The position numbers and the translations under genes were made by a program. 64,000 bases of DNA, taken from the NCBI RefSeq assembly GCF_028748185.1, contig NZ_CP118164.1, positions 5,853,814-5,917,813 on the forward strand. Reading direction: 5' to 3'. Positions 1-64,000 of the stretch are shown one piece after another. This stretch comes from Bremerella sp. P1. Lineage in GTDB: Bacteria; Planctomycetota; Planctomycetia; Pirellulales; Pirellulaceae. The notes under the pieces were generated by a model. It was not told the DNA's origin. It did no database searches and was given only the letters and a program-made list of their open reading frames with translations. Numbering within the stretch: position 1 is the stretch's first letter; each line of letters begins with the position of its first letter.

Positions 1-676
1 AGGTCATCGCCGGCTTGGGATATGCGGTCTCCATAATGGGAAACAAATTCTTCTTGGTCAGCCGCTCAATCTGGCCCGGTATCCAAACGTTCGCCAAACG
101 ACGTTCCGTCGCGATGACCTGTGGTGCCTTCGGAGTCTCAGCCGCTGGTTTGCCGACTCGATATTCGAGTTCCCCCGCGCCGGTCAATACGATCGAATCA
201 ATCCGCGAGAGGTAATGTTGATAACTGATAAATACCGGGCTCCCCTCGGCTATCCGCCCGCCGGCGACGCGACCGATCCCTCCCCAACGATTTTCAAATT
301 CATAATCGCGGCCACGGACAAAAGTCTCGTCCGTCTCATTCGGCCCGCTACGAACGACTACGCTCGCCGGATCTAACAAGTCTGGAGCCGTTAGCGATTC
401 GGCGATCAACGCCGCTAGGCGAGCCCCGCGTCGATACTGCGGCCCCGCGGGATCGTAAATTGGCAAACTCGCATGGCGTTCGGCCGTCACCGTAAACAGC
501 CGCGGTGCATCGACCGCGACTAACGCTGACACTTTCGGATGGTTCTTACCGTCGGCGACGTCAACTTTTATTGCCCAGTCCCCAACCAAGGCAACGTGGG
601 CCGCAGGCTCCGCGGCTGAAGTAACTGATGTCGCTAGCCCACTGATAAACAACGCTAACACATGGGTACGAAGCAC
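1..676 (-). CDS. Secreted protein, 3' end outside window; possible N-terminal part of an SGNH/GDSL-type hydrolase
   Basis: An open reading frame enters the window from the left edge and starts at a GTG (674-676) preceded by AGGAGAA, a good ribosome binding site. About 225 residues are visible. Residues 1-21 form a signal peptide ending in SAA. The rest is a soluble domain with phrases such as VVRSGPNETDETF and RGRDYEFEN near residues 105-130. It has no catalytic motif, because a GDSL block would lie beyond the edge. From memory, planctomycete proteins with this N-terminal region continue into an SGNH/GDSL hydrolase domain; that assignment is inferred and not seen here. Alternatively it is a secreted protein of unknown function. 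The coding frame itself is well supported by the signal peptide and the lack of stops. Confidence 0.6.
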   Translation of the reverse strand, partial: MLRTHVLALFISGLATSVTSAAEPAAHVALVGDWAIKVDVADGKNHPKVSALVAVDAPRLFTVTAERHASLPIYDPAGPQYRRGARLAALIAESLTAPDLLDPASVVVRSGPNETDETFVRGRDYEFENRWGGIGRVAGGRIAEGSPVFISYQHYLSRIDSIVLTGAGELEYRVGKPAAETPKAPQVIATERRLANVWIPGQIERLTKKNLFPIMETAYPKPAMT

Positions 677-1144
677 GGCGATTCTCCTGAATGAAATGCA
701 TGATTCTGAGCGAATCGGGGTAGGAACCGAGATTGTCTCGGCTATGGTGCGAAATGCTAATCTGGCGGGCAATGTTAAATATAGACTAAAGCTGACCTGC
801 ATTAAGGGGGTAATTTCGGGAGTCGATTGCCGACAATACAAGCCAAGGTAATGTTGTGTGGGCCTGCTTCGGTAAGGCTCAACTCAGATAGGCTTAGGAA
901 TCTCGTTGTGGTGTCGGTCGGTTCCTGGGAATTTATAGTCACCGGTGGGGAGGGCTCATCGGTCACCTTCTGTCGTGCCACGGCCGAAGAGATTCGCCCT
1001 CACCCTGCTAGAATACTGCCTGCTATTGATACTCCAAGGGCGATTTACTTGCGAGCCAAGGGCTAAGTTGCAAATGGACGACTAGGCCTGTCGCAATACC
1101 TTCGTTCTGGATTCCCACTTTAGGTGTAATCGTAATGATTCTGG
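677..1144. other. Intergenic region without a convincing gene
   Basis: It lies between two minus-strand genes. A 79-codon plus-strand frame at 827-1066 has no ribosome binding site and a composition unlike its neighbours, so it is not called. The region should hold the promoter of the gene at 1-676. No clear -35/-10 pair, operator or hairpin was recognised. Confidence 0.5.
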
Positions 1145-2200
1145 TTACTTGTAAGGAAACCGAAGAACACGGTTGTTGTAGCTGTCGGCGATATAGAGCC
1201 AGCCATCCTTCACCCTTACGCCGTGGGGTCGCGCTAGTTGTGATCTCAATGGATCATCCGTGAGGGCAGACCCTTGTTTCTCAGGAGTTCCCGCCAGTAA
1301 TTCAAGCAATCCGGTCTCTGGATTGTAGCGGCGAATCACGTGATTCTCTGTATCTGCGATGATCACGCGACCCTTCGGGTCAAGCGCCAGATGTTTCGGG
1401 CCGTTCAGCGTCGCCTCGATCGCTCGACCACCGTCTCCGGAATAGCCTTTCTTTCCGGACGCATTCACTACGGTACGGATGTGCCCCTTCGCATCCACCA
1501 CGGCAAGTGAGTGCCCGTTTCGCGAGAGGATGTAGACATTGCCCTTGCGATCGGCCAACACGGCTCGTGGGTCCTTGAGCGAGGACTGGTTTGCCAGCGC
1601 GCCTTCCTCAGGTGTGGCGTTCTCGCCATTGCCGGCAAAGGTGTCGATTCGACCTGTTTCCATGTCCACGACACGGATTCGACGGTTTGCCAGATCGACC
1701 AGATACAAGCATTTGAAATCCGGACCGAAGGAGATCGAGAAGATGCCGCCCAATTTGGCCTCGACCGCCGGACCACCGTCGCCAGAAAAGCCTTTCACGC
1801 CAGTTCCCGCGACTGTCGAGAGTTGGCCTGTCGCCATGTCCAGTTTACGCACACGGTAGTTGTGGGTATCGGCAATGTACAGGCTTCCTTTCAGTCCGAG
1901 CACGATGTCATGCATCTCTGTGAATGTGGCCTTCAGCGGATCCGCCTCTTCCCGTGCACGTTCGGGGCCTTTTTTTATCTCTGTGCCAGGAGCGCCTGCG
2001 ATGAAGCTTAGATTCCCATTTGGAGCAATCTGAAATACGCGTTGGGGTGCCAAATACTCGACGCCATAGATCAGCCCGGCATCGTCGATGGCCACACTAA
2101 AGGGAGCGAACAGGTTCCCTTTATTTAGAGGTTCTACGGCCAGAAGTGAAGCGCCGCTGAAGGGGATTGTCAGCAAACAAAGCGTGATGAGGGTTCGCAT
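1145..2200 (-). CDS. Secreted NHL-repeat beta-propeller protein
   Basis: 351 residues. Residues 1-21 are a signal peptide (hydrophobic core, cleavage near SLLAVEP), so the protein is exported. The remainder is built of NHL-type repeats of about 50 residues, each with a phrase like LYIADTHNYRVRKLD, VYILSRNGHSLAVVD or VIIADTENHVIRRYN. Linkers of the type GFSGDGGPAVEAKL and GYSGDGGRAIEATL lie between the blades. This is the pattern of a six-bladed NHL propeller and fills the whole mature protein, so no separate catalytic domain is present. Family members bind ligands or act as scaffolds; a few are lyases. The specific role is unknown. The gene stands alone, with intergenic DNA on both sides. Confidence 0.9.
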   Translation of the reverse strand: MRTLITLCLLTIPFSGASLLAVEPLNKGNLFAPFSVAIDDAGLIYGVEYLAPQRVFQIAPNGNLSFIAGAPGTEIKKGPERAREEADPLKATFTEMHDIVLGLKGSLYIADTHNYRVRKLDMATGQLSTVAGTGVKGFSGDGGPAVEAKLGGIFSISFGPDFKCLYLVDLANRRIRVVDMETGRIDTFAGNGENATPEEGALANQSSLKDPRAVLADRKGNVYILSRNGHSLAVVDAKGHIRTVVNASGKKGYSGDGGRAIEATLNGPKHLALDPKGRVIIADTENHVIRRYNPETGLLELLAGTPEKQGSALTDDPLRSQLARPHGVRVKDGWLYIADSYNNRVLRFPYK

Positions 2201-2578
2201 ATATTTCCTTTAACTGATCTTTTCCACTGGCCGTTGCTCGACTCAACTGTCACGAACACGAGAGCTAGTGGCAATGTCGGTATGGTTAATCGTAAACGAA
2301 TTCGCTTGATAAGTCGGTAGTTCGGTACTTGCTGCGAGCAAGATTGTCCTTCTTAGCATAGAAGAAGTCGACTATACACTGTGCGCCTAAATTGCACTTG
2401 TTTCATGCGACCGGATGAATCCGTTGCCGACCTTGGTGCTCTGTGACCGGCCCGCGCGAATGTAACCAGTTTTGAACTGATAATCTTCATGGTTTGACCT
2501 TCACCTCGCAGCGGACGATACTAAAGGCACTTATCGCCTATCTCGCCCTGCATAAAGTCTTTTGTTGGTTCTAGAACC
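2201..2578. other. Divergent intergenic region
   Basis: 378 bp between the divergently transcribed NHL gene and the sulfatase gene. It must carry both promoters. No clear promoter elements, inverted repeats or small genes could be picked out by eye. Confidence 0.5.
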
Positions 2579-4567
2579 ATGATTCATGCACGATACCGTT
2601 ATGCCCGACTCCTCTTTGTCGTATCTTTCACCTTGCTCCCAGCGTTCACAGCTCGACTGGCAAAATCGGCGGAAACTGATCGCGCGCCCAACATCGTGCT
2701 CTTTCTCGTGGACGACATGGGATGGATGGATAGTACTCCCTACGGTTCGCAATACTACGAGACTCCCAACATGCAAGGACTGGCCCAGCAGTCTATGCGA
2801 TTTACGGATGCTTACGCGTTACCGCTCTGCTCGCCCACGCGAGCCTCAATTCTCAGTGGTCAATACTCATCGAGACATGGCGTGACGTCCGCGAGTGGAC
2901 ATCAGCCTGCAGCCCCGCAGGATGCTTCTCCGTATCCCGATAAAGCGCCACCGAACAGAAAATTCATCTACGCCAGTAGCCAGAATTACCTCGACCTCGA
3001 TCTGCCCACACTTGCCGAAGTGTTGCAGAAGGCCGGCTATCGAACGGGCCACTTCGGCAAGTGGCACCTAGGCTTGAGTCAGGAGCATTGGCCGGACAAG
3101 CACGGCTTTGATATCGCCTTTCACGCTCAGCCGAGTCCCGGCCCGCCAAGCTATTTCTCGCCCTACGGAGTTCATAAAGATGGCAGTCCTTCCGGGCGGC
3201 ATCATGTGGGGACGATCACTGACGGTCCGGATGGAGAGTACATCACCGATCGTCTAACGGACGAAGCAATCAAGTTTGTCGAGGCGAACAAGGACCGACC
3301 ATTCTTCCTCAATTTCTGGCACTATGGCGTGCACGGTCCCTGGGGTCACAAGGAAGAGTATACCGCGGAGTATGCGAAGAAGACCGATCCCCGCGGCCAG
3401 CAGCGCAATCCAATCATGGCGTCCATGCTCAAGAGCGTGGACGAGAGTCTTGGTCGGTTGATGAATCGTCTGGATGAACTGGGCTTGGCGGACAACACGC
3501 TGTTCATTTTTTATTCGGACAACGGCGGCAACGTCCACAGTCGTACCTACGACGATAGCAAGATCGCGAAAGTCAAAGAAGGTCATCCGCAGTTCGAGGC
3601 AATTCAGGACTGGCGAAAATGGGCTGGGGGCGAACCGCCGACAAACAATGCTCCGCTTCGAGAAGGAAAGGGACGCATCTACGAGGGCGGCCAACGAGTT
3701 CCGTTGATGGTTCGCTGGCCAGGTCGAATCGAACCGGGCACCATCAGTGATGCAATCATGGGGCCAATCGATCTTTACCCAACTATTCTGGATGCGGTCG
3801 GTCTAGAGAAACCCCGCAATCACATCATCGATGGGGAATCTTTAATGCCGGTTCTCAAGCAAACCGGCAACTTTAAGCGTGAAGCCTATTTTACTTGGTT
3901 CCCACATTTGGTGCCTGCTGTGTCGGTTAGGCAAGGCGATTGGAAGCTAATTCGCCGCTTCGAGTCACATCCGAGCTATCCCGAATTGTACGAGCTTTAC
4001 AACCTCAGGGAGGACATCGGTGAAAAACACAATCTTGCCACGCAGATGCCTGAAAAAGTCAAGCGGCTCGATTCCCTCATCGACCAGTTTGTCAAAGACA
4101 CCCACGCGCGGTACCCAAAACCAAACCCAGCCTACACTGCGACAACCAAGACGGCCGACGTGACCGATGGACTTGTAGCACGGAGCTGTAAGCTCGTCGA
4201 AACTGGTGGCGCGATTCAAGTGGTGGGAGATGGACGGCTGCCGTTTCTCGGCACGGCTCGAGTCAAGCTAAGCGGTCCGCTCAAGGTGACTCTGATCGCT
4301 CGAAGCGAGTCGGGCGGCAAGGGACGCATCCATTGGAAAACCAATGGGCAAGATGACTTTTCGAAGACAGGTCAGAGCGTCGACTACGAGCTCCCCTCAG
4401 GAGAATCGTGGCAGAAGGTCATCGTCGAGCTTCCAGTCAAAGGCCAAACGCAGGTCGTGCGGTTGTACCTACCAGCGGATATATCACCCGTGCAAATTCG
4501 TTCGATACGTTTCCAAGATGCTCAAGGTCGTGAGAAGGCATGGGATTTTTCCGAGGTATCGCCATGA
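2579..4567 (+). CDS. Secreted sulfatase (arylsulfatase family, formylglycine type)
   Basis: 662 residues. Residues 1-31 form a signal peptide. The sulfatase domain starts with APNIVLFLVDDMGW, where Asp45-Asp46 are metal ligands. The catalytic motif is C-S-P-T-R with Cys84, which is oxidised to formylglycine in this family. Further family blocks are GYRTGHFGKWHLG near residue 155, the metal-site phrase YSDNGG near residue 310, and REGKGRIYEGGQRVP near residue 360. After residue ~510 comes an extra C-terminal region of about 150 residues that resembles a small beta-sandwich and is not part of the catalytic core. The enzyme should hydrolyse sulfate esters, probably on polysaccharides, outside the cytoplasm. 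The substrate cannot be read from the sequence. It is convergent with the DUF1501 gene downstream and has no operon partner. Confidence 0.95.
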   Translation: MIHARYRYARLLFVVSFTLLPAFTARLAKSAETDRAPNIVLFLVDDMGWMDSTPYGSQYYETPNMQGLAQQSMRFTDAYALPLCSPTRASILSGQYSSRHGVTSASGHQPAAPQDASPYPDKAPPNRKFIYASSQNYLDLDLPTLAEVLQKAGYRTGHFGKWHLGLSQEHWPDKHGFDIAFHAQPSPGPPSYFSPYGVHKDGSPSGRHHVGTITDGPDGEYITDRLTDEAIKFVEANKDRPFFLNFWHYGVHGPWGHKEEYTAEYAKKTDPRGQQRNPIMASMLKSVDESLGRLMNRLDELGLADNTLFIFYSDNGGNVHSRTYDDSKIAKVKEGHPQFEAIQDWRKWAGGEPPTNNAPLREGKGRIYEGGQRVPLMVRWPGRIEPGTISDAIMGPIDLYPTILDAVGLEKPRNHIIDGESLMPVLKQTGNFKREAYFTWFPHLVPAVSVRQGDWKLIRRFESHPSYPELYELYNLREDIGEKHNLATQMPEKVKRLDSLIDQFVKDTHARYPKPNPAYTATTKTADVTDGLVARSCKLVETGGAIQVVGDGRLPFLGTARVKLSGPLKVTLIARSESGGKGRIHWKTNGQDDFSKTGQSVDYELPSGESWQKVIVELPVKGQTQVVRLYLPADISPVQIRSIRFQDAQGREKAWDFSEVSP

Positions 4568-4838
4568 TCAACCACAAGGACTTTGACGATGTCTGGAATG
4601 AGGGGGACGAGTAGACACTAAAGGCGGTCGACGGAGTGAGCGTTCTCGCTGGATATGGCTGCCCGTCCGCCTGGGAGCAGCGGATAGCTTTTGGCGTTCG
4701 TGCCAAGCGTGGATCTGGTGATCGCCCGACAAACCGGCGGCAGCAGCAACTGGGATTTCGAAGAATGCCCGTGCCGCACATGCGATGAAGTATAGCGTTA
4801 GGAGAGTCCGTTTCGGACCGTGCGAAACGAGAAGTCCT

Positions 4839-6260
4839 CTATTGCAAGATCTCGTGGACGACATGGCCATGAACGTCCGTGAGTCGGCGATCGATTCCAT
4901 TCTGCCGGAACGTCAGCCGGGTATGGTCGATACCTAGCAGGTGCAAAACGGTTGCATGGAAGTCGTAACAGTAGGTCTTGCCTTCTTCGGCCTTGTACCC
5001 CCAATCGTCACTCTTGCCATGAGCCACCCCGGCTTTAACCCCGGCCCCCACTAACCAGGTAACAAAGCTACCGCCGTTATGATCGCGGCCATCGCCACCC
5101 TGGGCAAAAGGAGTTCGTCCGAACTCGGTCGTCCAGATCAGCAAGGTATCTTCCAACAATCCCCGGGCCTTCAGATCGCCAATCAGGGCGGCGATCGGTT
5201 GATCGACGCTCTGAGCGATCGGCGGAAGTTCTTTCGGGATACTGCTATGATTGTCCCAGTTGCCGGTTGCACCTTGCGGACCACTCCAAACCTGAACGAA
5301 CCGCGTGCCACGTTCGATTAGCCGACGAGCAAGCAAACAGCGTCGACCGAAATCCTGGGTGACGCTTTGATCCAGACCATATGCCTGGTGGGTCTGTTTG
5401 GTTTCCAGCGAAAGGTCGAACGCCTCCGGCGCAGAGAGCTGCATCTTTGCAGCCAACTCGTAAGACTTGATCCGCGCATCGAGCCGCGTGTCGTTCGACC
5501 TTCGTGCGGCGTGCGCATTATTGATTTGATCCAATAAGTGCAAACCATCGCGATCGGCCGAGCTGGTCGCGAATTTGTACGCTTCTTTGGCGAAAAGATT
5601 AGGAACCGGCTGCGGCGAAGCGGCATTGATGACGGTGCCTTGGTGAATCGCCGGTAGAAAACCAGAAGAGAACGGCCCTCGCTGGTTGTAGGGCAATCCT
5701 TTGGCATCGGGCAGAACAACGAACGTAGGTAGGTTATCGGTGAGATTACCCAGCGCGTATGAGATCCACGCCCCCATGCACGGAAAACCAGGCAACAGAA
5801 AGCCGGAGTTCATCATGTAAGTACCAGGCCCGTGAACGTTGGTCTTCGAGGCCATCGCCATGAGAAACGCCATCTCGTCGACCCATTTCGCCTGATGCGG
5901 AAACACATTGCTTACCCAGCGTCCGCTTTCGCCGTACTGCTTGAATTTGAAGGGACTCTTCATCAGCGCGCCTGGGGCAGCGGTGAAGCCTTCCGGCTTT
6001 TCCGATGGACCAAGCTTCTGACCGTGCAGTTTCTCTAGCTCCGGTTTGTAATCAAACGTATCCATTGGGCTGGCACCGCCCGTCATGAACAGTTGAATGA
6101 TCCGTCGGGCTTTCGGTGCATGGTGCAGCCCTTCGGCTACCGCCGGCGACGTCTCGGCGTCGGCATCGCGGGCCATCATCTGCGTCATAGCGATACCGCC
6201 CAGACCTCCTCCAATAGTCCAAAGGAAATTGCGTCGATCGGTTTGATATGTTGATTCCAT
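4839..6260 (-). CDS. DUF1501 protein with Tat-type leader
   Basis: 473 residues. The N-terminus has a twin-arginine leader (DRRNFLWTIGGGLGG, then a hydrophobic stretch and cleavage near DADA), so it is probably exported folded. The body carries DUF1501 hallmarks: RRIIQLFMTGGASPMDTFDY near residue 53, FLLPGFPCMGAWISYALG near 155, and WTTEFGRTPF with GRDHN near 390-405. DUF1501 belongs to the alkaline-phosphatase/sulfatase-like fold, but its reaction is unknown. It is the last gene of a minus-strand operon, 6 bp downstream of the DUF1549/DUF1553 cytochrome gene. This pairing is typical of planctomycetes and suggests the two exported proteins work together. Confidence is high for the family and low for the function. 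Confidence 0.93.
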   Translation of the reverse strand: MESTYQTDRRNFLWTIGGGLGGIAMTQMMARDADAETSPAVAEGLHHAPKARRIIQLFMTGGASPMDTFDYKPELEKLHGQKLGPSEKPEGFTAAPGALMKSPFKFKQYGESGRWVSNVFPHQAKWVDEMAFLMAMASKTNVHGPGTYMMNSGFLLPGFPCMGAWISYALGNLTDNLPTFVVLPDAKGLPYNQRGPFSSGFLPAIHQGTVINAASPQPVPNLFAKEAYKFATSSADRDGLHLLDQINNAHAARRSNDTRLDARIKSYELAAKMQLSAPEAFDLSLETKQTHQAYGLDQSVTQDFGRRCLLARRLIERGTRFVQVWSGPQGATGNWDNHSSIPKELPPIAQSVDQPIAALIGDLKARGLLEDTLLIWTTEFGRTPFAQGGDGRDHNGGSFVTWLVGAGVKAGVAHGKSDDWGYKAEEGKTYCYDFHATVLHLLGIDHTRLTFRQNGIDRRLTDVHGHVVHEILQ

Positions 6261-6266
6261 GTTGGC

Positions 6267-9224
6267 CTAATCGACAAACAAGTATTCGTTACTATTGAGC
6301 AAAACACGGCAAAGTGCTTCTAATCCGTGCGATTGGGCGTATGACTGAAACGCTTTCTCTTCAGTCACTGTCGGCGCTCGCTGCCAACAAAGTTCCACGG
6401 CGCGTCGAATCTGTTGATCTTCGGGCATTTCACGTTTAACGCGATCGGCAATCCAAGTCGAAGCATGCAGGATGAAGTCGTTGTTGTAAAGCGTGAGCGA
6501 TTGCAGAGCGGAGACCGAGAAGTTTCGCTTGGGGGTTAATAGCCCTAAATCTGGGAAGTCCAACGATTCCATAAACGGATCGGGAATGCCACGCCAAACC
6601 ACTCGGTAAATGCTACGGCGTGCGGCCGAGTCGCTGTTCCAGTCGTATTTCGTGTAATCAAGAACAGGCGTCGCTTGGGGGCCTTTCGTTTTGGTGAACT
6701 GTTCAACCCCTTCTCCGCCCATCGTCAGGTCCAAGCGACCGGAGATTCGCAGCGTGGAATCGCGAATTGCATCGGCGTCCAGGCGTACGCGGTTCATGCG
6801 CCAGAGCAAGCGATTGTCGCGATCTACCTGGATCGCATGCGCAGGCATCGGGTCGATGACGCTGGCCTGCTTCCAGGTCTTGCTGGTCAAAATCAACCGA
6901 TGTAACTTTCTGAGCGATCCCTGAGCGTCGTCACGAAACCAGACCGCAAGCCAATCAAGCATTTCTGGATGAGACGGCTCGCCGCCCATGCGGCCAAAAT
7001 CATTCGGCGTTTCGCAAATGCCACGGCCAAAGTGATAGTGCCACACACGGTTCACAATGCTTCGCCAAGTCAGCGGATTGTCGGGATGGGCCAGCCAATC
7101 AGCCAAAGCGGCCCGGCGTAATGATTCCTGCTTGGGGTCCGCAAGTTCGAACCGCGCCGGCAACGGGTTGATCGCCGAGATCGCCCCAGGCCCGACTTCT
7201 CGAATCGGCTTGTCGATATCGCCCCGTTTGAGCAAGTGAACGACTTTCGGCTGAATTGGCTTCTCCTGCTTCTCGGCATACGACCAGAGTGGTGAGACCC
7301 CGTAAACCAGTTGTTTAGTAGGTAACTTGGCAATCGTTTCATTGGCATACGGTTCCAACGCGATCGCCGCGATCTCGATTTTCTCTGCCGGCGTTCGCTG
7401 GTCCGCTGGTTTTTTTAGTGCCTGTCGAACTTCTTCCGGGAGAATCCGCGCGGAAGTTCCTTCCGCATCGGTGATCGACAAACGAAATCGCCCGATGACA
7501 TGCTTGGGAGGATAAAGCTGCTTCAGCGTGATCGCCAGTTTGCCACCTTGCTCGGCATCGATCGGCTCGGCGAATTCGAAAACGATGACGTGCGATTCGC
7601 TGACCCTCGGGTGAATTGCCCAACCTGACTTTAGATCTCCATCAATTGCCTGAGCCGAGGTCCAGCCCACCTGGTCGAAATCTGCCGAGGCTTGAGCAAT
7701 CTTCAGCTTGACCGGCGTGGTGGCTCCTGCGGCAAACCACTGCATCTCGACCTCCGACAGGTGGAGGTTGCCGTTGTCGGCTCGACCTGGTCCACCTTGA
7801 GGATGACGCTCGTCCTTCAACACATCGAGTCGCACCGCAGTGATTCTTTTCAAATTGACTGCCGAAGTCACCGTGTATTGCTCTTGATCGGCGAGAGTGC
7901 CGTCGACGAAGATCGAGTTGTCATCCTGCTTGGTCAGTGTCGCGCCGCCTGCGGAAAGAAACACATCTGCTTCAAGCGGCTTCCATTCAACAGGCTTCGC
8001 TTGGCGTTCCTCCCAGCGTTCCGTCCACTGATCGACGATCGGAGCGTACGCTGGCCTCAACAAGACAGTGGCATCTTTCGCGTGAACGGCGGCAAGCAAG
8101 GCCTCCGTTTCCTGCCGCCGATGCATTACCTCGGAAGAGGTATCGAATTCAATGTCCCCTTTGCCAACACCGGCAAAGACCGCTTGCAACGAGTAGTAAT
8201 CCTCTTGCGTAATCGGATCGAACTTGTGGGTGTGACAGCGTGCGCAATTGGCGGTCGTGCTGGCAAAAGCCGCCATTGTTTGCGTAACGATATCGTCGCG
8301 ATCGAGGTAATCGAACGTCACCGGTGCCGTCGATGCGCGACTCAATTCGAGCGGACCCGCCGAAATGAATCCCAACGCTGGAGTCAATTGCGGCTGATCG
8401 GGATAGAACACGTCGGCCGCCAACTGTTCGCGAATGAATCTTTCCCAAGGCACGTCGGCATTAAGTCGCTCGATGACGTAGTCGCGAAACCGCCAGGCAT
8501 TGGGGCGTTTCACATCGTGCTCGCAACCATGCGAATCAGCATAGTGAATCACATCCAGCCAATGTCGCGCCCATCGTTCGCCATACCGGGGCGAATCGAG
8601 CAGCTTGTCGACAAGTCTCTCCCAGGCCTGTGGATCGGGATCGTTCTCAAACGCATCGACTTCCTCAGGCGTCGGCAGCATGCCGTATAGATCGAGATAT
8701 AGCCGGCGAGCCAAAGTCCGACGATCTGCCTCGGCGGATGGCTCCAAACCATTATCCTTCAGTTTGGAAGCGACAAAAGCATCAATCGGGTTAGCGCCGC
8801 CGATCGGAACAAGCGGCGGATGGAGCGGCTTCAGCGACCACCAGTCGAGCGGATCGGACTTCGGAGCGTCAAGGACTCTGGGATCGGGCGCGCCCTGTTC
8901 GACCCACTTTTCCAACAAAGCGATGTCTGCCGCGGCCAACTTCTCCTCAGGAGGCATTCGATGCTCTTCGTCGCTCCAGCGAACCTTCTGGATCAACAGG
9001 CTCTCGTCTGGCTTGCTGGCGATAACGGCGGCGCCAGAATCGCCCCCTTGCTCCCAACCTGACCGCGAGTCCAGCGCCAACCCGCCTTCCAGGGACTCGT
9101 CATGCGAATGACACTCGTAGCAATGAGTTCGCAAGATCGGCTCGATCTTGGACAAGAAGAAATCATCAGCCCAGAGCTTGGTAGGCAAAAGCACCAGAAG
9201 CAGTATCGGGAGCGAACGAATCAT
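6267..9224 (-). CDS. Exported cytochrome c-like protein with DUF1549 and DUF1553 domains (PSD1 family)
   Basis: 985 residues from ATG 9222-9224. This start is chosen because it begins a clear signal peptide (IRSLPILLLVLLPTKLWA) and overlaps the upstream IclR-type stop as ATGA; an upstream in-frame extension lacks a leader. Domains in order are: a planctomycete cytochrome c segment with haem motif C-Y-E-C-H (residues ~30-100), DUF1549 (~130-345) with a second C-A-R-C-H motif followed by HKFDPITQEDYY, an insert (~430-600), and DUF1553 (~690-970). The insert has discoidin/F5-8-like phrases such as LHLSEVEMQWF and VGWTSAQAIDGD. The protein is probably a periplasmic dihaem protein of unknown redox function. 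It is the middle gene of the iclR-like/PSD1/DUF1501 operon. Confidence 0.92.
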   Translation of the reverse strand: MIRSLPILLLVLLPTKLWADDFFLSKIEPILRTHCYECHSHDESLEGGLALDSRSGWEQGGDSGAAVIASKPDESLLIQKVRWSDEEHRMPPEEKLAAADIALLEKWVEQGAPDPRVLDAPKSDPLDWWSLKPLHPPLVPIGGANPIDAFVASKLKDNGLEPSAEADRRTLARRLYLDLYGMLPTPEEVDAFENDPDPQAWERLVDKLLDSPRYGERWARHWLDVIHYADSHGCEHDVKRPNAWRFRDYVIERLNADVPWERFIREQLAADVFYPDQPQLTPALGFISAGPLELSRASTAPVTFDYLDRDDIVTQTMAAFASTTANCARCHTHKFDPITQEDYYSLQAVFAGVGKGDIEFDTSSEVMHRRQETEALLAAVHAKDATVLLRPAYAPIVDQWTERWEERQAKPVEWKPLEADVFLSAGGATLTKQDDNSIFVDGTLADQEQYTVTSAVNLKRITAVRLDVLKDERHPQGGPGRADNGNLHLSEVEMQWFAAGATTPVKLKIAQASADFDQVGWTSAQAIDGDLKSGWAIHPRVSESHVIVFEFAEPIDAEQGGKLAITLKQLYPPKHVIGRFRLSITDAEGTSARILPEEVRQALKKPADQRTPAEKIEIAAIALEPYANETIAKLPTKQLVYGVSPLWSYAEKQEKPIQPKVVHLLKRGDIDKPIREVGPGAISAINPLPARFELADPKQESLRRAALADWLAHPDNPLTWRSIVNRVWHYHFGRGICETPNDFGRMGGEPSHPEMLDWLAVWFRDDAQGSLRKLHRLILTSKTWKQASVIDPMPAHAIQVDRDNRLLWRMNRVRLDADAIRDSTLRISGRLDLTMGGEGVEQFTKTKGPQATPVLDYTKYDWNSDSAARRSIYRVVWRGIPDPFMESLDFPDLGLLTPKRNFSVSALQSLTLYNNDFILHASTWIADRVKREMPEDQQIRRAVELCWQRAPTVTEEKAFQSYAQSHGLEALCRVLLNSNEYLFVD

Positions 9225-10012
9225 CGCTGCATCTTCCTTTGGATCTCGCCTGCCGCCTTGATCACTTCTTTCCCAACGTCCGGAAAGACCTTCTTGGGCA
9301 TTCGGCCAGCTATGCCTGAGACCCATATTGTTGCGATCAACGTCCCCAGCGGATCACGAATTGGCGCTGCGACGCAGTGAATCCCTTCATCCGCTTCGCC
9401 CCAGTCGGTTGCATATCCTTGATGTAGGATTCGGTCGCACTCTTCCATCAGCTTGGTTCGACTGGTGATTGTCCGGTCGGTGAAACGGTTTAGTTTGATC
9501 CGCTTGATTGTCGCATCGCGCTCAGCCTTTGGTCGATGAGCCAACAAAACCTTGCCCGGGGCATTGTTATGAAGAAGGAAACGTAGCCCGAGTTCCACGC
9601 CAATTCGGATGGCCGACGTGCTTTCCTGCTTCTCGATAATCACCCCTTCATCTCCTGTTGGAAGTCCGAGTTGGACGGTCTCTCCAGTCTGATCCCGCAG
9701 GGCTCGCATCGAATCAAGAGAGCATTGCACCAAACTGACGCCGTGCACGCGCGGGTGAGCGATACTCAGAAGCTTGCCCGTAAGGCGATAGCGGGACGGA
9801 GACTGTTCCCGGACGACATAACCAAGGGCAACCAGGGTCTGAAGCAATCGCAGCGTCGAATTCTTCGGCGCTTCCAGTTCGGCACTAATTGTCGCAAGAG
9901 TCGCTCCGCGAGGCTGTGCAGCCAGCCCCTCTAAGATCTTCATGCCACGCTCCAGCGCAGGGGCCAATACCACCTCGGGCTTTAAAATCGCTTGATCGCT
10001 TACAGGTTCCAT
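9221..10012 (-). CDS. IclR-family transcriptional regulator
   Basis: 263 residues. The N-terminal winged helix-turn-helix (residues ~18-75) carries ALERGMKILEGLAAQ, ATISAELEAPKNSTLRLLQTL and LGYVVREQSPSRYRLT, the standard IclR pattern. The C-terminal effector-binding domain (~85-255) has GETVQLGLPTGDEGVIIEKQ and NAPGKVLLAH, also typical. Family members bind small metabolites, often aromatic acids or sugar-acid intermediates, and control neighbouring catabolic genes. The last codons overlap the PSD1 start by 4 bp (ATGA), so regulator, cytochrome and DUF1501 are probably one transcript, likely autoregulated. An AAGGAA ribosome binding site lies upstream of the ATG. A regulator translationally coupled to a PSD1/DUF1501 pair is uncommon and hints at substrate-controlled expression. 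Confidence 0.93.
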   Translation of the reverse strand: MEPVSDQAILKPEVVLAPALERGMKILEGLAAQPRGATLATISAELEAPKNSTLRLLQTLVALGYVVREQSPSRYRLTGKLLSIAHPRVHGVSLVQCSLDSMRALRDQTGETVQLGLPTGDEGVIIEKQESTSAIRIGVELGLRFLLHNNAPGKVLLAHRPKAERDATIKRIKLNRFTDRTITSRTKLMEECDRILHQGYATDWGEADEGIHCVAAPIRDPLGTLIATIWVSGIAGRMPKKVFPDVGKEVIKAAGEIQRKMQR

Positions 10013-10523
10013 ATTGTGAATGCGTTCCTTATATGGGATCCGATCCTAATGCCTGCCCCGCCTGATGTCAATTTTTTCAAGGACTACAGTAGCAGAAGAG
10101 GACGCTTTCGATCCCAGGTGATCACACGCCACCGCTGCCCGGTCGCGGTCCGCCATGTGCGATTGAAAATTGTACGAGAATAGACCGGTGTGCAATCACT
10201 TGGGATCAACCATTCCCTGTCAGTCCGAGTCTCGCGTCACGTTAGTTCGTCAGGGGCCAATCACGACTTGTTACGTCCGTTCAACGATGAGTGCAGCACC
10301 GCTCGGCAGGATTCGCCAGCGAATCATTGAGGGCAGAGGAAGCGTCGCGTAAAAATTCACGCCACTTGACGATGCTAGTGCTTCACCACGCCGCCAAGTC
10401 GTTCGCGGCAAGCTACGGATCCGATCGACAGGATATCGGACTCTGGCTTCTTCGGCATCGATACACACTTTGCACCCCGAATACACAAATTTCCTGAGAG
10501 TTAACGCGATTGAACACAACAAT

Positions 10524-10551
10524 GTACAACGTTGTTGTACGAATCTTCGTA
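10524..10551. repeat. Two overlapping perfect inverted repeats
   Basis: GTACAAC-GTT-GTTGTAC (10524-10540) is a perfect 7-bp-arm inverted repeat. It overlaps TACGAA-TC-TTCGTA (10538-10551), a perfect 6-bp-arm repeat. They lie about 50 bp before the tRNA remnant and could be protein-binding sites or leftovers of a recombination site. No function can be assigned. Confidence 0.55.
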
Positions 10552-10599
10552 AACTACTTCTGTCACACGGTGTCAGGTCAAAAGGACAGGGCTTCCTGG

Positions 10600-10646
10600 G
10601 CGGCCTTACAACCTCAAGGTCGTTGGTTCAAATCCGGCCCCCGCCA
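10600..10646 (+). pseudogene. 3' half of a tRNA-Val(TAC)-like gene
   Basis: The anticodon loop CTTACAA (10605-10611, anticodon TAC), a variable loop AGGTC, a T-arm GTTGG-TTCAAAT-CCGGC (10622-10638) that still pairs through G-U wobbles, and an acceptor strand CCCCGCC followed by A (10639-10646) are all in register. The 5' side is not recoverable: the anticodon stem is mispaired and no D-arm or matching 5' acceptor strand (GGCGGGG) is present upstream. It is therefore a remnant, not a working tRNA. Such 3' halves are typical of tRNA genes used as integration sites, which is inference here. Confidence 0.6.
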
Positions 10647-10692
10647 CTTAAACGCTGGTGTAGCAAATAAAGCTCAACCAGGTGTTTTCGTG
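10644..10692 (+). repeat. Terminator-like direct repeat, copy 1 (degenerate)
   Basis: This ~49-bp sequence overlaps the end of the tRNA remnant and matches 51771-51820 at all but about five positions. Its core is the loop TAGCAAATAAAGCT between arms CTGGT and AACCAGG. The hairpin is damaged relative to copy 2, and the following T run is shorter. Confidence 0.75.
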
Positions 10693-11104
10693 CCTTCTTT
10701 GTTAACCAGATTCAAGAGTTTCCGAAGACAAGGAAATCATTGAGAAGGGGGAGGCCCGACGTTTTTATTTTGGGCATCGAGGCAAGACGCTCGAATAGCT
10801 TTAGGGAACCGCCAATTCGTACGGAAATTGGAGGCCAGTGTTCAAGCGACTGCCGGAGAAGATCTACTCGTCTACGATGGTTGTGAGAACCTCGCCGGAA
10901 ACTTTCGTCAGGGACGTAGGGGAGGGGTGGATCGGAATCAGCCCGTCGCGGCCGCGGTAAGATCGCCGAGATTGTTTCGACACCAGATGAAAAGGTAGTC
11001 AATATCGATTGAGTCGGCGTCACAGTTCACCTCAGACGTTGTGTCTTGCCAACTCCACGAGGCGACTTCAAGAGATTACGGTAAGGTATTCTTCAAAACG
11101 GTGG

Positions 11105-12466
11105 TCAATGCAGTCCGTACCGGCTCATCTTATAGTGCAATGTGCGAACGCTGACCCCCAGCACTTTCGCGGTTTGTTCACGGTGAAAATCATTGGCCGC
11201 AAGGGAATTCAGGATTGCTTCCTTCTCGGCCTCTTCTGTTACTTCTGCCAGTGAGCGTGCTTTGCTTGCGGAAGCGTTTCTAGCAACCGAGCTTAATTCC
11301 GCAGGCAAATCATCCGCGGATATATTGTCGCTGCCTACCGTGACGACCAAGCGTTCGATGACATTACGTAATTGACGCACATTGCCTGGCCAATTTGCTG
11401 AAATGAGAACCTGCAAGGCCTCGTTGTCTACCGTCTTGAGTGAGCGATGGTGTCGCGTGCAAAAGTAATTCAGGAAATGCTCCACCAAGAGAACAATATC
11501 TTCACGCCGCTGCCGAAGTGGTGGAACTTCAATGGGGATGATGTTCAGTCGGTAGTAGAGGTCCTCTCGAAAACTCCCATCTTCTACTAATTGCGGGATG
11601 TCGCGGTTCGTGGCGGACACAATGCGAGCATCAGATGTAAGGATTGCTTCACCTCCCACTCTTGTGAACTGTCCTGTTTCAAGGACACGAAGCAAATCTA
11701 CTTGGCTCTTCATGGGGATTTCGGTGATTTCATCGAGGAATAACGTTCCTCGCATGGACTGTTCAAAGCATCCAGGTCTTTGTCGAGAGGCCCCTGTAAA
11801 TGCTCCCTTTTCATGTCCAAACAACTCGCTTTCCAATAAGTTCACCGGCAATGCACCGAGGTTGACGGGAATGAACGGGTATGTGGAGCGTTTGCTCAAG
11901 TCGTGAATTGCCCTGGCGATCAACTCTTTCCCCGTGCCACTTTCGCCATGGATCAAGATGGTGGCATCCGTGTCAGCAACCTGTCGAATCTGTCGCAGTA
12001 CATCGTTTAGAGCTTGGCAATTTCCGATGATATTCGGCAATTCGCCTGCTTCAGCCAGCCGATCCTTCAAGAAGCGGTTTTCGGTCTGCAACCGATGGTG
12101 TTCGACTGCCTTGGCAACTTGCTGTCGGATTAAATTCAAATCAACCGGCTTGGTAATAAAGTCGAATGCCCCACGACGCATCGCGTCGACTGCCATCTCA
12201 ACCGTACCGTGGGCAGTTATCATGATCATCGTGGTATTGGGTTCGCGCTGCTGGATCAGCGACAACAACTCGAGGCCATCACGATCCCCCGGCAACCGGA
12301 CATCGGCAATAACAATCTGGAAGCTCTCCGTATCGAACTTGTCGAGTGCTTCGTTTACGCTACTCGCCGTGTCGATGTGATCGACCTCTTTCTCAAGGCC
12401 TTTGGCCAACCCGGAGCGAATGTTCGGCTCGTCATCAACAATCAGAATGCGAAAAGCTTCGTCCAT
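11105..12466 (-). CDS. NtrC-family response regulator, sigma-54 activator
   Basis: 453 residues in the standard three-domain order. The receiver domain (1-120) has acidic pocket Asp11-Asp12, phospho-acceptor Asp55 (in IADVRLPGD) and Lys106. The AAA+ domain (~143-375) has Walker A GESGTGKE (174-181), the sigma-54 contact loop GAFTGA (221-226), Walker B TLFLDEI (241-247) and the arginine-rich block DLYYRLNIIPIEVPPLRQR. The C-terminal Fis-type helix-turn-helix ends in GVSVRTLHYKMSRYGL. An intact GAFTGA loop means it should activate sigma-54 RNA polymerase. It is transcribed with the histidine kinase (4-bp gap between the genes) and lies beside the carbonic-anhydrase/DAB genes. A sigma-54-type promoter precedes dabA, so those genes are its likely targets by inference. 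Confidence 0.96.
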   Translation of the reverse strand: MDEAFRILIVDDEPNIRSGLAKGLEKEVDHIDTASSVNEALDKFDTESFQIVIADVRLPGDRDGLELLSLIQQREPNTTMIMITAHGTVEMAVDAMRRGAFDFITKPVDLNLIRQQVAKAVEHHRLQTENRFLKDRLAEAGELPNIIGNCQALNDVLRQIRQVADTDATILIHGESGTGKELIARAIHDLSKRSTYPFIPVNLGALPVNLLESELFGHEKGAFTGASRQRPGCFEQSMRGTLFLDEITEIPMKSQVDLLRVLETGQFTRVGGEAILTSDARIVSATNRDIPQLVEDGSFREDLYYRLNIIPIEVPPLRQRREDIVLLVEHFLNYFCTRHHRSLKTVDNEALQVLISANWPGNVRQLRNVIERLVVTVGSDNISADDLPAELSSVARNASASKARSLAEVTEEAEKEAILNSLAANDFHREQTAKVLGVSVRTLHYKMSRYGLH

Positions 12467-12470
12467 GACC

Positions 12471-13832
12471 TTAGTCCGAAGGTAAAGTGACTTGTCGAAT
12501 TGGCAACGTCATCACGAAGGTCGTACCTTCTTGGCTACTAAAGAAGTCAAGACTGCCATTGTGCTGTCGTACGATTTTGTCGCATATGGCTAGCCCTAAA
12601 CCTGTTCCTTCGCTTTTGGTTGTGAAATAGGCATCGAATACCTGATCACGGAGATCCTCTGGAATTCCAGTCCCCGTATCCGAGATTTCGACACGAACCG
12701 CGTCGGAAGACTCCGTTACCGCAACGGAAAGTTTGCCCCCGTGGGGCATGGCTTGCATCGCGTTGACGAACAGGTTGAGCAAAGTTTGTTCCAATCGGAC
12801 AAGATCTGCTGTTAAATTTGGCAAAGGAAAATCCGGCAGGACGAAATGAACCTCGATTCCCTGCTGATTCGCTTGAGGAATAGCCAGATCGACTTGGCGC
12901 TGGATGAGCTTGACAAGATTCACCTCTTCGAGCCTTAAATTGTCCATCGATGCAAACTCACGGAATCTCTCTAACACTTCCCCAATTCGCGTCATTTCCG
13001 ACTTAATTACCGCCATCATCGGTTGCACGTCTTCGGAATCTCGGTTTTCCTCAAGTTGTTCTTCCAGGAGTTGGACATGTAGAGATAGAGCTGCCAGTGG
13101 ATTTCGGATTTCATGATGAAGCCCTGCTGCTAGAGACCCAAGTCCCATATAACGTTCCATTCGACGCATTCTCTCTTCCATCAGGACGCGTTCCGTTACA
13201 TTGCGTAGTTGCAAGACTTGGCCGATTTCCTTCCCTTCGAAGTCATTCAATGATTGACACGTCGCCCGGATGGTCCTTCCATCGGTACTAAGATGAAAAT
13301 CTCTTGTCATTGACGATGACTTTGCCGTCTGCCCTTCAATTAAGAGCTGATCAAGGGCAAGGTCTCTTGAGAGCTCGTTAACGTGCTTGCCTATACAGTC
13401 GAGCGTGGCTCCCAATAAATCCATGCCATGACGATTGATGCTGGTAACGATGCTGTTTTGATCGGTTGTGATTACCGTCTGATCCATGCTGCTGAGAATA
13501 TGACCGGCCAACGCCTTGATGTCCCGCAGGGATTCCTGCGATGACCTATAGGCGCGAGAAAGCAATATGAGCGCCAGACCAGTCGCGACAAGATTAAGAA
13601 CGACAAGGATGGAAAGTCGAAACTGCCAACGTAATTCGCTAGCCAACTCCTTGGCCGTAGCTGTTGAATCACGGGGTAGTTTTGGCGTCAGTTCTTCGAC
13701 GATGGCTTGTTCTCGCAGAAAGTCAGCCATCGTCCAAATTGTTATACCCAGTGCCGCGAAACTGAGCAGCAACAGTCCGGCAATGGAAAGCCGATAGCCC
13801 TTGCCGGTACCGACAGGTTGAGTTCGAAACAT
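12471..13832 (-). CDS. Membrane sensor histidine kinase
   Basis: 453 residues. Two transmembrane segments (about 15-37 and 73-95) enclose a short ~35-residue external segment. This is too small for a classical sensor domain, so the signal may be sensed in the membrane or by the PAS domain that follows (~105-215). The HisKA domain has the phospho-acceptor His240 in GLHHEIRNPLAALS. The HATPase domain follows, with LNLFVNAMQAMP (N box), DTGTGIP (G1) and GTGLGLAI (G2). The architecture is that of NtrB/AtoS-type kinases that pair with sigma-54 activators. It directly precedes the response regulator in the same operon and lies 124 bp downstream of the carbonic anhydrase gene. A co-transcript with that gene is possible. 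Confidence 0.95.
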   Translation of the reverse strand: MFRTQPVGTGKGYRLSIAGLLLLSFAALGITIWTMADFLREQAIVEELTPKLPRDSTATAKELASELRWQFRLSILVVLNLVATGLALILLSRAYRSSQESLRDIKALAGHILSSMDQTVITTDQNSIVTSINRHGMDLLGATLDCIGKHVNELSRDLALDQLLIEGQTAKSSSMTRDFHLSTDGRTIRATCQSLNDFEGKEIGQVLQLRNVTERVLMEERMRRMERYMGLGSLAAGLHHEIRNPLAALSLHVQLLEEQLEENRDSEDVQPMMAVIKSEMTRIGEVLERFREFASMDNLRLEEVNLVKLIQRQVDLAIPQANQQGIEVHFVLPDFPLPNLTADLVRLEQTLLNLFVNAMQAMPHGGKLSVAVTESSDAVRVEISDTGTGIPEDLRDQVFDAYFTTKSEGTGLGLAICDKIVRQHNGSLDFFSSQEGTTFVMTLPIRQVTLPSD

Positions 13833-13939
13833 AGGAACAGCAGATTAAGGTATTTAAAGCGGTTGCTCCAACGATTCACACGGATTCCCCTAGTTGCGAG
13901 GTTACCAGAGTGCGCACTCAATCCGCTCGAACGTGAGAT

Positions 13940-13954
13940 TCTGGTATCACCAGA
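13940..13954. repeat. Short hairpin just after the carbonic anhydrase stop
   Basis: TCTGGT-ATC-ACCAGA is a perfect 6-bp-arm inverted repeat only 2 bp past the carbonic anhydrase stop codon and before the histidine kinase gene. No T run follows on the minus strand, so it is not a classical terminator. It could process or stabilise a carbonic anhydrase-kinase-regulator transcript. Confidence 0.4.
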
Positions 13955-13956
13955 TC

Positions 13957-14622
13957 TTAGATCGGTGGAAGCGTTCGTTGTTTCTCGCTTACTGGTGAAG
14001 TGACATCCTGCAGTGGTAAGAACTGATTCTGATCCGGATCAAAGGCAAATACGTCGCCAGTCTCAAATTTGTAGACCCAGCCATGTAGTTTCAAATCGCC
14101 ACGGCCAATTGCCGCAGCAACCGCAGGGTGGGTTCTCAGGCTCTCCAATTGAACCAGGACATTCTCTTCCACGGTCAGGGTTAGTCTCTTTGCCGGATCC
14201 GTTAAGTGGGAATAGTTTTCTTCGACGATTCGCCTCGTGGCTTCCGCGTGTTGGAGATAGGCGCGAACCGCCGGCATACTCTCGACCATTTCCGGCGTTA
14301 GGAGGCCGGCCATCGCTCCGCAGTGAGAATGTCCGCAAATGACGATATCACGGACCTTCAATGCCGCCACTGCATACTCGATCGTTGCAGCCTCACCACC
14401 AAGAATAGACCCGTACGGAGGGACAATATTTCCAGCAGTACGTTGAATAAACAATTCACCAGGTTTCGTCTGCGTGAGACGACTCGGGTCGATACGTGAA
14501 TCCGAACAAGTAATAAATAACGCCAAAGGATGCTGCCCATCGACCAGTGTTTCAAATAGCTTTTGATCCTTGCTGAACTGCTCACTTTGAAATCGATGGA
14601 TTCCTTGAACTAATTGCTGCAT
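13957..14622 (-). CDS. Beta-class carbonic anhydrase
   Basis: 221 residues, cytoplasmic (no leader). It interconverts CO2 and bicarbonate. All canonical beta-class residues are present: zinc ligands Cys39, His98 and Cys101 (in CGHSHCGAM), and the Asp41-Arg43 dyad in the C-S-D-S-R motif. The surrounding blocks [15 protein letters not shown] and [24 protein letters not shown] are those of prokaryotic clade B-like enzymes. Length is normal for the family. It is divergent from dabA across a 331-bp intergenic region and upstream of the two-component genes. Together with DAB and SulP this points to management of inorganic carbon. No good sigma-54 promoter was found on its side. Confidence 0.96.
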
Positions 14623-14752
14623 GGGTTGATCCCTTGGTTCAAAAAGATGGTCTGTGCAAAAGACTGCACGGCATCTGCAAAAAATTGCGTGATTGGTATT
14701 CCCAAATTCTATCCATTGTCCGGCCGATTGGCTGCCTGGTTTGTAGTTTTTG

Positions 14753-14771
14753 GGAACAAAAGTTTTGTTCC
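14753..14771. promoter_or_regulatory. Perfect 19-bp palindrome, candidate activator site
   Basis: GGAACAAAA-G-TTTTGTTCC has perfect 9-bp arms around one central base. It lies about 70 bp upstream of the -24 element. It is long enough to be a dimeric binding site, most simply for the neighbouring Fis-type helix-turn-helix regulator. It could instead be a terminator-like structure, but no gene ends here. Confidence 0.6.
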
Positions 14772-14781
14772 TAGCCCAACT

Positions 14782-14820
14782 TTCCGGAAGTGTACTCTTA
14801 CTTGAATGCCCGGATTCAAG
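14782..14820. promoter_or_regulatory. Second pair of palindromes upstream of dabA
   Basis: TTCCGGAA (14782-14789) is a perfect 8-bp palindrome. CTTGAAT-GCCCGG-ATTCAAG (14801-14820) has perfect 7-bp arms. Neither matches the 19-bp palindrome, so they may be distinct sites or chance. They end about 18 bp before the -24 element. Confidence 0.45.
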
Positions 14821-14836
14821 ATCTTTAAACCTCCTT

Positions 14837-14853
14837 CCGGCATGAAGATTGCA
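14837..14853 (+). promoter_or_regulatory. Sigma-54-type (-24/-12) promoter before dabA
   Basis: CCGGCATGAAGATTGCA contains GG (14839-14840) and GC (14851-14852) at the exact 10-base spacing. It fits the consensus TGGCAYG-N4-TTGCA except for C in place of the first T. Expected transcription start is near 14863, about 90 bp before the dabA ATG. An NtrC-family activator with an intact GAFTGA loop is encoded next door. Confidence 0.7.
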
Positions 14854-14953
14854 TAGAGCAACAGTGATCTATACGAATAGTCCCTCCCCACTCGAGCAGG
14901 GATCGATAAGCCCCGCCTATTTCGTCTGACCGTTAGCCAGGGCCAATTTAGCT

Positions 14954-17900
14954 TTGGAATGCACTACTGAATCTTCGGACGAGCCGGTCGATGACCATCG
15001 CAGAATGGATGCGATCCGCAAATTGGTTGAGCATGCCGCGCACCTGTTGCCGTCCCAGGGGCCGATCGAGGTTTTTGTCCATCACAATACACTGCATGCG
15101 TATGAGGACTTGCCCTTTCATGAGGCGGTGAAGACGGGCCTGGCACGGTATGGCGCTCATCCCTACTTACCGGAGCAAGAGTATCGGCAATTGTTTCGGG
15201 AAGGTCGTATCACGGATGAGGATCTCCAGGCAGTCTTGCAAGAAGAGCTTGGCACTCATTTTCACGAGCAAATCAACGGTCTGGGAACGCGAGGGCAAAT
15301 TCGTATGGCGATGCTTCGCCATCCAATCCACGTTGGTCCCGATGCGGAACTAAAATGGATCGTGGCGGAAACCGATGCCCTTGATCGGTTTCGCACGGAG
15401 GTTCCCAAAGACCTTCGTGATCGTGTAATCGCTGGAACGAGACAGTGGCTACAACAAGAGCAAGCATCTGAAAGCGTCCAGGCGGTGGATCTGGGCGAGC
15501 TTGTTACCAAGTTCGGTAGCAACTATCCCGAATGGAATGAATCTGCCTGGGAAGCGTTCTCGTTACATCTGCTCTGGCGAATCTGTCGCAGCGGGATTCA
15601 ATCCATTCCGCCTCAAGTTTCCACCAATCGTTATGTACGTCCACGCGATCTTTTGCTCAATGCACTTGGCGTCGACATCGACCGCGACGTGCATGATCTG
15701 TTAATCCGATTCTGCGCGGCGTACGTCGATCAAGGCTATTCCGATTGGGAATTGCCTTGTCGCGACAAGGGGTTCTATGACGCATTTCTGACATTGTATT
15801 CGCAATCGAATTGGTGTTCGGATCGGTGGTTGCGCGGGCTCGAGGGAGAGTTGTGTCGATTGCAGAGTTCTGGCATTTCTCCAGAAGCATCCATCGAAGA
15901 ATCACTGGGAGCGTTAGGGATCTCCAGCGACGACCGAGAAGAATTCATAATCCAAACACTACTAAGCCTGCGTGGTTGGGCGGGAATGGTCTGGCAACTC
16001 GAGTCAGGCGCGGGGCCGGTTGTTCATTCGATTGCGAAAGGATCTTTGCTTGGACAATTGGCTGTTCAACTGATTCTAGAGCGATTTGCAATCATCAATG
16101 TTGGTCTAGAGACAACCGGGAAGGTTAGCAGTGCTTCAGACGTATTGCAGTATGCTCGTACGAGAATTTCTGAGCCACGACCACTGAGTGTAGAACGCCG
16201 CGCGTTTCTCTTGTTTCAAGTAGCCCAGACACTTGGCTGGCAGCCACAGCAGTTGTTGGCCTTGACTGAAATCCAATGGCAGGAACTGTATGACGAAGCC
16301 GACGCATTCTCAGCCGTCGAACGACGTCGCGTTTTTCATGAGGCATTCGAGCGAAAGTATCGACACGAAGCGCTCGATGCTTTTGTGAACCATACACGTG
16401 CCCTTAACGCATCTATGGCGGAACGAGAACCGCGTCGTCCGGAGTTTCAAGTCCTAACCTGTATCGACGATCGAGAAGAGTCGTTCCGCCGGCATCTGGA
16501 AGAAGTGCATCCTGCATGTGAAACATTTGGTGCTGCGGGATTTTTTGCGGTAGCTATCTATTATCAAGGTGCAGCAGACAGTTTTTACAAGCCGCTTTGC
16601 CCCGCCGTAATCACTCCCAGCCACTATGTTCAAGAAGATGTTGGCTATACGTTTGAAGGAATGCACCGAGAGCGGGCCGAGTTGAGAAGAAGAATTGGGT
16701 TGGCGAGTCACGCGTTCCATACTCGTAGCCGAACGTTTCTGGGGGGAATCGTTACTGGCATCGTCGGATCTTTGGCCACCGTTCCGCTCGTGGCCGGTGT
16801 GCTGTTTCCCCATCTTACCGCACGCATTCGCAAACACCTGGGGACTTTGGTCCAGCCGCCACCGGTGACAACACTTCAACTGGAACGATATGAAAAGGAC
16901 CCCGGCCCGGAAAACGGTCATATTGGATTTACCTGCGACGAAATGGCCGATGTTGTCATTCGGTTGATGCAGGACATTGGTGTCACGACCCCGGAGTCGT
17001 TTTCCCGCCTGTTCGTTGTTTGCGGACATGGTTCTTCGAGTCTCAACAATCCTCATGAGTCCGCATACTGTTGTGGGGCGTGCGCGGGAAAACGAGGCGG
17101 TCCGAATGCCAGAGCGTTTGCCAAGATGGCCAACGATTGGCGAGTACGTGCCAAAGTCCGGCAGGCGGGAATATCGATTCCAGACGACACGGTATTCGTC
17201 GGAGCTTACCACAATACGTGTGATGACTCGGTTGTGTTTTTTGATTTGGATTCGCTGCCAGCATCGCATCATGAGGATTTCGAAACCGCTCGAGACGCTA
17301 TTGAGGAAGCACGTAGTCGAAATGCCCACGAGCGCTGCCGACGTTTTTTTTCCGTGCCTCTGTCCGTTTCTCCCAAAGAAGCCATTCGGCACGTTGAGGC
17401 CCGTGCTCAAGATATTTCACAGGCCCGGCCAGAATACAATCACGCCACCAATGCGCTTTGTGTTGTCGGGCGACGTGAGTGGTCACGGGGACTATTCCTA
17501 GATCGCCGAGCATTTCTCACATCTTACGATCCGGCCCAGGACGACGACGATCACTCCATTCTCGCGCGAATTCTGGCGGCGGCAATTCCCGTTTGTGCTG
17601 GTATCAATCTGGAGTACTACTTCTCGCGTGTTGATCATGAGGTCTACGGCTCTGGATCGAAGTTGCCTCATAACATTGTTTCGCTGCTAGGGGTCATGGA
17701 AGGTACGGCAAGTGATTTGAGGACCGGTCTTTACCGTCAAATGGTTGAGATTCACGAACCGCTGAGAATATTGTTTGTGATTGAATCAACTCCCGAGGCT
17801 CTCCTTTCGATCATGCAAAGCAATTCGACCATCGGGCGATTATGCCGTGGCGGTTGGATCAATTTGGCAGTCATCGACCCGAAACAATCGATGGTTCAAG

Positions 17901-18040
17901 TCTATAGAGATGGGCAATTTGAACCGTATGAATCCGGCAGTGGCTACCTGCCTGAGGCATCCTCCTCCGTAGAATGCTATCGAGGATTTCGCGAGAACTT
18001 GCCGTTTTATTCAATTGCGGAAGTGGTGGAGCGGCAATGA
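14954..18040 (+). CDS. dabA: DabA-like DUF2309 protein: inorganic carbon converter subunit A
   Basis: 1028 residues, no leader, cytoplasmic or membrane-peripheral. DabA of the DAB complex resembles a beta-carbonic anhydrase active site and, energised by its membrane partner DabB, turns CO2 into trapped bicarbonate. The zinc and catalytic residues are visible: Cys503 and Asp505 in T-C-I-D-D-R-E, His692 in VVCGHGSSS, and Cys707 in [12 protein letters not shown]. The His-to-Cys spacing of 15 residues equals that of the characterised Halothiobacillus protein. The N-terminal region has [18 protein letters not shown], typical of DUF2309. The length is in the upper normal range. The stop overlaps the next start as ATGA, so it is translationally coupled to the membrane subunit. 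A sigma-54-type promoter lies upstream. Family assignment is strong; transport activity is inferred. Confidence 0.95.
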
Positions 18041-19425
18041 CCGTTGAGTTTGTCCTATTTGTCCTGGGAGTTGTGGTCGTCGTCAGTCCAACGGTATTAG
18101 TTGCGGCCCTGGCGCTGCCTCTGCTGATGGGGATCCGACTAAGTGAGTTCGTCCAATCGAGACTGACCAAAACCAGTGTCGTCACGGGCTTGTTGGCTGC
18201 GGTCGGCATTCTGGGAGTCATGCTCGCCTCGGGATCGCGTCATGTGCCAATTGAACTTGGAAACTGGGTTTCCATCCCGCAGGAACATTTTCATTTTCAT
18301 CTTAAGTTTGTCTTCGATAGGCTGTCCGTCCCGTTTGCGATTTTGTCCTTCGTTCTTTGTGGGACGGTTGGTGCGTTTGCTTCGGTGTATCTGCATCGAG
18401 ATCGCGGCTATCGACGTTTCTTCTTGCTGTATGCGCTATTCTTATTGGGAATGGTCGTCTCGTCGTTAGCTGGCACCATCGAAACATTGTTCTTTGGTTG
18501 GGAACTGGTTGGTCTGTCGTCGGCGTTACTTGTTGCGTACTTCCATGAGCGTCCTGCTCCTGTTCGCAACGGACTTCGGGTCTGGGCAATCTATCGTATT
18601 GCGGATGCTGCATTCTTGATTGCCGCATTGACGCTGCACCATTTGACGGGAGCCGGCGACTTTGACGGGCTTATGGGCTCAGGCCCTTGGCCCGACGGTG
18701 TCGCCGCAATCGATTCCACGTCGGCACTCATGGTTGGTCTACTCCTGCTACTGGCTGCCGCTGGCAAGTCGGGGATGGTGCCGTTTTCTGGCTGGATTCC
18801 CCGCGCGATGGAGGGTCCTACGCCATCGAGTGCCGTGTTCTACGGAGCATTGTCGGTTCACCTGGGCGTGTTTCTTTTGCTGCGTGTGAGTCCGCTATTG
18901 GACGTTTCAGTTCCTCTGCGGGTGGCGGTCATCGTGCTGGGAATCTCCACGGCTATCTTTGGAGCCATTGCGAGCCGTGCCCAAAGCGATGTGAAGAACG
19001 CCTTAGCCTTTGCTTCGTTGACCCAAGTCGGCATCATCACTGTTGAGATTGGGCTCGGACTACAATATGTAGCTCTGATCCATATGATTGGCCATGCCTG
19101 TCTGAGAACGCTGCAACTGCTACGCGCACCTTCTGTCCTGAAGGATTACAGGATGTTGGAAAACGCCGTAGGTAGCCACCTGAGTGGCCATAGGTCGGTT
19201 GAGTCTCCAGTCGCGACTTCTCGTCAAATTTGGCTATATCGATTTGCTCTCGAACGTGGCTATCTCGACGCTTTACTTAATTGCTGGATCGTCGTTCCAT
19301 TCATGAGCGCATTTCGCACCTTCGATGCTCTGGAGCGACGCTGGACCAGTTTCCTTTCCGGTGGCGAATCACGCGAGTCGGACCGTCTAGCTCCATACGG
19401 AGATTCGCTGGAGGACGTTGCGTAA
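18037..19425 (+). CDS. dabB: DabB-like membrane subunit (NuoL/MrpA-type cation channel, PF00361)
   Basis: 462 residues from ATG 18037-18039, which overlaps the dabA stop; the longer frame inside dabA is not used. It is a polytopic membrane protein with about 12 helices and Complex I antiporter-type motifs. [18 protein letters not shown] (near residue 155) has the helix-5 Glu, and [27 protein letters not shown] (near residue 245, in two blocks) has the conserved Lys and Pro. The C-terminal region [14 protein letters not shown] resembles DabB proteins. It should conduct H+ or Na+ and energise DabA. It is somewhat shorter than typical DabB (about 500-550 residues). It is followed immediately by a second protein of the same superfamily, which is not found in the minimal dabAB operon. 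Confidence 0.9.
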
Positions 19426-20897
19426 TGTCCGAACTTCACATGCCCTGGCTGGGTTTGACTGTGCTGCTGCCGCTGGTGGGTGCGATTGTGGTGTCGTTGA
19501 TGAAGGATCGTGATCGCGCACGGCAAGTAAGCATTGCGATAGCTGTCGTAACGCTCCTGTGTGCCTGCGGTGAATGGATCGATTTTACGACGCTGCATTC
19601 CTTCGAAGCACACGATCACTGGGATATCTTTCAATTGTTCTTTGCAAGCGATGCGTTTGTATTGGACGAACTTAGTGCGCCCCTTATCCCACTGGGGGCT
19701 TTGCTCTATCTTACGACCATCCTGACAACCCTTCGAACGAAGGTGAATCGCTTTTCTTTCGGGTGGACGCTGTTCTCGGAATCCTTGCTACTCGCAACGC
19801 TTGGTTGTCGCGATCCTTGGTTGATAATTTTGTTGCTGGCTGTCGGTGTCGTTCCGCCTTGGATTGAATTGCGCAAACGCCACCAATCGACGCGAGTATA
19901 CTCGCTACACATGGGGCTATTCGTCGGCCTGTTGGTTGTTGGGCAATCGTTGGTAGGACCTAGTGCATCCGCCGCCAATCCGCCCATTCTTGCCGGTTGC
20001 CTTTTGACTGCGGGGGCCTTGATTCGAAGCGGAATTTGTCCGTTGCACTGTTGGATGACGGACCTATTTGAGAAGGCAACCTTTGGCACGGCATTGCTGT
20101 ATGTAACTCCGATGGCAGGTGCCTATGCTGTGATGCGACTGGTGTTTCCGATTGCCCCTGCCTGGGCTCTGCAAAGTATCGCCATCTTGTCCATGATGAC
20201 TGCCGTTTACGCTGCCGGCATGGCCTTGGTTCAGCATGATTCGCGCCGATTCTTTTGCTACCTGTTTTTGAGCCATTCGTCTCTAGTCTTGGTCGGGCTT
20301 GAAATGACGACCTCCATCGGCTTAACAGGGGCTTTGTGCGTCTGGCTTTCCGTGGGAATCTCGCTGTTAGGCTTTGGTCTGGCATTGCGATCCGTCGAAG
20401 CACGGACGGGGCGCCTCTCGCTCGATGCATTTCACGGGCTTTACGAACATACTCCATTTCTGGCTAACATGTTTCTACTGACAGGCTTGGCATCGATTGG
20501 ATTCCCCGGGACGATTGGATTTATTGGAACGGAGTTGCTGGTCGAGGGAGTCGTCGATATCTATCCGATGATCGGTTTTGCGGTGGTTCTGGTGGCCGCA
20601 CTGAACGGCATTGCTGTCGTCAAGGCTTACTTTCACGTCTTTACCGGAACACGTCACTTGGCGACGGTGTCACTCAACTGCCGGCCAGCCGAACGCGTAA
20701 CTATTTTGATCATGGTGGTATTGATCATCGGCGGGGGAGTGTTTCCTCAACCCGGAGTTCGATCTCGGTACCACGCAGCGACGGAATTGATCAAGTTGCG
20801 AGGAACCGATGAATTCACACAACACTCGCCTACTGCGCGCGTTAACCCGAGCGACAATTCACAACATGTTTCTCCCGTGCATTCCGCTCTTCCCTAA
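19425..20897 (+). CDS. Second NuoM/MrpD-like membrane subunit of the DAB locus
   Basis: 490 residues from ATG 19425-19427, overlapping the dabB stop as TAATG. It is polytopic (about 13 helices) and belongs to the proton-conducting NuoL/M/N superfamily by its layout and phrases such as [19 protein letters not shown] (near residue 205). The usual channel residues look altered: the helix-7 Lys position reads Arg-Ser before the G-I-C-P-L-H segment. The helix-5 Glu, expected in the [11 protein letters not shown] region, is absent. It may thus be a divergent or structural partner of DabB and not an active pump. Gene order dabA-dabB-this gene with two overlaps implies one stoichiometric complex. The role is inferred from context. 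Confidence 0.8.
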
Positions 20898-20917
20898 TCA
20901 ATTATTCGAGTCGAATT

Positions 20918-22852
20918 ATGCCTGAAGATAAACCTGCCAACGAAATTCCTCGCGGAAATGCGACTGGGTTCATCAAGTACTTACAGTACGACTTCAATTC
21001 GGGATTCTTGGTCTTTCTGATTGCGCTTCCGCTTTGTCTGGGGATCTCGCTCGCATGCGGATTTCCCCCCATTGCAGGCATCTTCACTGCAATTGTCGGC
21101 GCGGTTCTAACACCGTTTATCAGTAACAGCGAGTTGACGATCAAAGGGCCAGCGGCTGGATTGATCGTGATCGCCATCGGTTGTGTTCAGGACTTCGGTG
21201 GTGATGGTATGACAGGCGGTTGGACAGAATCAGACATGGCTGCCTACCGGGCTGCCATCGCTGTGGGGGTTGCCGCAGGTGTGCTTCAAATTGTGTTCGG
21301 ATTGTTTCGTGGTGGAATCCTGGGCGAGTTCTTCCCTGTCTCCGTTGTTCACGGCATGTTGGCTGCAATTGGCGCCATCATCATCGTCAAGCAGATTCCA
21401 GTCGCCTTGGGTGTCTCGGCCGGAGGCGAGCCGATGGAAATGATTCGTGAGATCCCGCATTACCTAATGGAAGCAAATCCTGCCATCGCGGCGATCGGTG
21501 TCATTAGTCTACTGATTATGTTCCTATGGCCCTTGGTAACCGAACGCGTAACGTTTTTGAAAAAGGTTCCGGCACCGGTCGTTGTGCTTCTAGTTGCCGT
21601 ACCCATGGGCATGGGTTTCGATCTCTTGCACGAGCATTCCTACACCTTGCAGGGGCATAAATACCAACTTAGTGAACAGTACCTCGTGAAGATGCCGGAT
21701 AAAGTCTTCGGGATGTTCAATGACATTACGTTTCCCGAGTTCTCCGTCCTGGCACAAGGCAAGGCGTGGAAGTGGATTCTGATGTTCTTCATTATCGGCA
21801 GCCTGGAATCGGTGCTGAGTGCGAAAGCGATCGACCTACTCGACCCATGGAAACGCAAGACAAAGATGAATCGCGACTTGATTGCGATAGGCGCTGGGAA
21901 TCTATGTGCGTCTCTGATTGGCGGTTTGCCAATGATTTCTGAGATCGTTCGATCCAAGGCCAACATCGATAATGGAGCAAGAACACGTTTTGCCAACATG
22001 TGGCATGGAATGTTTCTGTTGGCTTGTGTTGCCTTGATTCCCTTCTATCTGCATAGGATTCCATTGGCGGCCTTGGCTGCGATGCTGATTTACACCGGCT
22101 ATCGCCTAGCCCACCCGAATGAATTCGTACATGTTTACCGAATCGGCAAGGAACAACTTGCCATCTTTGTCACGACTTTGGTGGTCGTTCTGGCTACGGA
22201 CTTGCTGGTAGGTGTCGCTGTTGGGATCTTGCTCAAGATGGTCATTCATATCGCCAACGGCGTCTCATTGCGATCATTGTTCAAGCCCTATATCGAAGTC
22301 CAGGAGATCGACGAAAACACGAGTGTGATCGTAGCTCGCGAATCCGCCGTATTCAGCAACTGGCTGCCCTTCCGACGCCAGATTGAGCAGATTGGACTGA
22401 TTCAACAACGCAACTTGGTGGTTGATGTATCGGGGACCAAGCTGATTGACCATAGCGTGATGGAGAAACTGGAAGAGGTCCAGCGAGATTTTGAGCAAGA
22501 AGGACTGAAGTTCGAAGTTCGAGGGCTGAACGTTCTAGAACCATTTTCCGACAATGTACATGCGACACGAAAGCGACGCCCTAAAATTATGCGACGTGTT
22601 GCGTTTACGATGGAATCCGAGTACTTCCCTAGACTCGAAGAGAGACTTCCTCAATCTGGGGCGAGCATCTTTTCAATAGTTCCATGCAATTCATCGGAAG
22701 GAAATTCGCTAATCCGTATTGAAATCATTTTGTCGCAACAGTTCTGCGAAAGCTTTCTCGAATTTATCCGGCAAGAAGTGCTCACCGAGAAAAACATATA
22801 TGCTTGCGTAGATTCAATTGAAATTGCTCAACACGAATCGAGGGAAGCATGA
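20918..22852 (+). CDS. SulP-family anion permease with STAS domain
   Basis: 644 residues. The first ~430 residues form a SulP transport domain of roughly 12-14 helices with family phrases: [53 protein letters not shown] and [25 protein letters not shown] domain follows (about 450-550) with [21 protein letters not shown]. The last ~90 residues are an extension with no clear family. SulP proteins import bicarbonate (BicA), sulfate or other oxyanions. Placement 20 bp after the DAB membrane genes and 34 bp before a carbonic-anhydrase-like gene favours bicarbonate, as in other SulP-carbonic anhydrase pairs. The substrate is inferred from context only. Confidence 0.92.
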
Positions 22853-22886
22853 CCCTTCATTTAGGATCATGCGATAGGATGCAGTA

Positions 22887-23489
22887 ATGAATCCGCTTGA
22901 TTCCTCCGTTCACCATTTGCCGGTCGAGTATTTTGGCACGGCGAATGACTTTCTGTCGTCGGCGGAAAGCACGGAGAGAGATACATTGATGATTGCTTGT
23001 GCAGATCAGGGAGGTAGCCCCGATGATGTTTCGTTTGCGAAGCCAGGTCGTTTGTTTGTGGTCCAGCACTTAGCAGCGTCGATTCGTCCTGCAGGCGATG
23101 CTGGCGATAATTCATCAGTTTCGAGCATCGAATTTGCATTTTCACTATACAAAATCAAACACGTGATTGTGTGTGGACATACTGAATGCGGCGTGATCCG
23201 AAACTGGATTCGCTACCCTGACACTCCTGACGTAAGTGGAATCCGAGCTTGCTTTCAGACCACTTTGAAGACCGTGAATCAAGCATATCCCGACTATTTG
23301 GGCGAGGATCTTATTGAGACCATGATCTGTGAACACACTCTGTTTCAGTTGGAGCATCTTTGTTCTCATGCGTTTATCCGTAACAAGCTTGACGCAGGGA
23401 AGTTGCGGTTGCACGCCTGGGTCGTCAATGACGACACTGCACGTGTTCGTTCATACGATCCTACTCGTAGTTGTTTCACGATCATCTGA
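22887..23489 (+). CDS. Beta-carbonic-anhydrase-like protein with an altered Asp-Arg dyad
   Basis: 200 residues, no leader. The fold is that of a beta-carbonic anhydrase and the three zinc ligands are kept: Cys38, His98 and Cys101 in CGHTECGVI. Asp40 is present, but the motif reads C-A-D-Q-G instead of C-x-D-x-R, so the catalytic-dyad Arg is replaced by Gly42. The following loop, usually QRNAGN, reads VQHLAASIR. In known beta enzymes the Arg holds the Asp that gates the zinc, so activity may be low, altered or regulatory. It lies just after the SulP gene. It differs clearly from the canonical enzyme at 13957-14622, so it is not a recent duplicate. It could be a bicarbonate-binding accessory protein of the transporter. 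Confidence 0.88.
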   Translation: MNPLDSSVHHLPVEYFGTANDFLSSAESTERDTLMIACADQGGSPDDVSFAKPGRLFVVQHLAASIRPAGDAGDNSSVSSIEFAFSLYKIKHVIVCGHTECGVIRNWIRYPDTPDVSGIRACFQTTLKTVNQAYPDYLGEDLIETMICEHTLFQLEHLCSHAFIRNKLDAGKLRLHAWVVNDDTARVRSYDPTRSCFTII

Positions 23490-23495
23490 GCGATC

Positions 23496-23534
23496 TTTAT
23501 CGCAGTTGTTGTGTAAATCGATAAAACATTTTTG
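23496..23534 (+). terminator. Possible terminator of the DAB-SulP operon
   Basis: TTTATCG and CGATAAA form a 7-bp stem with a 16-base loop, followed by ACATTTTTT. It lies 6 bp after the stop of the carbonic-anhydrase-like gene. The stem is AT-rich and the loop long, so the call is tentative. Confidence 0.35.
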
Positions 23535-23554
23535 GATGAACAAATAATCAGCTC

Positions 23555-23887
23555 ATGAGCGAACTCCCCAACTGCCCTCAGTGCGATGGCGAATTCACAT
23601 ACGAAGACGGTCCATTACTCGTGTGTCCCACCTGTGGCCACGAGTGGTCGCAGCCCGACGAGGCGGCTTCCACTGAAAACGATGAAACACGCGATGCAAA
23701 CGGAAACGTGCTTCAGACTGGTGACACCGTAGTCGTTATTAAAGATCTGAAGTTCAGGGGAGGCGTAGTAAAAGGCGGTACCAAGGTAAAGAACATCCGT
23801 ATCGTCGAGGGTGATCACGACATCGACTGCAAGATCGATGGTATTGGAGCGATGGCCTTGAAGTCTGAGTTCGTCAAGAAAGCGTGA
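23555..23887 (+). CDS. PhnA/YjdM-like zinc-ribbon protein
   Basis: 110 residues, cytoplasmic. The N-terminal zinc ribbon has two Cys pairs, C-P-Q-C and C-P-T-C-G-H-E-W (residues ~7-30). The C-terminal PhnA domain (~45-108) has DANGNVLQTGDTVVVIKDLK and FRGGVVKGGTKVKNIRIVEGDH, very typical of YjdM. The family was named from alkylphosphonate work, but the E. coli protein is not needed for phosphonate breakdown and its role is unsettled. Length matches the family (about 110). It is 65 bp after the carbon operon in the same direction and may be separately transcribed. The link to carbon uptake is probably accidental. Confidence 0.93.
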   Translation: MSELPNCPQCDGEFTYEDGPLLVCPTCGHEWSQPDEAASTENDETRDANGNVLQTGDTVVVIKDLKFRGGVVKGGTKVKNIRIVEGDHDIDCKIDGIGAMALKSEFVKKA

Positions 23888-24083
23888 TCCTCTCCCTCGC
23901 CTGCCATTGGCGTCGTGGTCAAAGCTCAAGTAGAGGAAAAGGATTGATGCGGTGGTGCCGTGAGGGCCATGCTAATACAAAACCCTACTTGCTGTGACTC
24001 TTCGCGCTTGCGCGAGATCAATAGTGCTGTACCTCAGGACGAATGGTACCGCTAGGTGGACCTATTTGTCGGGCATGGCATTC

Positions 24084-24503
24084 TTAGCCAAGTTGATCGG
24101 TCCTGCCATGGGAAGAATCATCGAATGCGTACCAAGGGTGTCGAGCATCTAAAGGAGATATTTCGGCGCCTTGAAGCAGGTTCTCGCTACCGAACTGAAC
24201 ATTCCATAATGGCTTGCCGTTGGCGTCCAGAGCAATCAGCGCGTCTTTGCTGATGATCGGAGCGCTGACATAAATCGTGTTTTGCCAAACGATCGGGGTT
24301 GAACATCCTTTCCTGGAAAGCTCCGTTTTCCACAGCACATTCTCAGCGTTCCACTCGATCGGCAAACCGACAAGCGGCGAACTTCCCGTATCGTCTGGGC
24401 CCCGCCATTTCGGCCAATCGGCGAGCTTCTCGGCTGAGGCGATGTTTTCGGCAGGGAAAACAAGAGCTAAGGCGAATACGGCAAGTAAGCGAATTGGCGG
24501 CAT
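24084..24503 (-). pseudogene. Truncated copy of the PQQ-propeller gene at 46588-47865
   Basis: Residues 1-108 (signal peptide, then DWPKWRGPDDTGSSPLVGLP and the first propeller blade) are nearly identical to the start of the full-length gene at 46588-47865. After WNVQFGSEN the frame continues into unrelated codons and stops. The reason is visible. At 24132-24182 the DNA matches the downstream flank of the full-length gene (46494-46543), joined directly to sequence matching 47541 onward, so about 1 kb of gene body is missing. The copy also shares about 100 bp of upstream DNA. This is a segmental duplication with an internal deletion. A 139-residue product is unlikely to fold. Confidence 0.85.
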
Positions 24504-24849
24504 GGGTAGGCTTCCGAGGGAAGAGGAAGGAAAAATTGCTAAGAACTGATTGCATTCTGCCCGACGGACCGTGGCTGGTTAACGATGCGGTGATTTCATT
24601 GGAAGCCGGCAAGACGGTCAGGTCCATTAGACTGATTGGGGCGATCTACCCCGGCGAGCCTAAGTTTACTGTGGACAATGATCGATATGGGGTGGGTCAA
24701 CCTGAAGCCAAGGAGCGACTTTTTCTTCTTTCGTTCTCCGTTGAGGACATGCGTCGAACAGCATCCTCTTGAATATGGCAGAGAACCGACTGCCGGCTTG
24801 CGAGAGCGCTGGATTCGCTTGAGCGAGATAGACAAATATCTGACTTCGG
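24504..24849. other. Intergenic region with duplicated upstream sequence
   Basis: Positions 24501-24604 resemble 47863-47967, the promoter side of the full-length PQQ-propeller gene, so it was copied with the truncated gene. The rest (24605-24849) has no recognisable gene or signal. Confidence 0.6.
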
Positions 24850-27555
24850 TCACTCGGGAGATGCCACCGAAACCGGGTCATTGGCCGGTAGCCAGGGCAA
24901 CCAGTCTGGGTCTTCGCGCAATCGATTGGCGAAGGCGGCCGACCAATGGTAGGTTGTCCAATGATACATCGTTCCTGATGTCGCTTCCTCCCACAACTTG
25001 AGGGCTGCTTGCCGGTCGCCTTTGGAAAGTTCATGAAGACCTAATCCCATGCGGGCACTTGTGAGATCTCGCTGAGACTGGGTGACTCTTTCCAGAAACT
25101 CCGCTGGTTCAGCCTTCCGCAGGCTGAGCTGATACTTCCCCTGGACTAGAGCGTTTTGGCCGGTCAACATCATTGCCGCGGGATCAAAAGGCCATTCGTT
25201 CGTGCGTCGAACAAGATAGTTATCGTACACCTCGATCGCGTCTTCGCGGTTCTTTGCAGCCTCAAGGTCAAATAGAACTCGAGCAAAGGCTACGTGATCA
25301 TCCCCCTGAATCGGCATTCGCTCCAGCGTGTTCAGGCCGAGAGTGAAAAGATCTTCTCCCCGCCATTTCTCTTCCCGGTGTGCCCAGTCAGGATCTGTGT
25401 AGCACGTTACCCAAAAAGGATCGGTAACCCAGCCCCGGTGTTTGTGCGCGATGACGTCCTGCATCACGGTATGCATGCCATCAAAATCTTCCATGAGAAG
25501 ATAGTAGTTCATTCGCATCACATTTGCGGCAACCACATCTGGGTAAGCTTGGCCAAGGAAGAGAGCATCCTTTTTAGCTTGCTCCAAATGTTGATTGGCT
25601 AAGCCAGGGAATCCGTCGCGTCGGCAAAAATGAGCTGCCGTGTTGTGGGCATACAATCGGCTAAAGCTCAATGTCCAATTTTCATCTTCAAGAAACACAT
25701 CGGCCTTCTTAAGTTCCTTCAGGGCCTGGTCAACCTTACTGGGTTGATTCGAATCGATTGACTGAAATACGAGCAGGGTTGCGAGCGAAATTCGCGCGCT
25801 GGTGAACTGGGGATTTTCGTCAAGAGCTTCACGCAGAAAATTCTCGGCACGATCGGGTTGATGCATAGCGAGAGCCTGGGCGGCAAACAGGCGTTCCCAA
25901 ATGTCGTCAGGTTCGCGACCCTCAAGTTGCTCGAGTTGATCGTCTGTTGGCCCGCCTTCTCCGTTGTACCAGTAGGCGTCGGCAAGCATCCATCTCGCGA
26001 TGTAATTATCGGCCGATCGATCGACTATAGTTTCAAGTTGACGGACTGCGTCCGAGGTCTGGCCGAACATCAGACTTTCCATTGCATTGATCACTGGCCG
26101 CCATTCTGGATCGGCGCCATAGGAGATCGCTTTATCGATCTCCGTACCTGCCTCGGCAAACCGTCCGCTCCAGGCTTTTTCGAGTGCAGCATTGAGGGCC
26201 TCTTCACGCTGATGTGCCCGCTGATGGAGCTTGACATAGGTAAGGGATCCCAAACACATGGCGAACGCCACGCAGATCGAGATGGCAATCGCTTTGTTCT
26301 TGCGAATCCAGCGAATTCCCTTCTCCAAGGGAGTTGTGCGTCGCGCTAAAATAGCGTTTCGATTGACAAACCTCCGCAGGTCCTCGGCCAGCAAATCGGC
26401 GGTTTGGTACCGGCGATCGGGGTCCTTTTCCATCGCCTTCAGGCAGATCGTCTCAAGGTCTTTGGGGATTCGATGATTGATCGAGCGTGGCCTGGGTGGA
26501 TCCTTGTGGATCACCTGCGACAGTACTTGGTCTCGCCGTTGTCCTGGAAAGGGAGGATGCAACGTCAACAGTTCGTTAAGTGAGGCCCCCACTGAGTAAA
26601 TGTCTGTCCGATGATCCAACGGTAATCGTCCGGCAGTAATCTGCTCGGGAGACATGTACATCGGTGAACCCATCAGCTCACCTGTCATCGTCATGCCAGG
26701 TTGTTCCAGCATCCGGGCTAGTCCGAAATCATTGATGCTTAGCCGTCCGTCCGACGAGAGCAGAAGGTTTGCCGGCTTGATGTCTCGGTGGACAATGCCT
26801 TGGTCGTGGGCATGCGCCAGAGCGTCGGCCACACCGGCGATCATTTTCGCCAGGTTGTCGTAGTAAGTACTGTCCGAACCAAGCGTTGAAGAACTGTCAA
26901 AACTCGGCGTGTTCGTGTCTGATGCCGCTTCTTTGGACGATTTTGACGGAAAGGCAATTGTTTCCTTAATCCAGGCGGGCATCGGAGCATCGATCGTGCC
27001 ATCTGAATCAGAGTCATTCTTCGATCCTTCGGCCTCCTGACGTAGCTGCTTGACGACCCGATCAAGTGAAGGGCCGTCGATCAATTCCATGGCATAGTAG
27101 GGAACCCGGTTCTCTTCGCCGGTCGAGTAGATGGGCACGATATTCGTGTGATGCAGTTTGGCGGCAGCTTCCGCTTCCAATTTGAATCGCATGATTGCCC
27201 TGGTTGTCAGGGCCAAGCCACTGGAAAGTACCTTAAGTGCGACCAGACGCTTTAGCGAACATTGCCGGGCCTTATAAACGATGCCCATACCACCACGTCC
27301 CAGTTCTCCGAGGATCTCGAAATCACCGATCCGATCAGGCTGACCTTTCAGTTGGTGGCTCGGTTCCTGTATTATGTGAGGCCCATTTTCGAGAAAGCTC
27401 GATTCAGGTGAGCCTTCGCTTAGCAGTGCCTCGATTCGCGCAAGCTGTACCTCATCTCGGCAGACCTGGTTCAGATACTCCCTGCGGGCCTGAGGCGATG
27501 TCTTTTGAAATGCCTGCTCAAAAATCTCTTCTTCACTCAATTGTTTCGAACTCAC
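24850..27555 (-). CDS. Membrane Ser/Thr protein kinase with TPR-like region
   Basis: 901 residues from a GTG at 27553-27555 with GGAG upstream. An ATG at 27684 would add 43 residues overlapping the sigma gene, but homologous planctomycete kinases begin near SEEEIF, so the GTG is preferred. The kinase domain (~79-400) has the glycine loop GELGRGGMGIVYKA, ATP-binding Lys108, catalytic Asp258 in HRDIKPANL and DFG at 276-278. A large acidic/serine-rich insert (~170-230) interrupts the N-lobe/C-lobe hinge region. One transmembrane helix (~427-447, AISICVAFAMCLGSL) separates it from a C-terminal helical region with TPR-type repeats of alanine-rich helices. It is probably a signalling kinase acting at the membrane. 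It is paired with an ECF-like sigma factor upstream, a common planctomycete arrangement. Confidence 0.92.
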   Translation of the reverse strand: MSSKQLSEEEIFEQAFQKTSPQARREYLNQVCRDEVQLARIEALLSEGSPESSFLENGPHIIQEPSHQLKGQPDRIGDFEILGELGRGGMGIVYKARQCSLKRLVALKVLSSGLALTTRAIMRFKLEAEAAAKLHHTNIVPIYSTGEENRVPYYAMELIDGPSLDRVVKQLRQEAEGSKNDSDSDGTIDAPMPAWIKETIAFPSKSSKEAASDTNTPSFDSSSTLGSDSTYYDNLAKMIAGVADALAHAHDQGIVHRDIKPANLLLSSDGRLSINDFGLARMLEQPGMTMTGELMGSPMYMSPEQITAGRLPLDHRTDIYSVGASLNELLTLHPPFPGQRRDQVLSQVIHKDPPRPRSINHRIPKDLETICLKAMEKDPDRRYQTADLLAEDLRRFVNRNAILARRTTPLEKGIRWIRKNKAIAISICVAFAMCLGSLTYVKLHQRAHQREEALNAALEKAWSGRFAEAGTEIDKAISYGADPEWRPVINAMESLMFGQTSDAVRQLETIVDRSADNYIARWMLADAYWYNGEGGPTDDQLEQLEGREPDDIWERLFAAQALAMHQPDRAENFLREALDENPQFTSARISLATLLVFQSIDSNQPSKVDQALKELKKADVFLEDENWTLSFSRLYAHNTAAHFCRRDGFPGLANQHLEQAKKDALFLGQAYPDVVAANVMRMNYYLLMEDFDGMHTVMQDVIAHKHRGWVTDPFWVTCYTDPDWAHREEKWRGEDLFTLGLNTLERMPIQGDDHVAFARVLFDLEAAKNREDAIEVYDNYLVRRTNEWPFDPAAMMLTGQNALVQGKYQLSLRKAEPAEFLERVTQSQRDLTSARMGLGLHELSKGDRQAALKLWEEATSGTMYHWTTYHWSAAFANRLREDPDWLPWLPANDPVSVASPE

Positions 27556-27640
27556 CGTGTATCTCCACTGGAAAAGTCGCTTCGATCTGAAGAGCAGTGC
27601 GAAAACGGCTACGGAATCGACCGACTGAAATCTCAGTGTT

Positions 27641-28201
27641 TCATGAATTCCTAGTAATTTCGAGTTTGAGCCAGCCTTTGGCATAGGACCAGTCGGCGAT
27701 TGCCGTTGATCGCGCGATTCCCAGTGCCTCCGCCGTTTCCGGGATCGTCAGGCCGGCATAGTAGCGGAGCTTCACGACCTGGGCTTTACGCGAGCTTTGG
27801 CGTTCGAGTTTCTGCAATGCCTCGTCCAGCGCCAGCAATTCTTCGGCATGTTCAGATCCGATAAGTTCATCGTCATGGATCGAAATTCGATCCAAGCCAC
27901 CACCCGCTTTCAGTGATTTCTTTCGTCTTGCTGTTTCAATGAGAATGCGTCGCATCGCTTCTGCGGCTGCCCCAAAGAAGTGGCCCCGACTTTTCCACTC
28001 TTGAGTATCGCCGTCATCCACGAGGCGAAGGTAGGCGTCGTGCACCAATGCGGTGGCCTGCAGTGTCTGCCCCGGCTTCTCCTGAGCCAGCTTGGCTGCC
28101 GCCAGTTTCCGTAACTCGTCGTAGACTAGCGGTAATAGTTGCTCGGCCGCGCTGGGATCGCCGTGTTCTATCTCGGAAAGTATGTGGGTAACGTCGCTCA
28201 T
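27641..28201 (-). CDS. ECF-like sigma factor (planctomycete kinase-linked group)
   Basis: 186 residues. Region 2 lies at the N-terminal half (LLPLVYDELRKLAAAKL and LQATALVHDAYLRLVDD). The phrase HFFGAAAEAMRRILIETARRK is a hallmark of the ECF-like sigma group that is encoded next to protein kinases in planctomycetes. Region 4 (~125-183) has VVKLRYYAGLTIPETAEALGI and the helix-turn-helix ARSTAIADWSYAKGWL. No anti-sigma gene is adjacent, and the downstream kinase probably controls it. It starts the sigma-kinase operon. Target promoters cannot be identified here. Confidence 0.93.
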   Translation of the reverse strand: MSDVTHILSEIEHGDPSAAEQLLPLVYDELRKLAAAKLAQEKPGQTLQATALVHDAYLRLVDDGDTQEWKSRGHFFGAAAEAMRRILIETARRKKSLKAGGGLDRISIHDDELIGSEHAEELLALDEALQKLERQSSRKAQVVKLRYYAGLTIPETAEALGIARSTAIADWSYAKGWLKLEITRNS

Positions 28202-28479
28202 TCAAATGAGCATACTGTCGAGCGAATCGGAAATCCAGAAAATCGACAATCTGAGAATTTTACGCTGAAACCCCATCTCTACGTTAGATGGTAGTCAGCG
28301 ATCTTGCTACCACAGTGTTTCGTTCGCTGTTTGAATTAGAGACAATGCCGCAGGATTCAATAAGCGTTGGGAGCGGCCGAAAACCAGGGCAAGTCGATTA
28401 AGGACCATGACTTCCGTGTCGGAGCGACAGAAAGAGATTTGAGACCATCAATTCGCTGCCGGTGGTTCAGCGGGTACAA

Positions 28480-28776
28480 AAAAGATCTTGGTCGAACCTT
28501 CCTATCCTGAACAAGTGGAAGCAAAAGTATCCGGGGCAAGATGCCGTAGAAGTGCACGAGCGTTTATGGACCAAAAAACTTATCTGCCCATCAGGGGCCA
28601 GTACATTTGGAACGAAGAATGGCACACCATGGAGTCCACTGCCACCGGCCCGTCCGAAGTTTCCCGAGTCTGCTGCAGCACTGTTGCCAGATTTCAAGTC
28701 CCTGGATGCCGGCGTTACCTTTGAGCCAGAAGGATTGCGTGGAAAGTCGATCTTGCGACTTGCTCCAACAAAGTAA
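28480..28776 (+). pseudogene. Frameshifted C-terminal remnant of a planctomycete secreted protein
   Basis: One frame reads LNKWKQKYPGQDAVEVHERL and later FKSLDAGVTFEPEGLRGKSIL. The piece between them, GQYIWNEEWHTMESTATG, is in another frame (about 28592-28650). The three pieces in order match the usual C-terminus of a family of uncharacterised planctomycete proteins, recalled from general knowledge. Two compensating frameshifts and the absence of the N-terminal part indicate decay. No start codon with a ribosome binding site is present. If the shifts were sequencing errors a longer gene should appear upstream, and none does. Confidence 0.6.
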
Positions 28777-28808
28777 AGGGAAAGCCAAGTCAAAATCGAC
28801 AATAGCTA

Positions 28809-28846
28809 CAAGCCGAGTCCTACATCAAAGAGGCTCGGTTTCTTTA
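28809..28846 (+). terminator. Probable intrinsic terminator behind the remnant
   Basis: AAGCCGAG pairs with CTCGGTTT (one G-U) across a ~16-base loop and runs into TTTCTTT. It lies 33 bp after the remnant's stop codon, consistent with a former gene end. Confidence 0.5.
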
Positions 28847-29057
28847 GTGCCTTGTGTGGCCACTAGGTATAGCCAGCGATTCGCACGGAGCGAGTTCGCT
28901 TCGTACAATGGATGGCAATGACGCCTGACCGGTTTGTCTACCTCGAACTCCATCCTCTACCATACCTTCCCCAGCCAACTAGAGGTCTGGCGACCGATAG
29001 TGGACAGTCAATTGGGGTCAGCGAATTTCTTAACACGATCAACAGTGATTAAGCTCC

Positions 29058-30887
29058 ATGTTCCGAACCCTCCTGCTACTTGTCCTCACTACAACGTCGT
29101 CGCTTTGCGCGCAGGATACGCAGTGGCCTGATCCCATTGCGAATGATGTTCTGCCATATGCTACTGCTGGACTATCTCATGGTCCGCTGCTTGGAGCAAT
29201 CACGGATACCTCAGTCAAAGTCTGGTTGCGAACAAGGGTGGCTACGGGCTTCGAGGTTCTTTACGGTGAGCAATTGCCTCTCACGGAAGCATCCGCGAAG
29301 GTCGCCGGTGAAACGTCCGACACTCGCGACAACGCGGTGGCGGTGACGCTGCAGGAATTGAAGCCCAACACAAGGTACTACTACGCAGTCCGCATCAACG
29401 GTGAACTGCCGGACCTTCGCCCCGAAGTCTCGGACGCTTGGCCATATTTTAAAACGCTCCCCAACGAAACGTCGTTTGTTGATGATCGCAACAATCCCAA
29501 TGGATTGTTCAACGTGACCTTCGCGATCGGCCATTGCGCATCTCAGGATCCTGACGTATCGGGAGGAATGTACACAAGTACGCCAGCCTATGACATGATT
29601 CGCAAGCATCAAGCAGACGAAGCTATGTTTGCGATCGTCAACGGTGATGTGATCTACGAAGAACGCCGCAACGGAACGCTCAATGGCATTCGGGAAAACT
29701 ACAAACTCTATTTCTCCCGAGGTCGTTCCTTTTCTTCGCTGTTTCGCCAAACACCGGCACTATTCACGTTTGATGACCATGACGTCGGCTGGGACATCCA
29801 CGGGTGTGGTCAAATCGGTTTGGGGGAAGGCCGACATCTGATCCGCGATTTAGGGCTGCGGGGATATGAGGAATACCTGTCGTGGGCGAACTATCGTGGA
29901 GAACAGTCGGGCCGTGTCCAGTTCGGTGAGTGCCACGTTTCCAACGGCAGCGATGTACTATTTGATCCGGACGCTGATTTCACGCAATTGAATCCGGCAA
30001 CCGTCAGCACCATTCATTTGGGCAACTACACTCGCGGTGAGAATCTCGCAAGACGCAGTGGTGCTCCTAAGAATGCGGGCGTCTACGGACTGACGAAAGT
30101 CATTGACGCAAATCGCCTGCAGATCACTCCACCCGCCAAGACGGATGAAACGTTGTCGTATAGCATAGGGACACATCATTATTACGACTGGAAAGTTTCC
30201 AACTGCCACTTCTTCGCGCTGGATACCCGAGGAGAACGCTCCAACCGAAACCCGAGGGACCGCACCGACCCCAGCCTATTCATTCTTGGACCCGAGCAGG
30301 AAGAATGGTTTGTTGAAGGCGTGCAGAACACGGATGCTGATTTTATCTTTGTCATCTCTCCCGACCCGTGGGTCATCTATCACACGGCTGCTCATGTCGG
30401 TGGCGATGACAAGGATGATAAAGGGGATGGTTTTCCATCGTTTCTTCATCAGCGCGAGCGGCTGCTTGAGCTGCTTGACTCGGTGGAAAAGCCGGTGCTG
30501 ATTTTTACCGGTGACGTACATGCTTCGGCGTCGGTCAAGATAACGGATAACGTCTACGAGATGATGTGTGGACCGCTTGGTTCCACAGGGCACCCCCTGG
30601 GGACGCTCGGTAATCCTCCCACCGGCGGAAAGTGGAAGAGTATGGGCCGCGATGTGGAGGTCCGTTGGGTGACAGGATTCCCCAACAATCTGCCCTACCA
30701 GAAGATTCGTAATACCTACTACGGTGTCGTTCAGGTAAATAACATTCTCAAGGTCGCTTCGCCTTCAGGCGGCTACCAGTATGTTGCCTATGATGAACCT
30801 CAGGTCGTCATCCGCTGGCACGATGGCTACACCGGAGACCTGGCTTATGCTGAATCGATTACCACACTTGATGCGAAGGAAGAGTAA
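29058..30887 (+). CDS. Secreted PhoD-like metallophosphatase
   Basis: 609 residues with a signal peptide (LLLLVLTTTSSLCAQ). Residues ~35-130 are an Ig/fibronectin-like domain (GPLLGAITDTSVKVWLRTR, LQELKPNTRYYYAVRING) that precedes PhoD catalytic domains. The catalytic part has the metallophosphatase ligand blocks IVNGDVIYEE (near 193), TFDDHDVGWDIHG (near 237) and IFTGDVHASASV (near 486). The enzyme should hydrolyse phosphate mono- or diesters outside the cytoplasm using Ca/Fe-type metals. Phosphatase specificity is not visible. It is followed without any gap by a sulfatase gene whose GTG start touches its stop, so the two are co-expressed. Confidence 0.92.
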   Translation: MFRTLLLLVLTTTSSLCAQDTQWPDPIANDVLPYATAGLSHGPLLGAITDTSVKVWLRTRVATGFEVLYGEQLPLTEASAKVAGETSDTRDNAVAVTLQELKPNTRYYYAVRINGELPDLRPEVSDAWPYFKTLPNETSFVDDRNNPNGLFNVTFAIGHCASQDPDVSGGMYTSTPAYDMIRKHQADEAMFAIVNGDVIYEERRNGTLNGIRENYKLYFSRGRSFSSLFRQTPALFTFDDHDVGWDIHGCGQIGLGEGRHLIRDLGLRGYEEYLSWANYRGEQSGRVQFGECHVSNGSDVLFDPDADFTQLNPATVSTIHLGNYTRGENLARRSGAPKNAGVYGLTKVIDANRLQITPPAKTDETLSYSIGTHHYYDWKVSNCHFFALDTRGERSNRNPRDRTDPSLFILGPEQEEWFVEGVQNTDADFIFVISPDPWVIYHTAAHVGGDDKDDKGDGFPSFLHQRERLLELLDSVEKPVLIFTGDVHASASVKITDNVYEMMCGPLGSTGHPLGTLGNPPTGGKWKSMGRDVEVRWVTGFPNNLPYQKIRNTYYGVVQVNNILKVASPSGGYQYVAYDEPQVVIRWHDGYTGDLAYAESITTLDAKEE

Positions 30888-32261
30888 GTGCATTTGTCGA
30901 GCCGTCGGTTGTATCAAGTTGTCCTGCTTTTCTTGGGGATCGCGTTTGCGGTGTCCCTCTCGGGATCTGCCATGGCAGGTAGCCCCCCCAATTTCATCAT
31001 CATCCTCGCGGATGATCTGGGCTTCGGCGACGTGGGGTGTTATGGCTCCGAGAAAATAAAGACACCTCACCTCGACCGCATGGCGAGTGAGGGCATCCAG
31101 TTTACGGACTTCTATGCCACGGCACCCATCTGCACCCCCACGCGCGCATCGCTGATGACGGGTTGCTATCCTTCGAGGGTCGGGCTTGGCACACCGCTGC
31201 ACACACCAGATCGGATCGGCTTGAATCAGGATGAAGTGACCATTGCGGAGCTGCTTCAATCGAAAGGTTACGCCACGGCATGCATCGGCAAATGGCACCT
31301 AGGGCATCAACCAGACTTCTATCCTACGCGACACGGCTTTGACTACTATTACGGCACGCCGCTGGGGCATTGCTTCCGAACAGAACGCATGCAAAAGCGT
31401 GGCAAGTATTCCGATCTGTTTCTTCGAAACGAAACTCGCGTGCCGTTCCCGCCGGACGATCAGCTCACGCAGGACGTGACCGCAGACGCTATCGAGTGGA
31501 TCAAGTCGACTCGGGACAAGCCATTCTTCCTGTTCCTGTCGCACCCAATGCCGCACGGCCCCGTCGCAGCGTCAGAGCGATTCCGTGGCAAGAGCCAAGG
31601 CGGGGTATATGGGGACGCTGTTGAGACGATCGATTGGAGTACTGGAGAGATCCTCAAGACGCTACGCGAACTCGGGCTAGATCAAGACACCATTGTCATG
31701 TTTACCTCTGACAACGGCGCAGACGACGGGAACTGGGAGGTGAAGGCCGATTGGTTCGGTTCCAATGCACCCTTCCGCGGCAAGAAGCAGCAGGCTTGGG
31801 AGGGTGGGCTGCGAGTCCCTTGTCTAGCATGGGGGCCGGGACGTATCCCATCCAAGGTGGTCTTGAGTGAAGTGACGTCAGTCATGGATTTGCTACCTAC
31901 ATTTTCGGCGATGGCCGGGGCAAGTCTACCGGAAGATAGAGTTATCGACGGCAAGGACATCAGTGGCCTTCTTTTGGGAAGAATCAACGAATGGTCGCCG
32001 TATGACGCCTTCATTTACCATGCCAGATTTGGCAAACGCGCCGGTATCCGGATGGGGAAGTGGAAATTACTCATCGATGTCGATGCGGGCACTTGGCGTC
32101 ATCAAGGGGACGCTCTGTACGACCTCTCTGCTGATCCCGGCGAGTCAAACAATCTTGTCAAACAACATCCAGAGGTAGTAGAGCGTCTTCGGCAACGACT
32201 AAACGAATTTGAAGAAGACCTGCAGAAGAATTCTCGTGAGCCAGGCCGCATTCACGAATGA
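30888..32261 (+). CDS. Secreted arylsulfatase (formylglycine type)
   Basis: 457 residues, starting at a GTG directly after the phosphatase stop. Signal peptide 1-30. NFIIILADDLGFGDVG carries metal ligands Asp42-Asp43. The catalytic Cys82 lies in I-C-T-P-T-R-A-S, the C-x-P-x-R motif modified to formylglycine. GYATACIGKWHLG, MFTSDNGADDGNWE and FRGKKQQAWEGGLRVP are further family blocks. It is of compact, standard length without an extra C-terminal domain. It is more distant from the sulfatase at 2579-4567 than a recent duplicate would be. Coupling to a phosphatase suggests a role in freeing both sulfate and phosphate from polymers; the substrate is unknown. Confidence 0.95.
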   Translation: MHLSSRRLYQVVLLFLGIAFAVSLSGSAMAGSPPNFIIILADDLGFGDVGCYGSEKIKTPHLDRMASEGIQFTDFYATAPICTPTRASLMTGCYPSRVGLGTPLHTPDRIGLNQDEVTIAELLQSKGYATACIGKWHLGHQPDFYPTRHGFDYYYGTPLGHCFRTERMQKRGKYSDLFLRNETRVPFPPDDQLTQDVTADAIEWIKSTRDKPFFLFLSHPMPHGPVAASERFRGKSQGGVYGDAVETIDWSTGEILKTLRELGLDQDTIVMFTSDNGADDGNWEVKADWFGSNAPFRGKKQQAWEGGLRVPCLAWGPGRIPSKVVLSEVTSVMDLLPTFSAMAGASLPEDRVIDGKDISGLLLGRINEWSPYDAFIYHARFGKRAGIRMGKWKLLIDVDAGTWRHQGDALYDLSADPGESNNLVKQHPEVVERLRQRLNEFEEDLQKNSREPGRIHE

Positions 32262-32486
32262 AAATCGCCTCGGCTCGATTTACTGACAACACCGACAAAG
32301 GGCTAAAGAATAACTCGCTCCCTGCTACTGCGCGAATCACGATGAACGGAAAATAGTTTCACGAGCCCTATTTGTTTTAGCACTCTCAACTTGCGACAAT
32401 GAATCAAACATCACGGCGATGAATAACAAGAAGGTTTGTGTTTCCCATCGCCATCCCGCCACTGCATCTCTAATCCCAGAATACCT

Positions 32487-33980
32487 ATGAGCACCCTACC
32501 GAAATTGACGTTGCTACCTGAAGTCGAAAAATTCCTGAGTCGAGAACGTCTCACGAGCGTTGTGGGCGGTCAGCCATTTGCAACCAGCAGCAATGACTGC
32601 ATTGCGACCTACGATCCTGGTTCTGGTGAAAAGCTCGCTGACGTCGAAGAACTGACTTCGCAGGAAGTTGACCAGGCGGTTCAAATTGCGGACGAGGCAT
32701 TCAAAAATACGACCTGGGCGACGATGCCGTCTAATGAGAGAGCCGCTTTGATGCATCGCCTGGCCGACGCGATCGAGAAGCACAAGGCTATAATCGGACA
32801 GATTGAGTCGCTCGATGCTGGCAAGGTCGAAGCCCAGGCTCAAGGTGACGTCCAGAACTGTGCCGATACGCTGCGTTACTTCGCGGACCTTGCCCAGCAC
32901 ATGAACCACCGCACGACCTTGGCCGTCAAAGGACATGAAGCCTGGACGTTTCGTAAGCCGTGGGGAGCTTGTGCATTTATCTTTCCTTGGAACTTTCCAT
33001 TCCTGTTAATCGGTTGGGGGATCTCCCCTGCGCTGGCGGCTGGCAATACCGTTGTGATCAAGCCTGCGGAAGATACGCCACTCTCGGCAATCTATCTGGC
33101 CGAACTGGCCAAGGAAGTCGGCATTCCTGATGGCGTTATTAATGTGATCACTGGGCGTGGGGCGACCGTCGGCGCCGCACTGTCCAGCAACAAAGTAATC
33201 AAACGCATGTCGTTCACCGGTTCTCCGGAGGTTGGTCGTCTGGTTGGTGAAGCGTGCGGTCGTAACCTGGTACCCGTCAAGCTCGAATTGGGTGGTAAAG
33301 GCGCGGCAGTCATCTTCAATGATGTCGACGTCGAAGACACGACCAAAAAGCTCGCAGCGGCTATTACTTTCCATACCGGTCAGGTATGCTGCGATGCGAC
33401 GCGCTGGCTCGTGCATCAAGACATTTACGACGACTTCATCAATCAATGCGTAAACCTTCTTTCTGAGGTCAAGATCGGCCATCAGCTCGACGTGAGCACC
33501 CAGATGGGACCGGTTGTAAATGCCAAGCAGCGCGAACGTGTACTCGGCTATCTAGAAAAGGGGGTCGCGGAAGGCGCCGAATGTTTGCTCAGTGGAGGAC
33601 CTGCAAACGTCGAAGGATTCCCTGGGAACTTCGTCAAGCCAGCCCTCTTGGCAGGCTCGCTCGATAACACGGCGGCTCAAGAGGAGATCTTTGGTCCGGT
33701 TGCTTACCTGGCTCCTTTCAAGACAGAGCAGGAAGCCATCGAGATGGCGAATTACACGACCTATGGTCTCGCCAATAGTGTCTGGTCAGCCGATCTCGCT
33801 CGCGCGGCTCGCGTTGCTGAATCGATGGTGGCAGGCAATAGTTGGATCAACGCCCATAACGTGTTTGCCCAAGGTGTCCCCTATGGAGGAATCAATCAGA
33901 GTGGTCTGGGTGGCGGCGTTCTTTCGGTGGAAACGCTTCTCGACTATTACCGCAGCACCTCTGTCGTGCGGCCTCTTTAG
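32487..33980 (+). CDS. NAD(P)-dependent aldehyde dehydrogenase
   Basis: 497 residues from ATG 32487. The longer GTG-started frame adds 17 residues without support. It is cytoplasmic and oxidises an aldehyde to the acid. The cofactor and active-site blocks are in order: FIFPWNFPFLL (166-175), KPAEDTPLSA (192-201), FTGSPEVGRL (243-252), catalytic base Glu267 in LELGGKGA, and nucleophile Cys301 in TGQVCCDATRW. The C-terminal block EEIFGPVAYLAPF is typical. Overall it resembles the betaine-aldehyde/lactaldehyde-type branch and not CoA-acylating enzymes. It lies 27 bp before a class II aldolase gene, so the pair may handle an aldehyde released from a sugar acid or deoxysugar. Confidence 0.95.
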   Translation: MSTLPKLTLLPEVEKFLSRERLTSVVGGQPFATSSNDCIATYDPGSGEKLADVEELTSQEVDQAVQIADEAFKNTTWATMPSNERAALMHRLADAIEKHKAIIGQIESLDAGKVEAQAQGDVQNCADTLRYFADLAQHMNHRTTLAVKGHEAWTFRKPWGACAFIFPWNFPFLLIGWGISPALAAGNTVVIKPAEDTPLSAIYLAELAKEVGIPDGVINVITGRGATVGAALSSNKVIKRMSFTGSPEVGRLVGEACGRNLVPVKLELGGKGAAVIFNDVDVEDTTKKLAAAITFHTGQVCCDATRWLVHQDIYDDFINQCVNLLSEVKIGHQLDVSTQMGPVVNAKQRERVLGYLEKGVAEGAECLLSGGPANVEGFPGNFVKPALLAGSLDNTAAQEEIFGPVAYLAPFKTEQEAIEMANYTTYGLANSVWSADLARAARVAESMVAGNSWINAHNVFAQGVPYGGINQSGLGGGVLSVETLLDYYRSTSVVRPL

Positions 33981-34007
33981 TCGCGACTCTAGCCCCAGAA
34001 AGAACCT

Positions 34008-35300
34008 ATGAGCACCCGATCTGATTACCTGCACCCGCGTGATGAGATCATGCAAACGATGGATCGTATCTATCGTTATCGCATGACCACAACATCTGGT
34101 GGTAACCTTTCGATACGCGACGAATCAGGCGACATCTGGATTACGCCTGCCCGTGTCGATAAAGGCAATCTCACGCGGAACGATATTATCCGCGTGAGAT
34201 CCGACGGAACCGTGGAGGGCCCGCACCCTCCTTCGTCGGAATTTCCGTTTCATAGAGCGATCTACGATGCCCGGCCAGATATCCGGGCAATCGTACACGC
34301 CCACCCGGTCGCTTTGGTCGCGTTTAGTATTTGCCAATCGGTTCCCAATACACGACTGTTCCACCAAACGCACTCAGTCAGTGGCAAAGTCGGCTTCGCC
34401 CCCTACGCGTGTCCAGGCAGCCAACAACTGGGAAGTAATATCGCAACCGCATTCGCGGAGGGATGCGATAGTGTGATCTTGGAGAACCACGGCGTCGTCG
34501 TGGGTGCAGAATCTCTTGCGCGGGCATTTGAACGTTTTGAAGCGTTTGAGTTTGCCGGCAAAACCTTGATCAAAGCGAGCAAGCTGGGGAGCGTCCAATA
34601 CCTGAGCGATTCTCAGCTGGAACTCGCAGCAAGCCGCAGTGTTGACCCGCCGTCGTTCGAGCCCTCGACAGCGAATCAAAAAGAACGCGAGCTCCGTAAG
34701 CAACTCTGCGATTTTATTCGCCGAGGCTGTCGGCAACGACTCTTGATCAGTACCGAAGGTAGCTTCTCAGCACGTGTGGATAAGGATTCTTTCCTGATCA
34801 CTCCGACCCAACAGGATCGAGAGTCATTAACAATCGAAGACTTTGTGCTCGTGCAAGACGGAAACCGAGAAGCCGGCAAGAAGGCCAGCCGTGCGGTATT
34901 GGCTCATCGAGCCATTTATCAGCAGCATCCAAGTGTCGATGCTATTGTGTTTGCCCATCCGGTTAATGCGACGGCATTCAGTGTTACTGACTCGGTATTT
35001 GATACGCGAACCATTCCCGAAAGCTATGTCTTTCTTCGTGATGTTGGACGCGTACCTTACGGCGTTCAGTATCAGAACGATGGCAAGATCGCCAGCTACA
35101 TATCGACAGTTTCGCCGGCGGCCATTCTAGAGAACGACGGTGTACTGGTAACCGGCTCGAGCGTACTGGATGCGTTTGATCGCTTGGAAGTTCTGGAAGC
35201 CACCTCGGAAGCCGTAATCAACGCGACCTCCATTGGGAACGTTTCTGCCATGTCTCAGGCAGTGATCGATGAACTTCGCAGTGCCTTCCATTTAAACTGA
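34008..35300 (+). CDS. Tandem class II aldolase/adducin-domain protein
   Basis: 430 residues made of two aldolase-II domains (about 7-200 and 225-425). The first keeps the metal-site residues of fuculose-phosphate aldolase-like enzymes: Glu in [13 protein letters not shown], the His pair in IVHAHPVAL, and the third His in [10 protein letters not shown]. The second domain repeats the layout but has lost ligands: [10 protein letters not shown] has Phe in place of the first His, and ENDGVLVTG has Asp in place of the third His. It therefore has one plausible active site and one degenerate repeat. The usual family length is ~210-260 residues, so this is a fusion or internal duplication. It is co-directional with the aldehyde dehydrogenase, and together they suggest breakdown of a deoxysugar or sugar acid. 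Confidence 0.92.
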
Positions 35301-35492
35301 GATTCCGCCACGTTCTAGCAACTTTGCTGGGTAGAGATCTTCCTTCAACGACAAATCTGCCGAGGAGTTTTTCCGCGGCAATGAGGTCATGATAGTCGCT
35401 TTGGTTGCCCAGGCTGAGCATAATGCAAGGTGGTACGGAGCGTTCTATTTACATCCTGCGCGTGCACTAAATCGCATAGGGGAGAATCCGGT

Positions 35493-38400
35493 ATGTCTGT
35501 TCCCTCAAGAGCGTTCGCGATTGTCCTTCTGTTCGCTATCCTCTGCCTTCCTCGAGAAAGCGTATTAGCCCAAAGCCCCGAAATCCCGGATGCGCTCAAG
35601 CCCTGGGAGGCTTGGGCTACTTGGAATGATAAGGAACAGAATTGCCCGCCGGTTTATAACGATGCCGAAGATCGAGTCTGCTTCTGGCCCTCTCGGTTAA
35701 GTCTCGACGCCGGCCAGCAGGGTGGTTCGTGGAAAGCGAATGTCGTTGTATTTGCTGAGACCTGGGTGCCGATTCCCGGAAACAATGAAATTTGGCCGCA
35801 GAACGTGACGGGTAATGGAGAACCACTCGTTGTCATTGAGAGGCAGGGACGCCCCGCCGTACGGTTGGAGGTTGGTCGTTATGAACTCTCTGGTGATTTT
35901 GCCTGGAGTGAAATGCCCCAAACAATCGCGATTCCGCAGGAGTTTGGGATCTTATCATTGGTTGTCAATGATAATACGATTCCATTGCCCGATTGGGATG
36001 CACACGGAAATGTATGGTTAAGCCGATCACGGGCGATGGAGACGCAACAGAATCTCGTTACCGCTGAAGTGTACCGAGTTATTGAAGACGGAATCCCTCT
36101 CTGGCTGCGAACCGACGTCGAATTGACCGTCTCTGGAAAGAGTCGCGAAGAAGACCTCGGTTGGATTCTGCCCTCGGGTTGGCTGTTATCCAGAGTCGAT
36201 AGTCCGATACCGGTAGCCATTGATGAAAAAGGTCGCCTTAAGGCCCAGGTGCGTGCGGGAAAATGGACCATTAGTCTTACCGCCTTTCATGCCAGTGACA
36301 CGAAGTCCATTCAATACGCAGAGGACGCCAAGCCCGTCGTCAATATCGAGTTAGTGGGTTTTCGGGCAAAGCCTGATTTTCGCCTGGCAGAGGTGACGGA
36401 TGTCAAGGCGGTGGACGTCACACAAACAACCTTCCCGGAAAAGTGGCGTGATCTGCCTGTTTACCAATGGGAGACGAAGTCGGCGATTGGGCTTGTCGAG
36501 AGAATTCGCGGAATGGGGCTGCAACGTCCTGAGGGTTTGCGTATTACTCGTGAATTCTGGCTGGATGAAGATGGCCGAACTCTGACATATCACGATGTAG
36601 TACGCGGCCAGATGCAACAAATCTGGCGCCTCGACTCGACCGACGGCGAACAACTTGGGGTCGTTCGTGTGGATGGACAGGGGCAACTGATAACAGCGAA
36701 TCCTAAGACAGGCGCCCATGGCGTAGAGATTCGTACTCGCAACTTAAACTTGGAAGCAATTGGAACGATAGAAAACCCCTCTGAGATTCCAGCAACGGGT
36801 TGGCAAGTCGATGCGGATGCACTGGAGGTGACGATGCATCTTCCGCCTGGTTGGCGTGCGCTGGCGTTGTTCGGAGCGGATGATGTAGACGGCGATTGGC
36901 TTACCGCTTGGTCTTTGCTGGACCTGTTCTTACTGCTCATTTTTACTTTGGCTGTCTATCGTCTTTGGGGAATCCCTGCGGGAATTCTGGCGTTCGTCGC
37001 GTTCACTCTGGCGTACCAGGAGCCGGGCGCACCACGTCTCGCTTGGTTTTTCCTCTTGATGCCCATCGGTCTGTTGCGAGTCGTGCCGGACGGTGTATTC
37101 CAGAAGTGGATTAAAGCATGGAAGTACATAGCGATTGCCTTGCTAGTCATCATTCTGATTCCTTTCCTTGTCTTACAGATTCAAAGCGCCTTGTACCCTC
37201 AGTTGGAGTCGCACGGTGTTAACTACGCATCGCAGCGTATTTTTCCGCCAGTAGAGACCTCGTACGGTCCGTCGGTTGGGATGGATGAGATGGCCTTCGA
37301 GGCCGATAAGTTGGCCAAGCCAGCGGCTCAAATGAAACAAGAAGTCCAGTCGGAAAATTTGCTGTATGATCCCAAGGCTCGAATTCAGACGGGACCAGCG
37401 CAACCGGAGTGGACCTGGAATCGAATCGACTGTCGTTGGGATGGCCCGGTGGATGCCGACCAGCGGATCCGACCAATTCTCATTTCAGGCCCTATATATC
37501 GGTTGCTTACCGTGATGAGGATCTTGTTGCTAACACTGCTGGCCGCGGTAGTGTGTGGCTTCAAATTTCCGAATCCGCTCTTTCGGCGTTCAGCCGAAGC
37601 GGCATCAGTGCTTTTGCTGCTCAGTTTCGGTTCGACTCAACTAAATGCTCAGGAGATTCCCAGCCCGGAAATGCTGCAAACACTCAGGGAGCGGTTGCTG
37701 GAACCAGCCGATGCGTTTCCGCGAGCGGCAGAGATTTCATCTGTGCAGCTTAAACTGCAAGACAACCGAGTCACGATGGATGCTGAAATCCATACGGCTC
37801 TGGAAGTTGCCACGCCACTTCCCGGACAAGTCCCCAATTGGTCGCCAATCTCTGTGAGCGTTGATGGCGAACCGACGGATTTGATCTGCCGAAGAGACGG
37901 TTACTTGTGGGTGGTATTACCCCGCGGCGTGCATCATGTCGTCGTGGAAACGATGCTTCCTAACGTGACCGAGTGGCAATGGACGTTTCTGTTGAAACCA
38001 CGCACCGTCTCAATCGAGGCACCGGGATGGATGGTGACCGGAGTCCGTCCCAATGGTGTTCCTGAGAAACAAGTCTTCTTTGTGCGTCAGCAACCGAAAG
38101 ATGAAAACGCACCCACTTACGACCGTAAGGACTTTAATGCAGTCGTCGCAGTGAATCGGCATCTAGAGACCGGAATTAGCTGGCAAATTCGAAATGTCGT
38201 GACACGGTTGTCCCCTCTCGGGACGGCCGTTTCGCTCAAGGTTCCGTTGTTGCCTGGCGAAAGTGTGCTGACGCCGAACGTGGTCGTCGAAGGAGGTGAG
38301 ATCGAGGTCAAACTTGGGGCGAATGAGGAAAGCGTGTCGTGGATGAGCGAACTCCCGGTGGGGAAAACCATTCAACTGGCTGCTACCGAAACCGACCAAT

Positions 38401-39548
38401 GGGTCGAACGATGGTATCTCATGGCATCGCCTGTATGGAATGTCACGTACAGCGGACTCACACCAGTTTTCGAGGCGGAACAGCAAGATCTGGTGCCCGT
38501 CTGGTATCCCTGGCCTGGTGAAACGGCAACTTTGGTGTTTAGCCGGCCGGAAGCAGTGTCAGGTGACACGGTAACGGTGCAAAGAGCACGTCATGAAACA
38601 ACGTTGGGAAGCCGCCAACGCACGACAGACTTGACACTGGAGTTGACCTGTAGTCTTGGCAGTGACTTTAGGATGAAATTGAATCCCGAGACAGAAGTTT
38701 CTTCCGTTTTGGTCGACGGGCAAGGCATTCCAGTTCGTCGCGATGGCGATACGCTTATTGTTCCTGTTCAGCCAGGCGAGCAGACAGTTGAGATTGCGTG
38801 GCGATCCAACACACCCATGCAGACATTGGTGCACATGGAAGAGGTCGAGTTGCCGGTTGACGCTGCGAATGTTACTTCAGTCGTGCGTGTTCCAGTGAGT
38901 CGCTGGGTTTTGTGGACCCGTGGTCCGACGCGTGGCCCCGCCGTTCGGTTTTGGGTGATCTTAGTCGCCGCACTTCTCGCAGCCTTGGTGCTAGGTGGAT
39001 TCAAGCTGTCGCCGCTGACTCGTATTGAGTGGATTCTGCTGGTGATCGGTTTGACACAAGTGAACGTGGTTGCATCGCTTTTGGTTGTAGCCTGGCTCTT
39101 TTTATTGGCGTGGCGTGGTACTTGCGAGCCGAATGCTTCTCGTCGGGAACTATTTAATCTGGCACAGATTGGATTAGCGATACTCACGTTGCTGGCATTG
39201 GGAATCTTAGTTGTGGTGGTGTGGGCCGGGCTGCTTGGCAATCCAGAAATGTTCATTGTCGGCAACGGGTCATCGCGAACATACTTGCAGTGGTTTGAGC
39301 CACGAACCGGGACAATCCTGCCAGAACCAGCGATCGTGTCCATCTCGGTATGGTTTTACCGACTGCTGATGCTCATCTGGGCACTCTGGTTGGCTTCCGC
39401 ATTGTTGCGCTGGCTCACTGTGGGTTGGCAGCAATTCAGCCATGGAGGTAGCTGGCAGCATCGAGCATTGATAGTTGCAAGTTCGGCACCGAATCCGGCG
39501 GAGGAAGCATCGCATTCAGGAGCCGCGCAGAATGAACCGAAAAGTTGA
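35493..39548 (+). CDS. Very large secreted/membrane protein of unknown function
   Basis: 1351 residues from ATG 35493 (GGGGAG upstream); an in-frame ATG 21 codons earlier lacks a leader. Signal peptide ~1-27 (AIVLLFAILCLPRESVLA). A large extracytoplasmic beta-rich region (~30-480) is followed by a cluster of transmembrane helices (~485-590). A second extracytoplasmic region (~600-1165) is broken by one helix near 680-700, with a signal-like segment LLLLSFGSTQLNAQ near 725. A final cluster of helices is at ~1170-1330. The duplicated layout (beta domain then helices) suggests internal repetition or fusion of two related units. I do not recognise a catalytic motif. It could be an envelope biogenesis or surface-polymer protein. 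It has no operon partner. Confidence 0.85.
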   Translation: MSVPSRAFAIVLLFAILCLPRESVLAQSPEIPDALKPWEAWATWNDKEQNCPPVYNDAEDRVCFWPSRLSLDAGQQGGSWKANVVVFAETWVPIPGNNEIWPQNVTGNGEPLVVIERQGRPAVRLEVGRYELSGDFAWSEMPQTIAIPQEFGILSLVVNDNTIPLPDWDAHGNVWLSRSRAMETQQNLVTAEVYRVIEDGIPLWLRTDVELTVSGKSREEDLGWILPSGWLLSRVDSPIPVAIDEKGRLKAQVRAGKWTISLTAFHASDTKSIQYAEDAKPVVNIELVGFRAKPDFRLAEVTDVKAVDVTQTTFPEKWRDLPVYQWETKSAIGLVERIRGMGLQRPEGLRITREFWLDEDGRTLTYHDVVRGQMQQIWRLDSTDGEQLGVVRVDGQGQLITANPKTGAHGVEIRTRNLNLEAIGTIENPSEIPATGWQVDADALEVTMHLPPGWRALALFGADDVDGDWLTAWSLLDLFLLLIFTLAVYRLWGIPAGILAFVAFTLAYQEPGAPRLAWFFLLMPIGLLRVVPDGVFQKWIKAWKYIAIALLVIILIPFLVLQIQSALYPQLESHGVNYASQRIFPPVETSYGPSVGMDEMAFEADKLAKPAAQMKQEVQSENLLYDPKARIQTGPAQPEWTWNRIDCRWDGPVDADQRIRPILISGPIYRLLTVMRILLLTLLAAVVCGFKFPNPLFRRSAEAASVLLLLSFGSTQLNAQEIPSPEMLQTLRERLLEPADAFPRAAEISSVQLKLQDNRVTMDAEIHTALEVATPLPGQVPNWSPISVSVDGEPTDLICRRDGYLWVVLPRGVHHVVVETMLPNVTEWQWTFLLKPRTVSIEAPGWMVTGVRPNGVPEKQVFFVRQQPKDENAPTYDRKDFNAVVAVNRHLETGISWQIRNVVTRLSPLGTAVSLKVPLLPGESVLTPNVVVEGGEIEVKLGANEESVSWMSELPVGKTIQLAATETDQWVERWYLMASPVWNVTYSGLTPVFEAEQQDLVPVWYPWPGETATLVFSRPEAVSGDTVTVQRARHETTLGSRQRTTDLTLELTCSLGSDFRMKLNPETEVSSVLVDGQGIPVRRDGDTLIVPVQPGEQTVEIAWRSNTPMQTLVHMEEVELPVDAANVTSVVRVPVSRWVLWTRGPTRGPAVRFWVILVAALLAALVLGGFKLSPLTRIEWILLVIGLTQVNVVASLLVVAWLFLLAWRGTCEPNASRRELFNLAQIGLAILTLLALGILVVVVWAGLLGNPEMFIVGNGSSRTYLQWFEPRTGTILPEPAIVSISVWFYRLLMLIWALWLASALLRWLTVGWQQFSHGGSWQHRALIVASSAPNPAEEASHSGAAQNEPKS

Positions 39549-39733
39549 GCTTTGCAGAATTCGACTGGCTTAGAAAATGGTCTTGAAAAGTAGCCAATGA
39601 CGGTTCGTTCTTGGCGTCGAACTGATCTCAGCAAGTTTCCTATAAACCCCAAGGTAGCGAAATTCCGTGAAAGTCGGATCTTGTCGTGCGAGGGTGGAGA
39701 GACGGGGCCTGTTATCCCTAGGATTTGCTAGGG

Positions 39734-40246
39734 TTAGCGATGCTCACGCTTCGTGGCTTCGTCGACTACGGGGATCGCGGCCGCATCCGCAGGGGACTTG
39801 TTGTCTGCCCTTGGCTTAGCATCTTTCAGCTGAATCCTAGCACCGTGAACAGTTTCGCCTGTCGACTCATCCCGGATGAGCACATGGATGATGGTGTCTT
39901 CGATAAAGTCGTCGTTCAGGCAGCTGATCCTGAAACCTAGAGCGTCTGGGTTCTCCTGGGGCGTAATCTGCTCCAAAGGGAATCGACCAACGCCTGTGCC
40001 GTCCTCACGAAGATCGCAGACAGCTTTTGCACTAAGTCCTTTTCGCTTACTATCAATTTCAAGCCAAAACGTGGTCCTGTGAGCACGTTCATAGACGAGT
40101 TTCGTGAGTCTGTACTGAATTGCTACGTTCCCAGGCTGGTCCACGGCCGCAGGGTCTGCCGCTCGGGTCGTGGTCGCAAGCAGAAAGATCGGGGTTGCAC
40201 AAGAGAATGCCAGCAACCGTGTCATCATAGTACGAGTAGGTTGCAT
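39734..40246 (-). CDS. Small secreted protein of unknown function
   Basis: 170 residues from ATG 40246; an upstream ATG would add 13 polar residues before the leader. Signal peptide LLAFSCATPIFLLATTTRAA (to about residue 29). The mature part is a single domain with the phrases VAIQYRLTKLVYERAHRTTF and TPQENPDALGFRISCLNDDF, with two cysteines. A charged low-complexity tail rich in Ala/Asp/Lys follows. No family was recognised. It is downstream of the LamG-like gene (40525-41250) on the same strand but separated by ~280 bp, so not clearly an operon. Confidence 0.65.
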   Translation of the reverse strand: MQPTRTMMTRLLAFSCATPIFLLATTTRAADPAAVDQPGNVAIQYRLTKLVYERAHRTTFWLEIDSKRKGLSAKAVCDLREDGTGVGRFPLEQITPQENPDALGFRISCLNDDFIEDTIIHVLIRDESTGETVHGARIQLKDAKPRADNKSPADAAAIPVVDEATKREHR

Positions 40247-40524
40247 ATCGGTTCTCCAGTTTTCGGTTATGTCTGAACGGGACACCTATTGATACGAGGC
40301 AACGATAGTGCTTTTTGAAGGCATTCCGAGAAGTTCAATACGATAACTCAACATTCGGATCCATTGTTTACCCCGTCATCGTGGCGATTTTCAGGATCGA
40401 AGCCATCGACGTTGACGGCACCATCTGTGCCAGCGACAGTCCCCAACCGTTAGCCCGCGCTTCGTTGGTTGCGCCGATGCAGGAGATGGTGTTCACCGTC
40501 AATACACCTTCATGCAACACTTCA

Positions 40525-41250
40525 TCAGAAGGTTGATACCGTAAACCCATCGAAAGCATTGAGATCGTCGAACGATCCAATGCCTACTCGCCCCGCGCCA
40601 AACGTTTTGTCGGTTACGCTCATGTGTGGGGTGGTCATGTCGTCGAAGAAGACTTCGATGAGTCCGGTATCGATATTGCGACGTACCATGACGTTATGCC
40701 ATTGATCGTCCCAGGGGGTAAGTTTCTCGTTCTTCGTAAGTGCTAACCGCGGAGCTTCTTTGACGATCATTATTTGGCCACTGTGCGGGTCAGGCTTCGC
40801 GCCCAGGTGGCAGTAGTAGAAGTGCGATGCATCTTGATAACCGAAGAAGATACAGCAGTCGCGATGGTTGCCGGTGTCTTTTGTGCTGCGAACTCGAAAG
40901 CGAATTTCGCAGTTGCCAACTTGCAAGTCTTTGACCAAGGCAACATGACCCGGGCTGCGCGTGGGAGGCTTGTACTCGCTGCCGCGCTCGGTGATCTCGA
41001 TGACACCGCCGGCGTCTTCTGAATTTTTCCAGCTCCAAGTTTTGGGATCGAGGAATTCCCAACGTTTGAGGTCGCCAATCGACTGAACTGGATTCGCGTC
41101 GGTCCCATCAAAATCGTCAGAAAACACGACCTTTCCTTTGGGGGCATCAGCACTTTTGGCTTCTGTGGTTACCAGCAAGGAAATCGATGCCACCAGTGCA
41201 AAATTGAGGCATACTCGCGCGAGAAACTTGGTACTTGTCACAGGATTCAA
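40525..41250 (-). CDS. Secreted concanavalin-like (DUF1080/LamG-type) protein
   Basis: 241 residues. Signal peptide 1-33 (FALVASISLLVTTEAKSA). The mature protein is one jelly-roll domain: VVFSDDFDGTD at the start, then CEIRFRVRSTKDTGNHRDCC, FFGYQDASHFYYCHLG, and WHNVMVRRNIDTGLIEVFFDD near the end. These are the layout of DUF1080 (3-keto-disaccharide hydrolase-like) and LamG domains, which bind or cleave glycans. Catalytic residues for DUF1080 are not defined well enough to judge activity. It stands between two intergenic regions with no linked partner. Confidence 0.85.
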   Translation of the reverse strand: MNPVTSTKFLARVCLNFALVASISLLVTTEAKSADAPKGKVVFSDDFDGTDANPVQSIGDLKRWEFLDPKTWSWKNSEDAGGVIEITERGSEYKPPTRSPGHVALVKDLQVGNCEIRFRVRSTKDTGNHRDCCIFFGYQDASHFYYCHLGAKPDPHSGQIMIVKEAPRLALTKNEKLTPWDDQWHNVMVRRNIDTGLIEVFFDDMTTPHMSVTDKTFGAGRVGIGSFDDLNAFDGFTVSTF

Positions 41251-41781
41251 ACCTCCTCAATCAGAACGACTTCGGCGAAAAAGATCGATAGATTCAACTC
41301 GCATTGTTCAATGTCTTCCGCCATTGTGTCTACTGGAAGCAATATCTGCAATTGTATGGACCAGCGGTAATTGAGCTCTTGTTACAACTGGCTTACTTTG
41401 GATTCGTTCAATCTTTCTTAACCGCCCCTTGAATTACAGTGGCAAATAGTCATATGGACGTTGAGTGAGCAAGGGAAAAGCGTTCGTCGAAACGACGGGA
41501 TATCGTAGAAATACCCTCCTAAGACAGTGGCGGAAACAAGAAAGACCGGGGAATTCTGCCTGGAACATCTCTTCAAGAATGGAGGACGTGATGTTAATAT
41601 GTAGATGGTGTTAACCCTGGAACGGTTCCAGGCTCAACATCATTTGACCCGACTGGGAAATCCTGGTTTGGTTGTAAAAGTCTCACCGGCCGAACACCGT
41701 CCGCAACGCGCCAGCGTATCTTCCTGCGAGACGGGCCCACCTGAAGCCAATTATTCCGGCCTTATTCTTGCAGGTGATGCG
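41251..41781. other. Divergent intergenic region with a palindrome
   Basis: About 530 bp between the divergent concanavalin-like gene and the cytochrome-LamG gene. It contains a perfect 17-bp palindrome (41616-41632, listed separately). No other signal or gene was recognised; an in-frame extension of the downstream gene from 41605 is discounted because it precedes the signal peptide. Confidence 0.55.
41616..41632. promoter_or_regulatory. Perfect 17-bp palindrome, candidate operator
   Basis: CCTGGAAC-G-GTTCCAGG has perfect 8-bp arms around one base. It lies 150 bp before the start of the cytochrome/DUF1501 pair. Size and symmetry suit a dimeric repressor. The cognate regulator is not in the vicinity. 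Confidence 0.45.
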
Positions 41782-44700
41782 ATGTTGTCGATTCGCAGCG
41801 TGCCGACCCTCACGCAATCCCGAAGTCTTGCCTTGCTTATGGTAGCGATGTCGCTGCTTGGATTGATGCAGGCGAGGTCAGTATTAGCGGATGAAGCTGC
41901 ACGCCTTTCATTCAACAAAGATGTCCGTCCGATCTTGTCCACCGCCTGTTTTCATTGTCACGGCCCGGACGAAAAGCAACGCGGCGCGGACCTGCGGTTG
42001 GATGAAGAAGAAGGTATTGAATACGCCTTTCGCGACGGCGGTCTGGAAGACAGTGAAGGCTGGCGGCGGATTCTCTCGGGCGATGCTGATGAAGTCATGC
42101 CGCCACCCGACTCGCACCTTGAACTGAAGGCTGGACAACGCGAAATCCTCCGGCAATGGATTCAGCAAGGCGCTGAGTTCCAAGGACATTGGTCGTTCAT
42201 ACCGCCGGTGAAGCCGGACGTGCCGCAGGTCAACAGCGAAGCGCGCGTTCGCGGAGCAATCGATGCCTTCGTTCAACAGCGACTCGAGAAAGACGGACTC
42301 ACACTAGCGGAAGAAGCCGACAAAGAGCGATTGCTGCGACGCGTCACCCTCGATCTGACCGGGCTTCCTCCGACCATCGCAGAGATCGACGATTTCCTCG
42401 GCGACAATTCCCCGGACGCGTATGAAAAAGTGGTCGACCGCCTGCTTGCTTCGCCGCGGTACGGTGAGCGAATGACGGTTTCCTGGATGGACCTGGCAAG
42501 ATACGGCGACACGAGCGTGTTTCACGCTGACGGCCCACGGACGATGTGGCCATGGCGGGATTGGGTCATCAATGCTTACAACGACAACAAACCGTTCGAC
42601 GAGTTTACCCGAGAGCAGTTGGCAGGCGACCTGATTCCTGACGCAACCGTGGAACAAAAAATTGCCACGGCCTTCCTGCGGAACAACGCCTCGACGGACG
42701 AGGGCGGCGTGATCGCGGAAGAGGCCCGCGTGGAATACGCAGTGGATCGCGTGCGGACCACCGCGCAGGTCTGGCTCGGACTGACCGTTGAGTGTGCGCA
42801 GTGCCACGATCACAAGTACGATCCCATCTCCCAAAAAGACTACTACGCTTTTTACGATTTCTTCAATCAGTCTGCTGATCCCGGAATGCAAACGCGCAAT
42901 GGCAATCAGAAGCCTGTAATCGACGTTCCGAATTATCGCGGCTTGGCCGAGGCTGCGACGCTGAAAAACGAACTTGCGGGTGTCACGAAACAACTTGAAG
43001 CCCACAAAGCCGCGTCGCAAGAAGCGTTTGCAAAGTGGCTTACGAAAATGGAGTCCGCCGCCAAAAACGGTGAGACCTACGTGATCGATGACGCGCTGCT
43101 CTATTGCACCTTCGAAGAGGACGATACGCAGCAGATCGCTAATTCCGCCGGCGACAGCCTGGCAGGGACCAGCAAAGGCTCCGTGCAACGCGTCGAAGGC
43201 AAGGAAGGCTCCGCCTTGCAGCTCGACGGAAAAAGCTTTGTCGAGTTCGGTGACCTGGCCGCATTCGACAACACGCAGAGCTTCAGCTACGGAGCCTGGA
43301 TTCGCCCAGGCGGCAACATGAGCGGAGCCGTGTTGGCTCGAATGAATGACGGCAACGCGCACCGCGGCTACGATCTGTGGTTGCAGGGCGGGCACGTTGG
43401 GATGCATTTAATTCACAGTTGGCCCGATAACGCGCTAAAGGTCGTTACCAAAACACCGCTCAAAAAGGATGAGTGGCAACACGTCTTCATCACGTATGAC
43501 GGCTCGCAAAAAGTCGGGGGGGTGAAGGTATTTGTAAACGGAGAACTGCAACCGGTAAACGTTGAGCAAGATAGCTTGTCTGCCACGACAGTAGCCAAGA
43601 CGTCTCTCAATATCGGTCGCCGCAGCAGCAGTTCAAACTTCGTCGGCCAAATCGATGATGTGCGCATGTACGCTCGGCAATTAACGGAGGCCGAGGTCGC
43701 GGCCCTAGCTGAAGGCAAACTGCATCTCTCACTGATCGCGAAGCCCGCCGACCAGCGAACCGACGACGACCTCGCTGCTTTGCGCAACGTCTACTTTACT
43801 TCCTACGATGAGCTCGCTCAGAAGATCGCCAAAGAGCAGGGCCGCCTCAAGAGGGCCATTGCCGAGGCGGAAAATCCTGTCGGCAACGTCATGATCATGG
43901 AGAACCTGTCCAAGCCGCGGCAAACGTATCTGCTGATGCGGGGTAACTACGCATCGCCGGACAAAGAGAAACCGATATCCGCAGACGTGCTCAGTATCCT
44001 GGGCGACATGCCGGAAGGTGCTCCCAACAATCGGCTTGGTCTCGCCCAATGGCTGACCCAGCCAGACCACCCGCTTACCGCGCGAGTCGCCGTGAACCGC
44101 TACTGGTACATGCTGTTCGGCCGCGGATTGGTCAAGTCGCTTGAAGACTTCGGGTCTCAAGGTGAGTGGCCCAGCCACCCAGAGCTGCTCGATTGGCTGG
44201 CCGTCGATTTCGTCGACAGTGGGTGGGACGTGAAGCGGATGATGAAGCAAATAGTTATGTCGCAAACCTATCGGCAGTCCACCAAGGTGACGCCTGAGGT
44301 ATGGGAAGTCGACCCGGAGAACGCGTTTCTCTCTCGCGGCCCACGGTTCCGACTGGCGGGCGAGTTCATTCGCGACAACGCCCTCGCGGCATCGGGCCTG
44401 CTCGTTGACACTATCGGCGGACCCGGCGTTAAACCGTACCAGCCGCCGGGATTGTGGAACGAAGTCAGCCTCAGCGGCAACGTTCGGTTTGTACAGGACC
44501 ACGGCGAGAAGCTATATCGCCGCAGCATGTACATCTACTGGAAACGCTCGGCCCCGGCGCCGAGCATGATTATCTTCGATACTCCTAGCCGTGAGCTATG
44601 CACCATCCGACGATCCCGCACCAACACGCCGCTACAGGCGTTGGTGACGCTCAACGATCCGCAATTCGTCGAAGCGGCCAGGGTGTTGGCTCAGAGGATG

Positions 44701-44976
44701 CTTCTCGACAAAGACACCCCGGAGCTGAACGATCGCCTTACGAAGGCGTATCGATTGGCAGCGGGCGTTCGGCCGAAGCCACAAACTCTCGAAATTCTGG
44801 CGGCTGCCTATCGCGATGAGCTTCAGTATTTTGAGTCGGCCCCCGAACAAGCTACTGCACTTCTCAAGATTGGTGAATCTAAGCGTGACGAGGCGATCCC
44901 GCAGGCTGAACACGCGGCTCTGACCATCGTGATGAGCATGATTTTTAATCTCGATGAAACCCTCACCAGAGGATAA
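41782..44976 (+). CDS. Exported cytochrome-like DUF1549/DUF1553 protein with inserted LamG domain
   Basis: 1064 residues from ATG 41782, which begins a signal peptide (ALLMVAMSLLGLMQARSVLA). Order: cytochrome c segment with C-F-H-C-H and GADLRLDEEEG (~45-130), DUF1549 (~160-370) with a second haem motif C-A-Q-C-H followed by DHKYDPISQKDYY, a LamG/concanavalin domain (~435-650, with LLYCTFEEDD and GSALQLDGKSFVEFGDLA), and DUF1553 (~720-1045) with WLTQPDHPLTARVAVNRYWY. The LamG domain sits between the two DUFs and probably binds a glycan or other polymer. The reaction is unknown. It is followed after 3 bp by a DUF1501 gene, so the two exported proteins are produced together. Confidence 0.93.
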   Translation: MLSIRSVPTLTQSRSLALLMVAMSLLGLMQARSVLADEAARLSFNKDVRPILSTACFHCHGPDEKQRGADLRLDEEEGIEYAFRDGGLEDSEGWRRILSGDADEVMPPPDSHLELKAGQREILRQWIQQGAEFQGHWSFIPPVKPDVPQVNSEARVRGAIDAFVQQRLEKDGLTLAEEADKERLLRRVTLDLTGLPPTIAEIDDFLGDNSPDAYEKVVDRLLASPRYGERMTVSWMDLARYGDTSVFHADGPRTMWPWRDWVINAYNDNKPFDEFTREQLAGDLIPDATVEQKIATAFLRNNASTDEGGVIAEEARVEYAVDRVRTTAQVWLGLTVECAQCHDHKYDPISQKDYYAFYDFFNQSADPGMQTRNGNQKPVIDVPNYRGLAEAATLKNELAGVTKQLEAHKAASQEAFAKWLTKMESAAKNGETYVIDDALLYCTFEEDDTQQIANSAGDSLAGTSKGSVQRVEGKEGSALQLDGKSFVEFGDLAAFDNTQSFSYGAWIRPGGNMSGAVLARMNDGNAHRGYDLWLQGGHVGMHLIHSWPDNALKVVTKTPLKKDEWQHVFITYDGSQKVGGVKVFVNGELQPVNVEQDSLSATTVAKTSLNIGRRSSSSNFVGQIDDVRMYARQLTEAEVAALAEGKLHLSLIAKPADQRTDDDLAALRNVYFTSYDELAQKIAKEQGRLKRAIAEAENPVGNVMIMENLSKPRQTYLLMRGNYASPDKEKPISADVLSILGDMPEGAPNNRLGLAQWLTQPDHPLTARVAVNRYWYMLFGRGLVKSLEDFGSQGEWPSHPELLDWLAVDFVDSGWDVKRMMKQIVMSQTYRQSTKVTPEVWEVDPENAFLSRGPRFRLAGEFIRDNALAASGLLVDTIGGPGVKPYQPPGLWNEVSLSGNVRFVQDHGEKLYRRSMYIYWKRSAPAPSMIIFDTPSRELCTIRRSRTNTPLQALVTLNDPQFVEAARVLAQRMLLDKDTPELNDRLTKAYRLAAGVRPKPQTLEILAAAYRDELQYFESAPEQATALLKIGESKRDEAIPQAEHAALTIVMSMIFNLDETLTRG

Positions 44977-44979
44977 CCG

Positions 44980-46440
44980 ATGAATCCCATCCGCGAATAT
45001 TCCCTGCTGCAAACACGTCGACAACTGCTAGGCAACACGTCCCGAGCGATTGGCGCGGCGGCCCTTGCGTCGTTGATGAACCCAGGCTTTACCAACATGG
45101 CAATGGCCGCGGAGTCTTCCAGTGGCAGGTTGCCAGGTCTGCCCCACTTCGCTCCGAAAGCCAAGCGGGTAATCTACCTGTTCATGGCGGGCGGGCCGTC
45201 TCATATCGACACCTTCGACTACCACCCGAAGATCCGAGAGATGCATGGCAAAGAGTTGCCTGCCGAGATCCGTGGCGATCAGCGCATCACTGGGATGACC
45301 AGCGGGCAGAAGTCTTTCCCGTGTGTCGCCCCGATGTTCAAGTTCCAAAAGTACGGCGAAAGTCAAACCTGGGTCAGTGAACTCCTGCCGAACATCGCTG
45401 GCATCGTGGATGACATCGCCATCGTAAAATCGGTGACGACCGAGGCGATTAATCACGACCCGGCCATCACCTTCATCAATACCGGCAGCCAACAGCCTGG
45501 CAAGCCAAGCTTGGGAGCCTGGCTCAGTTACGGCCTTGGTAGCCCCAACGAGAATCTGCCGTCGTACACTGTGATGATCTCTCGCGGCCCCGGGCAGAAG
45601 CAGGCCCTCTACGCGCGGCTCTGGAGTGCGGGCTTCCTGTCGTCGCGCCATCAAGGTGTCAAATTACGTGGCGGAGCGGAGCCGGTGCTCTACCTCAAAA
45701 ACCCGGACGGTGTCGACCGTGATATGCGGCGCCGCATGCTCGATCGCATCGCCGAGATCAACGAGTCGCATTACGAAGACTTTGGCGATCCCGAAACCCA
45801 GGCCCGTATTGCGCAGTACGAAATGGCCTTTCGCATGCAAGCCAGCGTGCCAGAATTGGTTGACCTTTCCGATGAACCGGAAAGCACATTTGAGCTTTAT
45901 GGCCCCGACTCTAAGAAGCCTGGCACATTCGCCCGTAATTGCATCATCGCCCGGCGGTTGGCGGAACGCGGCGTACCATTTCAGCAGCTGTTCCACCGCG
46001 GCTGGGACCAACACGGCAACCTCCCGAAGCTGATCCGCGGACAATGCGAAGGCATTGACCAGCCTGCGGCAGCTCTTGTGAAAGACCTCAAACAACGGGG
46101 CATGTTGGACGATACTTTGGTTGTCTGGGGCGGGGAGTTCGGTCGGACGATCTACTCGCAAGGAAAGCTCTCTAACGACAACCATGGCCGCGACCACCAC
46201 GGGCGGTGCTTTACAATGTGGCTCGCCGGTGGGGGAGTGAAGGGCGGGGTAGAATACGGGCTGACCGACGACTTCAGTTACAACATCCTAAAGGACCCGG
46301 TCCACATCCGCGACTTCAACGCGACGATTCTCCACCAGATGGGAATTGATCACAACCGACTTACCTTCCGCCACCAAGGGCTGGATCAACGACTGACGGG
46401 GGTCGAACCAACAAAGGTGATTCGGGATATTTTGGTGTAG
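44980..46440 (+). CDS. DUF1501 protein with Tat-type leader
   Basis: 486 residues. Leader with [20 protein letters not shown], a twin-arginine type signal. The core has [20 protein letters not shown] near 62, [20 protein letters not shown] near 160, and [20 protein letters not shown] near 375 followed by GRDHHGRCF. Several of these contain the His/Asp residues characteristic of the alkaline-phosphatase-like fold. It partners the DUF1549/DUF1553 protein immediately upstream (3-bp gap). It is about 35-40% similar by eye to the DUF1501 at 4839-6260, so it is a separate lineage and not a recent copy. Function unknown. Confidence 0.93.
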
Positions 46441-46493
46441 AGCAGGGCTTCCCTGTGCTTTTATGGCGCGCACGGGCAAATCGCCCGGAATTG

Positions 46494-46543
46494 CCAAGGG
46501 TGTCGAGCATCGCAAGGACATATCTTGGGCGCCTAGGCAGGTT
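46494..46543. repeat. Flanking repeat shared with the truncated PQQ copy
   Basis: CCAAGGGTGTCGAGCATC and about 30 further bases match 24132-24182 with a few changes. It lies between the DUF1501 stop and the PQQ-propeller stop. It marks one end of the duplicated segment or is a dispersed element. Confidence 0.6.
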
Positions 46544-46587
46544 CATCGGCGTTGATTGCTGATGATAGATTCCCGTTACCGAGTCTG

Positions 46588-47865
46588 CTATTTTCCGACG
46601 CAGAATAGAGTTTCCGTGCCGCGCAACAGAAGGCAACCCGGACCGGGTACGGGCGAGGCGATCACCGATTGATGCATATCGTTCTCGCCCAGCATTTGGA
46701 AACCTTCGCGAATGTCAGCGACCAGGATGATCCCGTCTTCCCGTGGGGCGTAAAGGGTGCCACCAGCGATCAGCGACGATCCATAGTAGCGGGACCGATG
46801 TTTGGGGAAAGCGCCTTCCCAAACGGTCTTGCCGGTTGCCGGGTCGAAACAGGTGACTTTTCCTTTGTCGCCCACAAGATAGATCTTATCTTGATAGACG
46901 GCCGGCGAAGGAACAAACGTACCGATGTCGTCCCGGTCCCACAAACGATTGGTCTCAGTGACGTCTCCAGCTCCAGCGAGACGCACGCCATGCAGCCGAG
47001 GAATCCCTCGATCATTACGACCATAAGCGATCACAGCGACGTCACCGACCACGACAGGTGTGGCGATCGTGGGCCAAAGCTTGTTGCCTTCGGGGTTGAA
47101 GCCGCCGCAACTCCAGACGAGTTGTCCTGTTTTGGCGTGGTGGATCGTGAGGTGCTCACCGCCCCAGGTGAGAAGCGACTCTTCGCCTTGAAAGTCAATG
47201 ACCACCGGCGTGGAGTACCCGTGATCGCACTCCACGGGAGTTTCGTAGTTACGAGCGACTTTCCAGGCTAATTCACCCGTGGCTTTGTCAAACGCTGCCA
47301 GCCATGATTCGCCTTCGTGCATCCGGGCCATGACCACAAAATTTTGCGTTAGCACTGGCGACGTTCCGTGATCCCAAAACAGCGTGTCCGGTCCATAACG
47401 CTCGACCAAATTAGTTTTCCAGGCGGTCTTTCCTTGGAGATCGACTGCTGCCAGCGTCCCGCTCTTGAAGTAAACGAAAACATGCTCGCCGTCTGTGGTG
47501 GGTGAAGCATTACAACCCGAGCCATTGCGATGTTTGCCGGGGTTTTCACTACCGAACTGAACATTCCATAGCGACTTGCCATCAGCGTCCAGGGCAATCA
47601 GCGCGTCTTTGCCGTCTATTGGGGCGGTGACATAAATCGTGTTTTGCCAAACGATTGGCGTCGAGCAACCTTTCCCAGATAGCTCTGTTTTCCATTGCAC
47701 CTTCTCGTCGCTCCACTCGATCGGCAAACCGACAAGCGGTGAACTTCCCGTATCGTCTGGGCCACGCCATTTTGGCCAATCGGCGAGCTTCTCGGCTGAG
47801 GCGATATTTGCGGCTGGGAGAACAATAGCGAGGGCGAACAAGGCAAACAAGCGAATTGGCGGCAT
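46588..47865 (-). CDS. Secreted PQQ-binding-like beta-propeller protein
   Basis: 425 residues from ATG 47865; an upstream ATG adds 13 residues before the leader. Signal peptide MPPIRLFALFALAIVLPA to about residue 24. The mature part is an eight-bladed propeller of the PQQ/quinoprotein type, with blade phrases LADWPKWRGPDDTGSSP, DALIALDADGKSLWNVQFG, LVWSCGGFNPEG and KVTCFDPATGKTVWEGAF. The catalytic Asp/Ca site of alcohol dehydrogenases is not evident, so it is more likely a scaffold or ligand-binding protein. It is convergent with the DUF1501 gene. A truncated copy of its 5' end and upstream DNA lies at 24084-24604. Confidence 0.92.
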   Translation of the reverse strand: MPPIRLFALFALAIVLPAANIASAEKLADWPKWRGPDDTGSSPLVGLPIEWSDEKVQWKTELSGKGCSTPIVWQNTIYVTAPIDGKDALIALDADGKSLWNVQFGSENPGKHRNGSGCNASPTTDGEHVFVYFKSGTLAAVDLQGKTAWKTNLVERYGPDTLFWDHGTSPVLTQNFVVMARMHEGESWLAAFDKATGELAWKVARNYETPVECDHGYSTPVVIDFQGEESLLTWGGEHLTIHHAKTGQLVWSCGGFNPEGNKLWPTIATPVVVGDVAVIAYGRNDRGIPRLHGVRLAGAGDVTETNRLWDRDDIGTFVPSPAVYQDKIYLVGDKGKVTCFDPATGKTVWEGAFPKHRSRYYGSSLIAGGTLYAPREDGIILVADIREGFQMLGENDMHQSVIASPVPGPGCLLLRGTETLFCVGK

Positions 47866-48293
47866 GGGAAGGCTTCCGCGAGAGGAGGGAGGAAATGATC
47901 GCAACGAACGATCTGCATTTTGCCGGACGGATGGTGGCAGGTCAACGATGTGGTAATTTCGTTGGAACGCTACGAAATTGTTAAATCTATTCGATGGATT
48001 GGATCTTTAGCTTCCAATCGGTTATGGGACGTTCTTGGCGTGGCCTATTCTGCCAGCGATGGTGATCTCGCTGTGGTTGTCCTCTATTATATTTGATTGA
48101 CAATCGAACATGCGAATGGCTTCTACTAAGAGAAGATAGTGGATTTCCCCGTGTTGTCCGCCAAGCAGATCTTGGGGCAAGTGTTTAACTGCCGGCATTC
48201 AAATAAGAACAACGAAGATATTCGATCATCTGACCTGAACTTCATCTCACTCATGTAGTAAGCGACGGGATTTCGTAAGGTCTAGAAAAGGAT
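47866..48293. other. Divergent intergenic region
   Basis: About 430 bp between the PQQ-propeller gene and the potassium-channel gene. Its first ~100 bp (to 47967) are duplicated at 24501-24604 and should contain the propeller promoter. AAAGGAT before 48294 is the channel gene's ribosome binding site. Nothing else recognised. Confidence 0.55.
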
Positions 48294-49175
48294 ATGAAAT
48301 TGGGAAACGACGTCGAGAGCCGCCCTGAGAACGATGATCGCTCGTGGCGGCAGCAGGTCTATGAGATCGTCTTCGAAGCCGATACACCGGCTGGCGTACT
48401 GTTTGATGTCTTGCTGCTTGTTGCCATTTTCCTCAGCGTGATGGTGGTAATGCTCGAGAGCGTCGAGTCGATACGGGTGCAGTATGGCCCCCTATTAGTT
48501 GGTGCTGAATGGTTCTTCACGCTTCTTTTCACGGTAGAGTACGTTGTGCGGATCATCTGTGCCCGCCGTCCACTACGATACATATTCAGTTTCTACGGCA
48601 TTGTCGATCTTCTGGCGATCTTGCCGACTTATCTTATTGCACTTCCAATTACGTCCGATGCGGAGACGCAGCGGCTGACGACGATCCGGGCGTTACGCCT
48701 CTTGCGGGCGTTTCGAATCTTCAAGTTGGCTCACATGCTTTCGGAAGCAGATGCACTGCGCAACGCGATCTGGGCGGCCCGGGCCAAGGTGGCTGTGTTC
48801 CTGTCGTTCGTGGTGATTTCGGTTGTAATTGTTGGATCGGCCATGCATTTGATTGAAGGGGGCCGACTTGATGAGAACGGCCAAACGATGTCCAACGGGT
48901 TTGACTCTATTCCCGAGAGCATGTACTGGGCGGTTGTAACGATGACGACCGTCGGCTATGGCGACGTCTCTCCGACGACCGCGTTGGGGAAAGCGCTCGC
49001 GGCGTGCATGATGCTGCTGGGCTATTGCATGATTATCGTACCGACGAGCATAGTTTCTGCGGAATTCGCCCAGGCCGCCAGGAAGAATCTGACGACGCGG
49101 GTCTGCGAAAACTGCATGGCCGAAGGGCACGAAGCAGATGCCCGCTACTGCAAATATTGCGGAACGATGCTTTGA
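48294..49175 (+). CDS. Potassium-channel-like ion transporter with C-terminal zinc ribbon
   Basis: 293 residues. Six transmembrane segments in a voltage-gated channel layout: S1 ~38-58, S2 ~75-95, S3 ~103-120. S4 has regularly spaced arginines in TIRALRLLRAFRIFKLAHML (near 130-148). S5 ~165-185 and S6 ~235-258 follow. The selectivity filter T-V-G-Y-G-D (near 217-222) is that of K+ channels. The last 25 residues form a zinc ribbon, CENCMAEGHEADARYCKYCG, which is not a usual part of Kv proteins and may bind metal or a partner in the cytoplasm. It should pass K+ in response to voltage. No operon partner. Confidence 0.92.
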   Translation: MKLGNDVESRPENDDRSWRQQVYEIVFEADTPAGVLFDVLLLVAIFLSVMVVMLESVESIRVQYGPLLVGAEWFFTLLFTVEYVVRIICARRPLRYIFSFYGIVDLLAILPTYLIALPITSDAETQRLTTIRALRLLRAFRIFKLAHMLSEADALRNAIWAARAKVAVFLSFVVISVVIVGSAMHLIEGGRLDENGQTMSNGFDSIPESMYWAVVTMTTVGYGDVSPTTALGKALAACMMLLGYCMIIVPTSIVSAEFAQAARKNLTTRVCENCMAEGHEADARYCKYCGTML

Positions 49176-49651
49176 AACCGTTATCTGTCATCGTGAATCG
49201 AGTTGTCTGGGGATAACTGGGCAATGGGTTTCTGACGAGGGTCAGTAAGAAGCCCAATTTCAGCAAAAGCTTATCCAGTTGGGGTTTATCTCGACGCAGT
49301 TTCTATCCAACGCGTCTCTCGGCTTTTGCATGGCTCTTTGGTCTCACCTATTCAATTTCCTCTGGACGGTCAGCAGCAGATCGGTTTGAATCGTATTTGC
49401 ATAATCTTTGCAAAACGAGCGGGTTAGAGAAAGGCCTGTGATGTAGGCATTGCCAATGGCAAAGAGGACGCTCCTATGTCTCAGGTGTTCAACTACCCAA
49501 TTTCGCCATGATTACTGGTAAGATCGTCTTCGTTATTCAAACGGTCCATAACCGTCTCGTTTTCCCGCGACCCACTTCGATGACCTTACCGGAACGATGC
49601 TGCTCACATCGAAGCTTTACCTCATTCCCGTTAACACCTTGGATCTCTCTG
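49176..49651. other. Intergenic region before the S9 peptidase
   Basis: About 475 bp between co-directional genes. An in-frame upstream ATG at 49508 extends the peptidase frame, but the stretch it encodes looks like untranslated DNA. No terminator or promoter was confidently recognised. Confidence 0.5.
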
Positions 49652-51697
49652 ATGAACAACACATTGATCGCTGCATTCGCGTTAACTCTGTTGGCCTGTT
49701 GCATGCAATCTAACTTTGGCCTTTCTGCGGCGAATGCAGCCGAAACGCCGTTATTGGATCGGGAGCTCTTTTTTGGCAATCCGCAGATTGCGGGCGGTCA
49801 ATTGAGTCCCGACGGCAAGTTCATTTCGTTCATGAAACCGTATAAGGGAATCATGAACGTTTGGGTAAAGGAGTTCGCGGAGCCATTCGATAAGGCTCGC
49901 CCGTTGACTGATAGTAAGCGGCCTTTGTATGGGTACACCTGGACTGAAGATGGCAAGTACATCCTGTTCGTGAAAGACTCGGGCGGCGACGAGAATATGA
50001 ATCTGTTCGCCGTTGATCCGAATGAGAAACCGGAGGCCGATAAAGAAACGCCGAACTCACGCAACCTGACGCCGATGAAAGATGTCACCGCGCGAATCAT
50101 GCACGCCAGTCAGAACAATCCCGACCTCCTTTGGGTGGGGCTGAATGACCGAGATAAGGCTTGGCACGATCTTTATCAACTTGAGATTTCGTCGGGTAAA
50201 TTGACGTTGGTATATCAAAACGAGGAACGCATCACCGGTTACGAATTTGACTGGGACGACAACCTTCGCTTGCTCAGTCGAACTGACCCTGCGGGCAATA
50301 CGACACTGCTGCGAAAAGACGGCGACGACCTGGTACCAATTTACGAAACTCTGGTCACGGAGAATGCAGGCGTCCAAGGTTGGGATCCCCAGAATAAGAA
50401 CATCTACTTGGTTACCAACAAAGGTGACCTCGACTTGATGACTCTGTTTAAGATGAATCCCGAAACGAAGGAACAGGAACTGTTGGAGAGTGATCCCAAG
50501 CAGACCGTTGACTTCGGCGGATTACGGTTGGATCGCAACACCCGCGAAATCATCTCCACTTCGTATACCGACGATAAGACTGAGTATTACTGGCGGGACA
50601 CAACCTGGGAATCCAACTACAAGTTTTTACAAGAGCGATTTCCCGGACGTGAGATCGCCTTCCAAAGTGCGACCAATGACTACAGCAAATTCTTGATCGC
50701 CGTACACGGCGACAAGTACGCGGCTGAAGCGTGGTACTTCGACGCAAAAACACATGAACTCATTCATCAGTACACACCGCGACCCGAACTCAAAAAGGTC
50801 GAAGAGTATCTCGCACCGATGACTTCGATTCGCTACACCAGCAGTGACGGATTGGAGATTCCGGCGTATCTGACCCTTCCCACTGGCGTAGAACCAAAGA
50901 ACTTGCCAGTTGTTGTACTGGTACACGGTGGCCCAAAAGGTCCTCGCGATTCCTGGGGATACAACTCGCAGGTTCAGTTCCTTGCCAACCGTGGCTACGC
51001 GGTACTGCAGCCAAACTTTCGTGCCAGTGGCGGCTACGGCAAGAAGTTTCTCAATGCGGGTGACCTGCAATGGGGCAAGTTGATGCAGGACGACATCACC
51101 TGGGGTGTGAAATACTTGATCGATAAAGGCATCGCGGATAAGGATCGCGTGGCCATCATGGGCGGTAGCTACGGCGGGTACGCGACTTTGGCAGGGCTCG
51201 CGTTCACCCCTGAGCTTTACGCCTGCGGCGTCGATATTGTTGGGCCGAGCAATATCTTCACGTTGCTCGATTCGATTCCTCCCTACTGGGAAGCGGGACG
51301 TGCCTTCCTGTATGGCATGGTGGGTGATCCTGCCACCGAAGAAGGAAAACAACGAATCAAAGAAGCAAGTCCTCTCTTCAGTGCTGATAAGATTTCAAGG
51401 CCACTATTGATTGTCCAGGGAGCGAACGATCCGAGAGTGAAACAGGCCGAAGCGGATCAGATCGCGATTGCACTTCGCGATCGAGGCCACGAGGTCATGT
51501 ACTTATTGGCGGATGATGAGGGTCACGGCTTCGCTAAGCCTGTGAACCGCATGGCGATGTACGCCGCGATTGAGGCCTTCCTTGCTGATCAAATCGGCGG
51601 ACGATTTCAAGAAGAGATGCCAGCCGATGTTGCGAACCGACTCAAGGAACTCCATGTAGACGTGACGAAGGTGACGTTTGAAGCTGACGAGGAGTGA
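49652..51697 (+). CDS. Secreted S9-family prolyl oligopeptidase
   Basis: 681 residues from ATG 49652, which begins a signal peptide ([21 protein letters not shown]) of lipoprotein-like or Sec type. Residues ~45-400 form the beta-propeller that restricts access to the site. The alpha/beta-hydrolase domain (~410-670) carries Ser506 in GGSYGGYA, Asp593 in ANDPRVK and His625 in DEGHGF, a complete triad. [13 protein letters not shown] supplies the oxyanion region. It cleaves short peptides, often after proline or as an acylaminoacyl/dipeptidyl peptidase; specificity is not readable. It is a stand-alone gene. The terminator-like repeat lies 74 bp after its stop. Confidence 0.95.
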
Positions 51698-52272
51698 GAT
51701 TAGTTTAGCCACGCTACGTTCCTAGCTTCACGCGGACTCCCTTTTTGGTCCGAAGACGGTCATTCTCGTTCCACTTAAACCCTGGTTTAGCAAATAAAGC
51801 TTAACCAGGGTTTTTTCGTGGGCGCGTCAAGAGACTGATTGAAGTGCGTCGATTGTTCCCATAAACACGCACCCACTCTCTTTTGACGTTGTCTTACCAA
51901 TTCGGCTGAGCCACTACTGCTGGGCCGATTTAGGTGTTGAGTTCGGTTGGGGCGAGGAGGATGTAAACCGGCCTTCATTTCATCGTCAGATTTGATTAGC
52001 AGACCAAAATCCATATTTCGTCTGCTTCTAAAATCAGATCTCAGCCGCGTGAATTCGTTGAATTAGCTTTCGCTGAATGCATGGCTGCTTGAATGGTGAT
52101 GTCATATTCCTAGAAGTCCATTTAAGCACGAGAAAATCATCCCGCATATCCGCGAAACTATCGCTTCGTCAAGGTAACTCTCCTCGACGTGCAGGGCCGA
52201 GAATAAGGCGTTCGAGATGCTCTGGAGTACCGTAGATTTTGGAGTATATTGACGGTAAGGGGGGTGACTATC
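51698..52272. other. Intergenic region with terminator repeat
   Basis: About 575 bp. It holds the hairpin at 51771-51820 and, upstream of it, a small stem CGGAC/GTCCG (51732-51751). The remainder has no recognisable gene, apart from an AGGGGGG ribosome binding region before 52273. Confidence 0.55.
51771..51820 (+). terminator. Strong intrinsic terminator, also direct-repeat copy 2
   Basis: AAACCCTGGTT and AACCAGGGTTT form an 11-bp stem around a ~14-base loop, followed by six Ts in all: a near-perfect Rho-independent terminator. The whole ~50 bp matches 10644-10692. It may end the S9-peptidase transcript, although its sequence resembles a tRNA-Val downstream region. Confidence 0.8.
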
Positions 52273-53952
52273 ATGCGTGAAGTCATTCGACGAATCTTGA
52301 CGGCCGTTTGCCTTTATGGCGGGATTACCTTGTGCCTGATCCAGGGTAGCGATCTTTACCGGGTCTCACCGGTTGACTGGCACCACGAGGTCGAAGCCAA
52401 GCGGCAGCAATCTCGGCAAATCACGGGGATGATGTCTGCCTACTTGGGCAGCGAGACGGTTGAAGGGGTCGATCTGGCCGAGAATACCCGTGGAACCCTC
52501 GCGGAATTCATTGCTGACGAAACGGAGGGGAGGCTCATCATCGTTTCCAGTCACGATTGGGAAGGGCTGTGGAATGATGTGGCAGCGACCGCTGCGGACA
52601 ACGCTCCTTCCCCCGCCTGGGCTGCTTGCCGTGGTGGCGAAGACTGCCGTGGATGTGTCTACCTCAGGCAGTCGGCCGAGCCTCTGGCTCAGTTGGCTGA
52701 CAAATGGCCCGCAGAATTCGTGCAAAGTTACGTGCGGATCGATCCGGTCGAGACAATCGCCCAGCCGCGTTATCTAGACGTCGTTCAAGTCAGCCCCAGC
52801 GATCTAGTCCGCTGTGCTCCTTTGCATATTGCTTACCCATATCGCACCTACGGCGCCGGCATGCTGATATTTGGGCTGCTATTTTACATTGGGTTTCCCC
52901 GTTGTCCGCGGCCGGAAGGGGCGGCCATGTTCTACGAGGCCCGCGCCGCTGGCTGGCTGCCTGACCTGCTAGCCGCCTTCGGTTCGGGCATGTTCTTTGG
53001 TCTGCCATTCCTGATCGCCAGCGATTCGGGGGGCTTTCCACTGATACTCGACTGGCTGCCGATCACCATAGTGATGTGGGGCATAGCAGTTCTTTTCGCT
53101 TCGATGTTCGTCATGACCACTTGGTACCAGACACGACGCGTGACGTGGGACGAGCACGGTGCATGGATTGAAACTTGGGGCCGCCAGCCAACGTACGTGA
53201 CGGCCGCCGAAATCGAAACTGTGGGGCCCCACTTGCTACAGGCACCCACCTGGCTGAAGACCTTGGCATGGATCATCACTATTTTCAACTGGCGGGCCGG
53301 ATCGTCGGCGATCCTGTTGGAACAGTCTGATCCCGGCTTCTCGATTGCCACGAAACAGGGGCACTCCTTCAATTTCACCGGGGCAGGGCTGTTCGGGGCC
53401 CGGTCGTTCCTGGCTTGGCTCGATACCCACCAGATACCAGTTGATCCGTTGGCCCGCGACAGGATGCAATCCAGCGCCGATTACAAACCGAGCCGCATAG
53501 GTTGGATCGTCGCCGTTATTTTCGCCGTGTTGGCTGTGGCATTCCTTGTCCCACCGCTTTGGAGGACAGCTGTCGAGGCAATGCCGCAGACCGAACCAGA
53601 ATTCCGCCAGGGCTCGTTTGCCCCGTTCCAGGAAACCCCGTCGCCGGTAGCCGGCGATCCTATCGATACAAAGTCGGCTGAGAGGCAGGAAATCGCGGTC
53701 CCCCTGAACATTCCCACGGTCGAAACAATCGTCACGTCAGAGATGCTCGCTCAAGAACAGGCCATCGTTGAGAAGATGGAACAGAAGAGGAATGAACTGA
53801 AGACGCTCCAGTCGGAGATTGGGACTATCAGTAACCCGAATACTGAGGCGATCGAGAAAGTTATGCAGATAATGAGTGAGTTGGAACAACTTCAGGCGGA
53901 GTTTGACGATGTGCGCAGCGGTAAACCAACGGCAAACGGTAACGAGCCCTGA
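52273..53952 (+). CDS. Membrane protein of unknown function with Cys cluster and coiled-coil tail
   Basis: 559 residues from ATG 52273; a TTG start 24 bp earlier is less likely. A first hydrophobic helix (~8-25) is followed by a soluble stretch with a cysteine cluster ACRGGEDCRGCVYL (~120-133). Two or three helices follow at ~190-270 (MLIFGLLFYIGF, GMFFGLPFLIASD, ITIVMWGIAVLFASMFVM). A domain with WDEHGAWIETWG resembles membrane-proximal PH-like folds. Another helix lies at ~415-435, and the C-terminal tail (~495-550) is a coiled coil with repeated Glu/Lys/Leu (EKMEQKRNELKTLQSEIG). The family is not recognised. It is convergent with the DUF1552 gene and has no partner. Confidence 0.8.
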   Translation: MREVIRRILTAVCLYGGITLCLIQGSDLYRVSPVDWHHEVEAKRQQSRQITGMMSAYLGSETVEGVDLAENTRGTLAEFIADETEGRLIIVSSHDWEGLWNDVAATAADNAPSPAWAACRGGEDCRGCVYLRQSAEPLAQLADKWPAEFVQSYVRIDPVETIAQPRYLDVVQVSPSDLVRCAPLHIAYPYRTYGAGMLIFGLLFYIGFPRCPRPEGAAMFYEARAAGWLPDLLAAFGSGMFFGLPFLIASDSGGFPLILDWLPITIVMWGIAVLFASMFVMTTWYQTRRVTWDEHGAWIETWGRQPTYVTAAEIETVGPHLLQAPTWLKTLAWIITIFNWRAGSSAILLEQSDPGFSIATKQGHSFNFTGAGLFGARSFLAWLDTHQIPVDPLARDRMQSSADYKPSRIGWIVAVIFAVLAVAFLVPPLWRTAVEAMPQTEPEFRQGSFAPFQETPSPVAGDPIDTKSAERQEIAVPLNIPTVETIVTSEMLAQEQAIVEKMEQKRNELKTLQSEIGTISNPNTEAIEKVMQIMSELEQLQAEFDDVRSGKPTANGNEP

Positions 53953-53989
53953 ACCCCAGCGTAGTGTACGACAAGTGCCAGGAATCGTA

Positions 53990-55324
53990 TCAGCTAAGTA
54001 CTTCCGACATTTCGCCCGTGCTATCGGCGAAGGTATCGACAGGAACATTCAGACGGTCGAGCATTGTTACGAATAGGTTCGCAAGCGGAGTCTTCTCTTC
54101 GAATCGCAGATATTGACCATGCTTGAGTCCCAATCCACGTCCACCGGCAAGCAGCAGTGGATAGTTGCGATTCGAATGTGTCTTGCTGTTACTACTTCCG
54201 TAGAAAATCATTGTCCGGTCGAGGAGCGAGGCGTCTCCTTCTTGCGTTTCGGATAGGCGGTAGAGAAAACGAGCTAATTGCTCGGCAAGAAATTGATCGA
54301 ACCGCCCAAGGCGTTCGGCACCTCCCTTTTTGCCGGCACCGTGGGCGAGGCCGTGCCAGTTTCCTGACAGGCCGATGCAGGCAGGAAAGGCATTGGCAAC
54401 GGTCGTCGCACCGGCGACTTGTCCGAGCATGAACGTCGCCAGACGCGTGGAGTCAGTTTGCAGGGCCAGGAAGATCAGATCGTACATAGCCTTTAAGTAT
54501 TCGCGAGGCGCATTCGTATCGACCGACTGATCGATGGCATCGGTATCCACTTTCGGCTTCGGTATGTCGAGCCACTTCTGCGATTGTTCTACTCGCTGTT
54601 CGGTCGCGCGAACCGACGCGAGATAATCGTCGAGCTTTTGTTGGTCTTGCTTCCCTAATTGTCTTTTAAGTGACCGCGAATGCTCCAGCACCAGATCCAG
54701 CATGCTTGCTGTGTTCTCGGATTTCTGTCGAGCTTTAGATGCCTCTCCATCCTCCTTCCCGAACAAGCGCTGAAAGATGTGTTTCGGACTGGAAAGCGCC
54801 GGCAACGGGCGACCATCGGCGGAAAACGACAATGTTGTTGACCGAGTTGGTTCCCCGACACCACCATCACTGGACATGGTAAGGGACGAAAAGCGGGTTT
54901 CGCTTCCGATCGATTGGGCCGCGTATTGATCAAGTGAAATACTGTTGACGAGTTGACTACCGGCTAAATCCGAACCGGTTAGGAACGTGTCGCCTGTATC
55001 GTGGCCGCCGAGCTTTCGCCCGTTGGGATGGGAAAGCCCACCGAGGATTGTCACCTCATCGCGCAGTGGCTCTAGCGATTTCAACGGATTCGTTAGCTGG
55101 TAGTCCCTTCCTTCACCCGTGGGAAACCAGCCCCATTGCCGCTCCTCGCTATTGTCGGCAGGCATCGCGACACCGAAAGGAAAGAATACACAACACATCC
55201 GCCGCGGTGGCTCTGCATTTTTAGCGGCCCCATGTAGCATTCCTTCGAACAACGGCAAGGCCAGAGATGCGCCAACACCTTTGAGACACGTGCGACGATC
55301 AAGCTTCCAGGATGGCTGCGACAT
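53990..55324 (-). CDS. DUF1552 exported protein
   Basis: 444 residues. The N-terminus LDRRTCLKGVGASLALPLFE is a twin-arginine leader. DUF1552 blocks are CVFFPFGVAM near 45, LGGLSHPNGRKLGGHDTGDTF near 95 (in two parts), LDLVLEHSRSLKRQLGKQDQ near 208, and YGSSNSKTHSNRNYPLLLAG near 375. DUF1552 shares the alkaline-phosphatase-like fold idea with DUF1501, but no reaction is known. It lies 44 bp after the DUF1592-type cytochrome gene on the same strand and is its usual planctomycete partner. Function unknown; family assignment firm. Confidence 0.92.
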   Translation of the reverse strand: MSQPSWKLDRRTCLKGVGASLALPLFEGMLHGAAKNAEPPRRMCCVFFPFGVAMPADNSEERQWGWFPTGEGRDYQLTNPLKSLEPLRDEVTILGGLSHPNGRKLGGHDTGDTFLTGSDLAGSQLVNSISLDQYAAQSIGSETRFSSLTMSSDGGVGEPTRSTTLSFSADGRPLPALSSPKHIFQRLFGKEDGEASKARQKSENTASMLDLVLEHSRSLKRQLGKQDQQKLDDYLASVRATEQRVEQSQKWLDIPKPKVDTDAIDQSVDTNAPREYLKAMYDLIFLALQTDSTRLATFMLGQVAGATTVANAFPACIGLSGNWHGLAHGAGKKGGAERLGRFDQFLAEQLARFLYRLSETQEGDASLLDRTMIFYGSSNSKTHSNRNYPLLLAGGRGLGLKHGQYLRFEEKTPLANLFVTMLDRLNVPVDTFADSTGEMSEVLS

Positions 55325-55368
55325 AATTGTTGCTTCTTTTCAAGGCTTGTTTGCTTGTGAAAATGCCA

Positions 55369-57795
55369 CTACTTCATTTGAAAGACTTCGCTTTGCACAA
55401 TTTCAGTGATCAAAGCTCGAAGACGGTATTCATTTTCCGTGAAACCTCCTGTTAACGAACTGACTGCTTCTCGATCCGTCCACTCCAGCGAACGGCCGAG
55501 GCTGTAACTCAGCATGCGTTTCACGATTGTCTCCGCGAATTGTTGGCGTCTTTCCTTCAGCAGGTACTGCTTCAACTCATCTGCGCCCGCTACGGTTGTT
55601 CCATCGGGCAAGTTGGCAACCGCATCGATGAGCGACGCCTTCTGTTTCTTTCCGCGTGTTACCGAAGCGAATTTCTCGCGCCAATTGCCAACGGCATCGT
55701 AGTTTTCGAGTGCGACACCCCAGGGATCGATCCCGCGGTGACAACTGTTACACGCTTCTTTCTGACGGTGAATCTCCAACTGCTGCTTCAATGGCAACGC
55801 TGCCAGGTTGGGTTCTTCCGGATCGAGTTCAGGCACATCAGGCGGAGGAGGAGCAGGAGGTGTGTCGAGGAGTCGATCCAGCACCCATACCGCCCGCTTG
55901 ATGGGATGTGAATTCTCGCCATTGGAGTTGGCCAACAGAAAGCTACCTTGGGTCAAAAGTCCGCCACGACGATCCGCAGAGGATAGCTCCACATGCTCAA
56001 ACGCAATTCCGCGTGGGCCTGATAGACCGTAGTGCTCGGCCAGTCTGCGGTTAAGCAGGGTAAAATCAGCGTCCAACAACGTCATGCAGCTGAGATCCTC
56101 GTCCAAAATGGTTGCGAAGAACAATTGGGTCTCCATCCGCATGTCGGCTTTGAGATGATCGTCGAAATCGGGATAGTACTCCGGATTCACCGCGACGCGA
56201 TCGATAGCTGATAGGTCAAACCATTGGTCCGAGAAATGTTGCACAAATTGCCGCGACTTCGGGTCAGAAAGCATCCGCTCGACCTGTTGGGCCAGAACCT
56301 GCTGATCGTCAAGCGTGCCGGCGGCCGCCAGGTTGAGCAACTCTTCATCGGGCATGGAGCTCCACAGGAAGTAGGACATGCGCGACGCTAATTCATAATC
56401 CGATAACTGCTCGCGGCCCGTCGAGTTAGATTGCGGTTCGACGAGATAGAGAAACTTAGGCGAAATTAACGACATGGCCAACACTTCGCGCATTGTCGTT
56501 TCGAAGCTGGGAAAGCCTTCACGGATCTGAGAGAAATATTCTAGAAGCGGCTGAACGTCCGAAGCTGTGGCGGGACGACGGTAGGCACGAGTCAGAAAAC
56601 GCCGCAGAACTTTTCGAGCGTGCTCTGTCTCGCTCGGATCTTCATCAGCGGCTTGAAAGATTTGCCTGTGGCTCGGCGGTGGCCAACTTGTTAAAAATGG
56701 TCCTTCAAATTCAACGGACTCGATCCGAATAAGTGCAGGAGTGTCTTCAGCTCCGGCAAGCGATGGACTTCGCTTCTTATTTCGCTTAGATCCTTTATCA
56801 GCGGCATTTGCCAGAGTGTTGTAAATGCTTACCTGTAACCCTGGGAATTTGGGGTTATGTCCTGGCAATGGAAAGTCTTCGATCCGGCCGCGAAACTCGA
56901 ACGTTTGCGGTGCGTCCCGGGAAGCCGTCACGTCGACCTCCGCTAGCGTCTTCTCGGCAGCCTGGGTGTCTGCCCGCACGCCCATTGTCACTCGCATTTG
57001 CGGATAAGGAGCATCTGCGGCGGCATTTGTGCTCGCCCGAACACGAATGACCACTTCACCTTCACGCGGAAAGTCCATGATTCGAGCAAGGAAGCGATTG
57101 CGGGCACCCACTTCATTGAGATCGCTCCCTTTTGCACGTTTGTCGGGTTCACTTTTTTCCACGCGATGTTTGTAGACCGGCGGTTTGTCGCCGGTGACAA
57201 TCGCCTTGCCAAGACCCATGCGAGCGGTTTCGAGATATAGCTCCATTTGTAACGGAGAGATTCCCAGTGCGGATCCATTGTTCTTGAATCCATCGGCTGA
57301 CGTGGGATCGGGGGGAAGCTTGCCTGCATAATCGAGTTCTAACCCCAACAGATCACGCATGGTGTTGTTGTATTCGTAGCGTGTCAATCGACGCAGAACA
57401 ACTTTCCCTCCGGTACTCCTTTTTAGCTCAGAAGCGACCTTGAGTTCATTGGTAAGCCATCCGACGACTTTATTACGTTCGGATTGGGAAAGGGGCGTTG
57501 CGTCTTCCGGGGGCATTTCTCCCAAATTCAATTTGTTGAGAACATCGTGCCAGGTTTCTGCGTCGGAGCCGGTAGCCAGGTTCGGATCGAGTTTGTCTAG
57601 TCTTAAGTCAGCGTCCGATCTTTCGGGGCCGTGGCAGGCAATGCACCGCTTGAATAAGATCGGTTGCACGTCACGATCGTAATTGGCCGCATCCGCAGGA
57701 CGGTTTTCCGCTGCCGTCGCTATAGTGATTGATAGCGACAAGATCGCCACTGGCAAAGCTTGCTTCACGGTCGAATACAATTTCAACATCGGCAT
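55369..57795 (-). CDS. Exported cytochrome-like protein DUF1587-DUF1595-DUF1592-DUF1588-DUF1585
   Basis: 808 residues. A signal peptide (VAILSLSITIATAAE) is followed by a planctomycete cytochrome c segment with C-I-A-C-H and ADLRLDKLDPN (~50-120). Then come DUF1587 (~130-200, with RLTRYEYNNTMRDLLGLELD), a linker with a carbohydrate-module-like part (~250-330), and DUF1595/DUF1592 (~390-580, ASRMSYFLWSSMPDEELLNL). DUF1588 (~590-690) has RRGGLLTQGSFLLANSNGEN, and DUF1585 (~715-800) has a second C-N-S-C-H motif. The length and order are those of the complete family. It is probably a periplasmic dihaem protein. A DUF1552 gene follows after 44 bp. Function unknown. Confidence 0.94.
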   Translation of the reverse strand: MPMLKLYSTVKQALPVAILSLSITIATAAENRPADAANYDRDVQPILFKRCIACHGPERSDADLRLDKLDPNLATGSDAETWHDVLNKLNLGEMPPEDATPLSQSERNKVVGWLTNELKVASELKRSTGGKVVLRRLTRYEYNNTMRDLLGLELDYAGKLPPDPTSADGFKNNGSALGISPLQMELYLETARMGLGKAIVTGDKPPVYKHRVEKSEPDKRAKGSDLNEVGARNRFLARIMDFPREGEVVIRVRASTNAAADAPYPQMRVTMGVRADTQAAEKTLAEVDVTASRDAPQTFEFRGRIEDFPLPGHNPKFPGLQVSIYNTLANAADKGSKRNKKRSPSLAGAEDTPALIRIESVEFEGPFLTSWPPPSHRQIFQAADEDPSETEHARKVLRRFLTRAYRRPATASDVQPLLEYFSQIREGFPSFETTMREVLAMSLISPKFLYLVEPQSNSTGREQLSDYELASRMSYFLWSSMPDEELLNLAAAGTLDDQQVLAQQVERMLSDPKSRQFVQHFSDQWFDLSAIDRVAVNPEYYPDFDDHLKADMRMETQLFFATILDEDLSCMTLLDADFTLLNRRLAEHYGLSGPRGIAFEHVELSSADRRGGLLTQGSFLLANSNGENSHPIKRAVWVLDRLLDTPPAPPPPDVPELDPEEPNLAALPLKQQLEIHRQKEACNSCHRGIDPWGVALENYDAVGNWREKFASVTRGKKQKASLIDAVANLPDGTTVAGADELKQYLLKERRQQFAETIVKRMLSYSLGRSLEWTDREAVSSLTGGFTENEYRLRALITEIVQSEVFQMK

Positions 57796-58085
57796 CTTCT
57801 CACGTCAGGTGGCGGGAAAGCTGATGGATCGCAGGTAGGAGTGAATGAGCAGCGGGAAGTAGAAGCGCAGTAGGCGTGGATAATTTGCTTAGCGTGGTTG
57901 GATTGCGCAATAAAATATAATTGATTTTGATGGACGGGATCAATATCTAGGATCAATAGGCTGGCCTTATGCATACGAGATCGCTACGTTATCTACCGCG
58001 ACAGTTCCGTCCGTGTGCCCCCTGTGATCACAACATCGCGAATGGTTTAAAGAGATACTCAACCACGTGTTTTCTACATACCGGG

Positions 58086-58610
58086 CTACTCGGTTTCCAG
58101 TCGCTCGGTTTGATCTACGACGACTTGTAAGCAAATCCAAGCTTCTCGGATGAGTTGCATGGCCGCAAACACGACGCAGCCAATACCAACCATCGTGGCC
58201 CCTCCGACCACCCATAGAGATTCCGGTCGCCAAAGATTGACCACACCACCTAGCAGGCTACCCAAAGCAAACAATCCGACACTGGCATAGAGGGCAATCA
58301 AGGCGTCTCGAAACAATGCCGATCGTTTCAGGAGGTTCCGGGCCAGGATCTTGGCATGGGCATCAGGGCGATCCAGTAGTCGGTGAACCTCGGTATGGAT
58401 TTGTCCGAAGCGAGCAGATGTCGAAACGATCAGCAATGCCACGCCCGGCAACAACACCAACGGCGTTAGCCAGACCTCAGACGCAAACATCGATGATCGC
58501 GACGGAGTTTTCTTAACCGCTTGTTGCTCGATGATCTCATTTGGGGCGGCTTCGACGATGACAGAGACACTCAAGAGCAGCAAGATCGAAAACAAACAGA
58601 TTCGAGACAT
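58086..58610 (-). CDS. Small membrane protein with leader and three helices
   Basis: 174 residues from ATG 58610; an upstream ATG adds 15 polar residues. A leader ~1-17 (ICLFSILLLLSVSVIVE) precedes helices at ~45-63 (LTPLVLLPGVALLIVSTSA), ~97-120 (LIALYASVGLFALGSLLGG) and ~128-150 (WVVGGATMVGIGCVVFAAMQL). The C-terminal tail is charged. There are no enzyme motifs, and the layout resembles uncharacterised DUF2721-type small membrane proteins only in outline. It is a single gene between intergenic regions. Confidence 0.7.
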   Translation of the reverse strand: MSRICLFSILLLLSVSVIVEAAPNEIIEQQAVKKTPSRSSMFASEVWLTPLVLLPGVALLIVSTSARFGQIHTEVHRLLDRPDAHAKILARNLLKRSALFRDALIALYASVGLFALGSLLGGVVNLWRPESLWVVGGATMVGIGCVVFAAMQLIREAWICLQVVVDQTERLETE

Positions 58611-58774
58611 TGGCTGTGCTGTTTTGCAGTGATGGAAATCCTCATATCTTAGCATCCCGGCGGCATCACTACGAGGGCTCGGGCATAGGCGAGTCGTCAG
58701 TGACGCATGAGATCATGCGTTGCATGTGATAATGCGGTACACGCGTTAAGGGCAATATTCCGACTTGTGCAAAT

Positions 58775-60271
58775 TCAGTTTTCAAGCTGGGACCGCGGGG
58801 TCACATTCGCCCAATTGTCTCCACCGCGAAGCGAATCGATCCAGTACCACGTGCTGCCGGGATTGTCGATATCGTTAATCCAAAGAGCGTGCCACTTTGT
58901 TTCGGCGGAATAGGGTAGTGTGACCGATGGAGGAGGGGGGGCACGGGAGCCGAGTGAATCGCTGGGGGGATTGATCCATAGATCAACTTCGTCTTCACCC
59001 AGACGCATCACAACCAGGCAGGGATGAAAGCCCTTGAATAGGGGATTCTCGTAGAAAGCCTGCTGGCCGTTCACTTCGATTCCAAATTCTGCTGTTTGCT
59101 TTGCGAACTTGTTGGGTTTTTGAACCACCAGGCGAACGTTGCTACGTTCGGCGCTATCAAGTGACCCGAACGAAATGAGTGTGGCAGTTTGGTCGCCAAG
59201 CCGCTTCACGAAATCGTCATCAGGATAGATGAGCATCGAAAAGTATCGGTTATGCCACCGTCGTCCGACCGGCGACCAAGATGCTTGATTGCCGTCCTTG
59301 ACTACCAGCATTCCCTTGCTGCTTAGAACAAGCCCTGGGTATTGAATACTTTTATGGGGATCGGAACGTATTCTTTGTGGAGATAGTCCACTGTCAAACC
59401 AACCAGCGTGACCAGCCAGATCATTACCACGATAAGTAAACTCTTCGAGGAAAACCGCGGACTCTCTCGCGAATCGATTACTCAGTTTGACATCCTTGAT
59501 CTGCTCTTCTTGCTTACTCAGAAGAACGGCTCGTCCGGCAGTGAGATCGGCCTTTTGGGCATCATCTCCATTTTTTAATTCCGCCGTAACGCGGCCTTGA
59601 AAGACATGAACTTCTGTCTTCTGTTCTGGCAGAACCTCCACGCCAAATTTCGTGCCCCAATCAATGACTTCGCCATCCGGTGTGATAATGGTCAGGCCGC
59701 GTCCCGTTTCAGGAACATCCGCGAACAGTCGCCCCTCATCGAGCTCGATGTCATTCCGAGAATGGAACTGGCAATGGATTGGTCCTTCTAGGACGAGAGA
59801 AACCTGATTGACCGTCGTCAATTCGATGATTCCGGTCTCAAATGAAAGCGTTTCGCCTTGGCGGACCGTTTGCCAATCGAATGACTGGTCAAGTCCCACA
59901 ACATTCGATGTGTGGCGCACTTTGGCAATGGTCGCTGGCAGGCTAAGCCACCAGAAAATGAGTAGGCCGATCATGACCAACGCGGCTGAGCTAGACAGGA
60001 AGACGGCAGTGCGTCTCCAAGTACTCTCCGGTTCTCGAGGTGACCGTTGAGCCTGCCCGGTGTTTCTGGTTTCTACCAAGTCGAGTTCAACAATCGGCAT
60101 GTGCGGGCGACTGGCCCATTCGCTGATCAACTCTTCATTAGTTGCCAATGCAAGAAGTGTTTGAACAAGCTCCGGCTCGTGCCGCAGCCTCTCCATCAAC
60201 TGGTCGAAAGCCTTGGCCGACACTTCGTTGGCCAGAAAACAATGCAGCAGTTCTGTATCGTTCTGGTTCAT
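58775..60271 (-). CDS. FecR-like membrane anti-sigma protein with C-terminal LamG-like domain
   Basis: 498 residues from ATG 60269-60271, which overlaps the sigma stop as ATGA. The N-terminal cytoplasmic part (1-90) has LLHCFLANEVSAKAFDQLME and resembles anti-sigma zinc-less domains. One transmembrane helix follows (~95-120, FLSSSAALVMIGLLIFWWLS). A FecR domain (~140-245) has VRQGETLSFETGIIELTTVN and TIITPDGEVIDWGTKFGVEV. The C-terminal half (~270-498) is a concanavalin/LamG-like domain. In known systems FecR-type proteins relay an outside signal to an ECF sigma factor. Translational coupling to the sigma factor supports that role. The ligand of the LamG-like part may be a glycan; this is inferred. 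Confidence 0.88.
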   Translation of the reverse strand: MNQNDTELLHCFLANEVSAKAFDQLMERLRHEPELVQTLLALATNEELISEWASRPHMPIVELDLVETRNTGQAQRSPREPESTWRRTAVFLSSSAALVMIGLLIFWWLSLPATIAKVRHTSNVVGLDQSFDWQTVRQGETLSFETGIIELTTVNQVSLVLEGPIHCQFHSRNDIELDEGRLFADVPETGRGLTIITPDGEVIDWGTKFGVEVLPEQKTEVHVFQGRVTAELKNGDDAQKADLTAGRAVLLSKQEEQIKDVKLSNRFARESAVFLEEFTYRGNDLAGHAGWFDSGLSPQRIRSDPHKSIQYPGLVLSSKGMLVVKDGNQASWSPVGRRWHNRYFSMLIYPDDDFVKRLGDQTATLISFGSLDSAERSNVRLVVQKPNKFAKQTAEFGIEVNGQQAFYENPLFKGFHPCLVVMRLGEDEVDLWINPPSDSLGSRAPPPPSVTLPYSAETKWHALWINDIDNPGSTWYWIDSLRGGDNWANVTPRSQLEN

Positions 60272-60798
60272 GGGCCCGCCTCGGCCAGTTTTCGCTCGAC
60301 ACAAGTCGCCAGCTTGACTCGCAAACGCTTCAATACGCCATAGACTGCTTGAACGGTTCGGTCGAATCTAACAGCCAATTCGCTGATATCTTGCACCGAT
60401 CCGTCATAGCGATGCCTTAGTATCGCTTGCATTTCATCGGGAAGATCTTCGATACACTCTGTGAGAAACTGCTTGCGTCGACTCACAGTATTCAAAGAGG
60501 TGTTTTCCGAGGCGACGGCCAATAGCTCGACCACGTCAGGTGGCATGACCTGCTCCCGCTTGTGATTGCGAAACTCCATCAGCACGCGACGTCGGGCAAT
60601 TCCAAACAACCAATTCGAGAATCGTTCGGGATCGCGTAACGAGTCGATTGAGCTGATCGCTATTTGGGCAACATCCTGAACAATATCCTCCGCCGTGTGC
60701 TCATCGCGAACACATGCGAACACATAGCTGTACAAAGTGCGCCGATGCTGCATCAGACGAGCACCGATATCGTGGTTTGGCTTCGGATTCTCTTGCAT
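60268..60798 (-). CDS. ECF sigma factor (FecR/LamG-linked group)
   Basis: 176 residues. Region 2 (~15-85) has YSYVFACVRDEHTAEDIVQD and RFSNWLFGIARRRVLMEFRN, a clear sigma-70 ECF pattern. Region 4 (~110-170) has MQAILRHRYDGSVQDISELA and the helix-turn-helix RFDRTVQAVYGVLKRLRVKL. It is the first gene of a two-gene operon with the FecR-like protein. It probably directs transcription of a small regulon that could include its own operon and the divergently transcribed DUF1592/DUF1552 genes at 61035 onward. No promoter motif was identifiable by eye. Confidence 0.93.
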   Translation of the reverse strand: MQENPKPNHDIGARLMQHRRTLYSYVFACVRDEHTAEDIVQDVAQIAISSIDSLRDPERFSNWLFGIARRRVLMEFRNHKREQVMPPDVVELLAVASENTSLNTVSRRKQFLTECIEDLPDEMQAILRHRYDGSVQDISELAVRFDRTVQAVYGVLKRLRVKLATCVERKLAEAGP

Positions 60799-61034
60799 AC
60801 AAAATCCTTGGTGGGGCGAGCGTATGCCTAGTAATTGGACTTCCCACTTAAATGTGTCGATTCTTTACAAATTCAGGCGCGCTGGTCGCAGGAGAATTTT
60901 CGTCGGAATTCCGAGTCAATTCGTAAGTGTTAGGCTCATCATAACTTACAGGAAGTTATACTTTTTTACGCCGTGAAGCGCCTAATGCGGGAACGGAAAG
61001 CAACTTTCCTTACACCGAAGCATAATTCGGCATC

Positions 61035-63146
61035 ATGTTTTCCTCCTCCACCTCCTCTGTTCCGCCCCACATGAAACGGCTTGGTGTAAGCGTGGTCTTC
61101 CCGACATCAGTCCTCGGTAAACTCGGCATTCTAGCTATCGTGTTTTTGCCGTTTGTCTCGATGGCAAACGCAGATGAGCCCGATTTGGCGGGCTTCAAGG
61201 CGCACGTAGAACCTGTTTTGGCAAAGTATTGCATCGACTGTCATGGAGTTGACTTGGCGGAAGGGAGTTTATCGCTCGAATCGATCGATCCGAATCTTCT
61301 GCGGGGAGCTAACCTCGAGACGTGGCGGCAAGTTGAAGAGCAGTTGCAGTTTGGCGACATGCCTCCTGAGGATGCCGATCAACCTAGCGACGCAGAACGA
61401 AGCATCCTGCTGAAATGGATCCGACAAGAGAAGTTGAAGACCCAGCGTCCTGGTGTCGTCACGGACGAAAAACTTCTGCTTCCTGAGTTCGGGAATTACG
61501 TCGATCATCAGTTTCTTTTCAACCAGAGGCTTCCGCGCGTTTACCCTGTGCCCCCTCGGATATGGCGACTACGACCGGAGATCTACGATCGACAAATGCC
61601 TCGGCTGGCCGAGAAAGTCAGCGATCTGGCCAACGGATTAAACGTAGCGGACGGATCGAACTTTAAGGATTACGCGTCGAACTATTTTCTGGACGAAGCG
61701 GCAACCGTTCCGCTGTTGAACAATGCGAAGAAAATCGCGGATCGAATGGTTTCTCCCCAATCGAAAGACAAGGCGCTCAAGGCTCTTGTGAGCGATGAAA
61801 CGGTACCGGACGAAGAGAGTGTTTTGATTGCGATCGAACTTGCGTTTCGCAAAATGCTTTCTCGGCCACCAACCGAAGAAGAACGGCTGAGGTTTTTCGC
61901 TTTTTATAACAAGGCGTCGGAAATCGGCGGTTACCAGCTAGCTGCCAGATCGTTGTTAACCGCCATCCTGCTTCAGCCGGAGGTGCTCTATCGGCAAGAA
62001 TTGGGCAATGGTATGCCAGATACTTACGGTCGTGTTCGACTCACTCAGATCGAGACGGCCTACGCCCTGTCGTATGCACTAACCAATGAACGTCTCAAGG
62101 AATTCCTTGAAGCCGCTGAACAGGGGACGCTTGCCAGTAACGAAGATGTCGCCGATGTCGTGCGAGAACGTTTGCGCGATCAGTCACTCTTGCAGGACAA
62201 GAACGCGCGAGTGATGGAATTCTTTCGAGAATACTTTAACTATCCATTCGCCAATGAAGTCTTTAAAGATCATCCCGACGGAGGAACTCATGTCCCCAAT
62301 CAACTAATCGCGGACCTGGAAACAGATATTCGTGACATCCTTCGCAACGACAAGGACGTTCTGAAACGACTTCTCACTTCCAGGAAGTACTACGTGAACG
62401 CAATCTATAAGCAGAACAAGGATCGCCAAGTTGTGCTGCAGTTGGGTGTCGAGCGTAAACAGAACTATCCGACGGCCTTCGGTCTGCCTCTGGATTGGAA
62501 ATGGTCGCTTGAACGACAGCCAATCTCTTTTCGTTCCGACGAAAGATCAGGCGTTCTGACGCATCCAGCGTGGCTTGCGGCCTGGAGTGGCAATTTTGAC
62601 AATCATCCAGTCCAGCGTGGCAAATGGGTACGAACGCATCTCCTGGGAGGAACGGTTCCGGACGTGCCGATTGGCGTTGATGCGCGCGTGCCAGAGAAAG
62701 AACATACTTCGTTCCGCAATCGATTGACAATGGCGACCAGTGCGGCTGAGTGCTGGCGTTGCCATCGGAAGATGGACCCGCTTGGGTTGCCGTTCGAACG
62801 GTACGATCACTACGGACGTTTTCAGCGACTCGACGCCGGGCAACCAGTCGATGCAAGCGGAGAGATTACGCGTACCGGTATTCTCGAGCTAGATGGAAAG
62901 AAGGTCGCTGGTCCCACGGAGATGATGGACCTACTAGCTAATTCCGACCACGTCGAGCAGGTGTTTGTTCGTCATGTGTTTCGCTTCTTCATGGGACGCA
63001 ATGAAACGCTTGGGGATGCGAATACGCTCCAAGACGCACACAAAATATATCGCGACAGTGGTGGGAGTTTCCGTGCCCTGGTCGTATCGCTACTTAGTTC
63101 CGATTCGTTTCTGTTGCGGCAGATACCTCATCACTCGGAGGATTAG
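61035..63146 (+). CDS. Exported cytochrome-like DUF1592-type protein (second copy)
   Basis: 703 residues; a second ATG 12 codons in (61071) is an alternative start. The leader hydrophobic core is ILAIVFLPFVSMANA (~33-48). The cytochrome segment (~55-135) has C-I-D-C-H and SLSLESIDPNLLRG. DUF1592-like (~300-420, with AYALSYALTNERLKEF), DUF1588 (~490-585, with RSDERSGVLTHPAWLAAWSG) and a C-terminal DUF1585-like part follow. The latter has a second haem motif C-W-R-C-H and KMDPLGLPFERYD. It is about 100 residues shorter than the copy at 55369-57795, and the DUF1587 segment after the cytochrome is degenerate. A DUF1552 gene starts 2 bp after its stop. Function unknown. Confidence 0.92.
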   Translation: MFSSSTSSVPPHMKRLGVSVVFPTSVLGKLGILAIVFLPFVSMANADEPDLAGFKAHVEPVLAKYCIDCHGVDLAEGSLSLESIDPNLLRGANLETWRQVEEQLQFGDMPPEDADQPSDAERSILLKWIRQEKLKTQRPGVVTDEKLLLPEFGNYVDHQFLFNQRLPRVYPVPPRIWRLRPEIYDRQMPRLAEKVSDLANGLNVADGSNFKDYASNYFLDEAATVPLLNNAKKIADRMVSPQSKDKALKALVSDETVPDEESVLIAIELAFRKMLSRPPTEEERLRFFAFYNKASEIGGYQLAARSLLTAILLQPEVLYRQELGNGMPDTYGRVRLTQIETAYALSYALTNERLKEFLEAAEQGTLASNEDVADVVRERLRDQSLLQDKNARVMEFFREYFNYPFANEVFKDHPDGGTHVPNQLIADLETDIRDILRNDKDVLKRLLTSRKYYVNAIYKQNKDRQVVLQLGVERKQNYPTAFGLPLDWKWSLERQPISFRSDERSGVLTHPAWLAAWSGNFDNHPVQRGKWVRTHLLGGTVPDVPIGVDARVPEKEHTSFRNRLTMATSAAECWRCHRKMDPLGLPFERYDHYGRFQRLDAGQPVDASGEITRTGILELDGKKVAGPTEMMDLLANSDHVEQVFVRHVFRFFMGRNETLGDANTLQDAHKIYRDSGGSFRALVVSLLSSDSFLLRQIPHHSED

Positions 63147-63148
63147 TC

Positions 63149-64000
63149 ATGTTCGATCGTCGGACATTTTTTCGTGGGACCTCGCTCGGTTTGGCTGGCC
63201 TGTATTTAGGTCCCTTCCTGCGTCAGTTGGAAGCAGCCTCCGATAAGGCAAAACCGGCGCGAGTGTTGTTCTTTGTTCAAGCCAATGGAATCTATCCAGG
63301 TGAAATCCAGCCGGCAGGTATCGAACGTCCGAAGAATCCGACGACGTTAGAGGACCGCTCGCTCGACGATCACCAGATGGCGTACAGTATGGAGCCATCG
63401 GCTCCTTGGACTATGAAGATGACGCTGGTTCATGGTCTCTCTGGGAGGATTGCTCGTGGAAGCCATGGAATGGGTTTCGCCGCTCTTGGATGTTGGCCTT
63501 GCGGTAAAAGGGACTATGACGAAACCGTCAATGCCGCTCTTGCCAGAAGCTTGGGCGGTATCTATCCGCACATTGGTTTGGGTGTTCACGATTCTTCGGC
63601 ATCGATTGCATACAATGTGACGTCCGCTGGACGCGGCAAGGCGCTGCCCACCTTGCTCAACCCTGTCCTTGCCCATCAACAATATTTTGCCGCAGGTGCC
63701 AATGGCCAGGCTCGCAAGGCATTCGATGTCGACACGAACCTATTAGACTTCATGTCGGATGATGTTAAACGCATGACGGCCCGCTTAGACGGTAGCGAAA
63801 GGGATAAGCTAGATCGCTACCTGGAAGCATTCGAGGCGATGAGCGGAAGGCAGACCAAACTTGCCGGCATGTCTGACAGAATTTCTCAGGCAGCACCCAA
63901 TATTGATCCTGCTACTGGAAACTTGATCGACACGAAAACAGGCCCTACCGGAATTTTCGATCGACTTGAAGCCCAATTCGATATCGCCGCAGGGACGCTC
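63149..64000 (+). CDS. DUF1552 exported protein, 3' end outside window
   Basis: 284 codons are visible with no stop, from ATG 63149, 2 bp after the cytochrome stop. The N-terminus FDRRTFFRGTSLGLAGLYLG is a twin-arginine leader. VLFFVQANGIYPGEI near 37 and MTLVHGLSGRIARGSHGMGF near 90 match the first DUF1552 blocks. DVDTNLLDFMSDDVKRMTARL near 190, with DRYLEAFEAM, matches the helical block. It partners the DUF1592-type protein. The rest of the gene lies to the right of the window. Confidence 0.9.
   Translation, partial: MFDRRTFFRGTSLGLAGLYLGPFLRQLEAASDKAKPARVLFFVQANGIYPGEIQPAGIERPKNPTTLEDRSLDDHQMAYSMEPSAPWTMKMTLVHGLSGRIARGSHGMGFAALGCWPCGKRDYDETVNAALARSLGGIYPHIGLGVHDSSASIAYNVTSAGRGKALPTLLNPVLAHQQYFAAGANGQARKAFDVDTNLLDFMSDDVKRMTARLDGSERDKLDRYLEAFEAMSGRQTKLAGMSDRISQAAPNIDPATGNLIDTKTGPTGIFDRLEAQFDIAAGTL

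Follow-up and report, generated by a model that had tools for sequence, protein, structure and literature searches.

Is the DabA operon of a planctomycete an ordinary DAB, and what would such a system do, beside a two-component pair, in a bacterium with no recognisable RuBisCO? These questions are raised by an island at positions 11105-23489 of a 64,000-nt window, i.e. the whole stretch of DNA analysed, from Bremerella sp. P1 (Planctomycetota; NZ_CP118164.1). The reading that we hold, with somewhat better than even confidence, is of an inducible, sigma-54-controlled inorganic-carbon uptake operon, in which a DAB of a distinct class would act as a proton-driven converter of CO2 to bicarbonate with a two-subunit engine. 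From sequence and predicted models we infer its chemistry, coupling ion and signal.

Organization of the island

Open reading frames and Pfam domains define eight genes, with RR-HK-CA1 divergent from dabA-B1-B2-sulP-CA2 (Table 1). An earlier note on this DNA had described nine contiguous inorganic-carbon genes; the island is real and the identities and positions given for RR, HK, beta-CA, DabA, B1, B2, SulP and the CA-like gene agree with the ORFs and domains, but the count is eight. The 4-bp overlaps that it reported apply to dabA/B1 only (ATGA), as B1 and B2 have 1 bp in common (TAATG), SulP begins 20 bp past B2 and CA2 begins 34 bp past SulP. Gene order in relatives had been proposed as a check, and dabA-B1-B2 is indeed kept, often with SulP, whereas the whole eight-gene set is rare; among the 39 relative loci that were compared first, some of which are cut off by contig ends, L034 and L036 alone have it.

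Table 1. Features of the Bremerella sp. P1 island, in window positions.
Feature	Position	Strand	Basis
RR, NtrC-type response regulator: receiver, sigma-54 activation domain, Fis-type HTH	11105-12466	-	PF00072, PF00158, PF02954; GAFTGA in translation
HK, membrane sensor histidine kinase, two predicted TM near N-terminus	12471-13832	-	PF00512, PF02518; hydropathy
CA1, canonical beta-carbonic anhydrase	13957-14622	-	PF00484 158.5 bits; motifs CSDSR, CGHSHCG, GQHP
Tandem enhancer (UAS): TGCAAAAGACTGCA 14655-14668 and TGCAAAAAATTGCG 14676-14689, 21 bp apart	14655-14689	.	Site comparison
19-bp perfect palindrome GGAACAAAAGTTTTGTTCC	14753-14771	.	Exact-palindrome scan of upstreams
Sigma-54 -24/-12 core CGGCATGAAGATTGCA, upstream of dabA	14838-14853	+	Comparison across loci
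DabA, His-type	14954-18040	+	PF10070 779.6 bits; listed start TTG, putative
DabA finger helix-loop-helix, residues 565-617	16646-16804	+	Predicted model, alignment
B1, NuoL-like subunit	18037-19425	+	PF00361, PF00662, matched on longer listed ORF 17974-19425
B2, NuoM-like subunit, 490 aa	19425-20897	+	PF00361, matched on longer listed ORF 19281-20897
SulP-family anion transporter	20918-22852	+	PF00916 193 bits
CA2, beta-CA-like protein	22887-23489	+	PF00484 80 bits

Active site and finger of DabA

DabA matches PF10070 along the whole model (positions 1-747 of 747), a family shared with DAC/MpsAB and with DAB2 of Halothiobacillus neapolitanus (DabA2-DabB2, PDB 9rd0; PMC13144422). The zinc site (C503, H692, C707) and the D505/R507 dyad are intact; C503, D505, H692 and C707 lie where the earlier note had placed them and R507 is additional. 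After six duplicate DabA ORFs were dropped, 162 DabA rows were compared, and at the column of DabA2 Leu658 these have His (129), Asn (4) or Leu (29). Zinc ligands and the Asp/Arg dyad are present throughout, in 133/133 His/Asn-type and 29/29 Leu-type rows.

The window DabA has His830 in the Leu658 column and, by alignment, Gly602 at the position of DabA2 Glu444, i.e. the finger glutamate is absent. None of the 133 His/Asn-type rows has an acid at that aligned position and all 29 Leu-type rows do (27 Glu, two Asp); anywhere in the finger window, an acid occurs in nine of the 133. In DAB2, Glu444 replaces Lys399/Asp400 of NuoL TM12b, and the E444A and E444Q changes abolish activity (PMC13144422). 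Leu658, which stands where carbonic anhydrases have Gln or His, is conserved in 150 homologues and was called strictly conserved, but L658Q gave no in vitro activity and Leu658 is replaceable in vivo (PMC13144422), so His830 need not matter. DAB2 as such has no CA activity in vitro. A Foldseek search with the DabA model gave a weak beta-CA match only (8thm, E 1.1e-3), and DAB2 entries were not among the best 50 of its 161 matches.

Membrane subunits B1 and B2

Two DabB-type subunits had been proposed; both are membrane partners, but they are not alike, B1 being NuoL-like and B2 NuoM-like. B1 matches DabB2 of 9rd0 (1.2e-23) and has Glu156 at the position of NuoL Glu144, together with Arg357 and, in alignments, the NuoL/DabB proton-path residues Lys244, His349 and His353. 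Glu156 is invariant in two alignments (38/38 and 72/72 rows). The same column in 19 other DabB rows holds Val (10), Ile (5), Met (1), Ala (1), Glu (1) or a gap (1), and the sole Glu among the 18 rows with a letter is that of L092, a DabB that adjoins a third type of DabA rather than standing in a short operon, so this Glu also occurs outside the His class.

Glu370 of B2 (20532-20534) lies in a TM12b-like half-helix, and Arg201 and His208 lie at a broken TM7-like helix; the B2 model (pLDDT 92.2, pTM 0.91) has helices 188-202/209-217 and 344-357/364-379. An acid is found at column 370 in 38/38 and 63/64 rows of two alignments, with one of the 64 lacking it. The top folds matched by the model are complex I M, NdhD and MrpD, and the best sequence match is the NdhD chain of 6tjv (E 2.7e-21), whose fold ranks 11 (TM 0.81). 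Conservation and the model together suggest that this TM12b-like acid sits where Glu444 is said to act in DAB2, although Glu370 is one register off the complex I NuoM acid in the alignment and the NuoM row has Phe in that column.

A His-type class of DAB

On these sequence characters the core of the island is a distinct DAB class, termed 'His-type' here, and not the ordinary DAB for which the earlier note had taken it. The features of the broad DAB/DAC family (PF10070-PF00361) were all found, namely PF10070, zinc site with dyad and an adjacent NuoL-like B1, and the C351/H524/C539 zinc site, D353/R355 dyad, two-helix finger and NuoL-like partner of DAB2 have equivalents here. Those that mark the canonical DAB2 type, i.e. 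a finger Glu, Leu658, loss of the Glu from DabB and a single membrane subunit, were not. Unlike DAB2, the window system has His for Leu658 and no finger Glu444, a NuoL-type Glu in B1 (462 aa) where DabB2 (551 aa) has Ile151, and the NuoM-like B2 as an extra subunit. Gene order also differs, with A-B1-B2 here and B-A in the short DabA operons of relatives.

When loci with full flanks were considered (3.5 kb either side of DabA), 88 His-type loci comprised 78 with B1 and B2, eight with one longer B gene and two with neither, and all 15 Leu-type loci had a single DabB. DabA stands without B1 or B2 in L140 and L142. In all eight longer B genes the B2-370 column holds an acid, and in six of them the C-terminal part matches the B2 HMM; the other two gave no match to that HMM. 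His-type DabA forms one clade (SH-aLRT 100) in a tree of 53 rows with the trait columns left out, rooted at the midpoint only, so the co-occurrence of these traits counts as one historical event and not as repeated independent evidence. The type is spread over five phyla, as given in record titles. The loci compared include one (L128) from a cultured relative, Bythopirellula polymerisocia.

It could be argued that this is nevertheless an ordinary two-subunit DAB, in which DabA-B1 suffices for function, with B2 as an accessory or a spare cation-antiporter subunit and with B1 or DabA itself compensating for the finger Glu. Such a reading gains from the proton-path residues kept by B1, from L106, a His-type DabA with B1 and B2 that has a Glu one residue ahead of the Glu444 position, and from DAB1 of H. 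neapolitanus, which likewise includes an additional PF00361 gene and is reported to function in E. coli (PMC7714395). We regard it as unlikely, since B2 is present with DabA at 78 of the 88 full-flank loci, and at 6-8 of the other ten the longer B gene has a B2-like tail. DAB1 (hneap_0907-0909), compared by way of a Nitrobacter hamburgensis plasmid (L097), likewise has a long DabA and three genes, and the eLife report assigns the interstitial gene in H. neapolitanus to the mrpA family, PFAM 00361 (PMC7714395). Unlike the window DabA, however, Nitrobacter DabA1 retains both Glu and Leu, and its genes run DabB-253 aa-DabA-PII beside RuBisCO and carboxysome genes. The 253-aa protein matched the 490-aa B2 neither by BLASTP nor by HMM (E 2), and no PII domain was found among ten window proteins scanned. 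Identity with DAB1 was rejected on the Glu and Leu of DabA1 and the HMM result; the retention of both residues in a carboxysome-linked DabA1, with a partner unlike B2, also argues against the ordinary reading.

The distinct class has a further parallel in cyanobacterial NDH-1MS, in which CupA, a CA-like zinc subunit, is described on the NuoL-like NdhF3 next to the NuoM-like NdhD3. The CupA fold is described as far from beta-CA, and the complex as redox-driven, with 19 subunits isolated; the likeness is one of layout and not of membership.

Probable sigma-54 control

The regulator carries a receiver, an AAA+ domain with GAFTGA and a Fis-type HTH, and a sigma-54 gene is present in the genome. 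An enhancer motif, an inverted repeat resembling TGCAA-N4-TTGCA that is mostly tandem and starts 88-290 bp before the core start, is present together with a -24/-12 core at 19/19 loci with an adjacent regulator. The motif was first noticed in L035, L036, L051, L063 and L138, four of which are among the 19, which leaves 15 that had no part in its discovery. Because DabA stretches are identical in L054/L056 and in L057/L141, the distinct loci number about 17. Apart from the tandem sites of the window, the Bremerella genome has no pair with this fixed spacing at up to three mismatches.

The association extends in trans. A regulator orthologue was found in 7/8 tested genomes that have the sites but no adjacent regulator seen, and in 1/22 without sites, a comparison of 30 loci of which two lack upstream sequence and six have no start anchor, their upstreams being taken from the first codon of the open frame. 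Two genomes count against the association: G027 has a regulator orthologue and a dabA with neither sites nor core, and G099 has one site and no orthologue. Overall, cis and trans sequence comparisons support NtrC-type sigma-54 wiring of the dab operon, as the earlier note had proposed. Its statement that the arrangement is undescribed agrees with the portion of the literature searched, which yielded no published description of a DAB under NtrC-type control and had the primary 2019 DAB paper, with possible planctomycete variants, outside its scope. Regulator domains, inverted-repeat enhancer and -24/-12 core are those of NtrC-family sigma-54 systems in general, and it is the DAB operon as target that differs.

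The 19-bp palindrome was rejected as a shared enhancer: when the three best exact palindromes of each of 18 upstreams were listed, it appeared for the window alone, and the motif that recurs is TGCAA-N4-TTGCA. Scanned with a generic sigma-54 pattern, the window as a whole gave 28 matches against 31.5 expected, so only the comparison across loci is informative. For CA1, no sigma-54 core was found on the CA1 strand (best 2 of 8).

Carbonic anhydrases, SulP and carbon metabolism

A whole-genome search with PF00016 gave no RuBisCO match, while five of 14 control genomes were positive; the absence first noted for the window therefore holds genome-wide, which supports the earlier picture of an island for inorganic carbon in a bacterium that lacks RuBisCO. 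The genome has PEP carboxylase and a pyruvate-carboxylase-type protein, which are plausible bicarbonate consumers. By its sequence SulP is a candidate bicarbonate importer; it scored 103 bits against a BicA model with a cut-off of 880, and SulP lies within 7 kb at 41/75 loci with 6 kb either side.

CA2 had been called a variant carbonic anhydrase. It is beta-CA-like, but the Arg of its CxDxR dyad is missing (CADQGG in the window and L034, CSDQGA in L036) and a working enzyme is improbable; the L035 copy is unaligned at the dyad and has Asn in place of the His ligand. Its sequence indicates that CA2 is probably a decaying pseudo-enzyme. The canonical CA1, if co-expressed, would short-circuit the bicarbonate pool, which counts against the uptake reading.

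A different use of the same parts would be a bicarbonate carrier coupled to a cation, or else a Na+/H+ system of the Mrp kind that serves pH and salt balance, with DabA as a bicarbonate/CO2 sensor rather than a hydrase. B2 does resemble MrpD as well as NuoM, and sodium use has been argued for MpsAB in the literature. We consider this distinctly unlikely given a beta-CA zinc site and dyad that are invariant in 133/133 rows; SulP near 41 of 75 loci points to inorganic carbon, though it is compatible with such a carrier.

Proposed mechanism

In the uptake reading, the sensor kinase would detect a signal linked to low CO2 or low bicarbonate and phosphorylate the NtrC-type regulator. This would bind the tandem sites (14655-14689) and activate sigma-54 polymerase at 14838-14853, steps consistent with the cis and trans comparisons, and dabA-B1-B2-sulP-CA2 would then be transcribed. 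DabA, as a zinc beta-CA-like protein, is predicted to be seated via its finger on NuoL-like B1 and NuoM-like B2, an assembly suggested by gene order, co-conservation and the natural fusions of B1 with B2 tails. Protons or another cation would enter via B1/B2, where Glu370 in TM12b of B2 may provide the acid that the canonical DabA finger gives as Glu444 and B1 retains the NuoL ion-pair Glu; these roles are proposed from the conserved residues and the B2 model. The ion flux would drive one-way hydration of CO2 to bicarbonate, SulP may bring in bicarbonate as such, and the bicarbonate would feed PEP and pyruvate carboxylases, as suggested by a genome without RuBisCO.

Running in reverse, the complex would couple bicarbonate dehydration and CO2 release to outward proton pumping, for energy conservation or bicarbonate disposal. 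The NuoL ion-pair Glu of B1, tied to regulated complex I pumping and absent from DabB2, would fit, as would His830, which restores a beta-CA-like residue. The thermodynamic driving force is weak, and the SulP and regulator context would suit uptake better, making reversal very improbable.

Implications

The 2026 DAB2 structure paper (PMC13144422) builds its model of how ion flow is coupled to CO2 hydration on the finger glutamate and notes the strictly conserved Leu. A large natural class that has neither residue but carries a second antiporter-like subunit offers a ready test of that model. An evenly balanced proposition is that His-type DABs of five phyla are a separate class of vectorial CA, in which a NuoL-NuoM pair takes the coupling role of a single DabB and finger Glu. 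They may keep the older state, because the CA-type His, NuoL Glu and separate NuoM-like subunit resemble presumed ancestors; canonical DAB2 would then be a streamlined form, its finger Glu having taken the place of the second subunit. DABs are of interest for carbon-uptake engineering, and a differently built one is useful for that reason. Furthermore, the island suggests inducible CO2 capture in bacteria free of RuBisCO, under a sigma-54 circuit whose named sites make it testable.

Results

Gene layout and genome setting

Layout of the island in the Bremerella sp. P1 genome (C1, its contig)
Feature	Position	Strand	Remark
Window	C1:5853814-5917813		genome a single contig of 6.96 Mb
RR (NtrC-type regulator), HK (sensor kinase), CA1 (canonical beta-CA)		minus	three of eight island genes
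dabA, B1 (NuoL-like), B2 (NuoM-like), sulP, CA2 (beta-CA-like)		plus	five of eight island genes
Palindrome GGAACAAAAGTTTTGTTCC	window 14753-14771		perfect, 19 bp, between enhancer and promoter

The island described in the earlier note is real, with eight genes instead of the nine contiguous genes counted there; the 4-bp overlap also reported holds for dabA and B1, which share ATGA, while B1 and B2 share one base. The window DabA matches PF10070 over the full model length (779.6 bits). A second DabA, with a single DabB upstream of it, is encoded 56 kb before the window. The reported lack of a RuBisCO gene in the window was confirmed and extends to the genome, where PF00016 has no match. PEP carboxylase, a pyruvate-carboxylase-type protein (PF02436) and sigma-54 are encoded, as are three genes of the beta-CA family, CA1 and CA2 among them.

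A His-type class of DabA

The zinc ligands and Asp-Arg dyad of DabA2 from Halothiobacillus neapolitanus (PDB 9rd0) are kept in the window DabA, but Gly602 stands at the position of finger Glu444, which is reported to be essential in DAB2 (E444A and E444Q abolish activity), and His830 at that of Leu658, called 'strictly conserved' among 150 homologues, at a place where beta-CAs have Gln or His (both PMC13144422). In a first comparison, the 42 long rows had His (38), Asn (2) or Leu (2) at the Leu658 position and all 19 short rows had Leu; Glu occupied the Glu444 position in 19/19 short and 0/42 long rows. Among the best 80 of at least 565 relatives from a scan of titled genome contigs, His was found in 79 and Asn in one, and the finger window was acid-free in 79. 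A pooled set of 162 rows (the window, the DabA2 fragment, four plasmid proteins and 156 distinct ORFs of 162) gave His 129, Asn 4 and Leu 29. The finger position was Glu in 27 and Asp in two of the Leu rows and acidic in none of the 133 His/Asn rows, nine of which carry an acid elsewhere in the finger window. Once the trait columns were taken out, a 53-row tree (quick method, midpoint root) recovered the His type as one clade (SH-aLRT 100), a single change. The finger itself is modelled in the window DabA as helices 565-591 and 595-617 (pLDDT 84.7 overall, lower at the finger).

Both long rows that have Leu, L091 and L092, represent a third DabA type, which carries Asp at the finger position and is about 30% identical to the window DabA; SulP and CA genes adjoin. 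The His-type locus L106 (genome G518), one of the nine with an acid in the finger window, also has B1 and B2. Its Glu directly precedes the canonical finger position, and its DabA lies close to the root of the class in the 53-row tree, so it may be an intermediate. At L112, a 1385-aa ORF contains a long canonical-type DabA frame with DabB ahead of it in the same stretch, which may be a natural counterpart of the engineered DabB-DabA fusion behind the DAB2 structure.

Membrane subunits B1 and B2

Both B1 and B2 are present at 60 of 62 scan-derived His-type loci with 3.2 kb behind dabA. Where 3.5 kb was available on both sides, 78 of 88 His-type loci had B1 and B2, eight had one longer B gene and two had neither; Leu-type partners in the pooled set were one DabB at 15/15 such loci. 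The two His-type loci without B1 or B2 downstream, L140 and L142, are from Schlesneria MAGs, and the opposite-strand genes after dabA in L140 are presumably flagellar. The eight longer B genes (ORFs of 653-814 aa) all have an acid in the B2 Glu370 column and the B2 HMM matches the C-terminal part of six; in effect they are B1 with a B2 tail fused on. L101 and L102, from small-genome family f60, each carry a divergent arrangement of two different His-type DabA-B pairs, back to back and on opposite strands, in which both B genes encode ~660 aa; these are possibly two non-equivalent pumps run from one control region.

The NuoL-type Glu of B1 is kept in 38/38 rows of a first alignment and 72/72 of a later one. 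Nineteen other DabB rows have Val (10), Ile (5), Met (1), Ala (1), Glu (1) or a gap (1) there, the sole Glu belonging to the DabB-like gene of L092, beside the third DabA type. Coupling in DabB2 has been tied to loss of this Glu (Ile151; PMC13144422). Sequence and fold alike make B2 NuoM-like: among solved structures its sequence matches the NdhD chain of NDH-1MS best (6tjv, E 2.7e-21), and its fold resembles those of complex I M, NdhD and MrpD (TM ~0.8). Its model (pLDDT 92.2, pTM 0.91) has both broken helices of the antiporter fold. Glu370 sits in the second half of the TM12-like broken helix; its column is Glu/Asp in 63/64 aligned rows but is shifted by one register from the acid of complex I in the first alignment. 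As Glu444 of DAB2 occupies the place of NuoL TM12b residues (PMC13144422), the simplest reading is that B2 would provide what the finger provides in DAB2.

A second PF00361 gene is not new as such, because the interstitial gene of H. neapolitanus DAB1, a system that works in CA-free E. coli, is described as 'mrpA family, PFAM 00361' by Flamholz et al. (PMC7714395); what is new is the residue pattern together with the NuoM-like B2. H. neapolitanus DAB1 was compared by description only, and the sequence comparison was made on the carboxysome-linked DAB1 cassette of Nitrobacter hamburgensis (L097; order DabB-253aa-DabA-PII). Unlike the His-type DabA of the window, its DabA keeps Glu and Leu. BLASTP with a cut-off of E 10 did not match the 253-aa protein to B2, and the B2 HMM reached no better than E 2 on it. 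On the L097 plasmid, two tandem copies of this cassette, together with a LysR gene, stand directly ahead of RuBisCO/carboxysome genes.

A probable sigma-54 circuit

The wiring of DAB to an NtrC-type activator, as previously proposed, agrees with the sites found. Usable upstream sequence was available for 109 His-type loci, and at 19 of these (~17 distinct) an orthologous regulator lies beside dabA. Every one of the 19 carries a sigma-54 core (≥6/8; shuffled 6.2%) together with one or more TGCAA-N4-TTGCA sites at ≤1 mismatch (shuffled 3.3%), a motif first noticed in five loci, four of them among these 19; two sites, spaced 20-21 bp, occur at 15/19 (shuffled 0.1%). The window site pair is the genome's only match at that spacing, up to 3 mismatches. 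Where 5.5 kb upstream was available and showed no adjacent regulator (66 loci), the core was present at 13 and the site at 12; for 24 with truncated upstream sequence the counts are seven and four. A palindrome scan of 18 upstreams listed the 19-bp palindrome for the window alone.

The regulator orthologue was then sought in 30 genomes, none with a regulator beside dabA in the examined stretch (further site-bearing loci of this kind, e.g. L138, L139 and L146, were left out). It was found in 7/8 genomes with the site (64-78% identity) and 1/22 without (G027, 65%), the best match in other site-free genomes being 55% in G139 and ≤45% in the rest (Fisher p 3e-5; 7/1/1/19 and p 5e-5 when two loci without upstream sequence are dropped). 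Two of the seven, G016 and G045, carry an orthologue on the dabA contig, 12-13 kb upstream of the gene, and in G089, another of the seven, the dabA contig starts 1.3 kb upstream, hence an adjacent regulator is possible there. The cis sites and core, together with this co-occurrence, support a dedicated NtrC-type circuit for His-type dabA.

G045 and G021 have two copies of the orthologue each (64-71%), and the circuit may be duplicated there. At L081 (G033), genes for a histidine kinase, an NtrC-like regulator (38% to that of the window) and SulP come after a canonical DabB-DabA pair, so canonical DABs may have sigma-54-type wiring too.

Carbonic anhydrases and SulP

The dyad Arg is missing from CA2 in the window, L034 and L036; in L035 metal ligands have been lost as well. 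No sigma-54 core for CA1 was found on its strand, so CA1 may be under different control; as in CO2-concentrating mechanisms generally, its co-expression would waste the bicarbonate pool. Of 75 loci flanked by 6 kb on either side, 41 have SulP within 7 kb, 11 the orthologous regulator and 15 a CA. Bicarbonate import by the window SulP is plausible by analogy, since in T. pelophila work CA-deficient E. coli was rescued by one SulP encoded near carboxysome genes, where another SulP failed (PMC12628692).

Distribution

With the window DabA as query, matches of either type were found in 76/147 relatives and 78/391 genomes drawn from the phylum. Conservation of gene order in relatives, the check suggested in the earlier note, holds for dabA-B1-B2, present in 37 of the 39 loci first fetched (L034-L072; the other two, L047 and L055, stop at the contig end), and not for the eight-gene set, seen again only in L034 and L036. 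The shorter DabA of relatives has the order DabB-DabA with one DabB. By record titles, which are fallible for MAGs (e.g. 'Akkermansia muciniphila'), the best 80 loci of the contig scan divide into Planctomycetota 60, Verrucomicrobiota 9, Myxococcota 4, Acidobacteriota 1, Actinomycetota 1 and unstated 5. In L180, a Baikal Gemmataceae MAG, several ORFs make up dabA and B2, through assembly errors or decay.

Discussion

No description of a His-type DAB class was found in the literature within the scope of the search, outside which the full 2019 DAB paper lay. The class, its residues, gene partners and regulatory sites are documented by sequence, whereas its transport, coupling ion, assembly and signal are inferred. 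The original observation of the island stands with the corrections made here. On the best reading, a distinct His-type DAB with a NuoL-NuoM pair forms the core of an inducible system for inorganic-carbon uptake.
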